This document shows positions 1 to 64,000 of a stretch of 64,000 nt of DNA, one piece after another. The stretch is taken from assembly GCA_009929615.1 (NCBI GenBank), contig SAAB01000001.1:1-64000 (forward strand), written 5' to 3'. Source of the stretch: Clostridia bacterium (GTDB lineage Bacteria; Bacillota; Clostridia; Lachnospirales; Lachnospiraceae). The stretch's first letter is position 1. Every line of letters begins with the position of its first letter. The notes beneath the pieces were generated by a model. The model was not told the origin of the DNA. It searched no databases and was given only the letters and a program-made list of their open reading frames with translations. A program made the position numbers and the translations under genes.

Positions 1-61
1 CAGAGGTGGAAGTGCAGCAATGCATGGAGCTGACTGTTACTAATCGGTCGAGGGCATGACC
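1..61 (+). rRNA. 23S rRNA, 3' end (partial)
   Basis: The first 61 bases match the conserved end of bacterial 23S rRNA: an AGCTGACTG-TTACTAAT-CGGTCGAGGG stretch followed by the GCATGACC that pairs with the 5' end of the molecule. The rest of the gene lies off the left edge. The expected 5S gene does not follow; a terminator and tRNA-Trp come next. Confidence 0.9.
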
Positions 62-136
62 AGAAGGTTGGTCGTAAGAAGGTAAGAAAGTGTTTGATGG
101 AAGAGAGTTTTCAGTATGTAGTTTTGAAGGCATATG

Positions 137-164
137 AAGCGAATACATTATGTACTCGCTTTTT
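137..164 (+). terminator. Terminator after the 23S rRNA gene
   Basis: A 10-bp stem (137-146 with 152-161, one A/C mismatch) with a 5-base loop runs into a T-tract that restarts as GTGTTTTT. It lies between 23S rRNA and tRNA-Trp, so it would limit transcription of the tRNA from the rRNA promoter. Confidence 0.6.
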
Positions 165-187
165 GTGTTTTTAGCAATTTTATATTT

Positions 188-258
188 AGGGGAATCATAC
201 AATGGCAGTATTGCGGTCTCCAAAACCGTTCATGGGGGTTCGAATCCCTCTTCCCCTG
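188..258 (+). tRNA. tRNA-Trp (anticodon CCA)
   Basis: A full cloverleaf of 71 nt can be drawn. Acceptor 188-194 pairs with 251-257, D stem 197-200 with 208-211, anticodon stem 213-217 with 225-229 and T stem 234-238 with 246-250. The anticodon loop is CTCCAAA, giving CCA at 220-222. The T loop is TTCGAAT. The discriminator base is G258 and CCA is not encoded. The D loop has 7 bases, which is short but keeps the GG pair. Confidence 0.93.
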
Positions 259-340
259 CTAAAAAACCTTATAAAAAGGAGGTTTTGAGTGGTGTTGTTA
301 AAAAAGTAATCAAAAAGGTAATCATCACAAATACCAGTAT

Positions 341-453
341 CTAAAAAGGATTTAATGAGTGAATTATTAAAAAATAATTTGTTGATTAAATCTTTTTTTG
401 TCTATAATTATCGTAAAAAAAAGGAAGTAGCAATTAAGCTACTTTCCATTTTT
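341..453 (+). terminator. Two A/T-rich hairpins downstream of tRNA-Trp
   Basis: A long stem pairs the AAAAAGGATTTAAT region near 342-356 with the ATTAAATC-T7 region near 384-400. A second hairpin pairs 423-431 with 438-447 (one bulged T) and is followed by ATTTTTATT. Both look like intrinsic terminators and close the rRNA/tRNA unit before the phage-derived island. Confidence 0.5.
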
Positions 454-606
454 ATTATTGATTAAATACATTTTTATGTCTACAATGTTTTTTGTCCTAC
501 ATTGCGAAAGGTATTTGTCTCTTACAATGATGATGATTGCACATTGTGAAGCATACTTGTTTGAGAGGCATGAATTAATGCATTTTATAAAATAAAGTAA
601 CATCGG
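454..606. other. Spacer between the tRNA unit and the holin gene
   Basis: No gene is visible here. It holds short CAATG/CATTG inverted motifs and, at its end, hairpin 594-601/606-613 (AAAGTAAC with GTTACTTT). That hairpin overlaps the holin stop codon and, read on the minus strand, is followed by ATTTTAT, so it probably terminates the holin transcript. Confidence 0.45.
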
Positions 607-948
607 TTACTTTGTAACTTTATTCTCATCCGCTTTATCTGCCAAAGTATGAGCATCAATGAAGTCCTGTAATTCTTCTTTAGTAACCTTGCCATCTTTG
701 ATAATGTCTAAAACTTCATCAGCAAGCTGTGCCCCATCAGTAAAAGAGTGATTCTTCCAAACATCATAAAGCATTACGCCCACAGTAATAATAGCAACAA
801 TGCCGTTAACCACATAAGATACAGTGCCTTCTCCAACATTAAGCACTGGTCTGCCAAGAATAGCCAGCACTGCATTAATAGCCACAATAACAGTCATAAT
901 TACGCTTACGTATGTAGATGGGTTAATTCCTTTTAAATTCAATTTCAT
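607..948 (-). CDS. Phage holin-like membrane protein
   Basis: This 113-residue protein has two hydrophobic segments, about residues 10-33 and 43-62, then a charged acidic/basic C-terminal tail. That is the plan of small phage holins, which make inner-membrane lesions that release the endolysin. The start is an ATG at 948 with AGGAGG just upstream. It shares strand with the amidase endolysin at 2233-3297, giving a lysis pair separated by a toxin/antitoxin insertion. The exact holin family cannot be fixed from sequence alone. A role in lysis is inferred from topology and neighbours, and the surrounding phage genome is otherwise largely lost. Confidence 0.75.
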   Translation of the reverse strand: MKLNLKGINPSTYVSVIMTVIVAINAVLAILGRPVLNVGEGTVSYVVNGIVAIITVGVMLYDVWKNHSFTDGAQLADEVLDIIKDGKVTKEELQDFIDAHTLADKADENKVTK

Positions 949-1064
949 AATAAATTCCTCCTATAATTTCAATCATTTAATAGCTCCTATATGTCTAAAC
1001 ATGTCGAAACATGCTAACGATTACCCCTTGAAAGAATCCTGTATATTAACTAAACTGAGATTGT

Positions 1065-1180
1065 AGAGAACGGGTTGAACCATTATACAATAGTTAGATA
1101 TATAGTTATTTTTGCAAAGGTGTCGAATAGGTTGTTGGCAGTTAGTGAATTGTCGTAAGATAGCCCGTTCTCTATTTTTA
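1065..1180 (+). ncRNA. Possible structured RNA bounded by an 11-bp inverted repeat
   Basis: TAGAGAACGGG at 1065-1075 is perfectly complementary to CCCGTTCTCTA at 1164-1174, which is followed by TTTTT. The 88-nt interior includes two copies of ATAGTTA. No ORF is convincing. It could be a small RNA ending at a long-range terminator or a phage cis element. The structure is seen; the function is unknown. Confidence 0.3.
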
Positions 1181-1204
1181 ATCATAATTCATTCTAAAGT
1201 CAAA

Positions 1205-1238
1205 AATAGACCTACCAGTTTTCACCAGTAAGTCTATT
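1205..1238 (-). terminator. Terminator of the GNAT toxin transcript
   Basis: Read on the minus strand, AATAGACTTAC pairs with GTAGGTCTATT across an inner ACTGG-type stem and is followed by TTTTTG. It begins 11 bases past the stop codon of the GNAT gene. Confidence 0.7.
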
Positions 1239-1248
1239 ATGTAAAATT

Positions 1249-1854
1249 TTAATACGATTCTAGTCCAAAAATATTTTCAATGTTATCTCCAATTAGTAAG
1301 CACATTGGAGTACATTTACCTAGGGCATCATCTTGTTCATATGGAATGATATATGCAGATGCGTCAATAAATTTTTTTCGTCTATATAATGCTTCACCAT
1401 TTTCATTGGCTCTCAAAAATATCATTTGAAATCCAATTACACTAGTTGATATTCTATATAATTCTTCCAATAGCCATTCAAAAAATATTGTACTATAATA
1501 TTTTCCGGTCGCATCAAGACTCCATGCATTTACTTTCTGAAATCTTTTAGGTATAGCGAAATACTTTATCTCTACACAAGGGATACTATACAATTTTGTA
1601 TCAGAAGGTTCGTCTAAATAATAATGTAATGACATTGCCTGAATTGTTGCAAATGCAAAAATAGTAGAAATGGTTCCATTCTCACATTCAGCTTTATCCA
1701 CTAAAACATAAGTTACACCCATGCCATCAGCACTCTTATCAACAGCGTCTTCAACTAAATAATCATTAAAGTCAGAATGCCCACAATTAAACTTACGTAA
1801 GACATTCTGACTTATTTTAGCTCTCGCCAATTCTGTATATACAAATTCCTGCAC
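1249..1854 (-). CDS. GNAT-family acetyltransferase, probable toxin
   Basis: This 201-residue GNAT-fold protein resembles the acetyltransferase toxins of type II toxin/antitoxin systems (TacT/AtaT type). These use acetyl-CoA to acetylate the amino acid on charged tRNA and block translation. Supporting features are the N-terminal region with FNCGHSDFNDYL, the central strand VEIKYFAIPKRFQ, and the C-terminal ALYRRKKF segment typical of GNAT toxins. The start is GTG at 1854, overlapping the stop of the upstream small gene in a TAGTG junction, which implies translational coupling. It sits between endolysin and holin, a common place for accessory phage genes. The target is not visible from sequence; a simple acetyltransferase is possible. 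Confidence 0.7.
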   Translation of the reverse strand: MQEFVYTELARAKISQNVLRKFNCGHSDFNDYLVEDAVDKSADGMGVTYVLVDKAECENGTISTIFAFATIQAMSLHYYLDEPSDTKLYSIPCVEIKYFAIPKRFQKVNAWSLDATGKYYSTIFFEWLLEELYRISTSVIGFQMIFLRANENGEALYRRKKFIDASAYIIPYEQDDALGKCTPMCLLIGDNIENIFGLESY

Positions 1855-2036
1855 TAATTATCGTCATCCTCACACATTTTTTTCATCTGTTCCATAGTAG
1901 AAGATGAAACTATTTTACTTGTTCCTAAGAAATCAGATTTTGTCATATGTTGTTTTGTCAGTTCTTTAATGAACGCTTTTGTCATACCTTTTAAAACTAT
2001 TGTTGATTCTCTTGGCTTATTAATAGTCATATTCAT
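1854..2036 (-). CDS. Small antitoxin-like protein paired with the GNAT gene
   Basis: This 60-residue protein begins MNMTINKPRESTIVLKG and ends in an acidic stretch (CEDDDN). The ATG at 2036 is chosen because AAAGGAGG lies 8 bases upstream; the frame stays open to 2096, but no ribosome site supports a longer form. Its stop shares a base with the GTG of the GNAT gene. A small gene directly before and coupled to a GNAT toxin is the usual antitoxin arrangement, so the role is inferred from context. I do not recognise a standard DNA-binding fold with certainty. Confidence 0.6.
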   Translation of the reverse strand: MNMTINKPRESTIVLKGMTKAFIKELTKQHMTKSDFLGTSKIVSSSTMEQMKKMCEDDDN

Positions 2037-2067
2037 AATCTCATCCTCCTTTTCATTATCTCTATTT

Positions 2068-2096
2068 ATTATACCACCCCTATCATATGTTTTCAA
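2068..2096 (-). promoter_or_regulatory. Promoter of the toxin/antitoxin pair
   Basis: On the minus strand TTGAAA (2091-2096), a 17-bp spacer and TATAAT (2068-2073) make a near-consensus housekeeping promoter 31 bases before the antitoxin ATG. The spacer includes CATATG, a possible part of an operator. Confidence 0.75.
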
Positions 2097-2194
2097 TCAG
2101 AGCGTATAACAAAATATTATCCATATATTTATATGTCCGATTTTATCATACGCTCCACATTAAATCAAGCATACATATTATTGACAGTATTTAA

Positions 2195-2230
2195 TAATAG
2201 TAACCAATAAAAGCGAAGGTAGGCTATTTT
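2195..2230 (-). terminator. Weak hairpin after the endolysin gene
   Basis: AATAG-TAACC near 2196-2205 pairs imperfectly with GGTAGGCTATT near 2218-2228. It lies just beyond the endolysin stop codon and is a weak terminator candidate. The rest of 2097-2232 shows no gene. Confidence 0.35.
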
Positions 2231-2232
2231 TA

Positions 2233-3297
2233 TCACTCAACCCATGCCTGAATCTTATCTATGGCACAACCCTTTACTCCTGCATAACCGTCTTGGTCAC
2301 TATCAGTTTCATCGTCATGCTGATAAGGATAGAAGAATTCATGATTGGTGTCACTAACACAGTATACAGCCTTTTTAAACGCATAACCATCTGGTGTGTT
2401 GTAATACAGCATGACAGCTTCAATAGGGCTTCCATCACCCAATACACCGTTCTCAAGGTCATTGATGTTGTATGTATTACCGAATGTCAGCTTAGGCAAC
2501 CAACCATTAGCCTGTGTGTAAACCTGTCCAGTAATGGTTCCTTTGCTTACACATACAGCCAAGTATCTAATTGGTTCACCGTCACCAGCACCAGCCCAGT
2601 CTTCACGATTCTTAACTGCGTCCCACCATCTACCTGTATAAGCCTGATAGATACAATCTACACCGCCAAGGTCATCTGTTCTATCTGGTTCAACAGGTAC
2701 TGGCTCTGGCTGAGGTGCTTCAGGAGCCGGTACGGGAGCATCATGTGCATCTCCATCACCATTCATAGACATCCCTAAAGTTTCTAAAATACTTCTGGCA
2801 ATCAAATTCACCATTTCATTATACTTATTAACGAATAAGCTATTGTCATATCCATTATCAATGAATCCCAATTCCATTAACACAGCTGGCATATCTGTAG
2901 AATTAAGGACATATAAATCAGTTCTAATTTTTGTGCCACGATTAGTATAACCTAAAGCCTCCATTCCATAATTCATACTATCTGCGAAAGCTCTAGCATA
3001 GCCCTGATTTGAATATACACATGTTTCATAACCAGCAGCTCCTGCACCAGATGCGTTTCTATGAAACGATACAAAGAAGTCACAACCTTCTCTATTAACT
3101 TGTGGTACATAATTTGCCATGTGAGCATCAGCTCCACCGTTTGTAGTACGTGTATAAGCTACTTCTAAGCCATTTGAAGACAAAATTCTGCCAACAGCAA
3201 GTGCTACACCTAATACATCATCTGCTTCTCGTCTTCCAAAGCCACATGCACCTGGGTCATCGTCTCCGTGTCCTGGGTTTAAATATACTTTTGCCAT
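2233..3297 (-). CDS. N-acetylmuramoyl-L-alanine amidase, phage endolysin
   Basis: This 354-residue protein opens with an Amidase_3 domain (residues 1 to about 175), a zinc enzyme that cuts the bond between muramic acid and the stem peptide. Zinc ligands appear as the His in NPGHGDDDPGA, the Glu in GRREADD and the His in SFHRNASG. A Pro/Glu-rich linker (about 185-205) leads to a C-terminal module of roughly 150 residues that probably binds the wall. There is no signal peptide, in keeping with export through a holin. AGGAGG precedes the ATG. It forms a lysis cassette with the holin at 607-948. Host lysis is inferred; the domain assignment is firm. Confidence 0.88.
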   Translation of the reverse strand: MAKVYLNPGHGDDDPGACGFGRREADDVLGVALAVGRILSSNGLEVAYTRTTNGGADAHMANYVPQVNREGCDFFVSFHRNASGAGAAGYETCVYSNQGYARAFADSMNYGMEALGYTNRGTKIRTDLYVLNSTDMPAVLMELGFIDNGYDNSLFVNKYNEMVNLIARSILETLGMSMNGDGDAHDAPVPAPEAPQPEPVPVEPDRTDDLGGVDCIYQAYTGRWWDAVKNREDWAGAGDGEPIRYLAVCVSKGTITGQVYTQANGWLPKLTFGNTYNINDLENGVLGDGSPIEAVMLYYNTPDGYAFKKAVYCVSDTNHEFFYPYQHDDETDSDQDGYAGVKGCAIDKIQAWVE

Positions 3298-3325
3298 ATT
3301 TGTTCCTCCTTATTTTTTTATCTAC

Positions 3326-3525
3326 ATCAGTTTCATTCCGAGAAATCTGGGAAAAACAGTTCTTTATAACGTTTCAAGATGTACTCATGCAATACTTGAA
3401 AATGATTGGTCAGATAAAACAATTAATGATGAATCATATAAAAAGTGGGATAAAGCATACGAATATGCACTGGATATGACAATAAAAGAGATTTATCAAG
3501 CCGTAGAAGGAATGTATCACAACCT
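3326..3525 (+). pseudogene. nrdD: Anaerobic ribonucleotide reductase fragment (nrdD-like exon 1)
   Basis: An open stretch with no start codon encodes about 66 residues beginning ISFIPRNLGKTVLYNVSRC and ending IYQAVEGMYHNL. The end resembles class III ribonucleotide reductases, where a (Q)A.EG..HNLN segment precedes a conserved SRAG block. The 5' part of the gene is missing because the endolysin region abuts it. The reading ends at a group I intron 5' splice site after CCT at 3523-3525. The continuing exon is not seen in the window, so no functional enzyme is made here. The nrdD assignment is from memory of the family and is moderately sure; the coding character is clear. Confidence 0.6.
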
Positions 3526-3650
3526 TAATTATTAGGGCGACTCAATAGTAATATTGAGAACATAGCTATCTAAACGGGGAAACTCTTAAAGGCATTAAGA
3601 CAATCCCGTGCTAAATTTGTATCGTTAATTTTTAAAGAAAGGAGGTAACC
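3526..3650 (+). ncRNA. Group I intron, 5' half of the catalytic core
   Basis: The sequence carries group I intron landmarks. P1 pairs exon CCT with GGG at 3535-3537, giving a U-G at the splice site. P2 is the hairpin CTCAAT/ATTGAG at 3541-3558. The core contains CTATCTAAACGGGGAAACTC (3567-3586) and AGACAATCCCGTGCTAAATT (3598-3617), which I recognise as close to the core of the phage T4 td intron. An endonuclease gene starts at 3651, as in td, where the ORF sits in the P6 loop. The 3' half (P7, P3', P9) was not found, so splicing is unlikely. Confidence 0.8.
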
Positions 3651-3917
3651 ATGTACACGGTATATCAACATAAAAACATGATAAACAATAAAAGTTATTT
3701 TGGAATTACGTCTCGAATTCCAGAACAAAGATGGGGAATAAATGGGGATAAGTATATCAGTAGTCCACATTTTTATAACGCTATCCAAAAATATGGATGG
3801 GATAATTTTGACCACATAATTCTATTTGAAAATTTAACAAAAGAAGATGCATGTTTGAAAGAACAGGAGTTAATTAGCGAATATAACACTATGGATAGAG
3901 ATGCGTGTCAAACATAG
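3651..3917 (+). pseudogene. GIY-YIG homing endonuclease, truncated
   Basis: The 88-residue product starts with a GIY-YIG nuclease domain: TVY at 3-5, KSYFGITS as the YIG element, the Arg of PEQRW and the Glu of KEQELI. Intron-encoded relatives run to roughly 200-260 residues, with a C-terminal DNA-binding part. Here the frame stops after NTMDRDACQT, where the family normally continues. The gene has a good AAAGGAGG site before its ATG. It lies in the loop of the group I intron half at 3526-3650, so it was probably the mobility gene of that intron. The DNA-recognition part is lost, so homing activity is unlikely. Confidence 0.75.
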
Positions 3918-3948
3918 ATAAATTACATGGAAAAGGAGAAATATTATT

Positions 3949-4134
3949 ATGGAATACGAAAACAATAACCATTTAAGCAGTTACATCGCCATGTTGATTG
4001 ATGTAGGCAAAGATTTCTCGGTAACAAATACAACAGCGTCTACATATGTCAACGTTACGTCTGACGGTTTGCCAATTATATCCATGGAATTTAGTAATGT
4101 GACCAATAAACTTATCAACATCTTTGCAAAATAG
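3949..4134 (+). CDS. Small phage-island protein of unknown function
   Basis: The 61-residue product begins MEYENNNHLSSY and has no signal peptide or membrane segment. A ribosome site (AAAAGGAG) precedes the ATG. It lies between the intron relic and two damaged membrane/lipoprotein genes on the same strand. I do not recognise the family. The good start signal suggests it was a real gene; whether it is expressed now is unclear, because no promoter is obvious. Confidence 0.45.
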   Translation: MEYENNNHLSSYIAMLIDVGKDFSVTNTTASTYVNVTSDGLPIISMEFSNVTNKLINIFAK

Positions 4135-4139
4135 GAGGA

Positions 4140-4400
4140 TTGTCTATCAAGACTTTAAAATACATTTTTGTTACAACTGTCTGTATTGCACTTGTCTCTG
4201 GGTGCAGTAGACCAGATAGTATAAAAACCACAGAGACTATGTTATCAGAAAAAGTCATTGTGCAAGAAGCACACGTAACTGATGGACAGTTTCTCACATC
4301 AAAGGGGATAGAAGCGGTGTTATTGATATTTATATGGATAGCTATGATTCGTGTGTTAATTTTGGAAGGCAGTATACGAATGTATATGTAGTGAATTAGG
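4140..4400 (+). pseudogene. Small lipoprotein gene with frameshift
   Basis: The reading from 4140 has a lipoprotein signal peptide (hydrophobic KYIFVTTVCIALVSG then Cys, lipobox LVSGC). After TSK at about 4302 the frame gives an odd hydrophobic tail ending at 4391. One base back, the frame continues KGDRSGVIDIYMDSYDSCVN and ends at a TAG at 4398-4400, just before the ribosome site of the next gene. One missing A in the CAAAGGGG run would explain this. There is no good ATG: TTG at 4140 lies only one base from GGAGG. The gene looks damaged at both ends of its frame. Confidence 0.5.
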
Positions 4401-4409
4401 AGGAAGTAA

Positions 4410-4684
4410 ATGGCATTATTTTTAGTATTCACCGTATGGCTGATAGATTTGTGCCTTTGCATTATTGGTGATATGACGCAGACAATATACTATGCATCAA
4501 TTGGCATTATTCTTATACTGATATTATATATGGCAATTAAATTAATAAGAGATGTGTCAAAGAATTTGTTGGAGTTAATCTTAATGACTACTCAGATAAA
4601 GCACATGTTGATATGTCAGGATGTATATTCGTAGACGACAACGAATCAAACTTATTTACGAGCAATGCTAGTGAGAAGATTTGC
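4410..4684 (+). pseudogene. Small membrane protein gene, frameshifted and truncated
   Basis: From the ATG at 4410 (AGGAGG upstream) the product has two hydrophobic segments, about residues 2-20 and 26-45. The frame then ends in a non-protein-like tail at 4634. One base back from about 4558 (TCAAAG run) the reading continues more plausibly as EFVGVNLNDYSDKAHVDMSG, up to the island's right edge near 4684, where chromosomal sequence of the opposite strand begins. The gene has probably lost one A and its 3' end. The original function is unknown. Confidence 0.4.
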
Positions 4685-4735
4685 TTGCGCCAGTTCCATT
4701 GTAAAGCCGACAGGAAGGTCTCCATTTTCAATCAT
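4652..4735 (-). pseudogene. Truncated small chromosomal gene at the island edge
   Basis: On the minus strand a GAGGTG ribosome site precedes an ATG at 4735 that opens MIENGDLPVGFTMELAQ, an N-terminus I associate with a widespread small Firmicute protein of unknown function. After about 17 residues (near 4684) the sequence switches to island DNA and the frame stops at 4652. The gene has therefore been cut by the insertion or a later deletion. Confidence 0.55.
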
Positions 4736-4787
4736 GCATATCACCTCGAAAATAGTATGTCCCTAATGATATAAGATTATTACAATG

Positions 4788-4819
4788 AAAAAAGCCGATG
4801 AATATTCATCAGCTTTTTT
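4788..4819. terminator. Bidirectional terminator
   Basis: AAAAAAGC, a C/A mismatch, GATGAA/TTCATC and GCTTTTTT form a long hairpin with A and T tracts at the two ends. It ends the minus-strand gene at 4831-5136. Confidence 0.8.
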
Positions 4820-4830
4820 GCTGTAACGGA

Positions 4831-5136
4831 TTACCATAGGGCGACTTCAAAACAGCTTGCAGCACTGGCAAAAAGTTCTGCAACTGGCTCATAGGTCATA
4901 CCAAGAGAATCACAGATGGCTGGCAGTTCTTGTGTGAATTCAATAATGTCTACATCCATATGATAATATTTTTGAAGAATGGAAAGAATTTCATGGGAAA
5001 AGATGAGATTATATTTTTCGCCAAGAAAGAACACCCCATATTTTTTAAATAAGCCCATTGGGTCCTGCTTTTCATTAAAAGCTTTGCTGTCTGCCTGCAA
5101 TTCTTTAAGAGCGGATATTACTTCGTCCCGATTCAT
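4831..5136 (-). CDS. Conserved-looking small cytosolic protein, unknown function
   Basis: The 101-residue product begins MNRDEVISALKELQADSKAF and is mostly helical in character, with no signal or membrane segment. AAGGAGTG precedes the ATG and a strong terminator follows, so it is a single-gene transcription unit. I do not recognise a named family. It lies next to a cut gene for another small protein on the same strand, with which it may once have formed an operon. Confidence 0.6.
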   Translation of the reverse strand: MNRDEVISALKELQADSKAFNEKQDPMGLFKKYGVFFLGEKYNLIFSHEILSILQKYYHMDVDIIEFTQELPAICDSLGMTYEPVAELFASAASCFEVALW

Positions 5137-5301
5137 ATTAACACTCCTTTTTGATTTTCTCTAGAATTATTTTATCATAAGAGTGCTTTGCTGACTATAG
5201 GATTTTGCAACAATTGTTACAAATCTTTACAACACTTTTGTATAATGTTATAATTAATTTTCAAGCCTATTTGGCAATTTATAGGGAAGGGGGATTATCT
5301 T

Positions 5302-5499
5302 TTGGAGGGTAAATTTTATACAAAATTGTGGTTTATATTATGTATGTGCGTGTTGATGCCGCCTTTTGGCATTTTTCTGACTTTATATTTTAAAAATCCC
5401 GTTGTTGTTAAATGGAGAATGGTTGTTGTGGCAGCCACATTGATTCACTGGGCAGTCTGGCTGTATATTGCTTATTTTAGTCCGATGAAAATCATGTAA
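5302..5499 (+). CDS. Small two-helix membrane protein
   Basis: The 65-residue product has two transmembrane segments, about residues 9-28 and 38-58, joined by a short loop with KNPVVVKWR. The start is TTG at 5302, supported by AAGGGGGA 7 bases upstream; no in-frame ATG is better placed. It is 15 bases ahead of the acetyltransferase gene, so the two probably share a transcript. The function is unknown. Confidence 0.6.
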   Translation: MEGKFYTKLWFILCMCVLMPPFGIFLTLYFKNPVVVKWRMVVVAATLIHWAVWLYIAYFSPMKIM

Positions 5500-5514
5500 T
5501 CAGGAGGCAGTTTC

Positions 5515-6306
5515 GTGGAAAAATTCCAGATTGGCGAGATTGAGGAGATTTTGATTAATGCATTTCCGGCAATAGAGCGGGAAATATATGATGGATGGAT
5601 ATTAAACTTTTCGGGCGGTTACACATATCGTGCGAATTGTATTTATCCATTCTATGCTTCGAAGTATTCCTTAGAGGAAAAAATTTCTCATTGTGAAGAA
5701 CAGTACAGAGAGTTGTTTATGCCGGTGGTTTATAAAATGACATCGGCGATAGATTCTGAGTTGGATGATTTATTGGAAGCACAGGGATATGATATTGTAA
5801 AATATGTAGATATTATGTGCCAGGAACTGACAGATTGGGAGGCACATCCTTGGAAAGCACCGGATGAGAACTATGAAGTGGTGACAATGACAGCTATGGA
5901 TAAGGAATGGATTCAGGGGGTTACGCGTTTGATAGGGATACCTTTCAGGTCCATGGAAAAGATACAGGAAAAGATTTATAACAGAATTTGTCTGCCGGTT
6001 GTCTGCGTTAAGGTTAAACATGAGGGCAGAGTTGTTGGAACCGGTCTGGGTGTACTCGAGCGTCATTACATAGGACTTTATGCGATTCATGTTAACAAAG
6101 ATTATCGCCGAAGAGGTCTGGCTATGAAAATCTGCAGTGATATTATGGAGCGTGGCAGGATTATGGGAGCCACAAAGGCTCATTTGCAGGTGAGACAGGG
6201 GAATACAGGTGCATTTGCCATGTATGAAAAGCTTGGTATGAAAAAAGTTTATACTCAGTGGTTCCGCATGAAATCCTGGCCGGAATCAAGAAAAATATTT
6301 GATTAA
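5515..6306 (+). CDS. GNAT-family N-acetyltransferase
   Basis: This is a 263-residue protein with a C-terminal GNAT domain (about residues 130-255). The acetyl-CoA pyrophosphate loop is DYRRRGLAMKI, and the C-terminal GNTGAFAMYEKLGM segment is typical of the fold. The N-terminal 120 residues form a second, more diverged half that begins with a DGWILNFSGGYTYRAN motif seen in a subgroup of double-GNAT proteins. The start is GTG at 5515 with AGGAGG upstream. It follows a small membrane protein gene by 15 bases and ends at a strong terminator. The substrate cannot be told. Confidence 0.8.
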   Translation: MEKFQIGEIEEILINAFPAIEREIYDGWILNFSGGYTYRANCIYPFYASKYSLEEKISHCEEQYRELFMPVVYKMTSAIDSELDDLLEAQGYDIVKYVDIMCQELTDWEAHPWKAPDENYEVVTMTAMDKEWIQGVTRLIGIPFRSMEKIQEKIYNRICLPVVCVKVKHEGRVVGTGLGVLERHYIGLYAIHVNKDYRRRGLAMKICSDIMERGRIMGATKAHLQVRQGNTGAFAMYEKLGMKKVYTQWFRMKSWPESRKIFD

Positions 6307-6336
6307 AAAACAGTAGGAATTCGTCCTACTGTTTTT
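6307..6336. terminator. Bidirectional terminator between convergent genes
   Basis: CAGTAGGA (6311-6318) pairs with TCCTACTG (6324-6331), flanked by an A-tract and a T-tract. It serves the plus-strand acetyltransferase gene and the minus-strand hydrolase gene. Confidence 0.88.
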
Positions 6337-6339
6337 GCT

Positions 6340-7326
6340 TTATACGGCTGTATAATAAATGATGTTTTTTTCTTTGTGGCGGACAATTCTGTCGCGTTTA
6401 ATCAGATAGTCCAGATGTGAAATGGTTTCACCGATGGCGAACCATTTCTGCTGTATCGGGAACTCGGCCCAGTTTTTGCCGCGCATGGACCAGGTCATAC
6501 GTGCGCCTATTTCACAGGCGTTAAGCCCAGGCTCTTGCTGAATAATGGAAAGTGTCTGATTGATACGGCGGTCATGGTGCTCTTCGATTTGCTCGATGCG
6601 TTCGTAGACATCCATGTCGTTTTTTCTGTGGGCCGGTAATGTTAAGGAAATATCCAGGGAACGAATTTTTTTCAGACTTTCCAGATAATTTCCAAGAGAA
6701 TCTTCCACATCACGCCACATGGTAATGTTCGGAGTAATATCGAATAAAATATGGTCTCCGGAGAAAAGAATCTTTTCCTGTTCCATAAAAAGACAGGTGT
6801 GTCCAGGCGTGTGTCCGGGGGTCCATATGCATCGAAAAGTATAGTCACCAATAGTAAATATTTCATTATCATAGATGGACTGAACTTTAAAAAGATATTC
6901 GGGTGCATAACTGCGGGCTGGATTTACCTCCCGCTGTAATAAAATCAAATCTTTTGAGAGACCTTCACGATAAAATTTTTCTTCCATCCAGGACCAGTTG
7001 TCGCCAACATAAGTGCGGGTAAGATAGCTGTAATCCACATGGCTCATAAAAACCCTTGTTTTATCGGTCACTATGTGATTGACAAGGCCAACATGATCTG
7101 AATGTAGATGGGTAAGAAACAAAGTTGTGCGGTTCATATCAATATCCAGTTCCTTTAAGCCTTCAGTAAGAGCTGAGAGACATTCGGGCTGATTGAAGCC
7201 CGTATCAATAACAAGATTTTCTGCGGGCGTTTTTAGAATATATGAATTGAGAACTTTTAATGGATTATTTGGCAGTGGAACGGAAATTTTATAGATGTCC
7301 GGTTTTGTATTAATTTGTTCAACCAT
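6340..7326 (-). CDS. MBL-fold metallo-hydrolase with C-terminal winged helix
   Basis: The 328-residue product has a metallo-beta-lactamase fold (residues about 15-235). The metal motif is THLHSDHVG, with further ligands in TPGHTPGHT, SGDHILFD and PAHRK near 232. The last 90 residues form a small alpha-helical part like that found after the hydrolase domain in many soluble MBL enzymes of this subgroup. AGGAGG precedes the ATG. It is a single gene on the minus strand. The substrate is not clear; relatives act on thioesters or phosphoesters. Confidence 0.82.
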   Translation of the reverse strand: MVEQINTKPDIYKISVPLPNNPLKVLNSYILKTPAENLVIDTGFNQPECLSALTEGLKELDIDMNRTTLFLTHLHSDHVGLVNHIVTDKTRVFMSHVDYSYLTRTYVGDNWSWMEEKFYREGLSKDLILLQREVNPARSYAPEYLFKVQSIYDNEIFTIGDYTFRCIWTPGHTPGHTCLFMEQEKILFSGDHILFDITPNITMWRDVEDSLGNYLESLKKIRSLDISLTLPAHRKNDMDVYERIEQIEEHHDRRINQTLSIIQQEPGLNACEIGARMTWSMRGKNWAEFPIQQKWFAIGETISHLDYLIKRDRIVRHKEKNIIYYTAV

Positions 7327-7447
7327 TGGGAACCTCCTGTAAATATTTGCTGCTATCAGTATAGCATAAATTCATATCAGCGGACATAATTTTAGGTATG
7401 AATCCTTCTGTTTTGCGGATACTATGAAAAAACAGGAAGGTGAAAAA

Positions 7448-8110
7448 ATGAATCAGGAAAAAGATGAAAAGCTTCGGGAAAATGGTCAGATTATATTGGA
7501 GAATAACAGGGCGGATTACCGCATATTGCTCTTATCAATTATTGGTGAGATAGAAGGGCATGAAGCGGCACCAAATCAGAGTAAGGCAACCCAGTATGAC
7601 CATGTTCTGCCTCGGCTGGCAGCATTTGAAGATGATGATGAATTAGAAGGGCTTCTTGTCCTTTTAAATACCCAGGGAGGCGACGTGGATGCAGGACTGG
7701 CGATTGCAGAAATGATAGCAACCTTGAGCAAACCAACGGTATCTCTGGTGCTGGGCGGTTCCCATTCTATAGGAGTGCCATTGGCGGTATCGACAAATTA
7801 TTCTTTTATCGTAGAATCGGGGACCGTGCTCGTCCATCCTGTACGCATGGGCGGCACTGTTATTGGAGCACCTCAGAGTTTTGCTTATTTTAAACGCGTT
7901 CAGGATAGAATTACGAGATTTATAGCGAGACATAGTCATACAACAAAGGAAGACCTTGAACAAATGATGATGGATAATACAGAATTAACAAAAGATTTGG
8001 GAACCATACTTGTTGGAAAAGAGGCAGTGGAGGCCGGAATTATTGACGAGGTTGGAGGAATATCCCGAGCACTGGAACATTTAAAGGCTATGATTGAATC
8101 GGGAAAATAA
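7448..8110 (+). CDS. tepA: ClpP-class serine protease TepA
   Basis: This is a 220-residue crotonase/ClpP-fold protease of the TepA (translocation-enhancing protein) family, thought to degrade signal peptides or help export at the membrane. The family landmarks are present: LNTQGGDVDAGLAIAEMI, the serine in GGSHSIGVPLA, and the catalytic His in VHPVRMGG. The start is set at 7448, because GGAAGGTG lies just ahead of it while an upstream in-frame ATG at 7424 has no ribosome site. In Bacillus tepA lies next to spoIIIE. Here uppP sits between tepA and the ftsK/spoIIIE gene, a partly kept neighbourhood. Confidence 0.85.
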   Translation: MNQEKDEKLRENGQIILENNRADYRILLLSIIGEIEGHEAAPNQSKATQYDHVLPRLAAFEDDDELEGLLVLLNTQGGDVDAGLAIAEMIATLSKPTVSLVLGGSHSIGVPLAVSTNYSFIVESGTVLVHPVRMGGTVIGAPQSFAYFKRVQDRITRFIARHSHTTKEDLEQMMMDNTELTKDLGTILVGKEAVEAGIIDEVGGISRALEHLKAMIESGK

Positions 8111-8117
8111 TGAATTT

Positions 8118-8158
8118 TTACCGGAAAATTCTGTTAAAACTACTGGGTTTTCCGGTAA
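8118..8158. terminator. Hairpin after tepA
   Basis: TTACCGGAAAA (8118-8128) pairs perfectly with TTTTCCGGTAA (8148-8158) around a 19-base loop. No T-tract follows on the plus strand, so it may be a weak terminator or a transcript-end stabiliser. Confidence 0.5.
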
Positions 8159-8189
8159 GAAAAAACAAAAAACGACGTAAACTATCATT

Positions 8190-8218
8190 TTGACAAAGGC
8201 ATTAATATGTAGTATGAT
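8190..8218 (+). promoter_or_regulatory. Housekeeping promoter of uppP
   Basis: TTGACA at 8190-8195, a 17-bp spacer and TATGAT at 8213-8218 give an almost perfect sigma-A promoter 38 bases ahead of the uppP ATG. Confidence 0.85.
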
Positions 8219-8255
8219 TAGTTTAATTGAGTGAATTTTGACGGAGGGAAATTAT

Positions 8256-9134
8256 ATGAGTCTTCTACAAGCAATTTTGATGGGATTAATTCAGGGAATA
8301 GCTGAATTTTTACCGATCAGTAGTTCTGGACATTTAGCGATATTTCAGTACATATTTAAGGTGAATACAGATACAGGAATGCTATTTGAGGTAATGCTTC
8401 ATTTAGGAACTCTGGTTGCAGTATGTGTCGTTTTCTGGAAAGATGTTAAGAAACTGTTTATGGAAGGAATCCATCTGTTGGTGGATGCCTGTGGAAATTT
8501 AAAAACTTTTTTTGTGACGAAATTTCGTCATGGAGAAGGAGAGTATCGCCGAGTTATAACGAATGCATATCGTAAGTTTGTACTTTTGATTCTTATTACA
8601 ACGATTCCGACAGGAATTATTGGTATTGTACTGAGCGGTGTTGTTGATACGGCATCAAGTTCTTTACTTATACCTGGAATCTGCCTGATTATTAATGCTA
8701 TTGTATTATTAATCGTTGGTTCTTTGCCGGGAGGTAAGAAAAAAGTCAAAGCTTCTTCTTATAAAGATGCGGCTGCGATTGGTGTAGCTCAGGGTATTGC
8801 AGTTCTTCCTGGAATTTCACGTTCGGGTTCGACGATTTCAGCATGTCTGGCTTTAGGATTTGACCGGAGTTTTGCTGTAAAATATTCTTTTATAGCTTCA
8901 TTACCAGCGATTGTTGGTGCTAATCTTTTAGAACTCAGACATCTTGGAACAGCTGTTTCTTCAGGTGGGAATTTCTTATATTATATCATTGGTATGGTTG
9001 TTGCGGGAGTTGTGGGATATATTTGTATCCGCATCATGATGTACGTAGTAACGAATAAGAAGTTCACCTATTTTGCATATTACTGTGCAGCTGCAGGTGT
9101 TATATCATTGATTTTCAATTTCTTTATTAAATAA
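8256..9134 (+). CDS. uppP: Undecaprenyl-diphosphatase UppP (BacA)
   Basis: This 292-residue polytopic membrane protein recycles the lipid carrier for cell wall synthesis by removing a phosphate from undecaprenyl diphosphate, and confers low-level bacitracin resistance. Both active-site motifs are present: QGIAEFLPISSSGH near residues 14-27 and PGISRSGSTI in the C-terminal half. About seven to eight membrane segments are visible. The ATG at 8256 has GGAGGG upstream; the earlier in-frame TTG at 8238 has no ribosome site. It has its own strong promoter (8190-8218) and is followed by a long hairpin, so it is monocistronic. Confidence 0.95.
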   Translation: MSLLQAILMGLIQGIAEFLPISSSGHLAIFQYIFKVNTDTGMLFEVMLHLGTLVAVCVVFWKDVKKLFMEGIHLLVDACGNLKTFFVTKFRHGEGEYRRVITNAYRKFVLLILITTIPTGIIGIVLSGVVDTASSSLLIPGICLIINAIVLLIVGSLPGGKKKVKASSYKDAAAIGVAQGIAVLPGISRSGSTISACLALGFDRSFAVKYSFIASLPAIVGANLLELRHLGTAVSSGGNFLYYIIGMVVAGVVGYICIRIMMYVVTNKKFTYFAYYCAAAGVISLIFNFFIK

Positions 9135-9149
9135 TTAATCGAAACTTTA

Positions 9150-9192
9150 AATGCTATTGCGAAATGTCGGCAAGATATTTCGCAATAGTATT
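9150..9192 (+). terminator. Long perfect hairpin after uppP
   Basis: A 16-bp stem pairs 9150-9165 with 9177-9192 (one G-T pair). The T-tract that follows is poor (CTATTTAG), but its place 15 bases after the uppP stop argues for a terminator. Confidence 0.65.
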
Positions 9193-9221
9193 CTATTTAG
9201 GGCTTTTAGGAGGTTTTTTTG

Positions 9222-11879
9222 ATGGCTGGAAAGCAGCAAAAAACAACATCCGGGCGGAAGGCACCGGCAAAGAAAAAAACTGTATCAGGAAATAGCAGAC
9301 GTAAAACGCCGGCATTGACTAAAGAAGAAAAAGCAAAACAGGCTGGAATCCGTGACGAGGTTGTTGTTCTTACAATACTTGCACTGAGTATTTTGCTGGT
9401 ACTCAGTAATTTTAATTTATGTGGAAGACTGGGACAGGCCATTTCAAATGTGACCTTTGGTCTCTTTGGATTTATGGCATACTTTTTCCCATTGGTATTT
9501 TTCTTTGGTGTTTCTTTTTTTATAGCAAATCGTTCAAATCGAGTTGCAAAGATAAAATTAGGAGCGTCCATCTTTTGTTATCTATTTTTAGCAATATTCG
9601 TACATATGGTTTCTGAACCCTATGATAAGGCAATTACGGCACTTCAGGCATATCGAGACAGTGCAGCCGGCCATAGTGGCGGTGGTCTTATCGGCAGCGG
9701 CGTTGTCCATATTCTGCATCCTCTTTTAGGAACAGTCGGCTGTTATGTTGTGATTATTGTATTAATTCTGATTAGTGTTGTATTGATGACACAGAAATCA
9801 ATATTTATTCCTTTGAGCAAAAAAGGCAAGACAGCATACGTTAAAGCATCGGAGCATCATAAGGAACAGAAAGAACTTCGCAGAAAAGAAAAAGAAGTTC
9901 AAAAAGTGGCTCGTGGAGCCGGAGGAAATCGAACGGTATCCTTTAATGAAATTCGGGAAAAATTTGAAAAGAAGGACCTGAATTTTGATTTGGCTCAGCA
10001 GCCGGAAGAAGCAGTGCCGGAGGTAAAACCAGTCACTGAAAAACCTGTGAAGAAGAACCGCAGTGAGGCTAAGAAGCCGGCGGTGGATGAGATTACGGAA
10101 GAGATTATCCTTCCATTACAGGATTTAGATGCGATTCCGGTAAATCATATGGAACCAATTCAGCCAATTGAGGTTGCTGAACCATCTTCTTCAGCGAAAA
10201 AGCCATCTTTTGTGATGCCAAAGGGCGATATGAAACCGATTCAGATTGAGGATGAACCGGATTTTCTTGAGGATGAGCCAGTAGTCGGAGCGGATTTGGA
10301 GGTTTCACCGGAAGCCAGAGAAAAAGCGGCGGCAAAAGCAGCAGCCAGCAAGGTGGATGGCCCGAGTGAAGCGGAAAAGCAGGCGACAGCAGAAGATATT
10401 GAAGCGGCTTTAGAGCAGAAGCCGGAATATGTATTTCCACCGATGGATTTACTTGTTCCCGCAAAGCCTTCAGGTGCAGGGAATTCTGATGAACATTTAA
10501 GGCAGACGGCTTTGAAGCTGAAATCAACATTGGAAAGCTTTGGTGTAAAAGTTCAGGTTACAAATGTAAGCTGTGGACCAAGCGTTACCAGATATGAACT
10601 TCAGCCGGAACAAGGTGTCAAAGTTAGTAAGATCTTAAGTCTCTCAGATGATATTAAATTGAACCTTGCAGTGGCAGATATACGTATTGAAGCACCAATT
10701 CCGGGAAAAGCAGCGATTGGTATCGAAGTACCTAATAAAGAGAACACAACGGTGACTCTCAGAGAACTCTTAGAAAGTAAAGAGTTTAGGGAAAGTCATT
10801 CAGATATAGCTTTTGCGGCCGGTCGTGATATCAGTGGCAAAGTAATTCTGGCAGATATAGCAAAGATGCCTCATCTGCTTATTGCCGGAGCTACAGGCTC
10901 TGGTAAATCCGTTTGTATCAATACATTGATTATGAGTATTATTTATAAAGCAACCCCTGAGGATGTACGGTTGATTATGGTGGACCCTAAGGTGGTAGAG
11001 CTTAGTGTTTATAACGGTATTCCACATTTGCTTATTCCGGTAGTAACAGACCCTAAAAAAGCAGCAGGTGCTTTGAACTGGGCCGTTATGGAGATGACAG
11101 ACCGTTATAAAAAGTTTGCGGAACTGAATGTCAGGGATGTAAAGGGCTATAATGAAAAAGTAGAACAGGCAGAATTTGCAAGCCCGGATTATCCAAAACT
11201 GCCGCAGATTGTTATTATTGTCGATGAACTTGCAGATTTGATGATGGTTGCTCCGGGTGAAGTAGAGGATGCCATCTGTCGGTTAGCTCAGTTAGCGAGG
11301 GCATGTGGTATTCATCTTGTTATTGCGACACAGCGGCCTTCCGTTAATGTTATTACTGGTCTGATTAAGGCGAATATTCCTTCAAGAATTGCATTTTCCG
11401 TATCTTCCGGAGTTGATTCCAGAACAATCATTGATATGATTGGTGCAGAAAAGCTTCTTGGAAAAGGGGATATGCTCTTTTATCCGTCAGGTTATCAAAA
11501 ACCTCTCAGGGTACAGGGCGCCTTTGTTTCAGATAAAGAAGTCAATGATGTTGTTGCTTTCCTTAAGGAAAGCCAGAATGATCAGGTTCATTACAATGAG
11601 GATATTACCTCCAAGATTACCAGTGCAGGTCCGGCGGACTCAGGTGCAGGTGCAGAACATGACGTCTATTTTGTCGATGCAGGCAAATTCATCATTGATA
11701 AGGACAAGGCATCCATTGGGATGCTGCAACGTGTCTTTAAAATCGGCTTTAACCGTGCGGCTCGTATTATGGATCAATTATATGAGGCAGGCGTGGTTGG
11801 ACCGGAAGAGGGAACGAAACCGCGTAAGGTATTGATGTCCCCGGAAGAATTTGAAAACTATGTTGAGGAATCCGTTTAA
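9222..11879 (+). CDS. ftsK: DNA translocase FtsK/SpoIIIE
   Basis: This is an 885-residue membrane-anchored motor that pumps chromosomal DNA at the division or sporulation septum. The N-terminus has a basic lead and four membrane segments (about residues 45-195). A long Pro/Glu/Lys-rich linker runs to about residue 410. The motor carries Walker [10 protein letters not shown] at about 556 and Walker [13 protein letters not shown]. The C-terminal gamma winged helix ends in [21 protein letters not shown] at 9222 is preferred over the adjacent TTG at 9219, because AGGAGG lies 8 bases away. The length fits the family. The next gene, fhs, starts 19 bases downstream. Confidence 0.95.
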
Positions 11880-11898
11880 GCGGGAGGAGAAAAAAGAG

Positions 11899-13569
11899 AT
11901 GAAAACCGATATTCAGATTGCACAGGAAACAAAGATGGAATTAATTAAGAATGTGGCAGCAAGATTAGACATTCATGAAGACGAACTTGAATTTTACGGT
12001 AAATATAAAGCAAAATTCTCAGACGAACTCTGGGACAGAATCAAGGATGAACCGGATGGCAAACTTATTCTTGTAACTGCTGTCAATCCAACACCGGCAG
12101 GTGAAGGAAAAACTACCATTAGTGTTGGTCTTGGTGAAGCTATGGGTGTTTTGAATAAAAAAGCAGTTCTTGCCTTGAGAGAGCCATCTCTTGGACCATG
12201 TTTTGGTGTCAAAGGTGGTGCAGCAGGTGGCGGATATGCACAGCTTATTCCTATGGAAGAATTGAATCTTCATTTTACTGGAGATTTCCATGCTATTACA
12301 TCTGCAAACAATCTACTGGCAGCTATGCTGGATAATCACATCCATCAGGGAAATGCATTAAGAATTGATCCGAATCAGATTATTTGGAAACGCTGTGTAG
12401 ATATGAATGATAGAGCTCTTCGTAATATCGTTGTAGGCCTTGGTGCTAAAGCGGATGGTGTTGTAAGAGAAGATCATTTTGTTATTTCCGTAGCATCAGA
12501 AATTATGGCAATTCTCTGTCTTGCGAATGATATGAAAGACTTGAAAGAGATGCTGGGACGTATTATCGTTGCTTATAATTATGATGGTGAGCCTGTCAGA
12601 GCAAAGGATTTGAAGACTGTTGGTTCTATGGCAGCTCTTTTGAAAGAGGCTATTAAACCAAATATGATTCAGACCCTGGAACATACACCGGCTATTGTTC
12701 ATGGCGGACCATTTGCGAATATTGCCCATGGCTGTAATAGTGTTCGTGCAACAAAGATGGCTTTGAAGATGGCTGATTATGTTATTACAGAAGCTGGATT
12801 TGGCGCAGATTTGGGTGCTGAGAAGTTTTTTGATATTAAGTGCCGTAAAGCGGGTCTTACACCTTCAGCCGTTGTCCTTGTTTCCACAGTAAAAGCCATG
12901 AAATATAATGGTGGCGTTGCTAAGAAAGATTTGGCTCAGGAAAACATGGAAGCACTGAAAAAAGGTATTGTCAATTTAGAGAAGCATATTGAAAATCTTC
13001 AGAAATACAATGTGCCAATCGTGGTCACTCTGAATAAATTCATTACAGACAGCCAGAACGAATTAGATTATATTAAAGAGTTCTGTGAAGCTAAAGGCTG
13101 TGAATTCGCTTTAGCCGAAGTGTGGGAAAAAGGCGGACAGGGCGGTATCGAACTGGCTAATAAGGTGCTGGATACTCTTGAAAACAAAGAGAGCAATTTC
13201 AAAGTGTTATATCCGGACAATGCATCTTTAAAAGAAAAGATTGAAACCATTGCTACAGAAATCTATGGAGCGGATGGTGTAACATATACAGGTGCTGCAG
13301 AAAAAGCACTGGCTCGTATTGAGGCGATGGGAATGGGAGATTTACCGGTTTGTATGGCTAAAAATCAGTATTCCTTATCCGATGACCCGAATAAGCTGGG
13401 ACGTCCTACAGGATTTTCAGTAAATGTCAGAGAAGTATACGTCAGTGCAGGTGCAGGTTTTGTTGTAGCTATTACAGGAACGATTATGACCATGCCAGGA
13501 TTGCCTAAAGTACCGGCAGCAGAGGCCATTGATGTCGATGAAGATGGAAATATTGTAGGATTATTCTGA
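11899..13569 (+). CDS. fhs: Formate-tetrahydrofolate ligase
   Basis: This 556-residue cytosolic enzyme joins formate to tetrahydrofolate using ATP, feeding one-carbon units to purine synthesis and, in acetogens, to the methyl branch of acetyl-CoA synthesis. The ATP-binding loop [10 protein letters not shown] and the following [26 protein letters not shown] and TGDFHAI blocks are all intact. ATG at 11899 has GGGAGGAG upstream; an in-frame ATG inside the ftsK end has no ribosome site. folD follows directly, so the two consecutive tetrahydrofolate steps are co-transcribed. This pair alone does not show that the organism is an acetogen. Confidence 0.96.
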
Positions 13570-13589
13570 TATCAGGAGGAAGACAGAAG

Positions 13590-14435
13590 ATGACACAGAT
13601 TATTGATGGAAAAAAGATTTCAGCTGAAATAAAAGATGAATTAAAGGCAAAGGTAGCCGAATTAAAAGCCGAAGGCAAAGAGATTACTTTGGCCGTTATT
13701 CAGGTAGGCAGTGACCCGGCTTCAACGGTATATGTGGGTAATAAGAAAAAGTCCTGTGCTTATATTGGTATCCGGTCTTTAGCCTATGAACTTCCGGAAG
13801 ATACAACGGAGGAAGAACTGCTGCATTTAGTTGAAGAACTTAATGAGAGCAAAGATGTTCACGGAATTCTTGTACAGCTCCCTTTGCCAAAACAGATTAA
13901 TGAAGATAAAATCATTAAGGCTATCGCTCCGGCGAAGGATGTGGATGGATTTCATCCTCAGAGTGTGGGTGCCTTAAGCATCGGCCAGCCAGGGTTTGTA
14001 TCCTGTACACCGGCAGGAATCATTCAGCTTTTAAAACGAAGCGGTGTTGAAATCGATGGAAAAGAATGTGTCATTGTGGGACGTAGTAATATTGTTGGTA
14101 AACCAATGGCTTTACTGCTTCTTAGAGAGAACGGAACGGTTACTGTCTGTCATTCCCACACAAAGAATTTAAAAGAGGTTTGCAAACGGGCAGATATTCT
14201 TGTGGCTGCGATTGGTAAACCTAAATTTTTCAATCATGAATACGTTAAAGAAGGTGCGGTTGTTATTGATGTAGGCATCCACCGGAATGAGAATAATAAA
14301 CTTTGCGGTGACGTGGACTATGATGATGTATTTGACCACGTATCTGCGATTACACCTGTTCCAGGTGGTGTTGGACCGATGACAATAGCTATGCTGATGT
14401 ACAATTGTGTGCAGGCAGCTGAAATGGAGATTTAA
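13590..14435 (+). CDS. folD: Methylenetetrahydrofolate dehydrogenase/cyclohydrolase FolD
   Basis: This is a 281-residue bifunctional enzyme that interconverts 5,10-methylene-, methenyl- and 10-formyl-tetrahydrofolate with NADP(H). The catalytic lysine lies in STVYVGNKKKSC. Other landmarks are GILVQLPLP, KDVDGFHP, the nucleotide-binding IVGRSNIVGKPMA and the C-terminal PVPGGVGPMTIAML. AGGAGG precedes the ATG. It lies 20 bases after fhs, and rimO starts three bases after its stop, suggesting one operon from ftsK or fhs through cinA. Confidence 0.96.
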   Translation: MTQIIDGKKISAEIKDELKAKVAELKAEGKEITLAVIQVGSDPASTVYVGNKKKSCAYIGIRSLAYELPEDTTEEELLHLVEELNESKDVHGILVQLPLPKQINEDKIIKAIAPAKDVDGFHPQSVGALSIGQPGFVSCTPAGIIQLLKRSGVEIDGKECVIVGRSNIVGKPMALLLLRENGTVTVCHSHTKNLKEVCKRADILVAAIGKPKFFNHEYVKEGAVVIDVGIHRNENNKLCGDVDYDDVFDHVSAITPVPGGVGPMTIAMLMYNCVQAAEMEI

Positions 14436-14438
14436 TTA

Positions 14439-15776
14439 ATGAAGATATTGTTTGTTTCATTGGGCTGTGATAAAAATCTGGTAGATTCCGAGGTTATGCT
14501 CGGGCTGCTCAGAGACAGAGGCCATGAAATTACGAATGATGAGAATGAGGCTGAAGTTATTGTTGTCAATACCTGCAGCTTCATCCACGATGCCAGAGAA
14601 GAGAGTGTCCAGAATATTCTTGAAATGGCTGAATTAAAAAAGAATGGATGCTGCAGATTATTAGTTGTTGCAGGTTGTCTGGCTGAAAAATATCGGGATG
14701 AGATTCTTTCAGAACTTCCGGAAGTTGATGCTGTGATTGGGACAACTGCTTATGATGAAATTTGTGAAGTGATTGAACGCAGCCTTTTAGGAGAAAGAGT
14801 TCAGGCATTTGAATCTGTAGACAGGCTTCCCTTAACCCGGACAAAGCGGGTGATAACAACGGGAGGATATTCCAGTTATCTTAAAATTGGTGAAGGCTGT
14901 GATAAACACTGCACCTACTGTATTATACCGAAGCTTAGAGGTAACTACAGAAGTGTGCCATTGGAATATGTACTGGAGGATGCCAGAATGCTGGCTGAGG
15001 CCGGTGTTAGAGAGATTAATATTGTAGCTCAGGAAACAACGACCTGGGGAAAAGATATCTATGGAGAAAAGCGTTTCCATGAGCTTTTGCGCGCTTTGTG
15101 CCAGGTTGAAGGTATTCAGTGGATTCGATTACTTTATTGTTATCCGGAAGAGATTACGGATGAGTTGATTGAAGTAATTCGTACGGAGCCGAAGATATGC
15201 CATTATCTGGATATGCCGATTCAGCATAGCAGCAATCGTATATTAAAGCGTATGGGGCGGAAAACTTCCAGAGAGGAACTGGTAGAGGTTATTGAAAAAC
15301 TTCGCCGGGAAATTCCGGATATCGCACTGAGAACGACATTGATTACCGGTTTTCCAGGGGAAACAGAGGAAGACCACGAAGATTTGAAGGCTTTTATTGA
15401 GGATATGAAATTTGACCGGTTGGGTGTATTTACCTATTCCCCTGAGGAAGGAACACCGGCAGCGGCTATGGCAGATCAGATATCCGAAGATATAAAAGAA
15501 GACCGAAAAGAGGAACTCATGATTCTTCAGCAGCAGATTTCTGCAGAAAAAACAGGAGCTATGGAAGGCAAAACCATCGAAGTACTTGTTGAGGGACGCA
15601 TTCCGGAAGAAGGTATCTATGTAGGCAGAACTTACAGAGATGCACCGGAAGTTGATGGCTATATTTTTCTTAATGCGGAAGAAGAGATTATATCCGGTGA
15701 TTTTGTCATGGCAAAGGTTACCGGTGCTGACGAATATGATTTGACAGGAGATGTAATATATGAATTTACCGAATAA
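14439..15776 (+). CDS. rimO: Ribosomal protein S12 methylthiotransferase RimO
   Basis: This 445-residue radical SAM enzyme adds a methylthio group to an aspartate of ribosomal protein S12. The N-terminal UPF0004 domain supplies three cysteines for an auxiliary 4Fe-4S cluster (SLGCDKN, VNTCSFI, VAGCLAEKY). The radical SAM cluster motif is CDKHCTYC at about residue 150. The C-terminal TRAM domain begins near residue 380. SLGCDKNLVDSE at the N-terminus is characteristic of RimO rather than MiaB. It starts 3 bases after folD and its last 17 bases overlap pgsA. Confidence 0.95.
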   Translation: MKILFVSLGCDKNLVDSEVMLGLLRDRGHEITNDENEAEVIVVNTCSFIHDAREESVQNILEMAELKKNGCCRLLVVAGCLAEKYRDEILSELPEVDAVIGTTAYDEICEVIERSLLGERVQAFESVDRLPLTRTKRVITTGGYSSYLKIGEGCDKHCTYCIIPKLRGNYRSVPLEYVLEDARMLAEAGVREINIVAQETTTWGKDIYGEKRFHELLRALCQVEGIQWIRLLYCYPEEITDELIEVIRTEPKICHYLDMPIQHSSNRILKRMGRKTSREELVEVIEKLRREIPDIALRTTLITGFPGETEEDHEDLKAFIEDMKFDRLGVFTYSPEEGTPAAAMADQISEDIKEDRKEELMILQQQISAEKTGAMEGKTIEVLVEGRIPEEGIYVGRTYRDAPEVDGYIFLNAEEEIISGDFVMAKVTGADEYDLTGDVIYEFTE

Positions 15777-16302
15777 ACTGACTGTATTAAGAGTCATTAT
15801 GATACCATTTTTTGTATTTTTCTATTTGACGGGGCATGTCTATATTGCAGATATTCTGTTTATTATCGCCAGTCTGACGGATTTGGCGGATGGAAAGATT
15901 GCAAGAAAATATAATCTGGTTACAAACTTTGGAAAGTTTATGGACCCATTGGCAGATAAGCTTTTGGTGGCAGCAGCTTTAATTTGTTTTATTGAAGTGA
16001 ATCGAATTCCAGCATGGATTGTATTGGTTATTATCAGTCGAGAATTTATTATCAGTGGTTTTCGTCTGGTTGCCGCTGAGGGTGGCAAGGTTATTGCAGC
16101 AGGATATTGGGGAAAAATCAAAACGGCTGTAACAATGGTTACGATTGTTTTTATGATTCCTAATTTTGGCGGTATATTCTTTGGCGCTGCATGGATATAT
16201 CCGGTAGAGCAGATTTTAATTTATGCATCTTTAATCCTTACAATCATTTCGCTTTTAGATTATCTTTTGAAAAATAAGGATGTGCTAGGAGGAGAAATGT
16301 AA
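15760..16302 (+). CDS. pgsA: CDP-diacylglycerol-glycerol-3-phosphate 3-phosphatidyltransferase
   Basis: This 180-residue membrane enzyme makes phosphatidylglycerol phosphate, the committed step of phosphatidylglycerol synthesis. The CDP-alcohol phosphatidyltransferase signature runs from DLADGKIARKY to KFMDPLADK, with the spaced Asp residues intact. About four to five membrane segments are visible. The gene overlaps the end of rimO by 17 bases and its TAA overlaps the cinA ATG (TAATG), so translation is coupled across the three genes. Confidence 0.93.
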   Translation: MNLPNKLTVLRVIMIPFFVFFYLTGHVYIADILFIIASLTDLADGKIARKYNLVTNFGKFMDPLADKLLVAAALICFIEVNRIPAWIVLVIISREFIISGFRLVAAEGGKVIAAGYWGKIKTAVTMVTIVFMIPNFGGIFFGAAWIYPVEQILIYASLILTIISLLDYLLKNKDVLGGEM

Positions 16303-17555
16303 TGGTTATTGAATTAATTTCTGTTGGAACAGAGATTCTGCTTGGAAATATTACCAACACCAATGCAAGATATCTGGCAGAGGAGTGCGCAGTTCTCGGG
16401 CTCAGTGATTACTATCAGGTTACTGTTGGTGATAATGAAAAACGTCTGTCCGCAACCATTAAGACTGCGTTAAAACGTGCAGATATTATTTTATTAACAG
16501 GTGGACTTGGACCTACAGAAGACGACCTTACCCGGGAAACAGTTGCAAAAGTGCTGGGGCGGGAGATGAAAGAATCCCCTGAGATACATCAGCAGATTCA
16601 GGACTATTTTGAGCGTATGGGTGCCAGAGGAACCCCGGATAATAATTGGAAACAGGCTATGGTTATTGAAGGTGCCAAAATTGTGGAAAATCATAATGGA
16701 ACTGCACCGGGGATGATTGTGGAGGTTGATGAAACAAAACGGATTATTCTTATGCCGGGACCACCGGAAGAATTGAAGCAGATGTTTGAAGAAAGCATTG
16801 CACCGTACCTTGCAAGTCTGAATAATCAGGTGATTGTATCCAAGACTGTAAAAATCTGTGGTATGGGTGAAAGCAGGGTGGCAGAAGCCATTGCTGATTT
16901 AATTCAGGCCCAGACAAATCCAACGATAGGAACCTATGCTAAAGGTGGCGAAGTTCATCTGCGAATTACAGCCAGCGGCGAGGATTCTAAAGCGGCAAGA
17001 AAGAGTATCAAGCCGGTTGTCAAAGAAATAAAAAGCCGTTTCGGGGATAAAATATATACAACCAGAGAAAGTGAGTCTCTGGAGCAGCACGTTATTGGAC
17101 TTCTGAAGAGAAAGAGCATGACAGTGACAACAGCGGAATCCTGTACCGGAGGGCTGGTTGCCGGAGAGCTGATTAATGTTGCCGGGGCCTCTGAAGTTTT
17201 CAGAGAAGGTTATATAACCTATTCAAATGAAGCAAAGCACCGTATTCTCGGTGTGAAGAATAAAACCTTAAAAACCGAAGGTGCGGTAAGCGCCAAGTGT
17301 GCCGAAGAGATGGCCAAAGGTGCTGCAAAAGCAGCGAATGCCCGGGCAGCTATTTCTGTGACCGGTATTGCCGGACCTGATGGCGGTACACCGGAGAAAC
17401 CAGTAGGACTTGTATATATTGGCTGTTATATTGATGGTAAAGTATGGGTTGAGTCCTATCATATGAATGGAAACCGCCAGAAAGTCAGAGAATTGACTGT
17501 GAAGAAGGCGTTGGACATGCTTCGGCGGTGTATAAGCGATTCTGACCGGAGTTAA
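16302..17555 (+). CDS. cinA: CinA: nicotinamide-nucleotide amidase/ competence-damage protein
   Basis: This 417-residue protein has an N-terminal MoaB-like domain (residues 1 to about 170, with LTGGLGPTEDDLT) and a C-terminal CinA deamidase domain (about 255-410, with TTAESCTGGLVAGEL and ITGIAGPDGGTPEKPVGLVY). Family members hydrolyse ADP-ribose and deamidate NMN in pyridine nucleotide recycling, and are linked to competence in some Gram-positives. The start overlaps the pgsA stop. In many Firmicutes pgsA-cinA is followed by recA; here an unrelated lipoprotein follows instead. Confidence 0.93.
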   Translation: MVIELISVGTEILLGNITNTNARYLAEECAVLGLSDYYQVTVGDNEKRLSATIKTALKRADIILLTGGLGPTEDDLTRETVAKVLGREMKESPEIHQQIQDYFERMGARGTPDNNWKQAMVIEGAKIVENHNGTAPGMIVEVDETKRIILMPGPPEELKQMFEESIAPYLASLNNQVIVSKTVKICGMGESRVAEAIADLIQAQTNPTIGTYAKGGEVHLRITASGEDSKAARKSIKPVVKEIKSRFGDKIYTTRESESLEQHVIGLLKRKSMTVTTAESCTGGLVAGELINVAGASEVFREGYITYSNEAKHRILGVKNKTLKTEGAVSAKCAEEMAKGAAKAANARAAISVTGIAGPDGGTPEKPVGLVYIGCYIDGKVWVESYHMNGNRQKVRELTVKKALDMLRRCISDSDRS

Positions 17556-17566
17556 GGAGGCATCAT

Positions 17567-17593
17567 ATGGGCGCAAAAGATAAAAAGAAATGA
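17567..17593 (+). other. Eight-codon reading before the lipoprotein, ended by in-frame TGA
   Basis: AAGGAGG at 17554-17560 is ideally spaced from ATG 17567, which reads MGAKDKKK and then TGA at 17591-17593. The frame reopens at ATG 17597 (two codons later) in the same phase, directly as a lipoprotein signal sequence. The lysine-rich octapeptide is exactly what a signal peptide n-region should look like. The TGA is therefore either a nonsense mutation or sequencing error in the true N-terminus, or a leader that works by reinitiation. Confidence 0.6.
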
Positions 17594-17596
17594 ATA

Positions 17597-19459
17597 ATGA
17601 CAGGCATAATATGTCTGATGATGTGGATACTCTGTGGTTGCATGGGTAATACAAAGATAAGTATTGATACATCATTGACGGTGAATAAGAATTTCAAGGG
17701 CAGCAGAGAGATGTCAGCAGTCATTTCGGACAGCGTTTTCAAAAGGGCTTTTAACGGGGATTTAGAGGAACTGCAGAAGGTAGTGACGGAAAAATGTCCA
17801 TCAACTATGATTTGTTCGGCAGAAGAGGTCAACAATGGTGTAGAGATAACCATGACTTTAGAATTTGCAAGTCTTTCAGACTATACGAATAAAATCGGAC
17901 AAATTCTGGGAAAGACCCCGGGAATCTATTATGATGCTTCAAATTCTATTTTTAAGAGCGGATATATGATACAGGAGAACTTCTCATCACAGGAGTTGTT
18001 TAATTGGCTTCTTGAGGCCTTAAAAGAGGAATATACCGAATTTTCTGATGCAGAATTGGGTGATATTTTCACAAATGGTAAAACCCAGGTTATATATGAA
18101 GATGAAACAATAGAAACAAGTGAGCAGATTCATGTTGAAAAGATGGACTCCCACACCTTTGATACACTTTCTGTAGAGCTGACGATGAACGATGATGATT
18201 CTTATGGTGTGCTTATTAATTTTATCGTATCCAAAGAGGTTTATTATGATATGGGCGATAAGATGGATGATGCGATTAAGAAACTGGCACCGGATGGCGG
18301 TGTATATGAAGTCAATGAAGTGGATGAGCAGAGAGTCTATACAATTGGGTTTAGCGCCTATAATGAAACAACACTGTTATCCCAGTTAAATTCTGTGCTT
18401 CAAACAAAAAACTGCGAGTTTAAGGTTGAGGAGAATGGGGATGAATCGGACCCATTCCGTGCGAATAAAGTGATTACCCTTTATCTGGATGGCTCTTATT
18501 TCCTAGATTTCAGCAAGGATAATGCGGAATTGGTTTATAAACTAAATGCAGGCTCAGAATATTCTTTTGATCAGTGCGAATCGCTCACCGGGTTTCTTAA
18601 AGATTATTCCTATGATCACAGTGATAAATACACAAGTGTGTACATGACAGTCGGGCCTTCTGATCAGGTTCGTATCAGTCTGTCCTATGCCATCGATATT
18701 CAAAAGATAGAGGCTTATACAAAGATAACCAGTGATACATCACTGGACCGCAGCATGACCTTTAAATTTGATTCGGAAAAAGCAGCTTTGATGGGGGAAA
18801 CCTTTGAGAATAAGTTGAGAGCCCGAATGGATGAAGATATGACACTGGATGTAACGGATGAAGAAGGTGTAACTTCTTACAGAGTTAATATTCATGGGAA
18901 GAGTGTTGAAGAATTATCATTGAAAACAACGAAGTTTTTAGATGGTTCTGCAAATGAAGAAAATTTAACCAGTATGATTTCCGGAGGAAAATCCAAAAGA
19001 AAGATGCTCCGTACAAAATCCTATACGTTTGAAGATAGAATTAATTTTCAGCAGTTTTTAGGCAGTGCGGCAGTAGATGAGGGCATTTCCTATCAGATTG
19101 ATTATCCATCGGGATATACGGCGGCCTTTGAAAATGGAAGTTATACAGACATGGTGACTTCGGAGAATACATTGACCTGTACAACAAAGGACCAGATACT
19201 TGTTGTTAGTTCTAATGGTGCGACAGCTAATGTATCCGGAGTATCCCAGCTTATCATCTGGTGGGCCAGTCTGATATTGACAATATTCTCATTGGTGATG
19301 AATTTGAAACATATTGCCGGATACATCAGGCATAGACAGAAATATCTGTTAAAAACAGACCTGTCTCATGGAAGAAATCAGGTCTTTTTAACAGTAGGAA
19401 CAGTAGCATTGGTTGTATTTTTATTTACGTCTTTACGAATGATTTTTAGAGTTTATTGA
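17597..19459 (+). CDS. Large membrane-tethered lipoprotein, unknown function
   Basis: This 620-residue product begins with a hydrophobic stretch and lipobox-like LCGC, then a long acidic extracellular region. It ends with two membrane segments at about residues 548-568 and 592-612, the latter near the C-terminus. The body is rich in beta-type repeats without a family I recognise. The visible start at 17597 has no ribosome site; the strong site belongs to ATG 17567 in the same frame but separated by a TGA. The intact protein would thus start at 17567 with a KDKKK n-region. Its last 27 bases overlap the convergent gene at 19433. It may be co-transcribed with cinA. Confidence 0.6.
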   Translation: MTGIICLMMWILCGCMGNTKISIDTSLTVNKNFKGSREMSAVISDSVFKRAFNGDLEELQKVVTEKCPSTMICSAEEVNNGVEITMTLEFASLSDYTNKIGQILGKTPGIYYDASNSIFKSGYMIQENFSSQELFNWLLEALKEEYTEFSDAELGDIFTNGKTQVIYEDETIETSEQIHVEKMDSHTFDTLSVELTMNDDDSYGVLINFIVSKEVYYDMGDKMDDAIKKLAPDGGVYEVNEVDEQRVYTIGFSAYNETTLLSQLNSVLQTKNCEFKVEENGDESDPFRANKVITLYLDGSYFLDFSKDNAELVYKLNAGSEYSFDQCESLTGFLKDYSYDHSDKYTSVYMTVGPSDQVRISLSYAIDIQKIEAYTKITSDTSLDRSMTFKFDSEKAALMGETFENKLRARMDEDMTLDVTDEEGVTSYRVNIHGKSVEELSLKTTKFLDGSANEENLTSMISGGKSKRKMLRTKSYTFEDRINFQQFLGSAAVDEGISYQIDYPSGYTAAFENGSYTDMVTSENTLTCTTKDQILVVSSNGATANVSGVSQLIIWWASLILTIFSLVMNLKHIAGYIRHRQKYLLKTDLSHGRNQVFLTVGTVALVVFLFTSLRMIFRVY

Positions 19460-20077
19460 TTTCTTTCGATACAGGATGAAACATAGAAGGCTTGAAAGAA
19501 TGATTAAGCCAAGAATCATCAGGGCACAGTGCATAAAATAACCGTCTGGAAGCAATAGAATAATTGGGTCGGTAGATGCATCGAATATCCAATAGTCGTT
19601 ATTAAAAAATATTTCATGAAATGTAACAAAAAACTGGTCCCAGTTCAGGGCGATTAGAATACCAAGAATTGCCGGAAGGGCAAGGGAAAGAACAGAAGTC
19701 AGCTTTAGATAAGCTGGCTTTTGTTTTTTCTTTTTTAAATACCAGATGCCGATAATACTTCCAATAAGACTTAGTGGAAAAAGAACGGCCTGGATAAAGA
19801 CAAAGATACGTTTTACTTCGACAAAATGAATCTGTGCTTCTTTGGACATAGGAAGACTTGGAAAGTTTAATTCACCCTGATAAAACACAGAGTTATATTC
19901 AATCAGAGCATTGTAGTTTTCACGAATTTCGGCATCGGTGTATCCGGTTTCCTCTGAAAGGTTGTATATGCCCATGTCTATATAATAAAGAGGTTTAAAG
20001 TTAAGAGTGATGACAACAGAGGCGGAGATAATACACAGTGTTAGCGCCAATGCTGTAAGAAAATGTTTTAAATGCAT
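19433..20077 (-). CDS. TIGR01906/DUF1461-type integral membrane protein
   Basis: This is a 214-residue protein with four membrane segments (about residues 5-25, 92-112, 125-145 and 180-205) and an extracellular loop containing EIRENYNALIEY. This arrangement is that of the TIGR01906/DUF1461 family of Firmicute membrane proteins, whose general role is unsettled. GGAGG precedes the ATG. The 3' end overlaps the convergent lipoprotein gene by 27 bases, so no terminator separates them. Confidence 0.75.
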   Translation of the reverse strand: MHLKHFLTALALTLCIISASVVITLNFKPLYYIDMGIYNLSEETGYTDAEIRENYNALIEYNSVFYQGELNFPSLPMSKEAQIHFVEVKRIFVFIQAVLFPLSLIGSIIGIWYLKKKKQKPAYLKLTSVLSLALPAILGILIALNWDQFFVTFHEIFFNNDYWIFDASTDPIILLLPDGYFMHCALMILGLIILSSLLCFILYRKKSINSKNHS

Positions 20078-20118
20078 GAAAAGACCTCCAAAATTTGTAT
20101 TTTTATTTGTATAAGTAT

Positions 20119-20147
20119 ATCACAAACTTGAAGTTTTATGGTATACT
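20119..20147 (+). promoter_or_regulatory. Probable promoter of the queKTL operon
   Basis: TATACT at 20142-20147 is a good -10 box. A poor -35 (ATCACA, 20119-20124) lies 17 bases upstream. Transcription would start near 20154, ahead of the riboswitch. Confidence 0.5.
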
Positions 20148-20180
20148 GATTTGGCTATTCATAAAATCAGAGGGCGAGGC

Positions 20181-20222
20181 TCTCTGGACTGGTTCGGAAA
20201 CTTCCCAGGATAAAAAACCAAG
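20181..20222 (+). promoter_or_regulatory. Candidate preQ1-I riboswitch
   Basis: The sequence fits the preQ1 class I aptamer. Stem P1 is TCTGG (20183-20187) with CCAGG (20205-20209). An A-rich tail ATAAAAAA (20210-20217) follows directly. The tail's CCA (20218-20220, extended to AACCA) pairs back to TGG (20190-20192, extended to TGGTT) in the loop, making the H-type pseudoknot P2. A C-rich element lies at the P1 junction, where the ligand-binding cytosine is expected. It sits about 15 bases ahead of the queK ribosome site, so control of translation is likely. The loop between P2 and P1 is longer than in the Bacillus example. Confidence 0.7.
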
Positions 20223-20247
20223 AATCTGAAAAGATAGGAGAATGAAT

Positions 20248-21234
20248 ATGAAAGAAAGAGTTATTATTGATTGTGACCCGGGAATTGATGACAGCCTGGC
20301 ACTCATGTATGCTCTGTCCGCACCGGAACTGGAGGTTATTGGGATTACCATAGTCTGCGGTAATGTACCGGTGGATTTAGGGATAGAGAATGCACGAAAA
20401 GTATGCCGTCTTATGGGACGGGAAGACATTCCGATTTATGCCGGAGCGGAAGATCCCTTGAAACGTCCTCTTGTGACAGCACAGGATACCCATGGAATGG
20501 ACGGTCTGGGTGAGGCAGGAGTAACTCCTGTTAAAGAGACGGAACGGGCCTATGACCATTTTAAAGGGGATGAAAGTCTTTCGGATTTACCGGAAGCTGT
20601 TCAGTTTATTGTTCAGAAACTGAAAGAAGAAACACTGTCCATCATTGCCATTGGTCCTTTGACCAATATTGCCATGGCTTTAAAAGTATCTCCAGAGGTA
20701 TTTTCGCATCTGAAACGCTTTGTTTCTATGGGTGGTAATTTTAAAAGTTTTGGAAATTGTTCACCGGTGGCAGAATTTAATTATTGGGTGGACCCGGAAG
20801 GGGCAAAATATGTTTTCGAACATATCAGCTGCCAGGTAGAGATGGTAGGCCTGGATGTCACACGACAGATTGTGTTGACGCCGGAGCTTATTGAAAGTCT
20901 GACCCGTCTGGAAGATGATAAGGCGGACTTTATTGTAAAGATTACAAAGTTTTATGTGGATTTTCATAAAAAACAGGAGGGAATTGATGGCTGTGTCATC
21001 AATGACCCTCTGGCAATTGCTTATTTTATTCACAAGGAATTATGCCGGGGGTTAGATGCCTATACGACGGTTGAAACAGAAGGGCTTTGTGTGGGCCAGT
21101 CCGTCGTGGATGAAAAAGGCTTTTGGAGAAAGAAACCAAGCAGCTATGTACTGACTCGGGTGGATGCTTCAGCTTTCATGACGTATTTCTTTAATGCCCT
21201 TTTTGAGAAAAAGGCAGAGGGAGGTGCGAGATGA
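20248..21234 (+). CDS. queK: Queuosine hydrolase QueK (nucleoside hydrolase family)
   Basis: This 328-residue inosine/uridine-type nucleoside hydrolase has the calcium-binding motif DCDPGIDDSLAL at its N-terminus and VINDPLAIAYF near the end. Nucleoside hydrolases split the N-glycosidic bond. In Clostridioides difficile a member of this family, QueK, releases queuine from queuosine and is encoded with QueT and QueL, as here. The queuosine substrate is inferred from that neighbourhood and the preQ1 riboswitch-like leader. ATG 20248 fits AGGAG spacing better than ATG 20242. The stop overlaps queT by four bases (ATGA). Confidence 0.82.
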   Translation: MKERVIIDCDPGIDDSLALMYALSAPELEVIGITIVCGNVPVDLGIENARKVCRLMGREDIPIYAGAEDPLKRPLVTAQDTHGMDGLGEAGVTPVKETERAYDHFKGDESLSDLPEAVQFIVQKLKEETLSIIAIGPLTNIAMALKVSPEVFSHLKRFVSMGGNFKSFGNCSPVAEFNYWVDPEGAKYVFEHISCQVEMVGLDVTRQIVLTPELIESLTRLEDDKADFIVKITKFYVDFHKKQEGIDGCVINDPLAIAYFIHKELCRGLDAYTTVETEGLCVGQSVVDEKGFWRKKPSSYVLTRVDASAFMTYFFNALFEKKAEGGAR

Positions 21235-21812
21235 CAACCGGAAAGAAATTTACAACCATTAAACAGTGTATGGTTGCGTTAGGCATTGTTTTAAACATAT
21301 TAGGTGCTTTTCTTGCTTTGAATCTGAGGCTTCCTATTTATCTGGATTCTATTGGGACGGTACTCACAGGAGCCCTTTTGGGACCGGTTTATGGTGTGGC
21401 AACAGGCGTGCTTGGCAGCTTAATTAGTGGTATTACTTTTGATATATATTCCTTGTATTATGCACCGGTTCAGATTCTGACAGGACTGATGGCTGGATTA
21501 TTATTTCAGACGAAATGGCTGAAAGGAAGATGGCTGCCGTTAGGAAGCTTTGTGCTTTCTCTGCCGACATCCATGGCCAGTGCGGCGATTACAGCTGTGA
21601 TTTTCGGAGGAATTACCTCATCGGGTTCATCGTATCTGGTTATTTTGATGAATAATCTGGGAATGAATCTCACCCTGAGCTGTTTTATTGTGCAGGTACT
21701 GACAGATTATGGTGATAAGCTGGTAGCGGTGTTACTGGTAACAGCGGCCCTGAAGGTATTGACACCGGAGATGAAAGGCAGAATACGCGGAGGTGGACAT
21801 GGAGCGTTATAG
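21231..21812 (+). CDS. queT: ECF transporter S component, queuosine/queuine uptake (QueT-like)
   Basis: This 193-residue protein has about six membrane segments and the general look of an ECF transporter substrate-binding S component, including the small-residue-rich NLRLPIYLDSIGTVLTGALL region typical of that family. S components bind vitamins or related molecules and work with a shared energising module encoded elsewhere. Its place between queK and queL, with overlaps at both ends, points to queuosine or queuine as substrate. That specificity is inference from the C. difficile cluster. Confidence 0.82.
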   Translation: MTTGKKFTTIKQCMVALGIVLNILGAFLALNLRLPIYLDSIGTVLTGALLGPVYGVATGVLGSLISGITFDIYSLYYAPVQILTGLMAGLLFQTKWLKGRWLPLGSFVLSLPTSMASAAITAVIFGGITSSGSSYLVILMNNLGMNLTLSCFIVQVLTDYGDKLVAVLLVTAALKVLTPEMKGRIRGGGHGAL

Positions 21813-22488
21813 CCGTATTACAGATAAAAACCAAAGAGAGATTGTACTTTTAAAGGCAAAACCCTGTGCATGGGGCAAATGCCGGTTTTGCGATTATATC
21901 GATGATAATTCGGACAACATTCCGGAGATGGTGAAACTGAACCGGGAAGTTCTGGCCAATGTCACAGGGAAATTTGGCGTTCTTGAAGTTATTGATTCAG
22001 CCAGTTGTTTTGAACTGCCAAAGGAGACGCTTGAAGATATAAGGGAAGTGATTGAAGAGAAAAAGATTAAGAAACTATTTTTTGAAAGTCACTGGATGTA
22101 TCGAAAACGTTTAGATGAGATGAGAGCGTTTTTTAAGATTCCGATTGTTTATAAAATTGGTATAGAGACTTTTGATGAAGATTTCAGAGAAAACTATCTG
22201 AACAAACATGCAGATTTTAAAGAGCCGGAAGAAGTGGCGGCTTATTTTGATTCACCTTGTTTAATGGTGGGCATTAAAGGCCAGACAAAAGAAATGATTA
22301 CCCGGGATATAGATATATTAAAAAAATATTTTAAACTGGGCACAATCAATGTATATACAGATAATACAACGGATGTAAAAAAGGACCCGGAATTAATCCG
22401 GTGGTTTGCCGAGAATTATCAATGGCTTAAGAATGACCCGTCGGTTGAAGTTCTTTTTGAAAATACAGACTTTGGTGTAGGAGATTAA
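21799..22488 (+). CDS. queL: Queuine lyase QueL (radical SAM)
   Basis: This compact 229-residue radical SAM protein has an iron-sulfur motif near the N-terminus, PCAWGKCRFCDY, with Cys spacing 4 and 2. In C. difficile QueL converts queuine to preQ1, which tRNA-guanine transglycosylase can then insert into tRNA. Both the gene order queK-queT-queL and the size match. ATG 21799 is preceded by GGAGGTG; it overlaps the end of queT by 14 bases. A GTG two codons upstream lies inside the ribosome site and is rejected. A strong terminator follows. Confidence 0.82.
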   Translation: MERYSRITDKNQREIVLLKAKPCAWGKCRFCDYIDDNSDNIPEMVKLNREVLANVTGKFGVLEVIDSASCFELPKETLEDIREVIEEKKIKKLFFESHWMYRKRLDEMRAFFKIPIVYKIGIETFDEDFRENYLNKHADFKEPEEVAAYFDSPCLMVGIKGQTKEMITRDIDILKKYFKLGTINVYTDNTTDVKKDPELIRWFAENYQWLKNDPSVEVLFENTDFGVGD

Positions 22489-22493
22489 GGATA

Positions 22494-22538
22494 AAAAACT
22501 CCACACAGCAGATACTCATATCTGTTGTGTGGAGTTTT
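22494..22538. terminator. Bidirectional terminator after queL
   Basis: A stem of about 20 bp (22494-22514 with 22519-22538, AAAAACTCCACACA with TGTGTGGAGTTTTT) ends in A- and T-tracts. It separates queL from the convergent minus-strand gene. Confidence 0.92.
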
Positions 22539-22544
22539 TGCTTT

Positions 22545-23363
22545 TTAATAATCGTCATATTTAAGACTCTGATACTGTCTGTAAGCAAACAAAGTAGTTC
22601 CCACAGCCAAAACAATAACAATGACTTCCGCAAGGGCTGTACTGGCAATCACGCCGGATTGAGAAAGATTCATGATAAAAATCATTAATGCGTGCAGCAG
22701 AACAGACAGCGGAATGAAAAGATATTTCTTTCGTGTAATAGCTTTGTACATCAAAATGGAAAGACTGATTTGTAAAATCAATACGCATACACGTTCCACA
22801 CTGACAAGTAAGTAATTCGCAGATGGTGTATTTACCAGTGTTGTCAGATATTTTGCGATAGAAGCACCTTCTTCTGCAGTTGTGGCCTGTGCTGAATAGG
22901 TTTCAATACTGCCATACTGATTCAAAGCCATAGATATGATAATGTTCTGAACCATCGTCCAGGCACCTACTGTAAAGGCCTCGATGCCGCCGTGACCGAT
23001 ACCATAGATAAAAGCATCTTCTTTTCGGGCATTTTTCATGATGACGGTCAAACAGAAAAAGCGTCCGGCCTCTTCAAAAATACCGGCAGCCAGTCCGAGA
23101 TAAAGGGCGTTCACCACAGGATTATTCAGAATCTGCTGACTAAAAGCGGTTGTTCCGGATAAGAAAGATTCATGGGCAAAACTTTCAAGAACGAAAGCAA
23201 AAATAATATAAGTAATAGCCCCCATGAAAAAGGACTGTATTCTTGCATGAAATCTGTTTTTAAAAGAAAAAAGCAAGATGAGTGGGATGGCAATACATAT
23301 AATTGCCGTTAATCCCATACAGATGAAGGACATCTGAGGAATGAGCGGTGTCGTTGTTGTCAT
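22545..23363 (-). CDS. YhfC-family intramembrane metalloprotease-like protein
   Basis: This is a 272-residue polytopic protein (about seven to eight membrane segments) of the YhfC group, related to PrsW/CPBP proteases. The two metal-site motifs are GIFEEAGRF and GIGHGGIEA in consecutive membrane helices. The biological substrate is unknown. AGGAGG-like GGGAGGA precedes the ATG at 23363. A promoter is visible on the minus strand, TTGAGT (23427-23432) and TATACT (23404-23409) with 17 bp between. It is transcribed away from the GntR/ABC operon, with 157 bases shared between them. Confidence 0.82.
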   Translation of the reverse strand: MTTTTPLIPQMSFICMGLTAIICIAIPLILLFSFKNRFHARIQSFFMGAITYIIFAFVLESFAHESFLSGTTAFSQQILNNPVVNALYLGLAAGIFEEAGRFFCLTVIMKNARKEDAFIYGIGHGGIEAFTVGAWTMVQNIIISMALNQYGSIETYSAQATTAEEGASIAKYLTTLVNTPSANYLLVSVERVCVLILQISLSILMYKAITRKKYLFIPLSVLLHALMIFIMNLSQSGVIASTALAEVIVIVLAVGTTLFAYRQYQSLKYDDY

Positions 23364-23445
23364 GGTTAAATCCTCCCGATAGAGATATTTTAGTTATTAA
23401 AATAGTATACCTTTTTTTGGAAAAAAACTCAACCGTAAATAAGTG

Positions 23446-23495
23446 TTGACAGTGTATATACACAGTGGTATATTGTATATATAAAGAATATACAA
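23446..23495 (+). promoter_or_regulatory. Promoter and operators of the gntR-ABC operon
   Basis: TTGACA (23446-23451) and TATATT (23469-23474) flank a 17-bp spacer. Within it lies a perfect 12-bp palindrome, GTGTATATACAC (23452-23463). A second inverted repeat, TTGTATAT...ATATACAA (23473-23480 with 23488-23495), overlaps the probable start of transcription. A repressor bound at either site would block polymerase, which suits autoregulation by the GntR protein encoded next. Confidence 0.8.
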
Positions 23496-23520
23496 TAATC
23501 TAAAGAAGTGAGGCGGGAAC

Positions 23521-23895
23521 ATGAATATATTCATTAGTAATTCGAGTGGCCGACCCATATATGAGCAGATTACAACCCAGATTAAGGATTTAATCATACG
23601 GGGAGAGCTTAGGGGCGGCGAGATGCTTCCATCCATGAGAGCCTTGGCGAAGGATCTGCATATCAGTGTCATTACGACAAAACGGGCTTATGAAGATTTA
23701 GAGCGGGACGGTTTTATTCATACTCTGGTAGGCAAGGGAAGTTTTGTGGCAGATGCAGATATGGAGATGATGAAAGAGGAGCAGTATCGAAAGATAGAAG
23801 AGCTGCTGAGCGAAGGGGCCCGACTGGCAAAACGCAGTGGCATAGAGTGTAGGGAGCTTCAGGAAATTATACAAATGGTCTATGAGGAGGAATAA
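23521..23895 (+). CDS. GntR-family regulator, YtrA subgroup
   Basis: The 124-residue product has an N-terminal winged-helix domain (residues 5-75, with SGRPIYEQITTQIKDLIIRG and SMRALAKDLHISVITTKRAYEDLE) and only a short helical tail, the layout of the YtrA subgroup. These usually repress adjacent ABC transporter genes. The ABC ATPase starts 2 bases after its stop. Palindromes in its own promoter suggest autorepression. The inducing signal is unknown; YtrA members often respond to cell-wall-active compounds. Confidence 0.9.
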   Translation: MNIFISNSSGRPIYEQITTQIKDLIIRGELRGGEMLPSMRALAKDLHISVITTKRAYEDLERDGFIHTLVGKGSFVADADMEMMKEEQYRKIEELLSEGARLAKRSGIECRELQEIIQMVYEEE

Positions 23896-23897
23896 AG

Positions 23898-24755
23898 ATG
23901 GAATATATGATTGAAGTTGATGGGCTATACAAAACTTATCCGGGATTCAGCCTGAAAGATATTTGCTTTAAGGTTCCGGGCGGATGTATTATGGGATTAA
24001 TTGGTGAAAATGGTGCAGGAAAGTCAACGACGATTAAAGCAATATTAGATTTGATACATATTGATAAGGGAAATGTCAAAGTACTGGGCCGGGACATGAA
24101 AAAAGACGGTGCAGATATTCGAGAAGATATCGGTGTTGTTCTTGACGGTGCAGGTTTTCATGAAGCTCTCAAAGCAAAAGAAATTCCTAAATTTATGAGT
24201 AAGATTTACAAAAGCTGGGATAACCCTTATTATGAGGCACTTCTTCACAAGTTTTCCATACCGACGGATAAACGGCTTAAAAAGTTTTCAACAGGTATGC
24301 GAATGAAATTGATGATTGCAGCAGCGATGGCACATCGTCCAAAACTTTTGATTCTGGATGAGGCAACCAGCGGTCTTGACCCGGTAGTTCGTGATGAGAT
24401 TTTAGATATGTTTTTAGAGTTTATACAGGACGATGAACATAGTATTCTCATTTCTTCACATATAACCAGTGATTTGGAGAAGGTTGCGGATTATATTACA
24501 TTCATCCATAAAGGAGAAATTTTCTTATCTGAAGAGAAAGACCGGATTATGGAAGAATATGGAATTATTCATTGTCGTCCGGAAGATGTGGAAACTATTG
24601 AAAAAGCCCATATTGTTGGCGTCAGTCACGGAACCTATAGCTGTGAGGTCCTTGTAGATAATCGAGAAACGATGCATCAACAGCATCCGACACTGATGAT
24701 TGACCCGATTAAGTTAGAGGATGTTCTTATCTTTAAAGTTAAGGGGGAGAATTAG
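23898..24755 (+). CDS. ABC transporter ATP-binding protein
   Basis: This 285-residue ATPase subunit has Walker A GENGAGKST, a signature variant FSTGMRMKLMIAAAM, Walker B LLILDEATSGLDP and the H-loop SSHITSDLE. The C-terminal 65 residues extend beyond the core domain, as in ATPases of the BcrA/YtrB kind. It is flanked by its GntR regulator (2 bases upstream) and membrane partner (1 base downstream). The transported molecule is not evident; drug or peptide export is common for this arrangement. Confidence 0.92.
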   Translation: MEYMIEVDGLYKTYPGFSLKDICFKVPGGCIMGLIGENGAGKSTTIKAILDLIHIDKGNVKVLGRDMKKDGADIREDIGVVLDGAGFHEALKAKEIPKFMSKIYKSWDNPYYEALLHKFSIPTDKRLKKFSTGMRMKLMIAAAMAHRPKLLILDEATSGLDPVVRDEILDMFLEFIQDDEHSILISSHITSDLEKVADYITFIHKGEIFLSEEKDRIMEEYGIIHCRPEDVETIEKAHIVGVSHGTYSCEVLVDNRETMHQQHPTLMIDPIKLEDVLIFKVKGEN

Positions 24756-24756
24756 T

Positions 24757-25395
24757 ATGACTGGTTTATTATTAAAAGAATTTTATACCCTTCGTAAATA
24801 TCTTGGACAATATGCGATTATATTTATATTTTTTGCGTGTATTAGTTATTACATGGAATCCCCATTATATTTGATGAGTATGTTTACCATGTGTCTGGGA
24901 ATGTTGACTTTAACAGGTATGACTTATGATAATCTGGCAGGATGGGATAAATATGCTTTAACGATGCCGGTGAGCCGTAAGACCATCGTGCTCTCAAAAT
25001 ATCTGATAAACATTATCTTTGATGGAGTTGCCATGGTTGTTGGAGTCGCAGGAAGCATCCTTCTTTCGAAGCTGCTGCCACAATCGGATGAGGGCATTTT
25101 AGAAATATGCCTGGTTGCAGCCGTACCGTTCATGTTTGTGATTTTTGTTTATGCCATTGTTTTACCTTTAATTTTCAAATTTGGTGTGGAGCGAACCAGA
25201 AGCCTCATGATTATTGTTATGATTGTTCCAATCTTTGGTATTTTAGGTTTGGCAAAAATTGCACCGGCATCTGTGTTTGAATTTATAACGAATCATGCGG
25301 TGGTGATGGGGGTAGGTGCAGCAGTTTTCTTTATCCTGTTTTATATTGCATCAGCTTATGTAAGTATAGAAATTTATAGTAAAAAAGAGTTTTAA
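24757..25395 (+). CDS. ABC-2 type permease subunit
   Basis: This is a 212-residue membrane protein with six segments and the N-terminal MTGLLLKEFYTLRKYL and central LPVSRKTIVLSKYL-like element (here MPVSRKTIVLSKY) seen in ABC-2 permeases of GntR-linked exporters. It starts 1 base after the ATPase stop with GGGGGAG upstream. It probably forms the pore for the ATPase at 23898. Confidence 0.85.
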   Translation: MTGLLLKEFYTLRKYLGQYAIIFIFFACISYYMESPLYLMSMFTMCLGMLTLTGMTYDNLAGWDKYALTMPVSRKTIVLSKYLINIIFDGVAMVVGVAGSILLSKLLPQSDEGILEICLVAAVPFMFVIFVYAIVLPLIFKFGVERTRSLMIIVMIVPIFGILGLAKIAPASVFEFITNHAVVMGVGAAVFFILFYIASAYVSIEIYSKKEF

Positions 25396-25405
25396 AGGAA
25401 CCGGA

Positions 25406-25447
25406 AGAGCCTTGTCGGATACAAATGGATTCGACAAGGCTCTCTTT
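25406..25447 (+). terminator. Terminator of the gntR-ABC operon
   Basis: AGAGCCTTGTCG (25406-25417) pairs with CGACAAGGCTCT (25432-25443), followed by CTTTTT. Confidence 0.9.
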
Positions 25448-25458
25448 TTGACGAAATA

Positions 25459-25507
25459 TTGCAATTTGAAATAAAAAAGTGCAATATTTGAAATATATTG
25501 ATATAAT
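25459..25507 (+). promoter_or_regulatory. Promoter of the PrpR-like gene with paired TTGCAAT-type repeats
   Basis: A TATAAT -10 box lies at 25502-25507. Two direct repeats, TTGCAATTTGAAAT (25459-25472) and TGCAATATTTGAAAT (25480-25494), are spaced by about two helical turns and cover the -35 area. Similar copies occur after the gene at 27427-27439 and 27468-27483. These may be operators of the neighbouring regulator. Confidence 0.5.
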
Positions 25508-25528
25508 ATACATAAAGGAGGTGCTGAA

Positions 25529-27424
25529 ATGGCCAAAATAGCAGTGCTATTACCAAGAAATTATATGTTAGAGCAATTAGAGACCGTTTTGGAAGAAAAA
25601 GCGGACCTTAGAGACGATATTATTGTGACAAAGACTATACAAACCTCAGATGCCATTGAGGAAGCACGCAAAGCGGTGGACAAAGGGGCACATATTATTA
25701 TTGCCCGGGGGATTCAGGCAAAAATGATTCATGATTATTTAAAGATTCCTGTCGTAGAAGTCATTTTGACAACACAGGAACTGGGGCTTTTAGTTCTGGA
25801 GGCAAAGAAAATTATCAAGAAAGAGAATCCTCGTATTGCTATTGTCACTTTCAAAAATACTTTGGGGGATATTACTTATTTTAATGAATTATTTCAGGTG
25901 ACACTGGTGCCTTATTACCCATCGGATGTGGAAGAGATGGAACAGATGGTGGCAGAGGCTGTTAAAGATGGTGCTGATTTAATTATAGGTGGGGACCGCG
26001 TGGAACATATCGTCAAGCAGTATAGTGTTCCATCACTTTTTTCACTATCGACAGAGGATTCCATTCGAAATGCTCTGGATATCGCTGAAAAAATGAGTTA
26101 TACAGCGGATGTGGAAAAAGAATTTAATGCCCAGGTTGAGACGATTCTGGATACGGCATTTAATGGTGTTATAAAAATTGACCGGGATAAACATATTTTA
26201 ATTATAAATCGGATGATGGAGGATCTTTTGAAAAAATCTGCATCGGATATGACAGGAAAACGTATCGGAGAGTATGTAGACCTGGAGGATGATTATATTG
26301 AGCGGGTGCTGGAAGGTCGGCAGGAATCCTGCCTGACTTCCATTCAAATTAAAGATGTTCCCCTTATGGTTATGATTGCACCTATAAAGTTGGATGAGGA
26401 AATTACAGGAGCTATTATTTCCTGCCACAAATTAAAAAATGTTCTCAGCCCCAAGATTCAGACGGTGCAGGAGATGTATTTAAGCGGATATGTGGCAAAG
26501 AATTATTTTGAAAAGTTCTATAGCAAAGACCGGAAAATGAAAGATACTATAGAGTTGGCGAAGAAATATGCACTGTCAAAATTTCCAGTGTTGATTTATG
26601 GTGAGGACGAGACAGAATGCAGCCAGTTTGCCCAAAGTATTCATAATAACAGCCTTCGTAAAAACTTTCCATTTATTTCAATTAACTGTGCACATCTGAA
26701 TGAAACACAGCAGATGGAGGCTCTTTTTGGAAATCAGGATTCAGAGAAAGGTTATCTGGAAAGTGGAAAATATGGTACAGTTTATATCCGGGAAATTGAT
26801 AAATTGAGTCCGGCATGCCAGTATCAGTTATTTAAGACGGTAAGTAATCATGGAGCGCTGTTGAATGATGTTGACCGAACGACTTTTTACGATTTTCGTT
26901 TAATAGCATCCTCGAAACGGGATTTGAAGCTTCTTTTAAATAAGGGGGCCTTTCGGGATGATTTGTATTATGCCATCAATGCCCTATCCCTGAAAATTCC
27001 GCCTCTTCGTAAACGTCCGAAGGATGTGGAATATCTGGTGAAACAGTATTTAAAGAATTTTAAAGAGGAGTATTCCCGCTATCTGGTTCTATCGGAGGAT
27101 GCCATGCAGAAATTAATAGGTTATTCTTGGGCGGGAAGTATCACTCAGCTTGAAGCATTTTGTGAGCGTCTCTTTCTGTCAGCCGAGAAAAAGAATATCG
27201 ATGGAGCGATGGTTTCGGAGCTGTTAGAAAGCCTTTATCCGGAGGTTCAAAGCATTGATGGAGTGGAAAAACTTGTTGTATATAAGCAGCCGGAGGCAGA
27301 AGAACTGACAGCATTATTATCAAAATATAATGGCAACAGGAGTAAAGTTGCCAAAGAACTTGGTATAAGTACAACAACTTTATGGCGCAAGATGAAGAAA
27401 TATGGCGTGACAGACAAGGTGTAA
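25529..27424 (+). CDS. PrpR-like regulator with degenerate sigma-54 activator domain
   Basis: This 631-residue protein has an N-terminal PrpR-type ligand domain (residues about 5-185), a PAS domain (about 200-310), an AAA+ domain (about 320-545) and a C-terminal Fis-type helix-turn-helix (NRSKVAKELGISTTTLWRKM). The AAA+ part has lost its working residues. Walker A reads GEDETECS without the Lys, the GAFTGA loop that contacts sigma-54 is replaced by FGNQDSEKGYLE, and Walker B reads VYIREIDKL. It therefore probably does not hydrolyse ATP or activate sigma-54 promoters, and may act as an ordinary DNA-binding regulator. The neighbouring garR remnant suggests sugar-acid metabolism as its former target. 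Confidence 0.8.
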   Translation: MAKIAVLLPRNYMLEQLETVLEEKADLRDDIIVTKTIQTSDAIEEARKAVDKGAHIIIARGIQAKMIHDYLKIPVVEVILTTQELGLLVLEAKKIIKKENPRIAIVTFKNTLGDITYFNELFQVTLVPYYPSDVEEMEQMVAEAVKDGADLIIGGDRVEHIVKQYSVPSLFSLSTEDSIRNALDIAEKMSYTADVEKEFNAQVETILDTAFNGVIKIDRDKHILIINRMMEDLLKKSASDMTGKRIGEYVDLEDDYIERVLEGRQESCLTSIQIKDVPLMVMIAPIKLDEEITGAIISCHKLKNVLSPKIQTVQEMYLSGYVAKNYFEKFYSKDRKMKDTIELAKKYALSKFPVLIYGEDETECSQFAQSIHNNSLRKNFPFISINCAHLNETQQMEALFGNQDSEKGYLESGKYGTVYIREIDKLSPACQYQLFKTVSNHGALLNDVDRTTFYDFRLIASSKRDLKLLLNKGAFRDDLYYAINALSLKIPPLRKRPKDVEYLVKQYLKNFKEEYSRYLVLSEDAMQKLIGYSWAGSITQLEAFCERLFLSAEKKNIDGAMVSELLESLYPEVQSIDGVEKLVVYKQPEAEELTALLSKYNGNRSKVAKELGISTTTLWRKMKKYGVTDKV

Positions 27425-27455
27425 TATTGCAAATTGAATAATAAGTGAAATGTTT

Positions 27456-27496
27456 AAGACGATAGTATTGCAAAAAATGAAATACTGTCGTCTTTT
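27456..27496 (+). terminator. Terminator of the PrpR-like gene
   Basis: AAGACGATAGTATT (27456-27469) pairs with AATACTGTCGTCTT (27481-27494), followed by TT. One of the TTGCAA-type repeats starts at the end of the left arm and fills its loop. Confidence 0.75.
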
Positions 27497-27596
27497 GCAT
27501 TTTTTGAGTATATTTTTTGGGAGTAAAGTCAATAGAAATTGAAAAGAATAGAAATTATAATGACAGCATAAGAAAAAACGAAAGGCGGTATTTAAA

Positions 27597-28274
27597 ATGA
27601 AAGTTGGATTTATTGGATTAGGAATTATGGGAAAACCTATGGCTAAGAACCTTGTAAAGGCTGGTCATGAATTGGTAGTGTTTGATTTTAATAAAGATGC
27701 AGTAGCAGAAGTCGTTTCCTGCGGAGCAACGGAGGCTCAGAGCGGAAAAGAAGTTGCATCTTTATGTAATGTTGTTATTACAATGCTTCCAAACTCCCCA
27801 CATGTAAGAGCTGCTGTACTTGGTGAAAATGGTGTGGCAGAGGGTGCTTCTGAAGGAACAGTTGTTATTGATATGAGCTCTATCGACCCAACAGAAAGTA
27901 AAGCAATCGGTGCTGAACTTGCAAAAATGGGTATTGATATGTTAGATGCTCCTGTATCCGGTGGAGAACCAAAAGCAATTGACGGAACACTTTCCGTAAT
28001 GGTTGGTGGTAAAAAAGATTTATTTGATAAATACTATGATATGTTAATGGTAATGGCAGGTTCTGTTGTATATGTTGGCGAACTTGGTGCCGGAAACATT
28101 GCAAAACTTGCAAACCAGATCGTTGTTGCTGTTAATATTGCAGCAGTATCCGAAGCTATGACATTGGCTAAAAAAGCCGGAGCTGATCCTAAGTTAGTAT
28201 ATGAAGCAATCAGAGGCGGACTTGCAGGCTCTACAGTTATGGATGGAAGAGTTGTGGCGTGTGCCAAAGGGTGA
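27597..28274 (+). pseudogene. garR: Tartronate semialdehyde reductase GarR, C-terminus lost
   Basis: The reading starts like a full beta-hydroxyacid dehydrogenase: the NAD site GFIGLGIMGKPMAKN, the substrate loop DAPVSGGEPKAIDGT and the catalytic Lys region GNIAKLANQ. Family members have about 290 residues; here homology ends at about residue 216 (AGSTVMD) and eleven foreign residues follow. The missing C-terminal helical domain closes the active site and makes the dimer, so the product should be inactive. The break coincides with the start of an aldo/keto reductase fragment, which points to a deletion. Confidence 0.85.
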
Positions 28275-28653
28275 CCACTGTAAAGTCAATCAGGTTCTTT
28301 ATCATCTGGGCTCCAGAGGTATAGAATATGCGCTGCTTCCATGGTTAAAAGAGCATCAGGTAGTTATGATGGCTTATTGTCCACTGGCTCAGGCGGGAAG
28401 CCTTCGCCGGGAATTAACTCAGAATGCCTCAGTAAAACAGGTTGCCAGAAAAAATGGCTTATCAGAAATGCAGGTGCTTCTGGCCTTTGTATTATATCAG
28501 GAGAATGTCATTGCCATTCCGAAAGCAGGCAAACCGGAACACATACAGGAAAATGCCAAAATGGCAGATTTTAAATTGACAGAAGAAGACTATCAGCTGC
28601 TTTCTAATGCTTTTCCGGCACCAAAGAATAAGACTTATTTAGATATTGTATAA
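28243..28653 (+). pseudogene. Aldo/keto reductase, C-terminal fragment
   Basis: From ATG 28243 the frame encodes about 136 residues beginning MEELWRVPKGDHCKVNQV, matching the second half of an aldo/keto reductase (VNQVLYHLGSRGIEY, MAYCPLAQAG, NVIAIPKAGKPEHI). The N-terminal half with the catalytic Asp, Tyr and Lys is absent. The fragment is fused, out of frame, to garR at an ATGGATGGA sequence. It is a remnant of a gene whose 5' half was deleted. Confidence 0.85.
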
Positions 28654-28662
28654 AATAAAAAT

Positions 28663-28693
28663 AAGGGCAGAATCCGTTTTGGATTCTGCCCTT
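28663..28693. terminator. Terminator between convergent genes
   Basis: AAGGGCAGAATCC (28663-28675) pairs perfectly with GGATTCTGCCCTT (28681-28693). On the minus strand ATTTTTATTTTA follows, so it mainly ends the ABC-F gene at 28703. Confidence 0.88.
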
Positions 28694-28702
28694 AAACTTA
28701 TA

Positions 28703-30355
28703 TTATGCATTTTCTTCTTCGTTTTCATCTTCTAACTGAACATCCATATTCATAACTTGGCGTTTTCTTGCCATCTCGTCATTTTCAAGATATTCATCAT
28801 AAGTGCACTGTTTATCAATCAGGCCGGTAGCCGTGATTTCCATGATGCGGTTAGCTGTGGTCTGTACAAATTGGTGGTCCTGTGAAGTGAAGAGGAGAAC
28901 ACCCGGATATTTAACAAGACCGTTATTTAATGCTGTAATAGATTCCATATCCAAATGGTTGGTAGGTTCGTCCATAATCATGGTGTTTGAACCGGACATC
29001 ATCATTCGGGAAAGCATACAGCGGACACGTTCACCACCGGAGAGAACATTGACACGTTTTAAACCGTCGTCGCCGGAGAAGAGCATACGTCCTAAAAATC
29101 CACGGACGAAGGTAACATCCTTTTCAGGAGACCATGGCATCATCCAGTCAACAATGGTATCATCCCCTGTAAATTCTTTGGTATTATCCTTAGGGAAATA
29201 GGACTGGGAAGTTGTTACACCCCATTTGAAAGAACCTTCGTCCGGCTCCATTTCGCCGACAAGAATCTTAAACAGGGTAGTTGTTGCATTAACATTTGGT
29301 CCTACAAAAGCAACCTTGTCTTCGTGATTCAATGTGAAAGAGATATTGTCTAATACTTTGACACCATCGATGGTTTTGGAGATACCATCAACTAAGAGAA
29401 CCTCGTTTCCAATTTCACGGTTTGGCTTAAAGTCAATATAAGGATATTTACGGCTGGATGGACGAATATCATCCAGTTCGATTTTCTCCAGAGCACGTTT
29501 TCTGGAAGTAGCCTGTTTAGATTTGGAAGCATTGGCACTGAAACGCTGGATAAAGTCCTGAAGTTCTTTGATTTTATCCTCTTTCTTTTTATTTGCTTCT
29601 TTCATCTGTTTTACCATTAACTGGCTGGATTCGTACCAGAAATCATAGTTTCCGGCATAGAGCTGAATCTTACCATAGTCAATATCAGCAATATGGGTGC
29701 AGACCTTATTCAGGAAATAACGGTCATGGGATACAACGATAACGGTATTTTCAAAGTTAATTAAAAATTCTTCAAGCCAGGCAATAGCATCCATATCCAA
29801 ATGGTTGGTAGGCTCATCGAGAAGAAGAACGTCCGGATTGCCAAAGAGGGCTTTGGCAAGCAGTACTTTGACTTTCTGTCCGCCATCCAGGTCTTTCATC
29901 AGACTGTAGTGTAAGTCTGTGTCAATACTTAAACCGTTTAAAAGAATAGCAGCATCACTTTCTGCTTCCCATCCGTTTAATTCGGCGAATTCTCCTTCCA
30001 GTTCACTGGCACGGATACCATCTTTTTCTGTGAAATCTTCTTTCATATAGATAGCATCTTTTTCCTTCATAATTTCATAAAGGCGGGTATTGCCCATAAT
30101 TACTGTGTCCAGTACCTGATAATCATCATATTTGTAATGGTCCTGCTCCAGTACGGAAAGACGTTCGCCCTGGTTCATAACGATATCACCTTTACTTGGT
30201 TCCAGTTTTCCGGAAAGAATCTTAAGAAAAGTAGATTTTCCTGCACCATTGGCACCAATTAAGCCGTAGCAGTTTCCTTCGGTGAATTTAATATTTACAT
30301 CTTCAAATAATGCACGTTTTCCCAAACGCAGAGTTACATTGTTAGCACTTATCAT
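28703..30355 (-). CDS. ABC-F ATPase with degenerate second ATP site
   Basis: This is a 550-residue soluble protein with two ABC domains in one chain and no membrane segment, the ABC-F plan; such proteins act on the ribosome. The first domain has GANGAGKST, a weak signature DLDGGQKVK and LLLDEPTNHLD. The linker (about residues 240-300) is charged and coiled. In the second domain Walker A reads GPNVNATTT, without the usual GxGKS/T lysine, while LSGGERVR and DEPTNHLD are kept. It is nearest to the YkpA/YbiT type. The role in translation or antibiotic protection is not established here. It is a single gene with its own terminator. Confidence 0.85.
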   Translation of the reverse strand: MISANNVTLRLGKRALFEDVNIKFTEGNCYGLIGANGAGKSTFLKILSGKLEPSKGDIVMNQGERLSVLEQDHYKYDDYQVLDTVIMGNTRLYEIMKEKDAIYMKEDFTEKDGIRASELEGEFAELNGWEAESDAAILLNGLSIDTDLHYSLMKDLDGGQKVKVLLAKALFGNPDVLLLDEPTNHLDMDAIAWLEEFLINFENTVIVVSHDRYFLNKVCTHIADIDYGKIQLYAGNYDFWYESSQLMVKQMKEANKKKEDKIKELQDFIQRFSANASKSKQATSRKRALEKIELDDIRPSSRKYPYIDFKPNREIGNEVLLVDGISKTIDGVKVLDNISFTLNHEDKVAFVGPNVNATTTLFKILVGEMEPDEGSFKWGVTTSQSYFPKDNTKEFTGDDTIVDWMMPWSPEKDVTFVRGFLGRMLFSGDDGLKRVNVLSGGERVRCMLSRMMMSGSNTMIMDEPTNHLDMESITALNNGLVKYPGVLLFTSQDHQFVQTTANRIMEITATGLIDKQCTYDEYLENDEMARKRQVMNMDVQLEDENEEENA

Positions 30356-30513
30356 TTTTTAATACCTTTCTAATCTGTTCTATTATAACGACATATCTTC
30401 TATTGTAACGAAAAATGGCGAATTTGCAAGGACTTAATTACTAATATTGACGTTATGGGCAAAATCATTTATGATAAATTTTGTTATTGATGAAAATTAG
30501 GAGAGTGTCTCGT

Positions 30514-32295
30514 ATGAATATATTAAATATTGAACATATCCATAAAGTCTTTGGAGATAAAGTGATTTTTGATGATGTCTCTTTTGGAATACATGATGGA
30601 GATAAAATCGGAATTATAGGAATTAATGGAACAGGTAAGTCTACACTGCTGAAGATTATTGGCGGGGTTGAAGAACCGGATGCCGGGCAGATTGTTAAGC
30701 AGAATGGGCTGAAGATTGCTTATCTGGACCAAAGCCCTGAATTTCCTAAAGGAGCAACCGTTGCATCCTATGCATTGGATGGAAATGATGAAACGGACTG
30801 GATTGTACAGAGTAATCTGACAAAATTAGGGATTATGGATTATAATGCCCATATGGATGAATTATCCGGTGGACAGCGGCGCAAAGTGGCACTGGCAAAG
30901 GTTCTGGCAGATGATTTTGATGTGTTGCTTTTAGATGAACCGACAAATCATCTGGATGAAGAAATGATTTTATGGCTTGAAGATTATCTGAGAAGTTATA
31001 AAGGCGTGCTTTTGATGGTTACCCATGACCGGTACTTTCTGGACAGGGTATCCAATCGGATATTGGAAATCAGCCGTGGAAAACTCTATGGCTACGATGC
31101 CAACTATTCAGAATTTCTGGAACTAAAGGCTGAAAGAGAAGAGATGGAACTTGCATCCGAACGGAAACGCCAGAGTGTTCTCCGTATGGAACTGGAGTGG
31201 GCGAAACGGGGATGCCGGGCGAGAACAACGAAACAGAAAGCACGGTTAGAGCGATTAGAAGCGTTAAAGAATGGCAAGGCACCTCTGCAGGATGCAGCTG
31301 TTGAAATGGATTCTATAGAAACCCGTATGGGAAAGAAAACAATTGAACTTCATCATGTGAGCAAGTGTTATGGGGATACGGTTCTTATTGACGATTTTGA
31401 TTATATTGTACTGAAAAACCAACGACTTGGAATTATTGGTGCCAATGGCTGCGGCAAATCCACACTGATTAAAATGATTGCCGGGCAAATTAAACCGGAT
31501 GCCGGTGAAATCGAAATCGGTGAGACCATTAAGATTGGCTATCTGGCTCAGGAAGAACCAGATATGGACAGAGACCTGAGAGTTATTGATTATATTAAAG
31601 ATATTGCAGAGTATGTGCAGACAAAAGAAGGAAAAATCAGTGCGTCTCAGATGCTGGAACGGTTCCTTTTTACACCGGATATGCAGTATACACCAATCTC
31701 AAAATTATCCGGAGGTGAGAAACGTCGCTTATATCTGTTGTCGGTATTAATCAGCGGTGCGAATGTACTTATTTTAGATGAGCCTTCAAATAATGTGGAT
31801 ATTCCGACATTGACGATTCTGGAAGATTATCTGAATTCCTTTAGCGGCATTGTTATCACTGTATCTCATGACCGGTATTTTCTGGATAATGTTGTGGACC
31901 GTATTTTTGAATTTGATGGCAAAGGCCATTTACAGCAGTATGAAGGCGGATATACGGATTACGTTGAAGCAAAACAGCGTTTCGAACAGCCAAAGATTGA
32001 AGAGACAGTAAAGAAAAAAACAGAAAATAAAGACTGGAAACAGAATCGGCCTGCGAAATTAAAATTCACCTTTAAGGAACAGAAAGAATTTGAGACCATT
32101 GATGATGATATTGCGGCATTGGAAGAGAAGATAGCACAGCTGGATGCAGATATGCTGGCGAATGCGACGAACTCGATGAAACTTTCGGAATTGTCGGTTG
32201 AAAAGGAAAAATCAGAGGCTTTATTAGAGGAAAAGATGGACCGGTGGGTCTATTTAAATGATTTGGCTGAACGGATTGAGGCTTCAGAAAATTAG
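30514..32295 (+). CDS. ABC-F ATPase, Uup-like
   Basis: This 593-residue protein has two intact ABC domains: GINGTGKST, LSGGQRRKV and DEPTNHLDEE in the first, and GANGCGKST, LSGGEKRRL and DEPSNNVDI in the second. A charged linker lies at about 235-285. The C-terminal 80 residues form a predicted coiled coil (ALEEKIAQLDADMLAN), the mark of Uup-type proteins, which bind ribosomes or branched DNA. ATG 30514 has TTAGGAGAG upstream; an in-frame ATG at 30481 lacks a ribosome site. It diverges from the other ABC-F gene at 28703. Confidence 0.9.
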   Translation: MNILNIEHIHKVFGDKVIFDDVSFGIHDGDKIGIIGINGTGKSTLLKIIGGVEEPDAGQIVKQNGLKIAYLDQSPEFPKGATVASYALDGNDETDWIVQSNLTKLGIMDYNAHMDELSGGQRRKVALAKVLADDFDVLLLDEPTNHLDEEMILWLEDYLRSYKGVLLMVTHDRYFLDRVSNRILEISRGKLYGYDANYSEFLELKAEREEMELASERKRQSVLRMELEWAKRGCRARTTKQKARLERLEALKNGKAPLQDAAVEMDSIETRMGKKTIELHHVSKCYGDTVLIDDFDYIVLKNQRLGIIGANGCGKSTLIKMIAGQIKPDAGEIEIGETIKIGYLAQEEPDMDRDLRVIDYIKDIAEYVQTKEGKISASQMLERFLFTPDMQYTPISKLSGGEKRRLYLLSVLISGANVLILDEPSNNVDIPTLTILEDYLNSFSGIVITVSHDRYFLDNVVDRIFEFDGKGHLQQYEGGYTDYVEAKQRFEQPKIEETVKKKTENKDWKQNRPAKLKFTFKEQKEFETIDDDIAALEEKIAQLDADMLANATNSMKLSELSVEKEKSEALLEEKMDRWVYLNDLAERIEASEN

Positions 32296-32321
32296 ATTTT
32301 AATGTAATTTGCCTTTTTATT

Positions 32322-32330
32322 TGTTATAAT
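32322..32330 (+). promoter_or_regulatory. Extended -10 promoter of the GH13-fold gene
   Basis: TGTTATAAT at 32322-32330 is an extended -10 element (TG-N-TATAAT), 33 bases before the ATG. The -35 region is poor, which extended -10 promoters tolerate. Confidence 0.6.
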
Positions 32331-32362
32331 GTTGGTAGTGTATTTCCTAAGGAGGCGAAAAC

Positions 32363-34129
32363 ATGGCGTTAAAGATAAAAAAAGGAAAACCGTGGCCTTA
32401 TGGCGTTTCTATATGGGAGAATCATATTAATCTGGCTTTTGAACTGCCTGAAAAGAAAAAGATGAATTCTGGCAGAAGGACCAGAGAGACGGTTACGGGA
32501 GAAGAAAATATTTCCTTGAGAATATACGATTTAGTGAATCATGAAACAGAAGAGATATCTTTGGAAGAGACCTGGCATTTCGGGCAGGTGTACGCCATTG
32601 CTTTTAACGAGAAAAAGCCGGAGAAGTACGGATACCAGGTGTTACAGGATGGTGTGGTTCTGGAACTTCCCTATGGAGGCGAAGTGTGCCGGATAAAAGG
32701 GGAAACGGTGTACCTCTTTCAATTGCCTGAATTTGACTGGGCGGAAGATGCAGCACCAAATCTGGATTTTGATGAACTGTATATATATAAACTTCATATC
32801 CGGGGCTTTACAAAGCAAGCAGGTTCTAAGGTTGAAGGACGTGGAACTTTTGAAGGGGCTGTGCAGAAGATACCGTATCTCAAAGAACTTGGAGTGAATG
32901 CGGTTGAGTTGATGCCGGTTTATGATTTCCATGAGGTGATTAGAGAACAATGCAATTACTGGGGATATGGAGCAGCGAACTTTATGGCTCCCAAGCCGGA
33001 ATATGCGTTGAATCCGGAGAAGGCGGGAGATTCCTTTAAAGAACTTGTTAAAAAGTTTCATGCCGAGGGAATGGAAGTTTATCTTGAGATAATGTTTCCT
33101 GAAGCTGGATTTACTGAGCGAAAACTGGCATGCTTGAGGCATTGGGTTTTAGAGTATCATGTGGATGGCTTTCATTTGAGCGCAGGCACGACGGCTATGG
33201 CAGAAGTATTGTCTGACCCGGTATTGGTAAATACAAAAATTATGAGTGAGAATTTTGATGGTTCCCAGGACAGAAATTTGGGAAAACGACGTGGTATTTA
33301 TCATAATGGATTTCAGGAAAGTATGCGGCGGTTTTTACGGGGAGACGAAGATTCTGCTGCAGCCTTTATGAATTATAATCTAAATCGTTCTACAGAACAG
33401 GGAAGCATTCAGTATGTGACGAATAACAACGGATTTACGCTGATGGACCTCGTTTCTTATGATGGACGTCACAACGAGGCAAATGGCGAGAATAATCTGG
33501 ATGGAACACCTTGGAATCTGAGCTGGAACTGCGGTGAAGAGGGACCAAGCCGAAAGAAAGATATTATAAAACTTCGCAGACAGCAGATAAAGAATGCCTG
33601 GATAATGAATATATTTCACCAGGGAACCCCTTTGATTTATGCCGGTGATGAATTTGGCAATACCCAGAAGGGGAATAACAATGCCTGGTGTCAGGATAAT
33701 GCCCTTTCATGGCTGAACTGGAATCTTCTGACAAAGAATGGGTGGATTTTTGAATTTGTTAAAACCCTGATTGAATTGAGAAAAAAAGAAGTTCTTCTTC
33801 ATCCGGTCCTGCCTTTTGGAATGGATGATAAATCCTTAAACGGTATGCCGGATATGTCATTCCATGGCAAGACACCTTGGTTTGTAGAGGATGCAGGGTG
33901 GAGTCGATGTCTGGGATGTATGTATGCGGGGGAAGAAAAGGCCTGGTATTTTGCCTATAATATGCATACCAGCAAAGAAGAATTCGCTCTGCCGAGGTCT
34001 CCGAAAAACAGTAAATGGAAGGTTTATCTGGATACAGCAGAAGCAAATGAACCTGGCATCGAGATGAAAGATGGCAGAATTGAAGTTGAAGGACATAGTA
34101 TTGTACTTTTGTACACGTTATATGAATGA
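32363..34129 (+). CDS. GlgX/isoamylase-like GH13-fold protein without catalytic residues
   Basis: This 588-residue protein has an N-terminal beta domain, a GH13 barrel (about residues 125-490, with IYKLHIRGFT, NAVELMPVYDF, YWGYG and LIYAGDEFGNTQKGNNNAW) and a C-terminal beta domain. The barrel resembles glycogen-debranching GlgX. The catalytic positions are changed. Region I DVVxNH reads YLEIMFPEAG, the nucleophile segment GFRxD reads GFHLSAG (Asp to Ser), and the region IV HDG reads NNNG; a Glu remains in region III (MSENFDG). The protein is full length and not decaying, so it may bind alpha-glucan or regulate rather than cut it. It is a single gene with its own promoter and terminator. Confidence 0.8.
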   Translation: MALKIKKGKPWPYGVSIWENHINLAFELPEKKKMNSGRRTRETVTGEENISLRIYDLVNHETEEISLEETWHFGQVYAIAFNEKKPEKYGYQVLQDGVVLELPYGGEVCRIKGETVYLFQLPEFDWAEDAAPNLDFDELYIYKLHIRGFTKQAGSKVEGRGTFEGAVQKIPYLKELGVNAVELMPVYDFHEVIREQCNYWGYGAANFMAPKPEYALNPEKAGDSFKELVKKFHAEGMEVYLEIMFPEAGFTERKLACLRHWVLEYHVDGFHLSAGTTAMAEVLSDPVLVNTKIMSENFDGSQDRNLGKRRGIYHNGFQESMRRFLRGDEDSAAAFMNYNLNRSTEQGSIQYVTNNNGFTLMDLVSYDGRHNEANGENNLDGTPWNLSWNCGEEGPSRKKDIIKLRRQQIKNAWIMNIFHQGTPLIYAGDEFGNTQKGNNNAWCQDNALSWLNWNLLTKNGWIFEFVKTLIELRKKEVLLHPVLPFGMDDKSLNGMPDMSFHGKTPWFVEDAGWSRCLGCMYAGEEKAWYFAYNMHTSKEEFALPRSPKNSKWKVYLDTAEANEPGIEMKDGRIEVEGHSIVLLYTLYE

Positions 34130-34144
34130 TAGAGAAGAATTAAG

Positions 34145-34168
34145 AAAAAGAGGCAAAAGCCTCTTTTT
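34145..34168. terminator. Bidirectional terminator
   Basis: AAAAAGAGGC (34145-34154), a 4-base loop and GCCTCTTTTT (34159-34168) form a perfect hairpin between the GH13-like gene and the convergent 60-residue protein gene. Confidence 0.93.
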
Positions 34169-34174
34169 CCATGA

Positions 34175-34357
34175 TTAATAAAAGTGATGTTCGGAATAAT
34201 CATCTTTTGGAGGAAAATCTCCGATATAAGGGACATCGTGACGGTCTTCAAAAATCATTGTGTCCGGTGTATCCTCATAATTCAGATGATCATCCACCAT
34301 ATGGTTTACACGCGGAAACCAGTGATGGATTTTTTTACTGCCGTCATACAAAGTCAT
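34175..34357 (-). CDS. Small acidic/His-rich protein downstream of luxS
   Basis: This 60-residue product begins MTLYDGSKKIHHWFPRVNHM and is rich in His, Asp and aromatic residues, with no membrane segment. It has an excellent AAAGGAGG ribosome site 7 bases before the ATG. That site is the 3' arm of the terminator hairpin that follows luxS, so expression should depend on read-through and hairpin opening. I do not recognise a named family; the His/Asp content could suit metal binding, which is inference. Confidence 0.7.
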   Translation of the reverse strand: MTLYDGSKKIHHWFPRVNHMVDDHLNYEDTPDTMIFEDRHDVPYIGDFPPKDDYSEHHFY

Positions 34358-34403
34358 AAAAAAACCTCCTTTGCTGGAACACTTATAGTGTGGAGCAAAG
34401 GAG
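34358..34403 (-). terminator. luxS terminator overlapping the next gene's ribosome site
   Basis: On the minus strand CTCCTTTGCT (34394-34403) pairs with AGCAAAGGAG (34366-34375), with an inner ACACT/AGTGT stem, followed by seven T's (34358-34364) and then the ATG of the 60-residue protein. The AGGAGG needed for that gene lies within the 3' arm. Confidence 0.85.
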
Positions 34404-34409
34404 ATAAAA

Positions 34410-34889
34410 TTATTCTGGATAGACGAGATGAGTTTCGTCGATGTTTTCTAAAACTTCTTTTAAAAATTTATCTGCCAGATAGTTTGTCATTGGAAGGTTC
34501 ATATCCAGATAGTTTCCGCAGTCTCTGGCACAGGCACCAGGAACTTCGTCCTTATAATCCCGTATAAAGCGGAACATGTCCTGTATGAGAGAAACAATAT
34601 CGGAAGATGTGTAATCGCCATTTAAAAGAAGATAAAATCCGGTACGACAGCCCATAGGACCAAAGTAGATGGTTTTGTCTGAAAAATCCGGGTGATTTCT
34701 TAAAAAAGTAGCACCGAGATGCTCAATGGTGTGGACTTCTGCAGTGTTCATAACCGGCTCAAAATTCGGACGGGTCATGCGAATATCGAAGGTTGTTATG
34801 GTGGATTCACCGGCTTTATCTTTTCGGGATACATAGATACCTGGAAGTAATTTTAAATGATTAATTGTAAAACTTGCTATCTTTTCCAT
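34410..34889 (-). CDS. luxS: S-ribosylhomocysteine lyase LuxS
   Basis: This 159-residue enzyme cleaves S-ribosylhomocysteine to homocysteine and the precursor of autoinducer-2, as part of methyl-cycle recycling. The metal ligands His-x3-His are in HTIEHLGATFLR at about residues 53-64. The active-site Cys is in GPMGCRTGFYL and the third metal ligand Cys in ARDCGNYLDM. The length is typical. AGGAG lies ahead of the ATG. A terminator starts 6 bases past the stop codon. Confidence 0.97.
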   Translation of the reverse strand: MEKIASFTINHLKLLPGIYVSRKDKAGESTITTFDIRMTRPNFEPVMNTAEVHTIEHLGATFLRNHPDFSDKTIYFGPMGCRTGFYLLLNGDYTSSDIVSLIQDMFRFIRDYKDEVPGACARDCGNYLDMNLPMTNYLADKFLKEVLENIDETHLVYPE

Positions 34890-34962
34890 AAATGATCTCC
34901 TTTAAATTAGATTAATATACATATGATATTATAAAACAAGAAGACCAATTCTGCAAATAATG

Positions 34963-34991
34963 TTGAATTTTAACAGGTACACGTGTAAAAT
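34963..34991 (+). promoter_or_regulatory. Promoter of murT with palindrome
   Basis: TTGAAT (34963-34968) and TAAAAT (34986-34991) are 17 bp apart. TACACGTGTA (34978-34987) is a perfect palindrome reaching the -10 box. TTTTAACAGG-AC--GTG is shared with the apt promoter at 51474-51503. Confidence 0.7.
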
Positions 34992-35030
34992 AGAACCAAT
35001 GGAATCTTAAAAAGGAATGGAGTCTGTAAC

Positions 35031-36410
35031 ATGAAGAAAAATAATATGCGTTTTTACGTGACGATAACTATCGTAAAAATTGCGACTAAGATACTAAAGC
35101 TGCTTGGAAGAAATGCAACGCATCTGCCGGGCTGGCTGGCAAATCAGTTGTGTCCTGACTTTCTTGGACATTTGGAAAAACCGGAAACTCTGGTTTATAT
35201 TACCGGAACAAATGGTAAAACGACGGTGTCGAATTTGACAGCGGAGATTCTTCGGGATAATGGCTACAATTTTGCCAATAATGCCTCAGGAAGTAATGTG
35301 AGTGAGGGACTTGTATCCGCTCTTTTATCAAAGAGCAGCTTTTTTGGCAAAGCCAATGAAAAACTCGCTATTCTGGAAGTAGATGAACGATATTCACCAT
35401 TGATTTATCCATATATGCAGCCGGATATTTTTCTGTGTACAAATCTCTGCAGGGATGCCTTGGATAGAAATGCCAATGTAGACTTTATCGTGGATATTCT
35501 TAACACGAATATTTCAGACCATACAAAGATGATTTTAAACGGAGATGATTTAATTGTCAGTCATTTAAAACCGGACAATGAACGTGTTTATTTTGGTATT
35601 GATAAACTGCCGAGGGACAGTAAGGCCAGACCGAATATTGTCAGAGATATTATCGTATGTCCGGACTGTGATACACCGCTTGAGTATGATTTCCTCAGAT
35701 ATAATCACGTCGGACGTGCACACTGTCCAAATTGCGGCTATGGTTCTCCGGAAGTAAATTATGATGTTACCTCTGTTGATGAAGAGAAGATGGAATTTAC
35801 CATTAAAACAGCGACAGGTGAAGAAACATACCGGTTGCTTGGTAAGAACATAACAGATGTTTATAATGAATTAACAGCGATTACACTGCTGCATGAATTG
35901 GGGCTCACTTATGAACAGATTTTTAAATCTATGAATAAGATGAAGCTTGTGGCATCCAGATATAATGTAGAAAAAGTTGGCAATAAAGAAGTTATCATGT
36001 GTCTTGCTAAAGGCCAGAGTCCTATTGCCAGTTCCCGTGTTTTTGAATTTATTGCAGAGCAAGGTGGCAACAGTGCTGTTGTTCTTTTGAATTATGATTA
36101 TCATGATGATCTTCATTCATCTGAGAATATGGCATGGATTTATGAAGCGGATTATGAATTTTTAAATACGGATTCCGTGAAACAGATTATTCCGGGCGGA
36201 AAACGCTGCTATGATTATCAGCTTCGGGCCCTTTTGGCCGGAGTATCGGAAGAACGCATCGAATGTGCATTGAATCCGGAAGATGTGGTTAAATTGGTAA
36301 ATCTTTCTGAAGTGGATAAAATTTACATTCTTCATGCAGTTTATACACGGCCGAAGGCTTTGGAAATTAAGGAACATCTGATAAAACGTATACAGAAGGG
36401 GGAAAAATAA
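35031..36410 (+). CDS. murT: Lipid II isoglutaminyl synthase subunit MurT
   Basis: This 459-residue Mur-ligase family protein amidates the glutamate at position 2 of the peptidoglycan stem peptide, using ammonia delivered by GatD. The ATP loop is YITGTNGKTTVSN. A zinc ribbon typical of MurT interrupts the central domain (CPDC near residue 210 and CPNC about 25 residues later). The C-terminal DUF1727 region follows. gatD starts 1 base after its stop codon. The N-terminus has basic residues, possibly for membrane contact. MurT looks intact, but its partner lacks catalytic residues. Confidence 0.93.
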   Translation: MKKNNMRFYVTITIVKIATKILKLLGRNATHLPGWLANQLCPDFLGHLEKPETLVYITGTNGKTTVSNLTAEILRDNGYNFANNASGSNVSEGLVSALLSKSSFFGKANEKLAILEVDERYSPLIYPYMQPDIFLCTNLCRDALDRNANVDFIVDILNTNISDHTKMILNGDDLIVSHLKPDNERVYFGIDKLPRDSKARPNIVRDIIVCPDCDTPLEYDFLRYNHVGRAHCPNCGYGSPEVNYDVTSVDEEKMEFTIKTATGEETYRLLGKNITDVYNELTAITLLHELGLTYEQIFKSMNKMKLVASRYNVEKVGNKEVIMCLAKGQSPIASSRVFEFIAEQGGNSAVVLLNYDYHDDLHSSENMAWIYEADYEFLNTDSVKQIIPGGKRCYDYQLRALLAGVSEERIECALNPEDVVKLVNLSEVDKIYILHAVYTRPKALEIKEHLIKRIQKGEK

Positions 36411-36411
36411 G

Positions 36412-37125
36412 ATGAGAATAGAAATTTTATTTCCAGAATATTGCAACCTCTTTGGTGATTTGGGAAACATTATGTATTTAAAGGCCTGTATGCCGGATGC
36501 AGAGTTTATTGAAACTTCTATCAACAGTGAGCCTGTATTTGCTACAGAAGAAGTGAATTTGATTTATATGGGACCTATGTCTGAAAGGGCACAGGAGAAG
36601 GTTATTGCAAAGCTCATGCCTTACAAAGAACGTATTGAAGAACTAATTCAGGCAAAACAGGTATTTCTTTTTACAGGGAATGCCATGGAAGTTCTTTTCC
36701 GAGAGATTATTGATGGTGAACGGACAATACCGGGATTGAATATTTTTGATTTTTCTGCAGTGCGTGATTATGCTCACCGCTATAATGGTAATTTTTATGG
36801 AGAATTTAATGAACGGAAGCTTGTTGGCTGTAAAACCCAGTTCACAATGGCCTATGGTGCCAATGAACACTCCTTCTTTGCTAAAGGAATCCGGGGCATC
36901 GGAATCAATAAGAATACCTTTTATGAAGGTGTTCGACGTAAGAATTTTTACGGGACCTATCTTGTAGGACCATTATTGGTTATGAATCCCTATTTTACTC
37001 AATATCTTATGTATCATATGGGCATCGAAGAACCAAAGCTGGCCTATGCAGAGGCTATTAAAACAGCCTATAGGCAGAGACTGACAGAACTTGAGAATAA
37101 AAAGACGGCGATGGAAAAAGAGTAA
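36412..37125 (+). CDS. GatD-like glutamine amidotransferase, catalytic residues missing
   Basis: This 237-residue protein of the CobB/CobQ-like class I amidotransferase fold normally strips ammonia from glutamine for MurT. The fold markers are there (NLFGDLGNIMYL, IYMGPMSER, GTYLVGPLLVMNP). The nucleophile elbow, usually CGG.Q, reads TGNAM (Thr88 in the Cys place), and the catalytic His of GTYLHGP is Val185. It should therefore not hydrolyse glutamine. The gene is otherwise complete and tightly coupled to murT (1-base gap), so it may act as a structural partner using free ammonia, or have changed role. Confidence 0.8.
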   Translation: MRIEILFPEYCNLFGDLGNIMYLKACMPDAEFIETSINSEPVFATEEVNLIYMGPMSERAQEKVIAKLMPYKERIEELIQAKQVFLFTGNAMEVLFREIIDGERTIPGLNIFDFSAVRDYAHRYNGNFYGEFNERKLVGCKTQFTMAYGANEHSFFAKGIRGIGINKNTFYEGVRRKNFYGTYLVGPLLVMNPYFTQYLMYHMGIEEPKLAYAEAIKTAYRQRLTELENKKTAMEKE

Positions 37126-37145
37126 TAAAAATCAGGAGGAAAAGC

Positions 37146-38186
37146 ATGGATAAATATAGAGCTTATGTAGGTTCATATACCCGGGGTGAAAGTAAAGGGA
37201 TATATATGTATGATTTCAATTCAGAGGATATAACCTTTACTGAGCAGGGGGTGACAGAGATAACCAATCCATCCTTCCTGACTCTTTCCGATAATGGCGA
37301 ATATTTATATTCGAACTGTGATGAAGGTGTAGCTGCTTTTAAGATTCTGCCGGATGGGAATTTGGAATATTTAAACCGTCATTCCGTTCAGGGACTGCGT
37401 CCGTGCTATTTGCAGGTGGATTCAGCCAATGAATATCTGGTAAGTTCAGGGTATTATGATGGCAAACTGACGGTGTCCCGTATTAATTCGGATGGAACTG
37501 TGGGCGAAGTGACGGATGAAGTTTTTATGAAGAGTCCGGGCAGTGTTATTTCGCGGAACAACCGTTGTCATGTCAATTGTGCTCTGTTTACACCGGATGA
37601 AAAATATATTCTGGCTGTAGATTTGGGTATGGACCAGATTAAGGTTTACAGCTTTGACCGGAGTACCGGCAAAATCAAGTTGAATGATATCGTTCGATGT
37701 GACATAGATTCAGGACCAAAACATATTATTTTTTCGAATGATAAAAAATACATTTTTCTGACCCATGAGAATGCCAATATGGTTACAGAATATGCTTACA
37801 GCATGGGGAAAAAGGGACCGAAGTTTGATAAACTGGATGCCTGCTCAACCCTGCCGCCGAAATTTACAGAGGATAACTGTGCAGTGACTTTGCGGATTAC
37901 AGATGATGACCGGTATCTTTTCGTGACAAATTCCGGTGATAACAGTGTGGCAATTTATAAAATCGGAGAGGACCATAAGATGAATACGATCTGTGTCCTT
38001 CCGGTCAGTGGTATTTATCCGAGGGATTTATATATCTTTCCGGACAAAAAGCATTTTGCTTCGATTAACCAGGAGTCGGAAACGATTACCGTTTTTGGTG
38101 TTGAATATGAAAAAGGATATATATGTATGAAAGGACGGCCAATACACGTGCCGTGTCCAACCTGTATTGCTGTAAAGAAATTATAG
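37146..38186 (+). CDS. Lactonase-family beta-propeller protein
   Basis: This 346-residue protein has a seven-bladed propeller fold of the 6-phosphogluconolactonase (YbhE/Pgl-type, PF10282) family. Repeated blades carry NPSFLTLSDNGEYLYS, GPKHIIFSNDKKYIFL and TDDDRYLFVTNSGDNSVAIY motifs. There is no signal peptide, so it is cytosolic. Members hydrolyse sugar lactones, but many are uncharacterised. AGGAGG precedes the ATG, 20 bases after the murT partner gene, so co-transcription is possible. A role with MurT is not implied. Confidence 0.85.
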   Translation: MDKYRAYVGSYTRGESKGIYMYDFNSEDITFTEQGVTEITNPSFLTLSDNGEYLYSNCDEGVAAFKILPDGNLEYLNRHSVQGLRPCYLQVDSANEYLVSSGYYDGKLTVSRINSDGTVGEVTDEVFMKSPGSVISRNNRCHVNCALFTPDEKYILAVDLGMDQIKVYSFDRSTGKIKLNDIVRCDIDSGPKHIIFSNDKKYIFLTHENANMVTEYAYSMGKKGPKFDKLDACSTLPPKFTEDNCAVTLRITDDDRYLFVTNSGDNSVAIYKIGEDHKMNTICVLPVSGIYPRDLYIFPDKKHFASINQESETITVFGVEYEKGYICMKGRPIHVPCPTCIAVKKL

Positions 38187-38192
38187 ACAAAA

Positions 38193-38226
38193 AAACCCCT
38201 GAAGGCTGAACCGCTTTCAGGGGTTT
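38193..38226. terminator. Bidirectional terminator
   Basis: AAACCCCTGAA (38193-38203) pairs with TTCAGGGGTTT (38216-38226), with an A-tract ahead. It lies between the lactonase gene and convergent aroC. Confidence 0.9.
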
Positions 38227-38229
38227 GCT

Positions 38230-39330
38230 TTATACATGATAGAATTCTAAAATCTTATCCATTCGAGAAGTCATATTGGCGAGAAGTGCATCCATAATCG
38301 TGATGGCGGCCATAGATTCCAGAACAACGACAGCTCGTGGAACGATTACCGGGTCATGGCGGCCTTTAATCTGTATCTCGATGTTCTCACCAGAATTATT
38401 TACTGTCTGCTGAGTGCGGAAGATAGAAGGTGTTGGCTTGATAGCTGCCCGAATCCGGATAGGTGAGCCGTCACTCATACCGCCAAGAATACCACCGGCA
38501 TGATTTGTACGTTTTGTAATATGTCCTTCTTCAGAAATAAAAGCATCGTTATTCTCAGAGCCGTAGGCATTAGCCGCTAAAAATCCATCACCGATTTCAA
38601 CGCCTTTGACAGAACCAATGGACATTACGGCTTTCGCCAGGTTTGCATCCAGTTTTTCAAAAACAGGTTCGCCAAGTCCGGCAGGAAGGCCTGTGATGAT
38701 ACAGTCAATCGTGCCTCCGATAGAATCCTTATCAGCCATCATATCTCTGAGCAGAATTTCTGCTTTTTCAGCAGAAGCAGCATTAGGCATATTCAGAGGA
38801 TTTTTATAAAGCTCATCAAAATCAAGAGCGGTTTCATCGACGATAACAGGTCCGATACTTCGGGTATAGGCCTGAAGCTTTATACCAAAACTGTTTAAGA
38901 ATTTGGAAGCAATGGCACCGGCAGCAACTCGTCCAATCGTTTCACGGCCGGAGGAACGACCACCTCCGCGGTAATCCCGGAAGCCATACTTTTCATCAAA
39001 AGTATAGTCAGCATGTCCCGGACGGTAGTAGCTGGCAATTTCTGAATAATCCGAAGAACGGGCTGTCTTATTCCATACCATCATGGAAATCGGTGTTCCT
39101 GTGGTTTTACCGTCAAATACGCCGGAAAGAATCTCGACCTGGTCTGCCTCGGAACGAGGGGTAGAATAGGGGGACTGTCCCGGTTTCCTGCGGTTTAAAA
39201 AAATCTGTATATCTTCTTCAGATAAGGGGAGTCCGGCCGGACAGCCGTCAACAACGACACCAAGTCCTTTGCCATGGGATTCGCCCCAGGTTGTTATTTT
39301 AAATATATTTCCAATGGTTGAACCAAACAT
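38230..39330 (-). CDS. aroC: Chorismate synthase
   Basis: This 366-residue enzyme makes chorismate from EPSP using reduced FMN, the last shared step of aromatic amino acid synthesis. Signatures present are TTWGESHGKGLGVVVDG, YRGGGRSSGRET, SNPMVWNKTAR-like MMVWNKTARSSDYS, and the C-terminal GRHDPVIVPRAVVV. GAGGTGAC precedes the ATG. A promoter is visible on the minus strand: TTGCAT (39385-39390) and TATAAT (39362-39367) with 17 bp between. It is a single gene. Confidence 0.97.
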   Translation of the reverse strand: MFGSTIGNIFKITTWGESHGKGLGVVVDGCPAGLPLSEEDIQIFLNRRKPGQSPYSTPRSEADQVEILSGVFDGKTTGTPISMMVWNKTARSSDYSEIASYYRPGHADYTFDEKYGFRDYRGGGRSSGRETIGRVAAGAIASKFLNSFGIKLQAYTRSIGPVIVDETALDFDELYKNPLNMPNAASAEKAEILLRDMMADKDSIGGTIDCIITGLPAGLGEPVFEKLDANLAKAVMSIGSVKGVEIGDGFLAANAYGSENNDAFISEEGHITKRTNHAGGILGGMSDGSPIRIRAAIKPTPSIFRTQQTVNNSGENIEIQIKGRHDPVIVPRAVVVLESMAAITIMDALLANMTSRMDKILEFYHV

Positions 39331-39647
39331 AATGTCACCTCAGTTTTAAATTATTCTTTTTATTATATCGAATATATCTTCAGGATGCAATAAAGATTGT
39401 AAAAATAACGGATATGGATGAAAAATGACGGTTAATTCTTGTGACGTTTGTGCGTAATTTTGTGAAAAATTTGTTTAGTATACGAATTAATGTAAAGAAC
39501 ATACAAATTGGACAGACCAATTTACAGCGGAATAACGATTCACCATAGAATTCACTCATAAAAATTGTTTTGACAAATACTGGATTTCGTGTTAAAACTG
39601 TTAAGAAATAACGCAGTATTGCAGTTATCCAGTTTGGAGGTAGAAAG
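39331..39647. promoter_or_regulatory. Intergenic region with divergent promoters
   Basis: The left side holds the aroC promoter on the minus strand (39362-39390). The right side holds TTGACA (39570-39575) and TAAAAC (39593-39598), 17 bp apart, for the HPr-like gene. The roughly 180 bases between show no gene or convincing RNA structure. Confidence 0.65.
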
Positions 39648-39869
39648 ATGAAGACCCAGATCAAGTTACAGGACATTCACGGGGCCAAAGAGTTCGTCCG
39701 AGCTGCTGTAGATTGTGATTTTGACATTGATGTATATTACAACCGTATTGCTTTAGATGCAAAATCCATCTTAGGAATTTTAAGTTTGGACCCACGACAT
39801 CCGATTACTGTTGACTTTGAAGGCGAGAATACTGGCTTTAGAGAAGTACTTGAAAAATACGCTATCTAA
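39648..39869 (+). CDS. HPr-like phosphocarrier family protein
   Basis: This 73-residue protein has the HPr fold. The regulatory serine region DAKSILGILSLD (Ser40) matches the HPr kinase site. The region of the active histidine reads DIHGAKEF; a His is present at residue 11, but the Arg and Pro that follow it in true HPr are missing. It is thus uncertain whether it can accept phosphate from enzyme I. Such diverged HPr relatives are common in Clostridia. GGAGG precedes the ATG and a strong promoter lies upstream. Confidence 0.75.
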   Translation: MKTQIKLQDIHGAKEFVRAAVDCDFDIDVYYNRIALDAKSILGILSLDPRHPITVDFEGENTGFREVLEKYAI

Positions 39870-39889
39870 TTATTTTAGATATAGACTAG

Positions 39890-39936
39890 ATTACGGACTT
39901 GCGAAGCGGACATAATTACAGACTTGCGAAGCGGAC
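39890..39936 (+). repeat. Tandem 22-bp repeat
   Basis: ATTACGGACTTGCGAAGCGG-AC (39890-39911) recurs at 39915-39936 with a single G/A difference, a period of 25 bases. It lies between the HPr-like gene and its terminator. The function is unknown. Confidence 0.8.
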
Positions 39937-39946
39937 TTGGAGACAT

Positions 39947-39989
39947 AGCTGTTCAACCAGAGGGTAAACCGATGGAGGGCAGCTTTTTT
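39947..39989 (+). terminator. Terminator after the HPr-like gene
   Basis: AGCTG (39947-39951) pairs with CAGCT (39980-39984), with inner CCA/TGG and GG/CC pairs, followed by TTTTTT. Confidence 0.7.
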
Positions 39990-40053
39990 CTTTTTTATTA
40001 TATATAAATGTAAAACATTGTGAATTACGGATTCAGATAAGGGGCAAAATCAA

Positions 40054-42867
40054 ATGGAAAGAAAAATGGAGTTTGATCCGGAGCAGTTACATATCATTTT
40101 AAATCAAATGAATATAGGACTTGCCGTGTACAAAGTAACGAAAGAAAAACTGGATGAAGTTAAGATATATTATTGTAATCAATATATGGCAGAGCTGATT
40201 GGATGTACACGAAGCGAGCTGATGGGGGCTTATCAGGATGATATATGGGCCTTTGTTCATAAGGATGATTTAGAGGGCTTGAGGACGAGAGCACAGCAAG
40301 CCATGTCAGGTGTCATTCCACATGAGGCATTTAATCAGAAGATTCGTATTATCCGAAAAGATGGCAGTATTCTGTGGATTAATCCTAAATTTATTGCTAT
40401 GAAAGAATATCCATCAGGATATGATTTCTATATTACATTTCAGGATATTACGGACCAGGTGGAAGCTCAGCACAAATATGAGGAAGAGATGACCTACTAT
40501 TCAACCTTTGCAAAACGAAGTTTGGCCTTTTTCCATTGTAATATGTCAAAGAATATGGTTCAGAAGAAGAATAGCAGCAACATATCCATGATGGAAGTTC
40601 TTCAACATCAGAATGTAGACGATATTTTGGAGTCCATCGGGGATACAATCCCTTTGCCAAAGGAACGGGAAGAATATGACCGCCACTTTAAAAGGGATGC
40701 AATGATTGGGGCTTTTGAACGGGGTGAAGTTCACTTTGCTATGGAACATTGGGATGTTTGCGTGGACGACTGGATTGAGACTTCTTATGATTTGCTGAGA
40801 AACCCAATTACAGGAGACATAGAAGCCTTTATGTTTGCCCGTGATATTCATCAGAGAGTTCTGGCACAGAAGATTATCAGTACAATAGCAAAACAGGAAT
40901 ATGATTATATCGGTTGTATTGATGTTAAAAAGGGAGAGTATTCTATTTATATTCAATCCCCAAATGAAGAGGTAAGAATTCCTTTCACAGGACCGGCAGA
41001 TTATACAGATACTGTTAAGCATCTGATTCAGGATTATATCAATCCTGAGAATGCAGATGAAGTTACTTATAATATGGAATTGGCAACGATTCGTGAAAAA
41101 TTAAAGAAGGAACCCATTTACTCTTTTGTGCTGCAAATGCTGGAGAAGGATGGAAGCTGGCATTATAAAAGAATGTCATTCATGTACTTGGGCGAAATGG
41201 AGAATATTATTTTATTTGCAAGAAGTGATATTCAGACAATTATGATGGAAGAACAGGAACAAAAGCAGATGCTTGGCCATGCATTAGTAGCTGCAGAGCA
41301 GGCCAGCAAAGCAAAGACGGAATTCCTTTCACGTATGAGCCATGAAATCCGTACACCAATGAATGCCATTATCGGATTATCCGCATTGGCAGCATCGGAT
41401 GTAGATAAACCAGAACTGATGACGGATGCGATAGCTAAGATAGGGATGAGTGCCAGATACCTGTTGAGTCTGATTAATGATATTCTGGATATGAGCCGTA
41501 TTGAGAGCGGACGCATGGAGCTCAATGAACATGTTTTTGATTTCCAGAAACTGATTTCCAATATTAATAATATCATTTATCCTCAGGCTGCCAATAAAGG
41601 TATTGATTATGATGTTATTATTAAAGGTTTTGTAGAAACGGCTTATATGGGCGACGAAACAAAGCTTCAGCAGATTCTGATTAATATTTTAGGTAACTCC
41701 ATTAAATTCACACCAGCCGGAGGAAAGGTAACCTTAATGCTGGAGCAGGTGGAATGTGTGCGGAACCGGGCAAAACTTCGTTTTACCATAAGTGATACAG
41801 GCATAGGCATTGAGGAAGACTTCATCCCACATCTTTTTGAAACTTTTACAAGAGAAGCCAATGGTTATACATCAACTATTCAGGGAACAGGTCTCGGTCT
41901 TGCTATCTCCAAGAGTATGGCTGAAATGATGGATGGAACAATTCATGTTCGGAGTATTAAAGATATTGGCTCGGTGTTTACAGTGGATGTCCATTTGGTT
42001 GTTTCTCAGGAAACGAAAGAGCGGTTGAATATGATTCAGTCAATGAATCTGTCCAAGTTACATGCACTGGTTGTAGATGATGATGTAATGGTTTGTGAAT
42101 CTACAGAAAAGATCTTAAAAGATATGGGAATTCAGGCGGAATGGGCAGTATCCGGACGGGATGCTGTCGATAGGGTTCGCGTAAAGCATGAGCAGGGGAA
42201 TGACTTTGATACTATATTTATTGATTGGAAAATGCCGGACTTGGATGGAATTGAAACAACCAGACAGATTCGTGCCTTAGTAGGAACGGATGTGACGATT
42301 ATCTTTATGACGGCCTATAACTGGGCAGCCTTTGAGGAGGAAGCCCGTGAAGCCGGAGTTGACTACTTCATGGAGAAACCTCTTTTCGAGGCATCTATCG
42401 TGGCGGCCCTGGAAACACTTTATCTGAATCGTGAAAAAGAAAGTAAAATTGTTATAGAGCAGAAGAAAGAGTTTGACTTGAAAGGCCGGCATATTCTTCT
42501 GGCAGAAGACCACTATCTGAATGTAGAGGTTGCAAAACGGATTCTTGAAAAAGAAGGTATGAAGGTCAGTGTTGTAAATAATGGGCTGGAGGCTTTAGAA
42601 ACCTTTGCTGAATCAGAGGTCGGAACCTTTGACGCTATTTTAATGGATGTCCAGATGCCAATTATGGATGGTTTGATGGCAGCCTCTAATATTCGTAAAA
42701 TGAAAAAAGAGGGAAGCCGGACCATTCCAATTATAGCCATGACGGCCAATGCTTTTGATGAAGATATTGAACGTTCGAAAGAGAGCGGGATGAATGCTCA
42801 TATTGCGAAACCTTTTGACCCGGAATTCGTTTACGAAACCTTGAATCGGTATATTAATGGTTGCTAA
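40054..42867 (+). CDS. Hybrid sensor histidine kinase with two receiver domains
   Basis: This 937-residue protein has a PAS domain (about residues 10-140), a second sensing region (about 150-405), HisKA with His430 in SRMSHEIRTPMNAI, an ATPase domain (DTGIGIEEDF, GTGLGLAISKSM), and receiver domains with phospho-Asp at about 724 (DWKMPDLDG) and 865 (MDVQMPIMDG). No membrane segment is seen, so it is probably cytosolic. The layout is common among orphan hybrid kinases of Lachnospiraceae. The signal and partner are unknown; no response regulator gene is adjacent. Confidence 0.92.
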   Translation: MERKMEFDPEQLHIILNQMNIGLAVYKVTKEKLDEVKIYYCNQYMAELIGCTRSELMGAYQDDIWAFVHKDDLEGLRTRAQQAMSGVIPHEAFNQKIRIIRKDGSILWINPKFIAMKEYPSGYDFYITFQDITDQVEAQHKYEEEMTYYSTFAKRSLAFFHCNMSKNMVQKKNSSNISMMEVLQHQNVDDILESIGDTIPLPKEREEYDRHFKRDAMIGAFERGEVHFAMEHWDVCVDDWIETSYDLLRNPITGDIEAFMFARDIHQRVLAQKIISTIAKQEYDYIGCIDVKKGEYSIYIQSPNEEVRIPFTGPADYTDTVKHLIQDYINPENADEVTYNMELATIREKLKKEPIYSFVLQMLEKDGSWHYKRMSFMYLGEMENIILFARSDIQTIMMEEQEQKQMLGHALVAAEQASKAKTEFLSRMSHEIRTPMNAIIGLSALAASDVDKPELMTDAIAKIGMSARYLLSLINDILDMSRIESGRMELNEHVFDFQKLISNINNIIYPQAANKGIDYDVIIKGFVETAYMGDETKLQQILINILGNSIKFTPAGGKVTLMLEQVECVRNRAKLRFTISDTGIGIEEDFIPHLFETFTREANGYTSTIQGTGLGLAISKSMAEMMDGTIHVRSIKDIGSVFTVDVHLVVSQETKERLNMIQSMNLSKLHALVVDDDVMVCESTEKILKDMGIQAEWAVSGRDAVDRVRVKHEQGNDFDTIFIDWKMPDLDGIETTRQIRALVGTDVTIIFMTAYNWAAFEEEAREAGVDYFMEKPLFEASIVAALETLYLNREKESKIVIEQKKEFDLKGRHILLAEDHYLNVEVAKRILEKEGMKVSVVNNGLEALETFAESEVGTFDAILMDVQMPIMDGLMAASNIRKMKKEGSRTIPIIAMTANAFDEDIERSKESGMNAHIAKPFDPEFVYETLNRYINGC

Positions 42868-42889
42868 AATGTGACGGTGACGTTATAAT
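42861..42889 (+). promoter_or_regulatory. Probable tgt promoter inside the end of the kinase gene
   Basis: TTGCTA (42861-42866) and TATAAT (42884-42889) are 17 bp apart. The -35 box overlaps the last codons of the hybrid kinase. Confidence 0.6.
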
Positions 42890-42938
42890 AGTAATGTTAC
42901 TCTCAAAAATGAGAAGTTCAGTGATTAAGGGGGACTTT

Positions 42939-44075
42939 ATGTATAAAGTATTAGCAACCGATGGCCGGGCCAAACGGGGAGAGCTGACAACGGTGCATGG
43001 AAAGATTCAGACACCGGTTTTTATGAATGTAGGAACAGCAGCCGCTATTAAAGGTGCAGTAGCAACGACGGATTTACAGCAGATTAAAACCCAGGTGGAA
43101 TTATCAAACACCTATCATCTGCATCTGCGTCCGGGGGATAAAGTTGTAAAACAACTTGGCGGTCTTCATAAGTTTATGAATTGGGACAAACCTATTTTAA
43201 CAGATTCAGGTGGTTTTCAGGTTTTTTCCCTGACCAGTCTGAGAAAGATAAAAGAAGAGGGCGTCTATTTCAATTCCCATATTGACGGCCATAAAATTTT
43301 TATGGGTCCTGAAGAAAGTATGCAGATTCAGTCCAACCTGGCATCGACGATTGCTATGGCCTTTGACGAATGTGCTCCTTATCCGTCAGACAGGGAATAC
43401 ATGATTCCATCTGTTGACCGGACAACCCGGTGGCTTTACAGATGTAAGGCAGAGATGGAAAGGTTAAATTCTTTAGAGGATACGATTAATCCAAAACAAA
43501 TGCTTTTTGGTATTAACCAGGGTGGAACCTATAAGGATATTCGTATTAATCATGCAAAGACAATTTCCGAATTGGATTTAGACGGTTATGCTCTGGGAGG
43601 GCTGGCCGTTGGTGAACCCCATGAAGAAATGTATCATATTATAGAGGAAACAGTACCATACCTGCCACAGAATAAACCAACCTACCTAATGGGTGTTGGA
43701 ACACCTGCGAATATACTGGAAGCAGTAGACAGGGGCGTGGATTTCTTCGACTGTGTTTATCCTTCAAGGAATGGACGGCATGGGCATGTATATACGAATC
43801 ATGGGAAATTAAATCTTTTCAATGCCAAATTTGAATTGGACGCTCGTCCGATTGAAGAAGGCTGTGGCTGTCCGGCCTGCCAGAATTACAGCAGGGCCTA
43901 TATACGCCACCTTCTTAAGGCTAAGGAAATGCTGGGAATGCGTCTTTGTGTCTTGCACAATTTGTATTTTTATAATACAATGATGGAAGAGATTCGGGCG
44001 GCTATCGAAGAACATCGGTATGCAGCTTATAAGAAATCTAAGCTGGAAGGCTTTGAGATGAAAGAAGAAAATTAA
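42939..44075 (+). CDS. tgt: tRNA-guanine transglycosylase
   Basis: This 378-residue enzyme exchanges guanine 34 of GUN-anticodon tRNAs for preQ1 on the way to queuosine. The substrate Asp region is TDSGGFQVFSL, the nucleophile region FFDCVYPSRNGRHG, and the zinc site CGCPACQNYSRAYIRH. ATG 42939 has AAGGGGGA upstream; in-frame starts further left lie in the promoter. It heads the tgt-yajC-...-secDF run. It is the expected consumer of the preQ1 produced by the queKTL products at 20-22 kb. Confidence 0.96.
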   Translation: MYKVLATDGRAKRGELTTVHGKIQTPVFMNVGTAAAIKGAVATTDLQQIKTQVELSNTYHLHLRPGDKVVKQLGGLHKFMNWDKPILTDSGGFQVFSLTSLRKIKEEGVYFNSHIDGHKIFMGPEESMQIQSNLASTIAMAFDECAPYPSDREYMIPSVDRTTRWLYRCKAEMERLNSLEDTINPKQMLFGINQGGTYKDIRINHAKTISELDLDGYALGGLAVGEPHEEMYHIIEETVPYLPQNKPTYLMGVGTPANILEAVDRGVDFFDCVYPSRNGRHGHVYTNHGKLNLFNAKFELDARPIEEGCGCPACQNYSRAYIRHLLKAKEMLGMRLCVLHNLYFYNTMMEEIRAAIEEHRYAAYKKSKLEGFEMKEEN

Positions 44076-44094
44076 TTTTAGGAGGAAGATATTT

Positions 44095-44385
44095 ATGACT
44101 GGAAATTACTGGTTATGGGTGATTGCTTTATTGGCAATATATGGAGTTGTATTATACTTTTTATCAATCCGCCCTCAGAAAAAACAAGAGAAGAAGATGC
44201 GGGAGATGCTGGATGCTTTAGAAGTAGGCGACAGTATCGAAACAAACGGCGGACTTTTCGGGGTTGTTATTGATATTAGTGACGATATCCTCATTGTTGA
44301 GTTCGGTGGCGACAGACATTGTCGTATTCCAATGCGTAGACAGGCTGTTATCAGCATTGAAAAAGCGAATAGCACAGAAGATTAA
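44095..44385 (+). CDS. yajC: Preprotein translocase accessory subunit YajC
   Basis: This 96-residue single-span membrane protein has its hydrophobic segment at residues 5-24, followed by the family motif SIRPQKKQEKKMREML and a small beta domain (GDSIETNGGLFGVV). YajC associates with SecDF at the translocon. AGGAGG precedes the ATG, 19 bases after tgt; the tgt-yajC order is widely kept in bacteria. secDF itself is 3 kb downstream, with the SCIFF genes in between. Confidence 0.95.
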   Translation: MTGNYWLWVIALLAIYGVVLYFLSIRPQKKQEKKMREMLDALEVGDSIETNGGLFGVVIDISDDILIVEFGGDRHCRIPMRRQAVISIEKANSTED

Positions 44386-44397
44386 GATGGAATGTAA

Positions 44398-44431
44398 GGC
44401 CTCGTTTGGTAGTAACCGAATGGGGCCTGAT
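44398..44431 (+). terminator. Hairpin between yajC and the PHP gene
   Basis: AGGCC-C-TTTGG near 44397-44410 pairs with the CCGAATGGGGCCT near 44418-44430 with mismatches. There is no T-tract, so its role is uncertain. Confidence 0.35.
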
Positions 44432-44458
44432 TTAATATAACATAGGGAGGAATGACAT

Positions 44459-45301
44459 ATGGAGAGAGTCGATTTGCATACCCATTCATCGGCTTCGGAT
44501 GGGAGTATGTCGCCGACAGAAGTTATGGAAGCGGCAAGCCAGGCAGGACTTAAAGCAGTTGCACTCACAGACCATGATACGATGGAAGGTGTGCCGGAGG
44601 CTTTAAATGCGGCTGAAGACTTGGGCATTGAATGTATTCAGGGCATTGAATTATCTGCTTTTTATAAAAATCAGGAAGTGCATATTGTAGGATTGTTTCT
44701 GGATTATAAGGACCCGGTTTTACAAGAAAAGCTGGAAGATTTTCGTCAGGTTCGGGAAAGTCGGAATGTCAGAATGATTGAAAAGATGCAGAATGCAGGT
44801 GTGGATATTACCATGGAAAAACTTCGGGCATTGGAAGGGGCCGCCGTGATTACTAGAGCCAATTTTGCAAAATACCTTCTCCATATTGGATATATATCAT
44901 CAATTGCAGAGGCCTTTGACAAATATCTTTCACCGGGCATGGATTTTTTTGTGCCTAAGACGGGCGTAACTCCTGAGATGGCTATCCGGGCAATTCGTGA
45001 AGCCGGGGGTGTTGCTGTGCTGGCCCATCCTCTGAGTTATAAATTCACAAAAAAAGAATTGATAGAATGTATTGAAACTATGAAGTCTTATGGGATTCAG
45101 GGTATTGAAGCATATTACAGCACCCATTTGGCAGCAGATGAGCGAGAGATAAAAAAGCTGGCAAAAGAATATGGCTTGACTGTTTCGGGAGGCTCAGATT
45201 TTCATGGCAGTGTGAAACCCCATATTCAGATAGGCAGAGGAATGGGAAAACTGGTCATTCCTTATGATGTTTTAGAAAAATTGAAAAAAATAAGAGCCTA
45301 G
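44459..45301 (+). CDS. PHP-domain phosphoesterase (nucleotide or RNA 5'-end phosphatase type)
   Basis: This 280-residue PHP protein has metal-binding DLHTHSSASDGSMSP at the N-terminus, ALTDHDTMEG, GIELSA, VAVLAHP and the C-terminal SGGSDFHG. These match the YciV/RNase AM group, which removes phosphates from 3',5'-bisphosphate nucleotides or digests short RNA from the 5' end. GGAGG precedes the ATG. It lies in the tgt-secDF run. The precise substrate is not fixed by the sequence. Confidence 0.88.
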   Translation: MERVDLHTHSSASDGSMSPTEVMEAASQAGLKAVALTDHDTMEGVPEALNAAEDLGIECIQGIELSAFYKNQEVHIVGLFLDYKDPVLQEKLEDFRQVRESRNVRMIEKMQNAGVDITMEKLRALEGAAVITRANFAKYLLHIGYISSIAEAFDKYLSPGMDFFVPKTGVTPEMAIRAIREAGGVAVLAHPLSYKFTKKELIECIETMKSYGIQGIEAYYSTHLAADEREIKKLAKEYGLTVSGGSDFHGSVKPHIQIGRGMGKLVIPYDVLEKLKKIRA

Positions 45302-45357
45302 TCTTTTTCACGGTATAAAAACATATAGTTTAGAGAGAAAAAGATTGAGGGCATTCT

Positions 45358-45714
45358 ATGAAACCCTATGTCATTGCTGTATTAAAGGCACTGGTTATAA
45401 GTTATATTATTTCTGCGGCATCATTGCTTGTATTATCGGCCATGCTTTACTGGCTGGATATTGGCAATGCACAGATTCGACTGGGCATTGTTATAACCTA
45501 TGTTCTTTCAACTTTGGCCGGCGGATTTTATGTTGGAAAAAAAGTAAAAAAAAGAGAATTTCTTTGGGGACTTATCGTTGGATTATTCTATTATGCCATA
45601 CATATCGCAGCAGTTGTGGCACTGGAAGGTATGCAGCCGGAGAAGATTGTTCCGGGCACGGCATTGGCCCTTCTTTGCATGGGCAGTGGTATGATGGGTG
45701 GAATGCTCGGATAA
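45358..45714 (+). CDS. TIGR04086-type small membrane protein
   Basis: This 118-residue protein has four membrane segments (about residues 8-28, 40-60, 68-88 and 95-116) and a short basic loop GKKVKKRE. Its size, topology and place between yajC and the SCIFF gene match the TIGR04086 family commonly found beside these genes in Clostridia. The function is unknown. The start is ATG 45358, with a GAGGG element nearby. Confidence 0.8.
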   Translation: MKPYVIAVLKALVISYIISAASLLVLSAMLYWLDIGNAQIRLGIVITYVLSTLAGGFYVGKKVKKREFLWGLIVGLFYYAIHIAAVVALEGMQPEKIVPGTALALLCMGSGMMGGMLG

Positions 45715-45793
45715 AATGAAAAAATAGCTTTAAACTTGGGAAGATGTATGATATAATATTTCAAGCTATATTAGAGAAAAAGGAGGTCTTCCC

Positions 45794-45937
45794 GTGAAAC
45801 ATATTAAATCTTTAAACACACGTTCTTTAAAGAATTCAATGGTTAAAGGTGGATGCGGCGAATGTCAGACATCTTGCCAGTCAGCTTGCAAAACTTCCTG
45901 CACCGTTGGAAATCAGAGCTGTGAAAATAACAAATAA
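45794..45937 (+). CDS. SCIFF ranthipeptide precursor (six cysteines in forty-five)
   Basis: This 47-residue peptide starts with GTG 45794 after AGGAGG. The leader is KHIKSLNTRSLKNSMVKGG and the core holds six cysteines at 21, 24, 28, 32, 36 and 43. This is the SCIFF precursor found across Clostridia, always with a radical SAM maturase that joins Cys sulfurs to the side chains of nearby residues (thioether ranthipeptide). The maturase follows at 46037. The biological role in other Clostridia is proposed to be signalling; that is not shown here. A strong hairpin follows the stop codon. Confidence 0.95.
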   Translation: MKHIKSLNTRSLKNSMVKGGCGECQTSCQSACKTSCTVGNQSCENNK

Positions 45938-45940
45938 TTC

Positions 45941-45979
45941 GTAAGCAGCGGTTTAGTCAACTAAGTCGCTGCTTATTAC
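45941..45979 (+). terminator. Attenuator-like hairpin between SCIFF and its maturase
   Basis: GTAAGCAGCG (45941-45950) pairs with CGCTGCTT-A (45967-45975), and TTAGT (45953-45957) with ACTAA (45960-45964). The weak following tract (ATTACTTG) suggests partial termination, giving more peptide than enzyme. Confidence 0.7.
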
Positions 45980-46036
45980 TTGTGTTATGAAATTTCTAAG
46001 GAAACCCATATGACAAAGAATATAAGGAGCAGTAGC

Positions 46037-47392
46037 GTGGTTCATCAATATAAAAATAACGGATATAATATCGTTCTCGATGTAAACAGTGGTTCTGTGC
46101 ATGTCGTTGACGATTTAGTATATGATATTATCGCCCTCTATGAAACAACTTCAAAGGAAGATATTCTGAAAAAGCTTTCATCTGTCTATGCAGAGAAGGA
46201 TATTGCAGAAGCCTATGAAGAGATTGAAGAATTAGTCAGGGAAGAATGTCTTTTTACCGAAGATATTTACAAGGATTATATCATTGATTTTAAAAAGCGG
46301 CCGACGGTTGTCAAGGCATTATGTCTTCATATTGCCCATGACTGCAATCTGGCATGCAAATATTGTTTTGCGGAGGAAGGCGAGTACCATGGCCGCAGAG
46401 CATTAATGAGTTTTGAAGTTGGTAAGAAAGCTCTGGATTTTCTCATTGCGAATTCAGGTTCCAGAAGAAATCTGGAAGTAGATTTCTTTGGTGGTGAGCC
46501 ACTGATGAATTTTGATGTGGTTAAACAGCTGGTAGCTTACGGACGGGAACAGGAAAAGCTTCATGATAAGCAGTTCCGTTTCACGCTGACAACGAATGGT
46601 GTCCTTTTGAATAAGGATATTCAGGAATTTGCGAATAAAGAGATGGCGAATGTGGTTCTGAGTGTGGATGGACGAAAAGAAGTTCATGATTTTATGCGTC
46701 CTTTCCGCGGTGGCCAGGGAAGCTATGACAGAATTATACCTAAGTTTAAAGAACTGGCTGAAAGCCGGAATCAGAATAATTATTATGTGCGGGGAACCTT
46801 TACGCACTACAATACAGATTTTGCGGCAGATGTGCTCAGTCTGGCGGATGAAGGTTTTAAGCAGATATCTGTGGAGCCTGTAGTGGCACCGGAGAGTGAA
46901 GATTATGCGATTAAAGAATCGGACCTGCCTCAGATTATGGAAGAGTACGACAAACTTGCAAAAGCGATGCTTGAGCGGGAGAAGGAAGATAAGGGCTTTA
47001 ATTTCTTCCACTTTATGATTGATTTGTCCGGTGGACCATGTGTTGCCAAACGACTTTCCGGATGCGGTTCAGGAACAGAATATCTGGCAGTAACCCCTTG
47101 GGGAGATTTCTATCCTTGTCATCAGTTTGTTGGGCAGGAAGAATTTCTTATGGGAAATGTCGATGAAGGTATTGTTCGTACAGATATTCAAGGTGAATTT
47201 AAATGTTGTAATGTTTATGCCCGTGAAAAATGCCAGACTTGTTTTGCAAAGTTCTACTGCAGCGGTGGATGTGCGGCAAATGCCTATAATTTCACAGGAA
47301 AAATCACAGATACATATGATATTGGCTGCGAGATGATGCGGAAACGTGTTGAATGTGCCATCATGTTGAAAGCGGCCAGAGAAGGAGAGTAA
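46037..47392 (+). CDS. SCIFF peptide maturase (radical SAM/SPASM)
   Basis: This 451-residue radical SAM enzyme makes thioether cross-links in the SCIFF peptide. The SAM-cluster motif CNLACKYCFAEEGEY lies at about residue 100. The SPASM/twitch region holds many cysteines (GGPCVAKRLSGCGSG, FYPCHQF, CCNVYAREKCQTCF, FYCSGGCAAN). GTG 46037 is chosen because AAGGAG is 7 bases upstream and because VVHQYKNNGYNIVLD is where the family normally begins; an upstream ATG (46010) is possible. secDF begins 4 bases after its stop, so peptide export or placement near the translocon genes is striking but unproven. Confidence 0.93.
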   Translation: MVHQYKNNGYNIVLDVNSGSVHVVDDLVYDIIALYETTSKEDILKKLSSVYAEKDIAEAYEEIEELVREECLFTEDIYKDYIIDFKKRPTVVKALCLHIAHDCNLACKYCFAEEGEYHGRRALMSFEVGKKALDFLIANSGSRRNLEVDFFGGEPLMNFDVVKQLVAYGREQEKLHDKQFRFTLTTNGVLLNKDIQEFANKEMANVVLSVDGRKEVHDFMRPFRGGQGSYDRIIPKFKELAESRNQNNYYVRGTFTHYNTDFAADVLSLADEGFKQISVEPVVAPESEDYAIKESDLPQIMEEYDKLAKAMLEREKEDKGFNFFHFMIDLSGGPCVAKRLSGCGSGTEYLAVTPWGDFYPCHQFVGQEEFLMGNVDEGIVRTDIQGEFKCCNVYAREKCQTCFAKFYCSGGCAANAYNFTGKITDTYDIGCEMMRKRVECAIMLKAAREGE

Positions 47393-47396
47393 TCAG

Positions 47397-49592
47397 ATGA
47401 AGAATAACAGGGGAAAAAGTATACTGGGCTTATTGCTGATTTTTATTGTTATTGCAGCCTGCGGTTTTGTGTCCTGGAAGGGCGTAGACGAAAGCGGTCA
47501 GGGTGCGGCAAAGAATATTAAGCTCGGTTTAGATTTAGCAGGTGGTGTAAGTATTACTTATGAAGCAGATGAAGAGAATCCATCTGCAGAAGATATGAGT
47601 GACACTATCTATAAACTTCAACGACGTGTTGAAACCTATAGTACAGAAGCGCAGGTTTATCAGGAAGGAACGAATCGTATTAACGTAGAAATTCCTGGTG
47701 AATATGATTCTGAAAAGATTCTTGAGGAACTGGGTAATCCGGGAACTGTACAGTTCTTTGAAATTCCTGAAGTGGCAACAGATAGTGCGGAAGCAACAGA
47801 TGCTGCAAATCAGACCTTTAATCTGGTTATGGATGGTAATGATATCATTGATGCTCAGGTTATGACTCAGTCGGATGGATACGGCGGAAACGAGTATGTT
47901 GTAGAGCTTACCATGAATGATGAGGGAACTCAGAAGTTCAAAGAAGCAACCGAGAGAAATATTGGAAAGCCTATTTATATCGTATATGATGATGAAATCA
48001 TCAGCTATCCAACAGTAAATTCAGTTATTGAGAATGGACAGGCAATCATCGAAGGCAGCTTTACGTATGAGTCTGCAAGTTCTTTAGCAACTTATATCCG
48101 TCTGGGTGCATTGAAACTGAATCTGACAGAAATCCGTTCCAATGTTGTCGGTGCACAGCTTGGTCAGGAAGCTATTCCTACAAGTTTAAAAGCCGGAGCT
48201 ATTGGCCTGGGCATTATTATTCTGTTTATGATTGTTATGTATCTTATTCCGGGACTGGCAGCCGGATTGGCATTGATTATTTATGTACTTGCAATGCTCT
48301 GCCTGTTAAATGGTCTTGAAGTGACCCTTACCCTTCCGGGTATTGCTGGTATCATTTTGTCTATCGGTATGGCAGTTGATGCGAATGTTATTATTTTTAC
48401 ACGTATTAAAGAAGAAATTGCATCCGGAAGAAATGTTCGCGATGCTATCAAAGTTGGTTTTACAAAAGCTCGTTCAGCTATTCTCGATGGCAATATTACG
48501 ACTTTAATTGCTGCAGCAGTCTTATATTTTATGGGTTCCGGAACAATCAAAGGTTTTGCAATTACACTGGCATTAGGTATTGCCCTGTCTATGTTTACAG
48601 CATTGGTTATTACCCACTTTATTGTTAAAGTCTTTTATGGTCTTGGATTCACAAGTGAAAAGTTCTATGGAAGACAGAAGAAGAGAAAAGTATGGCCATT
48701 TGTTCAAAATGCAAAATTCTTCTATATTATTTCTGCAGTTGTTATTATCGCAGGATTTGCAGGGATGGGCATCAACCATTCCAAAGGAAATGGAGCCATG
48801 AACTATGGTCTTGATTTCACCGGCGGTACATCTATGGCCGTGACTTTCAATGAGAATATTGATGTTACAAGCAGTGATGGTGCAGAACTGCTCAATACAA
48901 TTACAGACTCTATCGGCACAGGCGATGTTCAGCTTCAGAATGTAAAAGATTCCAATGAAATCGTTATTAAGACACAGGTATTAAATTCAGATCAGAGAAA
49001 TACTTTAAAAGATGCGTTGGTTGAAAAATACAGTGTGGATGAGAGCTTGATTACAGAAGAAAGTATCAGTGCGGTTGTCAGCAGCGAGATGCAGAGTGAT
49101 GCTATCATTGCGGTTATTGTTGCAGGTATTTGTATGCTTCTCTATATCTGGTTCCGATTCAAAGATGTTAAGTTTGGAGCAAGTGCAGTTGTTGCATTAC
49201 TTCACGATGTCCTTTGTGTACTGACCGTTTATGCTTTAGTTCGTATTCCGGTTGGTAATACATTTATTGCTTGTATGCTGACTATTGTTGGTTATTCTAT
49301 TAATGCGACAATCGTTATCTTTGACCGTATTCGTGAAAACCGACAGATGATGTATCGTGCATCTCTGGATGAAATTGTTAATACAAGTATCAGTCAGACT
49401 TTATCACGAAGTATTAATACTTCTTTAACAACCTTTATCAGTGTCTTTGCTTTGTGGCTCTTTGGCGTCGCTGCGATTAAAGAGTTTACAATGCCATTGA
49501 TGGCCGGTATTATTGCAGGTGCGTTCTCATCTGTATTTATTACAGGTACACTCTGGTTTATGATGAAGAAAATTGGTAAGAAAAACAAGTAA
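47397..49592 (+). CDS. secDF: Protein translocase SecDF (fused SecD and SecF)
   Basis: This 731-residue fusion uses the proton gradient to help pull proteins out of the Sec channel. The SecD half (1 to about 420) has KLGLDLAGGVSITYE, the periplasmic domain and LGQEAIPTSLKAGAIGL to GMAVDANVIIFTRIKEE. The SecF half (about 435-731) has GLDFTGGTSMAV and GYSINATIVIFDRIRENR. About twelve membrane segments are seen. The fused form occurs in many Firmicutes. GAAGGAGAG precedes the ATG. It is separated from yajC by the PHP, membrane and SCIFF genes. Confidence 0.96.
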   Translation: MKNNRGKSILGLLLIFIVIAACGFVSWKGVDESGQGAAKNIKLGLDLAGGVSITYEADEENPSAEDMSDTIYKLQRRVETYSTEAQVYQEGTNRINVEIPGEYDSEKILEELGNPGTVQFFEIPEVATDSAEATDAANQTFNLVMDGNDIIDAQVMTQSDGYGGNEYVVELTMNDEGTQKFKEATERNIGKPIYIVYDDEIISYPTVNSVIENGQAIIEGSFTYESASSLATYIRLGALKLNLTEIRSNVVGAQLGQEAIPTSLKAGAIGLGIIILFMIVMYLIPGLAAGLALIIYVLAMLCLLNGLEVTLTLPGIAGIILSIGMAVDANVIIFTRIKEEIASGRNVRDAIKVGFTKARSAILDGNITTLIAAAVLYFMGSGTIKGFAITLALGIALSMFTALVITHFIVKVFYGLGFTSEKFYGRQKKRKVWPFVQNAKFFYIISAVVIIAGFAGMGINHSKGNGAMNYGLDFTGGTSMAVTFNENIDVTSSDGAELLNTITDSIGTGDVQLQNVKDSNEIVIKTQVLNSDQRNTLKDALVEKYSVDESLITEESISAVVSSEMQSDAIIAVIVAGICMLLYIWFRFKDVKFGASAVVALLHDVLCVLTVYALVRIPVGNTFIACMLTIVGYSINATIVIFDRIRENRQMMYRASLDEIVNTSISQTLSRSINTSLTTFISVFALWLFGVAAIKEFTMPLMAGIIAGAFSSVFITGTLWFMMKKIGKKNK

Positions 49593-49611
49593 AATTTAGA
49601 ATGACGGATTT

Positions 49612-49652
49612 AACTCTACAGGAAATTTTTCGGGATTTTCTGTAGAGTTTTG
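49612..49652 (+). terminator. Terminator after secDF
   Basis: AACTCTACAG (49612-49621) pairs with CTGTAGAGTT (49640-49649), extended by AAA/TTT, followed by TTGTTT. Confidence 0.85.
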
Positions 49653-49666
49653 TTTATGGAGGAACT

Positions 49667-51454
49667 ATGGAAAAATGGATGGTAGCTGCCAGAAAAGCAG
49701 ATTTTAATCGATTGGCTGAGACATTTTCAATCAGCCCGGTTCTCGCCCGGATTATGGTGAATCGGGGTTTGAAAGAAGATGAAGATTTTCGCAGATATTT
49801 GTATGGTGACTTAGGCGATCTTCATGATGGCAGTCTGTTAAAAGATATGAATAAGGGCATCCGACTTTTGAGACAGGCCATATCGGAAGGCCAGCTCATT
49901 TGTATTGCCAGTGACTTTGATGTAGACGGAGTATTTTCAGGATACATTTTATGGCAGGGCATAAGAATGGCCGGAGGACGGGCCTATGTAATTGCACCGG
50001 ACAGAATTCATGAAGGATATGGTCTGAATGAAAGAATTGTGGGAGAAGCCCATAGTAAAGGTGCCGGATGCATTATAACCTGTGATAATGGGATTGCAGC
50101 AATGGAAGCAGTGACCACGGCAAAAGAGCTGGGGATGACCGTTATCATTACAGACCATCATGAAGTTATTTATCAAAGCAATATTGATGAAAATGGCAAT
50201 GTGAAAAAGATTTATGAACTTCCGGAGGCGGATGCGGTTATTGACCCAAAGCAGGAGGACTGCCCTTATCCCTTTGATGGACTCTGCGGTGCAGGGGTTG
50301 CTTTTAAAGTGATTGAACAGCTTTATATGTCCAACGGTATTCCTAAAGAGAATCTTTATGAACTGCTGCCTTTTACTGCGATAGCTACAGTGGCTGATGT
50401 CATGGATTTAGTGGATGAAAATCGGATTATTGTTAAATATGGTCTTCATCGTCTGGCAAAAACACCCCATTTGGGACTTCAATCCCTCATTCGTCATTGC
50501 GGATTGAATAAAGAATATATTTCCGCCTACAATGTCGGCTTTGTTATCGGACCTTGCTTTAATGCGGCAGGACGGTTGGATACAGCCCAGATGGCGGAAG
50601 CTCTTTTACAGACGGAGGACAGGGAAGAAGCAGAACGGATGGCAGCAGACCTGGTTTCACTGAATCAGAGCCGTAAGGAGATGACGGTTCTTGGGTATGA
50701 ACAGGCTTTGGAAAAAATCGCAAAAGAAGAAATATATAAAGACAAAATCATGATACTGTGCCTTGAAGACTGTCATGAAAGTCTTGTGGGTATTATCGCA
50801 GGCCGACTGAAAGAGAAATATTATCGGCCGGTGATTGTAGGAACAGAGGCAAACGGAATAATTAAGGCATCGGGACGCTCGATAGAGGCTTATAATATGT
50901 ACGAAGGGCTTTCTGAATGCAGAGACCTGTTTGAACGGTTCGGTGGACATGCGATGGCTGCCGGAATGAGCCTGAAGGTGGAAAACCTTGAAATATTGAG
51001 AAGACGCCTCAATGAAAAGTGCGGCCTTACAGAAGAAAGTCTGATGCCAGTTGTTCATATAGATGTGCCAATGCCATTGGAATACATAAGTGAAGGTTTC
51101 GTTCAGGAATTAGAACTACTTGAGCCTTTCGGTAAAGGCAATTCCAAACCGATATTTGCAGAACGTCATTTTAATATTCTCAGAGCTTCGGTTATTGGAA
51201 AAAATAAAAATGTTTTAAAGATGATCGTAAAAAATGATTCAGGTGTTTCCATGGAAGCTTTATATTTTGGAGATATTGCGGCTTTTGATGCCTGTGTAGA
51301 AGCGTTTTATGGACTGGAAGCAAGAAACAAAATGTATGCCGGACTTCCAAATCCGGTCGATATGGCATTTACGTACTATCCATCTATAAATGAGTTTGGC
51401 GGGCGGCGGACGCTGCAGATAACGGTGCAGCATTTCCAAAGAATTCAGCGTTAG
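49667..51454 (+). CDS. recJ: Single-stranded-DNA-specific exonuclease RecJ
   Basis: This 595-residue DHH-family 5'-3' exonuclease is used in recombination and mismatch repair. Metal motifs are CIASDFDVDGVFSGY, CDNGIAAMEA, TDHHEV and ADVMDLV; the DHHA1 domain has GRSIEAYNMYEGLSEC and FGGHAMAAGMSL. The length fits the shorter Firmicute form. GGAGG precedes the ATG. It is followed by apt and rel, a common neighbourhood (recJ-apt-rel) in Firmicutes, though a separate promoter lies before apt. Confidence 0.94.
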   Translation: MEKWMVAARKADFNRLAETFSISPVLARIMVNRGLKEDEDFRRYLYGDLGDLHDGSLLKDMNKGIRLLRQAISEGQLICIASDFDVDGVFSGYILWQGIRMAGGRAYVIAPDRIHEGYGLNERIVGEAHSKGAGCIITCDNGIAAMEAVTTAKELGMTVIITDHHEVIYQSNIDENGNVKKIYELPEADAVIDPKQEDCPYPFDGLCGAGVAFKVIEQLYMSNGIPKENLYELLPFTAIATVADVMDLVDENRIIVKYGLHRLAKTPHLGLQSLIRHCGLNKEYISAYNVGFVIGPCFNAAGRLDTAQMAEALLQTEDREEAERMAADLVSLNQSRKEMTVLGYEQALEKIAKEEIYKDKIMILCLEDCHESLVGIIAGRLKEKYYRPVIVGTEANGIIKASGRSIEAYNMYEGLSECRDLFERFGGHAMAAGMSLKVENLEILRRRLNEKCGLTEESLMPVVHIDVPMPLEYISEGFVQELELLEPFGKGNSKPIFAERHFNILRASVIGKNKNVLKMIVKNDSGVSMEALYFGDIAAFDACVEAFYGLEARNKMYAGLPNPVDMAFTYYPSINEFGGRRTLQITVQHFQRIQR

Positions 51455-51473
51455 GGCTTTGCCTTAAAAGGTA

Positions 51474-51503
51474 TTGTTTTTTAACAGGCACCTGTGGTAA
51501 AAT
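51474..51503 (+). promoter_or_regulatory. Promoter of the apt-rel run
   Basis: TTGTTT (51474-51479), an 18-bp spacer and TAAAAT (51498-51503). The spacer holds TTTAACAGGCACCTGTGG, close to the spacer of the murT promoter. Confidence 0.55.
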
Positions 51504-51540
51504 ATTTTGTATCTATATTCCAGGAAGAGGGAGAAATTGT

Positions 51541-52065
51541 ATGAAAAAGTTAGAAGATTATGTGTTAAGTATACCGGATTTTCCGGAACCGGGCATTATA
51601 TTCAGGGATGTTACGAGCGTTTTACAGGATGGAGATGGACTTCATATGGCTATAGATGCTCTGGCAGAGAAGTTGGAAGGGCTGGATTTTGATGTGATTG
51701 CCGGTTCTGAATCCAGAGGATTTATTTTTGGAATGCCGTTGGCTTATAATCTTCATAAACCTTTTGTTTTGATTCGTAAAAAAGGGAAACTGCCAAGAGA
51801 AACAGTTTCTGTGACTTATTCACTGGAGTATGGCACGGCAGAACTGGAGATTCATAAAGATGCCATTTTACCGGGACAGAGAGTAGTTCTGGTGGACGAT
51901 TTAATTGCAACAGGAGGAACTTCAAAGGCTATGATTCAGCTTGTGGAGAGTCTTGGAGGCGTTGTTGTCAGGAATCTTTTCCTCATGGAACTGGCAGGTC
52001 TGAATGGACGCAGTCAGTTAGAGGGATATGATGTGAGTTCTGTGATAGTTTATGGAGGAAAGTAG
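51541..52065 (+). CDS. apt: Adenine phosphoribosyltransferase
   Basis: This 174-residue purine salvage enzyme forms AMP from adenine and PRPP. The PRPP motif is VVLVDDLIATGGTSKAM; upstream motifs FPEPGIIFRDVT, AGSESRGFIFG and RKKGKLPRET are typical. It starts 38 bases after the promoter, with GAGGGAG upstream, and ends 9 bases before rel. The pairing with rel is frequent in Gram-positives. Confidence 0.97.
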   Translation: MKKLEDYVLSIPDFPEPGIIFRDVTSVLQDGDGLHMAIDALAEKLEGLDFDVIAGSESRGFIFGMPLAYNLHKPFVLIRKKGKLPRETVSVTYSLEYGTAELEIHKDAILPGQRVVLVDDLIATGGTSKAMIQLVESLGGVVVRNLFLMELAGLNGRSQLEGYDVSSVIVYGGK

Positions 52066-52073
52066 GGGATTGC

Positions 52074-54368
52074 ATGGATAAAGTCATTGACGTAGATATT
52101 ATCGAAGATGACCGGGATATGTCCGAGAAAAAAGATTTTATACCGCCGGAGATTCTCTATGCTGAATTGATAGATAAGGTTAAAAAATATCACCCATCGG
52201 CAGATGTGACTCAGATAGAGAAGGCTTATCAGATTGCTTTTAATGCCCATGACGGTCAGGTACGTAAATCTGGAGAACCTTATATTATTCATCCTATTTG
52301 CGTGGCAACTATTTTAGCAGATTTAGAGCTGGATAAGGAAACGATTGTAGGCGGACTTCTTCATGATGTTGTTGAAGATACGGCTATGACCCTGGATGAG
52401 ATTGAGGCAGAGTTTGGTTATGAAGTTGCACTGATTGTGGATGGCGTTACGAAGTTGGGACAGTTGTCCTATTCGGCAGATAAGGTTGAGGTTCAGGCTG
52501 AGAATCTTCGTAAGATGTTTCTTGCCATGGCTAAAGATATAAGAGTTATTCTTATTAAGCTGGCTGACCGCCTTCATAATATGAGAACTTTGAAATATAT
52601 GAAACCGGAGAAGCAGCGGGAAAAAGCCAGAGAGACTATGGACATTTATGCACCGATTGCTCAGCGTCTCGGTATTTCTAAGATTAAGATTGAATTGGAT
52701 GATTTAGCACTTCGTTATCTTGAACCAGAAGTCTATTATAATCTGGCAAGAAATATCACATCCAAGAAGAGTGAAAGAGAAGCCTTTGTCCGGGCGATTG
52801 TGGATGAAGTCAGTCATCATATGGAAGATGGCGGTATTAAAGCAGAGGTCAATGGACGGGTTAAGCATTTCTTTAGTATTTATCGTAAGATGGTGAATCA
52901 GGATAAAACACTGGAACAGATTTACGATTTGTTTGCTGTGCGTATTATTGTTGATTCTGTAAAGGACTGTTATGCGGCATTAGGTCTCATTCATGAGATG
53001 TATAAGCCGATTCCGGGACGATTTAAAGATTATATTGCGATGCCAAAGCCAAATATGTATCAGTCTTTACATACGACTTTGATTGGACCGTCCGGACAGC
53101 CTTTTGAGATACAGATTCGTACCTTCGATATGCATAAGACGGCTGAATATGGTATTGCGGCCCATTGGAAATATAAAGAAGATCCGAATGGAAAGAATAC
53201 AGAAACGAATGAAGAGGCAAAACTGACCTGGCTGCGCCAGATTCTGGAATGGCAGAAGGATATGTCCGATAATAAGGAATTTATGAGCCTTCTGAAGAAC
53301 GATTTGGATTTGTTCTCTGAAAGTGTTTACTGTTTTACGCCGGCCGGTGATGTAAAGAACCTTCCGAATGGTTCAACCCCTATTGATTTTGCCTACAGCA
53401 TTCATAGTGCAGTGGGTAATAAGATGGTTGGTGCCCGTGTTAATGGAAAACTGGTAACAATTGATTACCGAATCCAGAACGGTGACCGTATTGAAGTTAT
53501 TACTTCCCAGAATTCAAAGGGACCAAGCCGGGACTGGCTTAATATTGTTAAGAGCACCCAGGCAAAGAATAAGATTAACCAGTGGTTTAAACTTCAGAAT
53601 AAAGAAGACAATATTGTTCGGGGTAAAGACCAGCTGATTCAGTATTGTAAAACGAAGAGCATTGTCCTCAGTGAACTTTTGAAACCCGAATATATGGATA
53701 AGGTTACCCATAAATACGGTTTCAGAGACTGGGATGCAGTTCTGGCAGCTGTAGGACATGGCGGCTTAAAGGAAGGCCAGGTTATTAATAAGCTGGTTGA
53801 AGAAGATAATAAAAAGCATAAGAAGAACATAACGGATACTCAGGTGCTTAAGAACATTTCCGATGTCAAAAAAGTGACGGAATCAAAGACAAGCAAGAAA
53901 GCTAAGAGCGGTATTGTTGTCCGTGGCATTGATGATGTGGCTGTACGTTTTTCTAAATGCTGTAATCCGGTACCGGGTGATGAAATTGTCGGATTTGTTA
54001 CCAGAGGACGAGGCGTATCTATCCACCGGACAGATTGTATTAATATAATTAATATTTCCGCAGAGGATCGGGAACGGCTTCTGGATGCAGAGTGGATGAC
54101 ATCACCGGATGAAGTTACAGGAGAACTGTATAAGGCAGAGATTAATATTTATGTGGAAGACCGTGTCGGCGTCCTTGTGGAAGTGGCAAAAGTCTTTACG
54201 GAGAGTGAGATTAATGTGACAGCTATGTCTAGCCGCTCAGGTAAGAATAACACGGCCACTCTCAATGTAACCTTTGACATTCGCAGTGTATCCCAGATGA
54301 ATAAAGTGATTGATAAACTGAGAAATCTTGAATGTGTTTATGACATCGAACGAACAACAGGAGGCTGA
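52074..54368 (+). CDS. relA: Bifunctional (p)ppGpp synthetase/hydrolase Rel
   Basis: This 764-residue stringent-response enzyme has an HD hydrolase domain (about 50-200; GGLLHDVVEDT, KLADRLHNMRTL), a synthetase domain (about 240-360; AVRIIVDSVKDCYAALGLIH, PNMYQSLHTTLIG), TGS (about 405-470; VYCFTPAGDVKNLPNGSTP) and a C-terminal ACT domain. Both catalytic halves look intact, so it can make and destroy (p)ppGpp. Its ATG follows AGGAAAGTAGGGG. The next gene starts 2 bases after its stop. Confidence 0.96.
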   Translation: MDKVIDVDIIEDDRDMSEKKDFIPPEILYAELIDKVKKYHPSADVTQIEKAYQIAFNAHDGQVRKSGEPYIIHPICVATILADLELDKETIVGGLLHDVVEDTAMTLDEIEAEFGYEVALIVDGVTKLGQLSYSADKVEVQAENLRKMFLAMAKDIRVILIKLADRLHNMRTLKYMKPEKQREKARETMDIYAPIAQRLGISKIKIELDDLALRYLEPEVYYNLARNITSKKSEREAFVRAIVDEVSHHMEDGGIKAEVNGRVKHFFSIYRKMVNQDKTLEQIYDLFAVRIIVDSVKDCYAALGLIHEMYKPIPGRFKDYIAMPKPNMYQSLHTTLIGPSGQPFEIQIRTFDMHKTAEYGIAAHWKYKEDPNGKNTETNEEAKLTWLRQILEWQKDMSDNKEFMSLLKNDLDLFSESVYCFTPAGDVKNLPNGSTPIDFAYSIHSAVGNKMVGARVNGKLVTIDYRIQNGDRIEVITSQNSKGPSRDWLNIVKSTQAKNKINQWFKLQNKEDNIVRGKDQLIQYCKTKSIVLSELLKPEYMDKVTHKYGFRDWDAVLAAVGHGGLKEGQVINKLVEEDNKKHKKNITDTQVLKNISDVKKVTESKTSKKAKSGIVVRGIDDVAVRFSKCCNPVPGDEIVGFVTRGRGVSIHRTDCINIINISAEDRERLLDAEWMTSPDEVTGELYKAEINIYVEDRVGVLVEVAKVFTESEINVTAMSSRSGKNNTATLNVTFDIRSVSQMNKVIDKLRNLECVYDIERTTGG

Positions 54369-54370
54369 TA

Positions 54371-55000
54371 ATGAATATTGCAATTAAGATGATGGTTCTT
54401 GGACCGGTAGAGACAAACTGCTATTTTTTAATAAATGAAGATACCAAGGAAGTACTTGTGATTGACCCTGCAGACCGGGCACAGCGTATTGTAGAATGGA
54501 TAAATAGTGAAGGGTTAAAGCCTGTTGCCATTCTTTTGACTCATGGTCATTTTGATCATATTATGGCTGTAGACGGACTCCGAAAGGAATATGGTATTCC
54601 TATGTATGCCAGCAAGGATGAGGTTGAAGTTCTGGCAGAGCCTCAGCTGAATGTTTCTACGATGATGGGTTCCTATGTATCTATGAAAGCAGACGAACTT
54701 TTTGCAGATGGGGAAGTGTTGGAACTGGCAGGTATAAAGCTGGAAGTTATATCAACACCGGGCCATACGATAGGAAGTGTTTGCTTCTATATTCCTGAAG
54801 AGAAGATGCTTATCAGCGGAGACTGTCTTTTTGAAGCATCTGTTGGTCGGACGGATTTTCCAACCGGAAGCAGCCGTCAGCTGATTGATTCTATTAAAAC
54901 CCGGTTATTTGTCTTGCCGGAAGATACGAGTGTTTTTCCGGGACATGGCGGAACAACAAGTATAGCTTATGAAAAGACACATAACCCTTTTGTGTACTAA
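54371..55000 (+). CDS. MBL-fold hydrolase, glyoxalase II-like
   Basis: This 209-residue metallo-hydrolase has THGHFDHIM, TPGHTIGSV, SGDCLFEASVGRTDFP and FPGHGGTTSI, the ligands of the short glyoxalase II-like (YcbL) type. It is often found just after rel in Firmicutes. CAGGAGG within the end of rel provides the ribosome site, and the gap is 2 bases. Substrate specificity is not settled for this group; thioester hydrolysis is likely. Confidence 0.9.
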   Translation: MNIAIKMMVLGPVETNCYFLINEDTKEVLVIDPADRAQRIVEWINSEGLKPVAILLTHGHFDHIMAVDGLRKEYGIPMYASKDEVEVLAEPQLNVSTMMGSYVSMKADELFADGEVLELAGIKLEVISTPGHTIGSVCFYIPEEKMLISGDCLFEASVGRTDFPTGSSRQLIDSIKTRLFVLPEDTSVFPGHGGTTSIAYEKTHNPFVY

Positions 55001-55024
55001 ATCTGAATAAGGAAGTTTATAACG

Positions 55025-56506
55025 ATGATTTATCTCTTATTTAATGAAGAACGTTATGAAAATGATATTCGGGCTCTCCTCATGGCATTTTACCATGGGG
55101 AGAAAATTTTAGCCCGAAATATAACGAATCTTGAAGAAAAAATATATGATTACACCCCTTCGGACAAGATACTGAGAGTGATTTACAAAGGTGAAAGTGT
55201 AAGTCTCTGTTTGTATGATAATCAGGGAAAGCTCCTTGGCGAAGGCTGTTGCGAACAGCTTCCAAAGGAACGCAAAGCGGGAAAAGATGTACTGAAAATC
55301 TGTCTTTACGATGTGCTTTCGAAAGTGACGGGGAAGGAACTGCCCTGGGGAACTCTGACCGGAATCCGTCCGACAAAGATTCCATTGAGCTTCTATGAAG
55401 AGGGTTTTTCTCGAAATGAGGCAGCAGAGAATCTTAGAAAGGTTTATAAAACCTCTGAAGAGAAGATTCAATTGTGTACCCAAGTGGCCCAGAATGAAAA
55501 AAGGATTCTGGACAGTGTGGATTATAAGAAAAGTCTGAGTCTTTATATTGGGATTCCATTCTGTCCGACAATCTGCCTGTATTGTTCTTTTTCAGCTTAT
55601 CCGTTAAATGTATGGAAAAAGGAAGTGGATAATTACCTGAATGCTCTTTTTAAAGAAATTCGAAAAGTGAGCGAGATGGTGAAGGATTACAAGCTTACCA
55701 GTGTTTATATGGGTGGCGGTACACCGACATCTTTGGAAGCGGATCAGATGAACCGGCTGCTGTGCGTATTGGAACAGTCCTTTGATTTAAGTACCATTGA
55801 GGAATTTACCATCGAGGCAGGCCGTCCAGACAGCGTAACCATGGATAAACTCAGAGTCATTAAAGCCCATGGTATTGAACGTATTTCCATTAATCCTCAG
55901 ACCCTGAACCAGAAAACCCTAGATATTATTGGTCGCCGGCATACGGTAGAAGATGTAGAAAATGCTTTTCACATGGCCAGACAGGCTGGTTTTAATAATA
56001 TTAATATGGATATTATTCTGGGACTGCCCGGTGAGACTGCGGAAGATGTTACAAAGACGCTGGAAGGTATTCACAGATTGAATCCGGAAAGTATGACCGT
56101 TCATTCGCTGGCGGTGAAAAGAGCATCCCGCTTAAATCAGAATCTTGAACTTTATCCACCGGCTCATCACGAAGAGGTCAACCGTATGATTCATATGGCG
56201 TGGAAAGAAGCGGAAGTTATGGGGATGGAGCCTTATTATCTCTATCGCCAGAAGAATATCGCAGGGAATCTGGAAAATGTCGGTTATGCAAAGCCTGGTA
56301 AGGAATGTCTTTATAATATTCTTATTATGGAGGAAAAGCAGAGCATTATTGCCCTGGGTGCCGGTGGTTCTTCAAAGATTGTGATTCCTGAAGAAAACCG
56401 GATTGAACGGGTTGAAAATGTAAAGAGTGTCAAAGATTATATTGAACGAATTGATGAGATGATTGGGCGGAAGATGGAAAAATTTCCGAATTTTGGGATT
56501 TTTTAA
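55025..56506 (+). CDS. hemZ: Coproporphyrinogen dehydrogenase HemZ
   Basis: This 493-residue radical SAM protein of the HemN family, HemZ branch, has about 150 residues ahead of the iron-sulfur motif GIPFCPTICLYCSFSAYP, which is where HemZ differs from HemN. Further motifs are YMGGGTPTSLEADQM, EAGRPDSV and MDIILGLPGE. The family is annotated as oxygen-independent coproporphyrinogen oxidase, but actual haem synthesis in the host is not implied because no other haem genes are in the window. It follows the hydrolase by 24 bases and ends before a strong terminator. Confidence 0.9.
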   Translation: MIYLLFNEERYENDIRALLMAFYHGEKILARNITNLEEKIYDYTPSDKILRVIYKGESVSLCLYDNQGKLLGEGCCEQLPKERKAGKDVLKICLYDVLSKVTGKELPWGTLTGIRPTKIPLSFYEEGFSRNEAAENLRKVYKTSEEKIQLCTQVAQNEKRILDSVDYKKSLSLYIGIPFCPTICLYCSFSAYPLNVWKKEVDNYLNALFKEIRKVSEMVKDYKLTSVYMGGGTPTSLEADQMNRLLCVLEQSFDLSTIEEFTIEAGRPDSVTMDKLRVIKAHGIERISINPQTLNQKTLDIIGRRHTVEDVENAFHMARQAGFNNINMDIILGLPGETAEDVTKTLEGIHRLNPESMTVHSLAVKRASRLNQNLELYPPAHHEEVNRMIHMAWKEAEVMGMEPYYLYRQKNIAGNLENVGYAKPGKECLYNILIMEEKQSIIALGAGGSSKIVIPEENRIERVENVKSVKDYIERIDEMIGRKMEKFPNFGIF

Positions 56507-56547
56507 AAAGGGACTTGAAAAAGTTTTAAGTCTGTGCTAATCTACAT

Positions 56548-56588
56548 AAAGACAAAGAAGTCACTAGTGGCTATCTTTGTCTTTTTTT
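56548..56588 (+). terminator. Terminator after hemZ
   Basis: AAAGACAAAGA (56548-56558) pairs with TCTTTGTCTTT (56574-56584), ending in a run of seven T's. Confidence 0.93.
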
Positions 56589-56613
56589 ATGTTTTTTTGG
56601 GAAAGTAGTCTTG

Positions 56614-56668
56614 AAGAATTTCCAAATCATGTAAGAAATGGAAATTCTTATCAAATACATGTAAGAAA
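56614..56668 (+). promoter_or_regulatory. Inverted and direct repeats ahead of gltB
   Basis: AAGAATTTCC (56614-56623) is perfectly inverted as GGAAATTCTT (56640-56649). Overlapping it, CATGTAAGAAA occurs at 56628-56638 and 56658-56668 within a longer CAAAT(A)CATGTAAGAAA repeat spaced 30 bases. The second copy is 13 bases before the gltB ATG and includes its ribosome site. These may form a regulator target or an RNA switch. Confidence 0.6.
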
Positions 56669-56681
56669 GGAATGGTAGAAG

Positions 56682-59600
56682 ATGAACAAAGAGACCAGAG
56701 AAATCCCTGTTCAGCCGCCTTTGTACAGACCGGAATTTGAACATGATAATTGCGGTATTGGTGCAGTTGTAAATATTAAAGGTATTAAGACCCATGCTAC
56801 TGTAGAGCAGGCCTTAACAATTGTTGAAACATTGGAGCATCGTGCAGGAAAAGATGCAGAAGGAAAGACCGGTGACGGTGTCGGAATACTGCTTCAGATT
56901 TCCCACAAGTTTTTCAGCAAAGTAACAAAGGAGCTTGGCTTTGATATTGGTGGAGAGAGAGAATACGGTATTGGTATGTTCTTTTTCCCACAGGATGAGC
57001 TGGCAAGGAATCAGGCAAAGAAGATGCTTGAAATTGTTGTTGAAAAGGAAGGTTTAGAATTCCTTGGATGGCGTAGTGTACCAATTACACCGGATGTTCT
57101 GGGACATAAAGCATTGGACTGTATGCCATCTATTATGCAGGGTTTTATCAAGAAACCGGCGGATGTGGAAAAGGGTATTGATTTTGACAGACGTCTTTAT
57201 ATCGCAAGAAGAATTTTTGAGCAGTCCAATGAAAATACTTATGTGGTCTCTATGTCCAGCCGTACCATCGTTTATAAAGGAATGTTCCTTGTAGGACAGC
57301 TTCGTCAGTTTTTTACGGATTTACAGGATAAGAACTACGAATCTGCTATTGCAACCGTTCATTCAAGATTTAGTACAAATACAACACCAAGCTGGATGCG
57401 TGCCCATCCAAACCGTTTTATCGTACATAACGGTGAGATTAATACCATCCGTGGAAATGCTGACCGTATGCTTGCCAGAGAAGAGACAATGGCATCCCAG
57501 ATTATGCATTCTGAGATGAGCAAGGTTCTTCCGGTTATTAATAACTCCGGTTCCGATTCAGCGATGCTGGATAATACACTGGAATTCCTTGTGATGAATG
57601 GTCTGGATTTACCATTGGCAGTTATGGTGCTTATTCCGGAACCTTGGATTAACAACCGAAATATGAGCCAGGCAAAGAAAGACTTCTATCAGTATTATGC
57701 TACAATGATGGAGCCATGGGACGGCCCTGCATCCATTGTTTTCTCAGATGGTGATTTGCTGGGAGCTATTCTTGACCGTAATGGTCTGAGACCATCCAGA
57801 TATTATGTGACAGATGATGATAATCTTATTCTTTCTTCCGAAGTAGGTGCTTTGGAGATTCCATCAGAAAAGGTCGTTATTAAAGAGCGTCTTCACCCTG
57901 GAAAAATGCTTTTAGTCGATACGGTTAAAGGTAAATTAATTGATGATGATGAATTAAAAGAATATTATGCGACTCGTAAGCCTTATGGTGAGTGGGTGGA
58001 TAAGAATCTTGTCAAATTAGATGAACTTAAGATTCCGAATAAAAGAGTTGAAAGTTATACGAAGGAAGAGCGTACCCGTCTTCAGAAAGCCTTTGGTTAT
58101 ACATATGAAGAATTGAAAACTTCAATTTTGCCGATGGCACAGAACGGTGCAGAGCCGATTGCAGCCATGGGTATTGACAGCCCGCTGCCTGTATTATCCA
58201 AACGGCATCAGCCGCTCTTTAAATATTTTAAACAGCTTTTTGCTCAGGTAACCAATCCTCCGATTGATGCTATTCGTGAAGAAGTAATTACTTCCACCAA
58301 TGTTTATATCGGACCTGAGGGGAATTTGCTTGAGGAAAAAGAAGAAAACTGTAAAGCAGTTAAAATCAAGAATCCTATTTTAACCAATACAGATTTATTG
58401 AAGATTAAAAATATGGATGTTGAAGGATTTAAAGTACAGACAATCCCGATTATCTATTATAAAAACACATCCCTTGAAAAAGCTATTGACCATATGTTTG
58501 TGGAAGTGGACAGAGCTTACAGAGATGGTGTGAACATGCTGATTCTTTCGGATAGAGGTGTAGATGAAAACCATGTGGCTATTCCTTCCCTTCTGGCAGT
58601 ATCCGCTTTGGAACATTACCTTGTACGGACGAAAAAGAGAACAGCCCTTGCTATGATTCTGGAAAGTGCGGAACCAAGAGAAGTTCATCATTTTGCAACC
58701 CTTCTTGGATATGGTGCATCCGCAATCAATCCATATCTGGCGCAGGAATCCATCAAAGAACTGATTGATTCCAATATGCTTGATAAAGATTATTATGCAG
58801 CTGTCAATGACTATAATGATGCCATTCTCCATGGTATTGTAAAGATTGCTTCTAAAATGGGTATTTCCACTATTCAGTCCTACCAGGGTTCTCAGATTTT
58901 TGAAGCAATAGGTATCAATAAAGACGTTATTGACCGGTATTTCACAAATACAGTCAGCCGTATTGGCGGCATTGGCTTGGATGATATTGCTTCAGAAGTG
59001 AATTTCCTTCATTCCCAGGCCTTTGACCCATTGGATTTGGAAATTGACTTATCTTTGGATAGTTCAGGTACTCACAAATTCAGAAGTGGTAAAGAAGAAC
59101 ATCTTTATGACCCGAACACAATTCACCTTCTCCAGGAATCCACCCGTAAGGGCGATTATAACCTGTTTAAGGAATACAGTGCAGCCATTAACGATGAAAT
59201 GCGAGTTATGAATCTGCGTGGCCTGATGGATTTTGATTATCCGTCGGCAGGTGTTCCTATTGATGAAGTTGAAAGTGTTGAATCCATCGTACGTCGATTT
59301 AAAACAGGTGCTATGTCCTATGGTTCTATTTCCCAGGAAGCCCACGAAACACTGGCGATTGCAATGAATACCATTCATGGTAAATCAAACAGTGGTGAAG
59401 GTGGCGAAAGTCTGGAACGTCTGACCATTGGAAAAGATGGATTGAATAAGTGTTCTGCTATTAAACAGGTGGCTTCCGGACGATTCGGCGTTACAAGCCG
59501 TTACCTCGTCAGTGCTAATGAAATTCAGATTAAGATGGCGCAGGGGGCAAAACCGGGTGAAGGCGGACATCTGCCAGGTGGTAAAGTTTATCCTTGGGTT

Positions 59601-61235
59601 GCGAAGACAAGACATTCAACTCCGGGTGTAGCATTGATTTCTCCACCACCACATCACGATATTTACTCAATTGAGGATTTGGCTCAGTTGATTTACGATT
59701 TGAAAAATGCCAATAGAGAAGCAAGAATTTCTGTCAAACTGGTATCCGAGTCAGGGGTTGGTACAGTTGCAGCCGGTGTAGCTAAAGCCGGTGCACAGGT
59801 TATTTTGATTTCCGGATATGACGGTGGTACAGGAGCAGCACCTAGAACATCTATTCATAATGCAGGTCTTCCTTGGGAACTTGGTCTGGCTGAAACACAT
59901 CAGACCTTGATTATGAATGATTTACGTTCAAAGGTTATTCTGGAAACCGATGGAAAGCTTATGACTGGCCGTGATGTTGCTATTGCAGCAATGCTCGGTG
60001 CTGAGGAATTCGGTTTTGCAACAGCACCATTGGTAACGATGGGCTGCGTTATGATGCGCGTATGTAATCTGGATACCTGTCCGGTAGGTGTTGCAACTCA
60101 GAATCCGGAACTTAGAAAACGTTTTAAAGGTAAACCGGAGTATGTTATCAACTTTATGTACTTCATTGCACAGGAACTTCGTGAATACATGGCTAAATTA
60201 GGCATTCGCACAGTGGATGAACTGGTTGGCCGCAGTGATTTACTTAAAGTTAAAGAAAATGCTGCCGGCAAATGGTCCGATAAGATTGATTTGTCAGCCA
60301 TTATAAATAATCCATATCAGCATACAGACCGGGAGATGAAATTTGATCCTGCTCAGGTTTATGATTTTGAGTTGGAAAAAACAGTGGATATGCAGGTTTT
60401 AATGAAAGAATTCAAATCCGCACTTCACAATAAAAAGAAAAAGAAAATCGAAATCAATGTTAAGAATACAGACCGTTCTCTTGGAACCATTTTTGGCTCA
60501 GAGATTACAAAACGTTACCAAGATACATTGGAAGACGATATGTTTACCGTAAAATGTACAGGAAGCGGCGGTCAGAGTTTTGGAGCATTTATTCCAAAGG
60601 GACTTACATTAAATCTGACAGGTGACAGTAATGACTATTTCGGAAAAGGTCTTTCCGGAGGAAAACTGACACTTTCACCACCAAAGAATATTAAGTTTAA
60701 ACCACATGAAAATATTATCGTAGGAAATGTTGCTCTTTATGGAGCGACCAGTGGTAAAGCCTTTATTAATGGCGTTGCCGGAGAACGTTTCTGTGTACGT
60801 AATTCCGGAGCTATCGCAGTTACAGAAGGTGTTGGCGACCATGGATGCGAATATATGACAGGTGGATGTGTTGTTATTCTTGGAAGCACAGGAAAGAATT
60901 TTGCGGCCGGCATGAGTGGCGGTATCGCCTATGTTCTGGATGAAAACAGTGATTTTTATACAAGAGTTAATAAAGAACTGGTTTCTTTGGAATCGGTTAC
61001 ATCCAAATATGATGTACAGCAGTTAAAAGAAATGATAACGGAACATGTGGAAGCTACAGGTTCTGAGATGGGTAAAATGGTTCTCGATAATTTTGTGGAT
61101 TATCTTCCAAAATTCAAGAAAGTTCTGCCACATGATTACAGTAAGATGCAGACAGCCATTGCTCATATGGAAGAAAAGGGCTTAAGCATTGACCAGGCAC
61201 AGATTGAAGCATTTTATGCAAATAAGAGAGGATAG
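56682..61235 (+). CDS. gltB: Glutamate synthase large subunit
   Basis: This 1517-residue enzyme makes two glutamates from glutamine and 2-oxoglutarate. The glutaminase domain follows a short pro-sequence, with the nucleophile Cys24 in HDNCGIGAVV. The central and FMN domains run to about 1200 (GGEGGESLERL, AKPGEGGHLPGGKV, SGYDGGTGAAPRTS). The 3Fe-4S cysteines lie in MMRVCNLDTCPVGVATQ. The C-terminal GXGXG beta-helix is complete. gltD follows by 13 bases. Repeats before the ATG suggest nitrogen-related control. Confidence 0.97.
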   Translation: MNKETREIPVQPPLYRPEFEHDNCGIGAVVNIKGIKTHATVEQALTIVETLEHRAGKDAEGKTGDGVGILLQISHKFFSKVTKELGFDIGGEREYGIGMFFFPQDELARNQAKKMLEIVVEKEGLEFLGWRSVPITPDVLGHKALDCMPSIMQGFIKKPADVEKGIDFDRRLYIARRIFEQSNENTYVVSMSSRTIVYKGMFLVGQLRQFFTDLQDKNYESAIATVHSRFSTNTTPSWMRAHPNRFIVHNGEINTIRGNADRMLAREETMASQIMHSEMSKVLPVINNSGSDSAMLDNTLEFLVMNGLDLPLAVMVLIPEPWINNRNMSQAKKDFYQYYATMMEPWDGPASIVFSDGDLLGAILDRNGLRPSRYYVTDDDNLILSSEVGALEIPSEKVVIKERLHPGKMLLVDTVKGKLIDDDELKEYYATRKPYGEWVDKNLVKLDELKIPNKRVESYTKEERTRLQKAFGYTYEELKTSILPMAQNGAEPIAAMGIDSPLPVLSKRHQPLFKYFKQLFAQVTNPPIDAIREEVITSTNVYIGPEGNLLEEKEENCKAVKIKNPILTNTDLLKIKNMDVEGFKVQTIPIIYYKNTSLEKAIDHMFVEVDRAYRDGVNMLILSDRGVDENHVAIPSLLAVSALEHYLVRTKKRTALAMILESAEPREVHHFATLLGYGASAINPYLAQESIKELIDSNMLDKDYYAAVNDYNDAILHGIVKIASKMGISTIQSYQGSQIFEAIGINKDVIDRYFTNTVSRIGGIGLDDIASEVNFLHSQAFDPLDLEIDLSLDSSGTHKFRSGKEEHLYDPNTIHLLQESTRKGDYNLFKEYSAAINDEMRVMNLRGLMDFDYPSAGVPIDEVESVESIVRRFKTGAMSYGSISQEAHETLAIAMNTIHGKSNSGEGGESLERLTIGKDGLNKCSAIKQVASGRFGVTSRYLVSANEIQIKMAQGAKPGEGGHLPGGKVYPWVAKTRHSTPGVALISPPPHHDIYSIEDLAQLIYDLKNANREARISVKLVSESGVGTVAAGVAKAGAQVILISGYDGGTGAAPRTSIHNAGLPWELGLAETHQTLIMNDLRSKVILETDGKLMTGRDVAIAAMLGAEEFGFATAPLVTMGCVMMRVCNLDTCPVGVATQNPELRKRFKGKPEYVINFMYFIAQELREYMAKLGIRTVDELVGRSDLLKVKENAAGKWSDKIDLSAIINNPYQHTDREMKFDPAQVYDFELEKTVDMQVLMKEFKSALHNKKKKKIEINVKNTDRSLGTIFGSEITKRYQDTLEDDMFTVKCTGSGGQSFGAFIPKGLTLNLTGDSNDYFGKGLSGGKLTLSPPKNIKFKPHENIIVGNVALYGATSGKAFINGVAGERFCVRNSGAIAVTEGVGDHGCEYMTGGCVVILGSTGKNFAAGMSGGIAYVLDENSDFYTRVNKELVSLESVTSKYDVQQLKEMITEHVEATGSEMGKMVLDNFVDYLPKFKKVLPHDYSKMQTAIAHMEEKGLSIDQAQIEAFYANKRG

Positions 61236-61248
61236 GAGGTAAGACGTC

Positions 61249-62733
61249 ATGGGAAAACCAACAGGATTTATGGACTTTGATAGACAGAACAGTAAAACCA
61301 TTGCGCCTGAAGAACGCATCAAAAACTTTGATGAATTCCATATTCCTCTGAGCAAAGAATGCCAGGAAACACAGGGCGGAAGATGTATGGATTGCGGTGT
61401 GCCTTTTTGCCAGTATGGACAGATGATTGGCGGAATGGCATCCGGATGTCCTTTGAACAATCTGATTCCTGAGTGGAATGATTTGATTTATGCAGGAAAT
61501 TGGGAACGGGCGTTAAAACGTTTGAAGAAAACCAATAATTTTCCGGAATTCACATCCAGAGTATGTCCGGCCCTTTGTGAAGCGGCCTGCACATGTAATC
61601 TGAATGGTTCACCGGTATCTGTTAAAGAAAATGAACATGGAATTGTTGAGTTTGGTTATGCAAATGGCTTAATTCAGCCCGAAATTCCGAAGATTCGTAC
61701 AGGTAAAAAAGTGGCAGTTATCGGTTCCGGACCAGCCGGACTGGCTGCGGCAGACCAGTTAAATCATAGAGGACATCATGTGACGGTATTTGAGAGAAAT
61801 GACCGGATTGGCGGACTTCTTCGCTATGGTATTCCAAATATGAAACTGGAAAAACAGGTTATTGACCGTCGTGTCGAACTGATGGAAAAAGAGGGCGTTG
61901 AATTCATCACTAATATGAATGTAGGTATTGATATTAAGCCTGCAAAGCTGATGAAGGAATATGATGCAGTGATTCTTGCCTGTGGTGCTTCAAATCCAAG
62001 AGATATTAAAGTGCCGGGAAGAGAAAGCCAGGGAATCTATTTTGCAGTGGATTATTTAACCATGGTTACAAAGAGCCTTTTAAATTCAGAGCTTAAGGAT
62101 GGAAAGATTCCGGCCGTTAAGGATAAAAAAGTTATGGTTATTGGTGGCGGCGACACAGGAAATGACTGTGTAGGTACATCCATCCGTCTTGGCGCGGCTT
62201 CTGTGATTCAGTTAGAAATGATGCCAAAAGCACCGGATACCAGGGCAGAAGACAATCCTTGGCCGGAGTGGCCAAAAATCTGTAAAACAGATTATGGTCA
62301 GGAAGAGAGTATCACTGTTTATGGACATGACCCACGGGTTTATCAGACAACGGTTAAGGAATTTATTGCGGATGACAAGGGAAATGTGTCAAAGGCAGTT
62401 CTTGTAAAACTTGAGTTTAAGAAAGACCCTGAAACGGGAAGAATGAATATGACAGAAGTACCGGGCAGTGAATATATTGAAGACGTGGATTTGGTGCTGA
62501 TTGCTGCAGGTTTCCTTGGAAGTCAGGACTATGTTATTAAGGCTTTTGGTGTAGATATTGATGCACGAACCAATGTTGTTACAGAGGCAGATAAGTATCT
62601 TACAAGTAAAGAAAACATTTTTACTGCAGGCGATATGCATCGTGGACAGTCTTTAGTTGTCTGGGCAATTCGTGAGGGACGGGATGCAGCAAAAGCTGTT
62701 GACCATCATCTCATGGGATATACAAATTTATAA
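61249..62733 (+). CDS. gltD: Glutamate synthase small subunit
   Basis: This 494-residue flavoprotein passes electrons from NADPH to GltB. The N-terminal cluster cysteines are in GGRCMDCGVPFCQYG, SGCPLNN and VCPALCEAACTCNLNG. FAD binds at VIGSGPAGLAAADQL and NADPH at VIGGGDTGNDCVGT. The C-terminal FTAGDMHRGQSLVVWAIREGR is characteristic. AGGAGGT precedes the ATG. A terminator lies 9 bases after the stop. Confidence 0.97.
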   Translation: MGKPTGFMDFDRQNSKTIAPEERIKNFDEFHIPLSKECQETQGGRCMDCGVPFCQYGQMIGGMASGCPLNNLIPEWNDLIYAGNWERALKRLKKTNNFPEFTSRVCPALCEAACTCNLNGSPVSVKENEHGIVEFGYANGLIQPEIPKIRTGKKVAVIGSGPAGLAAADQLNHRGHHVTVFERNDRIGGLLRYGIPNMKLEKQVIDRRVELMEKEGVEFITNMNVGIDIKPAKLMKEYDAVILACGASNPRDIKVPGRESQGIYFAVDYLTMVTKSLLNSELKDGKIPAVKDKKVMVIGGGDTGNDCVGTSIRLGAASVIQLEMMPKAPDTRAEDNPWPEWPKICKTDYGQEESITVYGHDPRVYQTTVKEFIADDKGNVSKAVLVKLEFKKDPETGRMNMTEVPGSEYIEDVDLVLIAAGFLGSQDYVIKAFGVDIDARTNVVTEADKYLTSKENIFTAGDMHRGQSLVVWAIREGRDAAKAVDHHLMGYTNL

Positions 62734-62742
62734 GATTTTTTG

Positions 62743-62775
62743 GAGAAACATCGTTAGCGGTGTTTCTCTTTTTTT
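62743..62775 (+). terminator. Terminator of gltBD
   Basis: GAGAAACA (62743-62750) pairs with TGTTTCTC (62761-62768), with inner CG/CG pairs, followed by TTTTTTT. Confidence 0.93.
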
Positions 62776-62861
62776 GGTTATAAGCTTGTGTGGAAAAGAA
62801 AGTCAAAGTATGGTATTCTCTAATTAAGAGTAATGAATAGAAATGGCAGGGGATACGGGAC

Positions 62862-64000
62862 ATGAAGAGAAAAGAGAATGAGTCCCTAATCTTGATTATT
62901 TGCTTTGCAGCTCTGTTTTTTTCAATTGTTGCAGGCGGAATCATATTGGGAAGCAGATATATTGATAATCAGATGCTTAAGTCGAACGAAGAAAAGGCTA
63001 TGGATTTGGCCCTGGTTGTTGAGAAAAATCTAACGCTTACAGATGCTGAAGTCGATTACATGAAGACACTGTCTTTTAATGAGATGGAAAAGGACCCGAT
63101 TAATCACCGAATGACAGATGTGGGGACCGGCATGGACTTAAATGCGCCAACCATCAGCATTTATCTGATTGCACCTTTAGCCGGGAATGAAATCAAGTAT
63201 TATGTCGATGAAACGAATTCAGATTTTTTCAAGGTTGATGTGGGAACAGCCTTAGATGGAATATGGCTTTTAAATGCTGCCATTGCTGAGGATGGCAATC
63301 CTATATTCGCACAGAGAGATGATATCTATCGATATACGCATATTACAGAAGAGATTCAACAGGGGCTGGATGAGAAGACGGCATTTGGTGCTTATTCCAA
63401 GGATGAGTGGGGCGAAGTTATCAGTGGCTATGCACCTTTTTATACAGAGAAAGGCAATTTTGTGGGTCTGCTTGGAATAGATATGGACCTGGATGATTAT
63501 CAGCATGATGTGCATGGTATGGTATTGTTACTGATTCTTCTTTTCACAGTAATAACGTTTACCTTGTTTGGTTTATTTATATGGTTTTATTCGAAATATA
63601 TAAAGACCCAGAAAGTAAAGATGTATTCTGATTTTTATTCCCGAATCAGCCATGATATGAGAACACCGATGAACGGCATTATCGGGTTATCCCATTTGGC
63701 GGAAACCGAGGACAGTCCGGAGGTATTGCACGATTATTTCCATAAGGTGAAGGAATCGGGAGATTATTTGCTGAATCTCATCAATGATACGTTGGACATA
63801 AGTAAAATCAGCAGCGGTAAGATGGAATTGAATCTTTCGCCGGTAAAATGCCGGGATATTATTCAGAGTGTTGTGGATATGATTAAAATAAATGCAGAGA
63901 AAAATGAGATTACTTTTGAAGTAATAAATCATGATTTTGAGCTGGAAGATTATATTATGATAGATGCCATCCGATTTAAACAGATTTTGCTGAATCTTTT
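62862..64000 (+). CDS. Sensor histidine kinase (cut by the window edge)
   Basis: From ATG 62862 the frame is open to the window end (about 379 codons). A membrane segment (about residues 9-29) is followed by an extracellular sensing domain of about 190 residues, a second membrane segment (about 222-245), and HisKA with His264 in SRISHDMRTPMNGI. The start of the ATPase domain (RFKQILLNL) is at the edge. The ligand is not clear; the extracellular part could be a Cache-type domain. It is separated from gltD by a terminator, so it forms its own unit. The downstream part may contain receiver domains. Confidence 0.88.
   Translation, partial: MKRKENESLILIICFAALFFSIVAGGIILGSRYIDNQMLKSNEEKAMDLALVVEKNLTLTDAEVDYMKTLSFNEMEKDPINHRMTDVGTGMDLNAPTISIYLIAPLAGNEIKYYVDETNSDFFKVDVGTALDGIWLLNAAIAEDGNPIFAQRDDIYRYTHITEEIQQGLDEKTAFGAYSKDEWGEVISGYAPFYTEKGNFVGLLGIDMDLDDYQHDVHGMVLLLILLFTVITFTLFGLFIWFYSKYIKTQKVKMYSDFYSRISHDMRTPMNGIIGLSHLAETEDSPEVLHDYFHKVKESGDYLLNLINDTLDISKISSGKMELNLSPVKCRDIIQSVVDMIKINAEKNEITFEVINHDFELEDYIMIDAIRFKQILLNL

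What the first reader, a model, noticed from the sequence alone, without database searches (positions are those of the whole stretch)
3326..3917. Broken nrdD-like gene interrupted by half a T4 td-type group I intron with a cut-down GIY-YIG endonuclease
Seen: a coding stretch without start ending at CCT (3523-3525), then a P1 partner GGG, P2 hairpin, and the core blocks CTATCTAAACGGGGAAACTC and AGACAATCCCGTGCTAAATT, then an 88-residue GIY-YIG gene. Known: td introns of T4-like phages have this core and carry a GIY-YIG gene in the P6 loop. Inferred: this is a relic of a phage ribonucleotide reductase gene invaded by a mobile intron, later deleted on both sides. Bacterial-phage introns in reductase genes of gut Firmicutes are little described, and the decayed state gives a direction of loss.
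Basis: partly seen in the sequence, partly recalled or inferred. Interest (0 to 1): 0.75.

Follow-up and report, generated by a model that had tools for sequence, protein, structure and literature searches.

The report
Dead fragment of a phage intron
A gut bacterium's chromosome carries a broken scrap of a phage nucleotide-synthesis gene that still holds the front half of a self-splicing intron and a truncated, probably inactive homing-enzyme gene; it is a genomic fossil of a known kind, not a working element.

Summary
Window 3526-3650 is the 5' half (P1/P2 to P6) of a td-type group I intron. A covariance model built only from relatives hits it at 109.6 bits, E 1.6e-24. Upstream of the splice site at 3525|3526 is the end of a phage-type nrdD exon (...EGMYHNL). 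At least 11 relatives in rumen/gut viral contigs carry a complete, mostly ~950-nt intron at exactly this nrdD site: GIY-YIG gene (224-226 aa where intact), 3' half and exon 2 (NTLQSRSGNQLPF...). Here the endonuclease stops at 88 aa: it lacks the conserved GYN motif and the whole C-terminal half. The 3' half is absent from the window and the held genome.

Corrections: nrdD starts near 3389, not 3326; 3302-3388 is the end of a minus-strand gene of the resident prophage type. To the right, 4562-4687 is a fragment of a phage deoxyribonucleotidase (NT5C), a gene that sits beside nrdD in a 176-kb gut phage. So 3389-4688 is a patch of gene scraps, most likely from a large phage, in a prophage scar beside tRNA-Trp. 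It cannot splice or home on its own. Introns in gut-phage nrdD are already described. Ordinary relic; low interest.

The parts
188..259 (+). tRNA-Trp (CCA) at the left edge of the prophage scar; the same tRNA edge is conserved in a congener
   Evidence: 83% match of window 36-258 to G001:C16:1-201
607..948 (-). Holin (SPP1 family), resident prophage remnant
   Evidence: Pfam PF04688 1.2e-11
2233..3297 (-). Endolysin (Amidase_3), resident prophage remnant; closely related gene in a second prophage on contig C73
   Evidence: Pfam PF01520 5.5e-33; 91% DNA identity to C73
3302..3388 (-). End of a prophage ORF (...HEYILKRYKELFFPDFSE*) and spacer; the rest of that ORF is missing. Not nrdD
   Evidence: 87.5% identity to L003:2627-2714, where the ORF is a full 183 aa
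3389..3525 (+). 3' part of nrdD exon 1, no start; ends ...KEIYQAVEGMYHNL at the splice site. Left limit known to about 12 nt
   Evidence: PHROG 487 weak match; 49-63% aa identity to exon 1 ends of relatives
3526..3650 (+). 5' half of a td-type group I intron: P1 partner, P2, P3 5' strand, P4, P5, P6 5' strand, then the endonuclease ribosome-binding site
   Evidence: RF00028 23.7 bits; model R1 109.6 bits; P2/P4/P5 100% paired with 7 covarying pairs across 14 sequences; DNA match to td introns of T4-like phages
3651..3917 (+). Truncated GIY-YIG homing endonuclease, 88 aa; homology ends near 3902, then four unrelated residues and a stop
3907..4560 (+). Unassigned stretch with small ORFs (3949-4134, 4140-4391, start of 4410-4634), no relatives found
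4562..4687 (+). Internal fragment of a phage NT5C-type 5'-deoxyribonucleotidase
   Evidence: 59.5% aa identity over 42 aa to MT835469.1 ORF L137:24117-24725, itself Pfam NT5C 1.8e-15
4689..4760 (-). Truncated start of an 82-aa ORF that is whole in a congener: right edge of the foreign patch
   Evidence: 80.6% match to G001:C16:894-965

Best explanation
Window 3389-4688 is a dead patch of phage-derived DNA lying in a prophage scar next to tRNA-Trp. It keeps the end of exon 1 of a phage anaerobic ribonucleotide reductase gene (nrdD), the 5' half of the td-type group I intron that sits in that gene in large gut phages, the first 84 codons of the intron's GIY-YIG homing endonuclease, some small ORFs, and a scrap of a phage deoxyribonucleotidase gene. 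In the source phages the intron splices out of nrdD mRNA (inferred from anatomy), and its endonuclease cuts intron-less nrdD so that the intron is copied in (inferred from the td system). Here neither step can work: P7, P8, P9, the 3' splice site, exon 2, the endonuclease's conserved GYN motif and its DNA-binding half are missing. The fragment most likely came from a large phage rather than the resident prophage, by illegitimate break repair or serial deletion (inferred).
For: A model made only from relatives hits 3526-3625 at 109.6 bits, E 1.6e-24. At least 11 relatives have exon 1, the intron (mostly 945-973 nt) and exon 2 at the identical nrdD site. The 3' half model finds nothing in the window or the held genome. 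The endonuclease is 53-74% identical to 220-226 aa relatives but stops before the GYN motif. The left junction to a prophage gene and the right junction to a host ORF are mapped. The NT5C fragment comes from a gene that neighbours thyX, a kinase, nrdD and nrdG in a 176-kb gut phage. The host's own two nrdD genes are whole and of other subtypes.
Against: No single known phage holds the nrdD intron and the NT5C piece in this order, and 3907-4560 has no relatives, so one source is not proven. The 5' half and the 84 codons show no in-frame stop or broken helix, so the truncation could be recent or part of the patch could still be read. The genome is a draft of 179 contigs, so a 3' half in a gap cannot be excluded.
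Confidence: 0.85

Rival explanations
1. The resident prophage itself carried nrdD with the intron, and internal deletions of that prophage brought the pieces together.
For: The patch abuts a gene end of the resident prophage type; G+C of the patch (0.31-0.34) is close to that of the prophage remnant (0.345).
Against: The phage-type nrdD exon and intron were found nowhere else in the genome, including contig C73 with the sister prophage. Several relatives with this nrdD intron lie on contigs of 108-145 kb, larger than usual temperate phages (general knowledge).
Confidence: 0.2
2. The half intron is one part of a split, trans-splicing intron whose 3' part lies elsewhere in the genome.
For: The 5' half keeps all testable helices.
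Against: The 3' half model has no credible hit in 3.5 Mb (best 15.9 bits, E 1.05). Exon 1 has no start, and no exon 2 of this type was found: the two nrdD genes of the genome are whole and of other subtypes.
Confidence: 0.01
3. The 88-aa GIY-YIG protein is a working minimal nuclease or regulator kept by the host.
For: Open frame with a good ribosome-binding site; conserved positions are kept up to the truncation point.
Against: It lacks the conserved GYN motif, whose Asn probably corresponds to the catalytic motif E Asn described for I-TevI (PMC2988022; the correspondence is inferred), and the DNA-binding half. It ends in four unrelated residues at a junction. No other of the 397 genomes sampled across the family has the locus.
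Confidence: 0.04
4. The resemblance is chance or an assembly artefact.
For: Only one genome has it, and it is a draft assembly.
Against: 109.6 bits against independent relatives, with covariation; it sits 3.4 kb inside a 200-kb contig with gene fragments mapped on both sides.
Confidence: 0.02

Closest known systems
td intron with I-TevI of phage T4 and T4-like phages (group I, td type)
   Same: Same core sequence in the 5' half by DNA search; GIY-YIG gene placed after P6; the 3' half of intact relatives also matches td introns
   Different: Host gene is nrdD, not td; the endonuclease is 224-226 aa in relatives; here only half the intron is left
T4 nrdD (sunY) intron with I-TevII
   Same: Group I intron with a GIY-YIG endonuclease in an anaerobic reductase gene (PMC2988022)
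   Different: T4-like nrdD matches run without a break across the site used here, so the insertion site appears to differ; T4 itself was not checked by name
nrdD introns of gut Jug phages (PMC12363816)
   Same: Gut phages with nrdD split by group I introns, splicing shown by metatranscriptomes in some
   Different: Predicted Bacteroides/Phocaeicola phages of 360-402 kb; insertion sites not compared here
nrdD introns of rumen/gut viral contigs (L005, L006, L009, L013, L014, L021, L107 and others)
   Same: Same gene, same splice site, same endonuclease family, 68-81% DNA identity
   Different: They keep the 3' half and exon 2; some have a broken endonuclease, and L127 and L133 have lost most of it

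Membership tests
Group I intron (td type) | 5' half core: P2, P4, P5 and conserved sequence blocks | tested here: met
   Model R1 109.6 bits; 16 of 16 pairs kept in all 14 sequences, 7 pairs with changes on both sides
Group I intron (td type) | 3' half: P7, P3 3' strand, P8, P9 and terminal G | tested here: not met
   No hit of model R2 in the window or the held genome
Group I intron (td type) | Interrupts a gene at a site where relatives have 5' and 3' exons | tested here: inconclusive
   5' exon end present, and the relatives' junction is identical; 3' exon absent here
Group I intron (td type) | Self-splicing | not testable with these tools
   No RNA data; missing P7 makes it implausible
GIY-YIG homing endonuclease | GIY-YIG catalytic domain | tested here: inconclusive
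   Pfam above cut-off (26.9 vs 22.6 bits), but the C-terminal GYN motif is lost
GIY-YIG homing endonuclease | C-terminal DNA-binding region | tested here: not met
   Ends at 88 aa against 220-226 aa in relatives
NrdD, anaerobic ribonucleotide reductase | NrdD catalytic domain and glycyl radical domain | tested here: not met
   Only about 46 residues at the end of exon 1 remain; homologous to NrdD by junction and alignment

The most novel reading that the evidence does not exclude
The prophage scar beside tRNA-Trp is a spot where pieces of infecting large phages are captured during break repair, so that the intron endonuclease's own cuts or resection in a phage genome fed a fragment into the chromosome by a one-sided, illegitimate event.
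Probability: 0.08. Interest if true: 0.45.

Novelty: new member of a known kind. Interest (0 to 1): 0.2.

Why it matters
It shows a piece of a large, probably lytic gut phage preserved in a bacterial chromosome, and points to a family of td-type introns fixed at one nrdD site across rumen and gut phages, in states from complete to endonuclease-deleted. That family, more than this relic, suits studies of intron gain and loss. The relic itself changes nothing in what is known.

Tried and rejected
Trans-splicing partner: the 3' half model was run on the window (3500-8000 also with filters off) and on the whole held genome; nothing above noise. Rfam hits elsewhere in the genome (best E 0.098) are far below the cut-off and were set aside. 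Source of 3907-4560: DNA and protein searches in phage records and viral contigs found no credible relative. Same locus in relatives: 5 genomes of the genus and 397 of the family showed no second copy. Solved structures: no match by sequence for the 88-aa protein. Staphylococcus phage hits to the right flank (E 0.02, about 42 nt) were judged chance. Host nrdD as source: rejected, other subtypes. cr116_1, the best 3'-half match in phage records, has its intron upstream of, not inside, its annotated nrdD.

Full report
Check of the observation. The GIY-YIG ORF at 3651-3917 is real (Pfam 6e-6; PHROG 314 4e-22). Rfam's group I intron model matches 3574-3657 at 23.7 bits, E 0.0024, below its gathering score, as expected for half an intron. 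To test it independently, 13 relatives' 5' halves were aligned without the window and made into a covariance model. It hits window 3526-3625 at 109.6 bits, E 1.6e-24, and nothing else in 64 kb. With the window included, P2, P4 and P5 are paired in all 14 sequences, with changes on both sides at 7 of 16 pairs and no shuffle reaching that. The core also matches td introns of T4-like phages by DNA search. So the td-type label holds.

The exon. In relatives the sequence before the intron is exon 1 of nrdD and the sequence after it is exon 2 (...EGMYHNL | NTLQSRSGNQLPFTSINYG...). In L125, which covers the same contig as L009, both flanks score as NrdD (PHROG 487 3.5e-60 and 3.5e-102; Pfam NRDD). 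The window's last codons before 3525 align with these at 49-63% identity. An intron-free version of the site is seen in Thomasclavelia phage TR-TP1, whose nrdD is itself annotated as split further downstream next to an HNH endonuclease gene.

Correction on the left. Window 3302-3388 matches a second prophage of the same genome (C73) at 87.5%, in the end of a 183-aa minus-strand ORF beside the endolysin. Read on the minus strand it gives ...HEYILKRYKELFFPDFSE*.

What is missing. Intact relatives carry a 224-226 aa endonuclease followed by a 3' half of about 150 nt. The window's endonuclease follows them for 84 codons, then reads ACQT and stops, losing the conserved GYN motif and the whole C-terminal region. 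Motif E of GIY-YIG enzymes contributes a catalytic Asn (PMC2988022); that this Asn is the one in GYN is inferred. A model of the 3' half finds nothing in the window (the stretch 3500-8000 with filters off) or in the held genome (best 15.9 bits, E 1.05).

The right side. 3907-4560 has small ORFs without relatives. 4562-4687 encodes 42 residues, about 60% identical to a deoxyribonucleotidase (NT5C) of a 176-kb human gut phage scaffold. There the gene lies in a cluster with thyX, a kinase, nrdD and nrdG (Pfam for these). From 4689 the window matches an ORF of a congener that lies between tRNA-Trp and the same host genes. So the patch 3389-4688 is bounded by broken genes on both sides and carries two different scraps of phage nucleotide-metabolism genes.

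Mechanism. Shown: a 5' half intron, a truncated endonuclease, no 3' half, broken genes at each end. Inferred: intact relatives splice and home as td does; the patch came from a large phage by illegitimate repair or serial deletion. One-sided illegitimate break repair with resection is documented for the td system (PMC2988022). Whether it happened here cannot be tested, because the source phage sequence is unknown and microhomology cannot be scored.

Known context. Introns in nrdD are known from T4-like phages and from gut Jug phages, where 95 of 104 nrdD genes were fragmented and some splicing was seen in RNA (PMC12363816). Split reductase genes in phages are reviewed in PMC3653736. Relatives here also include shortened introns (L127, 280 nt; L133, 344 nt) that keep exon 2 and the 3' core but have lost most of the endonuclease, so decay from complete to endonuclease-less is visible among phages.

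Verdict: a real, ordinary relic; new member of a known kind.

Noticed in passing
L005, L006, L009, L013, L014, L021, L107, L108, L127, L133: A family of td-type introns at one nrdD site in rumen/gut viruses; most complete at 945-973 nt, some with the endonuclease frame broken (L007, L008, L010, L011) or almost deleted (L127, L133).
   Followed up: partly
window 1249-2096 (-): Acetyltransferase (PHROG 1758) preceded by an 80-aa ORF within the prophage remnant; the layout resembles a GNAT toxin-antitoxin pair (from general knowledge, not tested).
   Followed up: no
window 4562-4687: Internal fragment of a phage NT5C deoxyribonucleotidase, read out of frame by the end of a small membrane-protein-like ORF (4410-4634).
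   Followed up: yes
L136 (Thomasclavelia phage TR-TP1) 1290-4324: nrdD is annotated as two pieces with an HNH endonuclease gene between them, a split at a different site from the one studied here.
   Followed up: no
window 20183-20227: PreQ1 riboswitch aptamer (40 bits, just above the gathering score).
   Followed up: no
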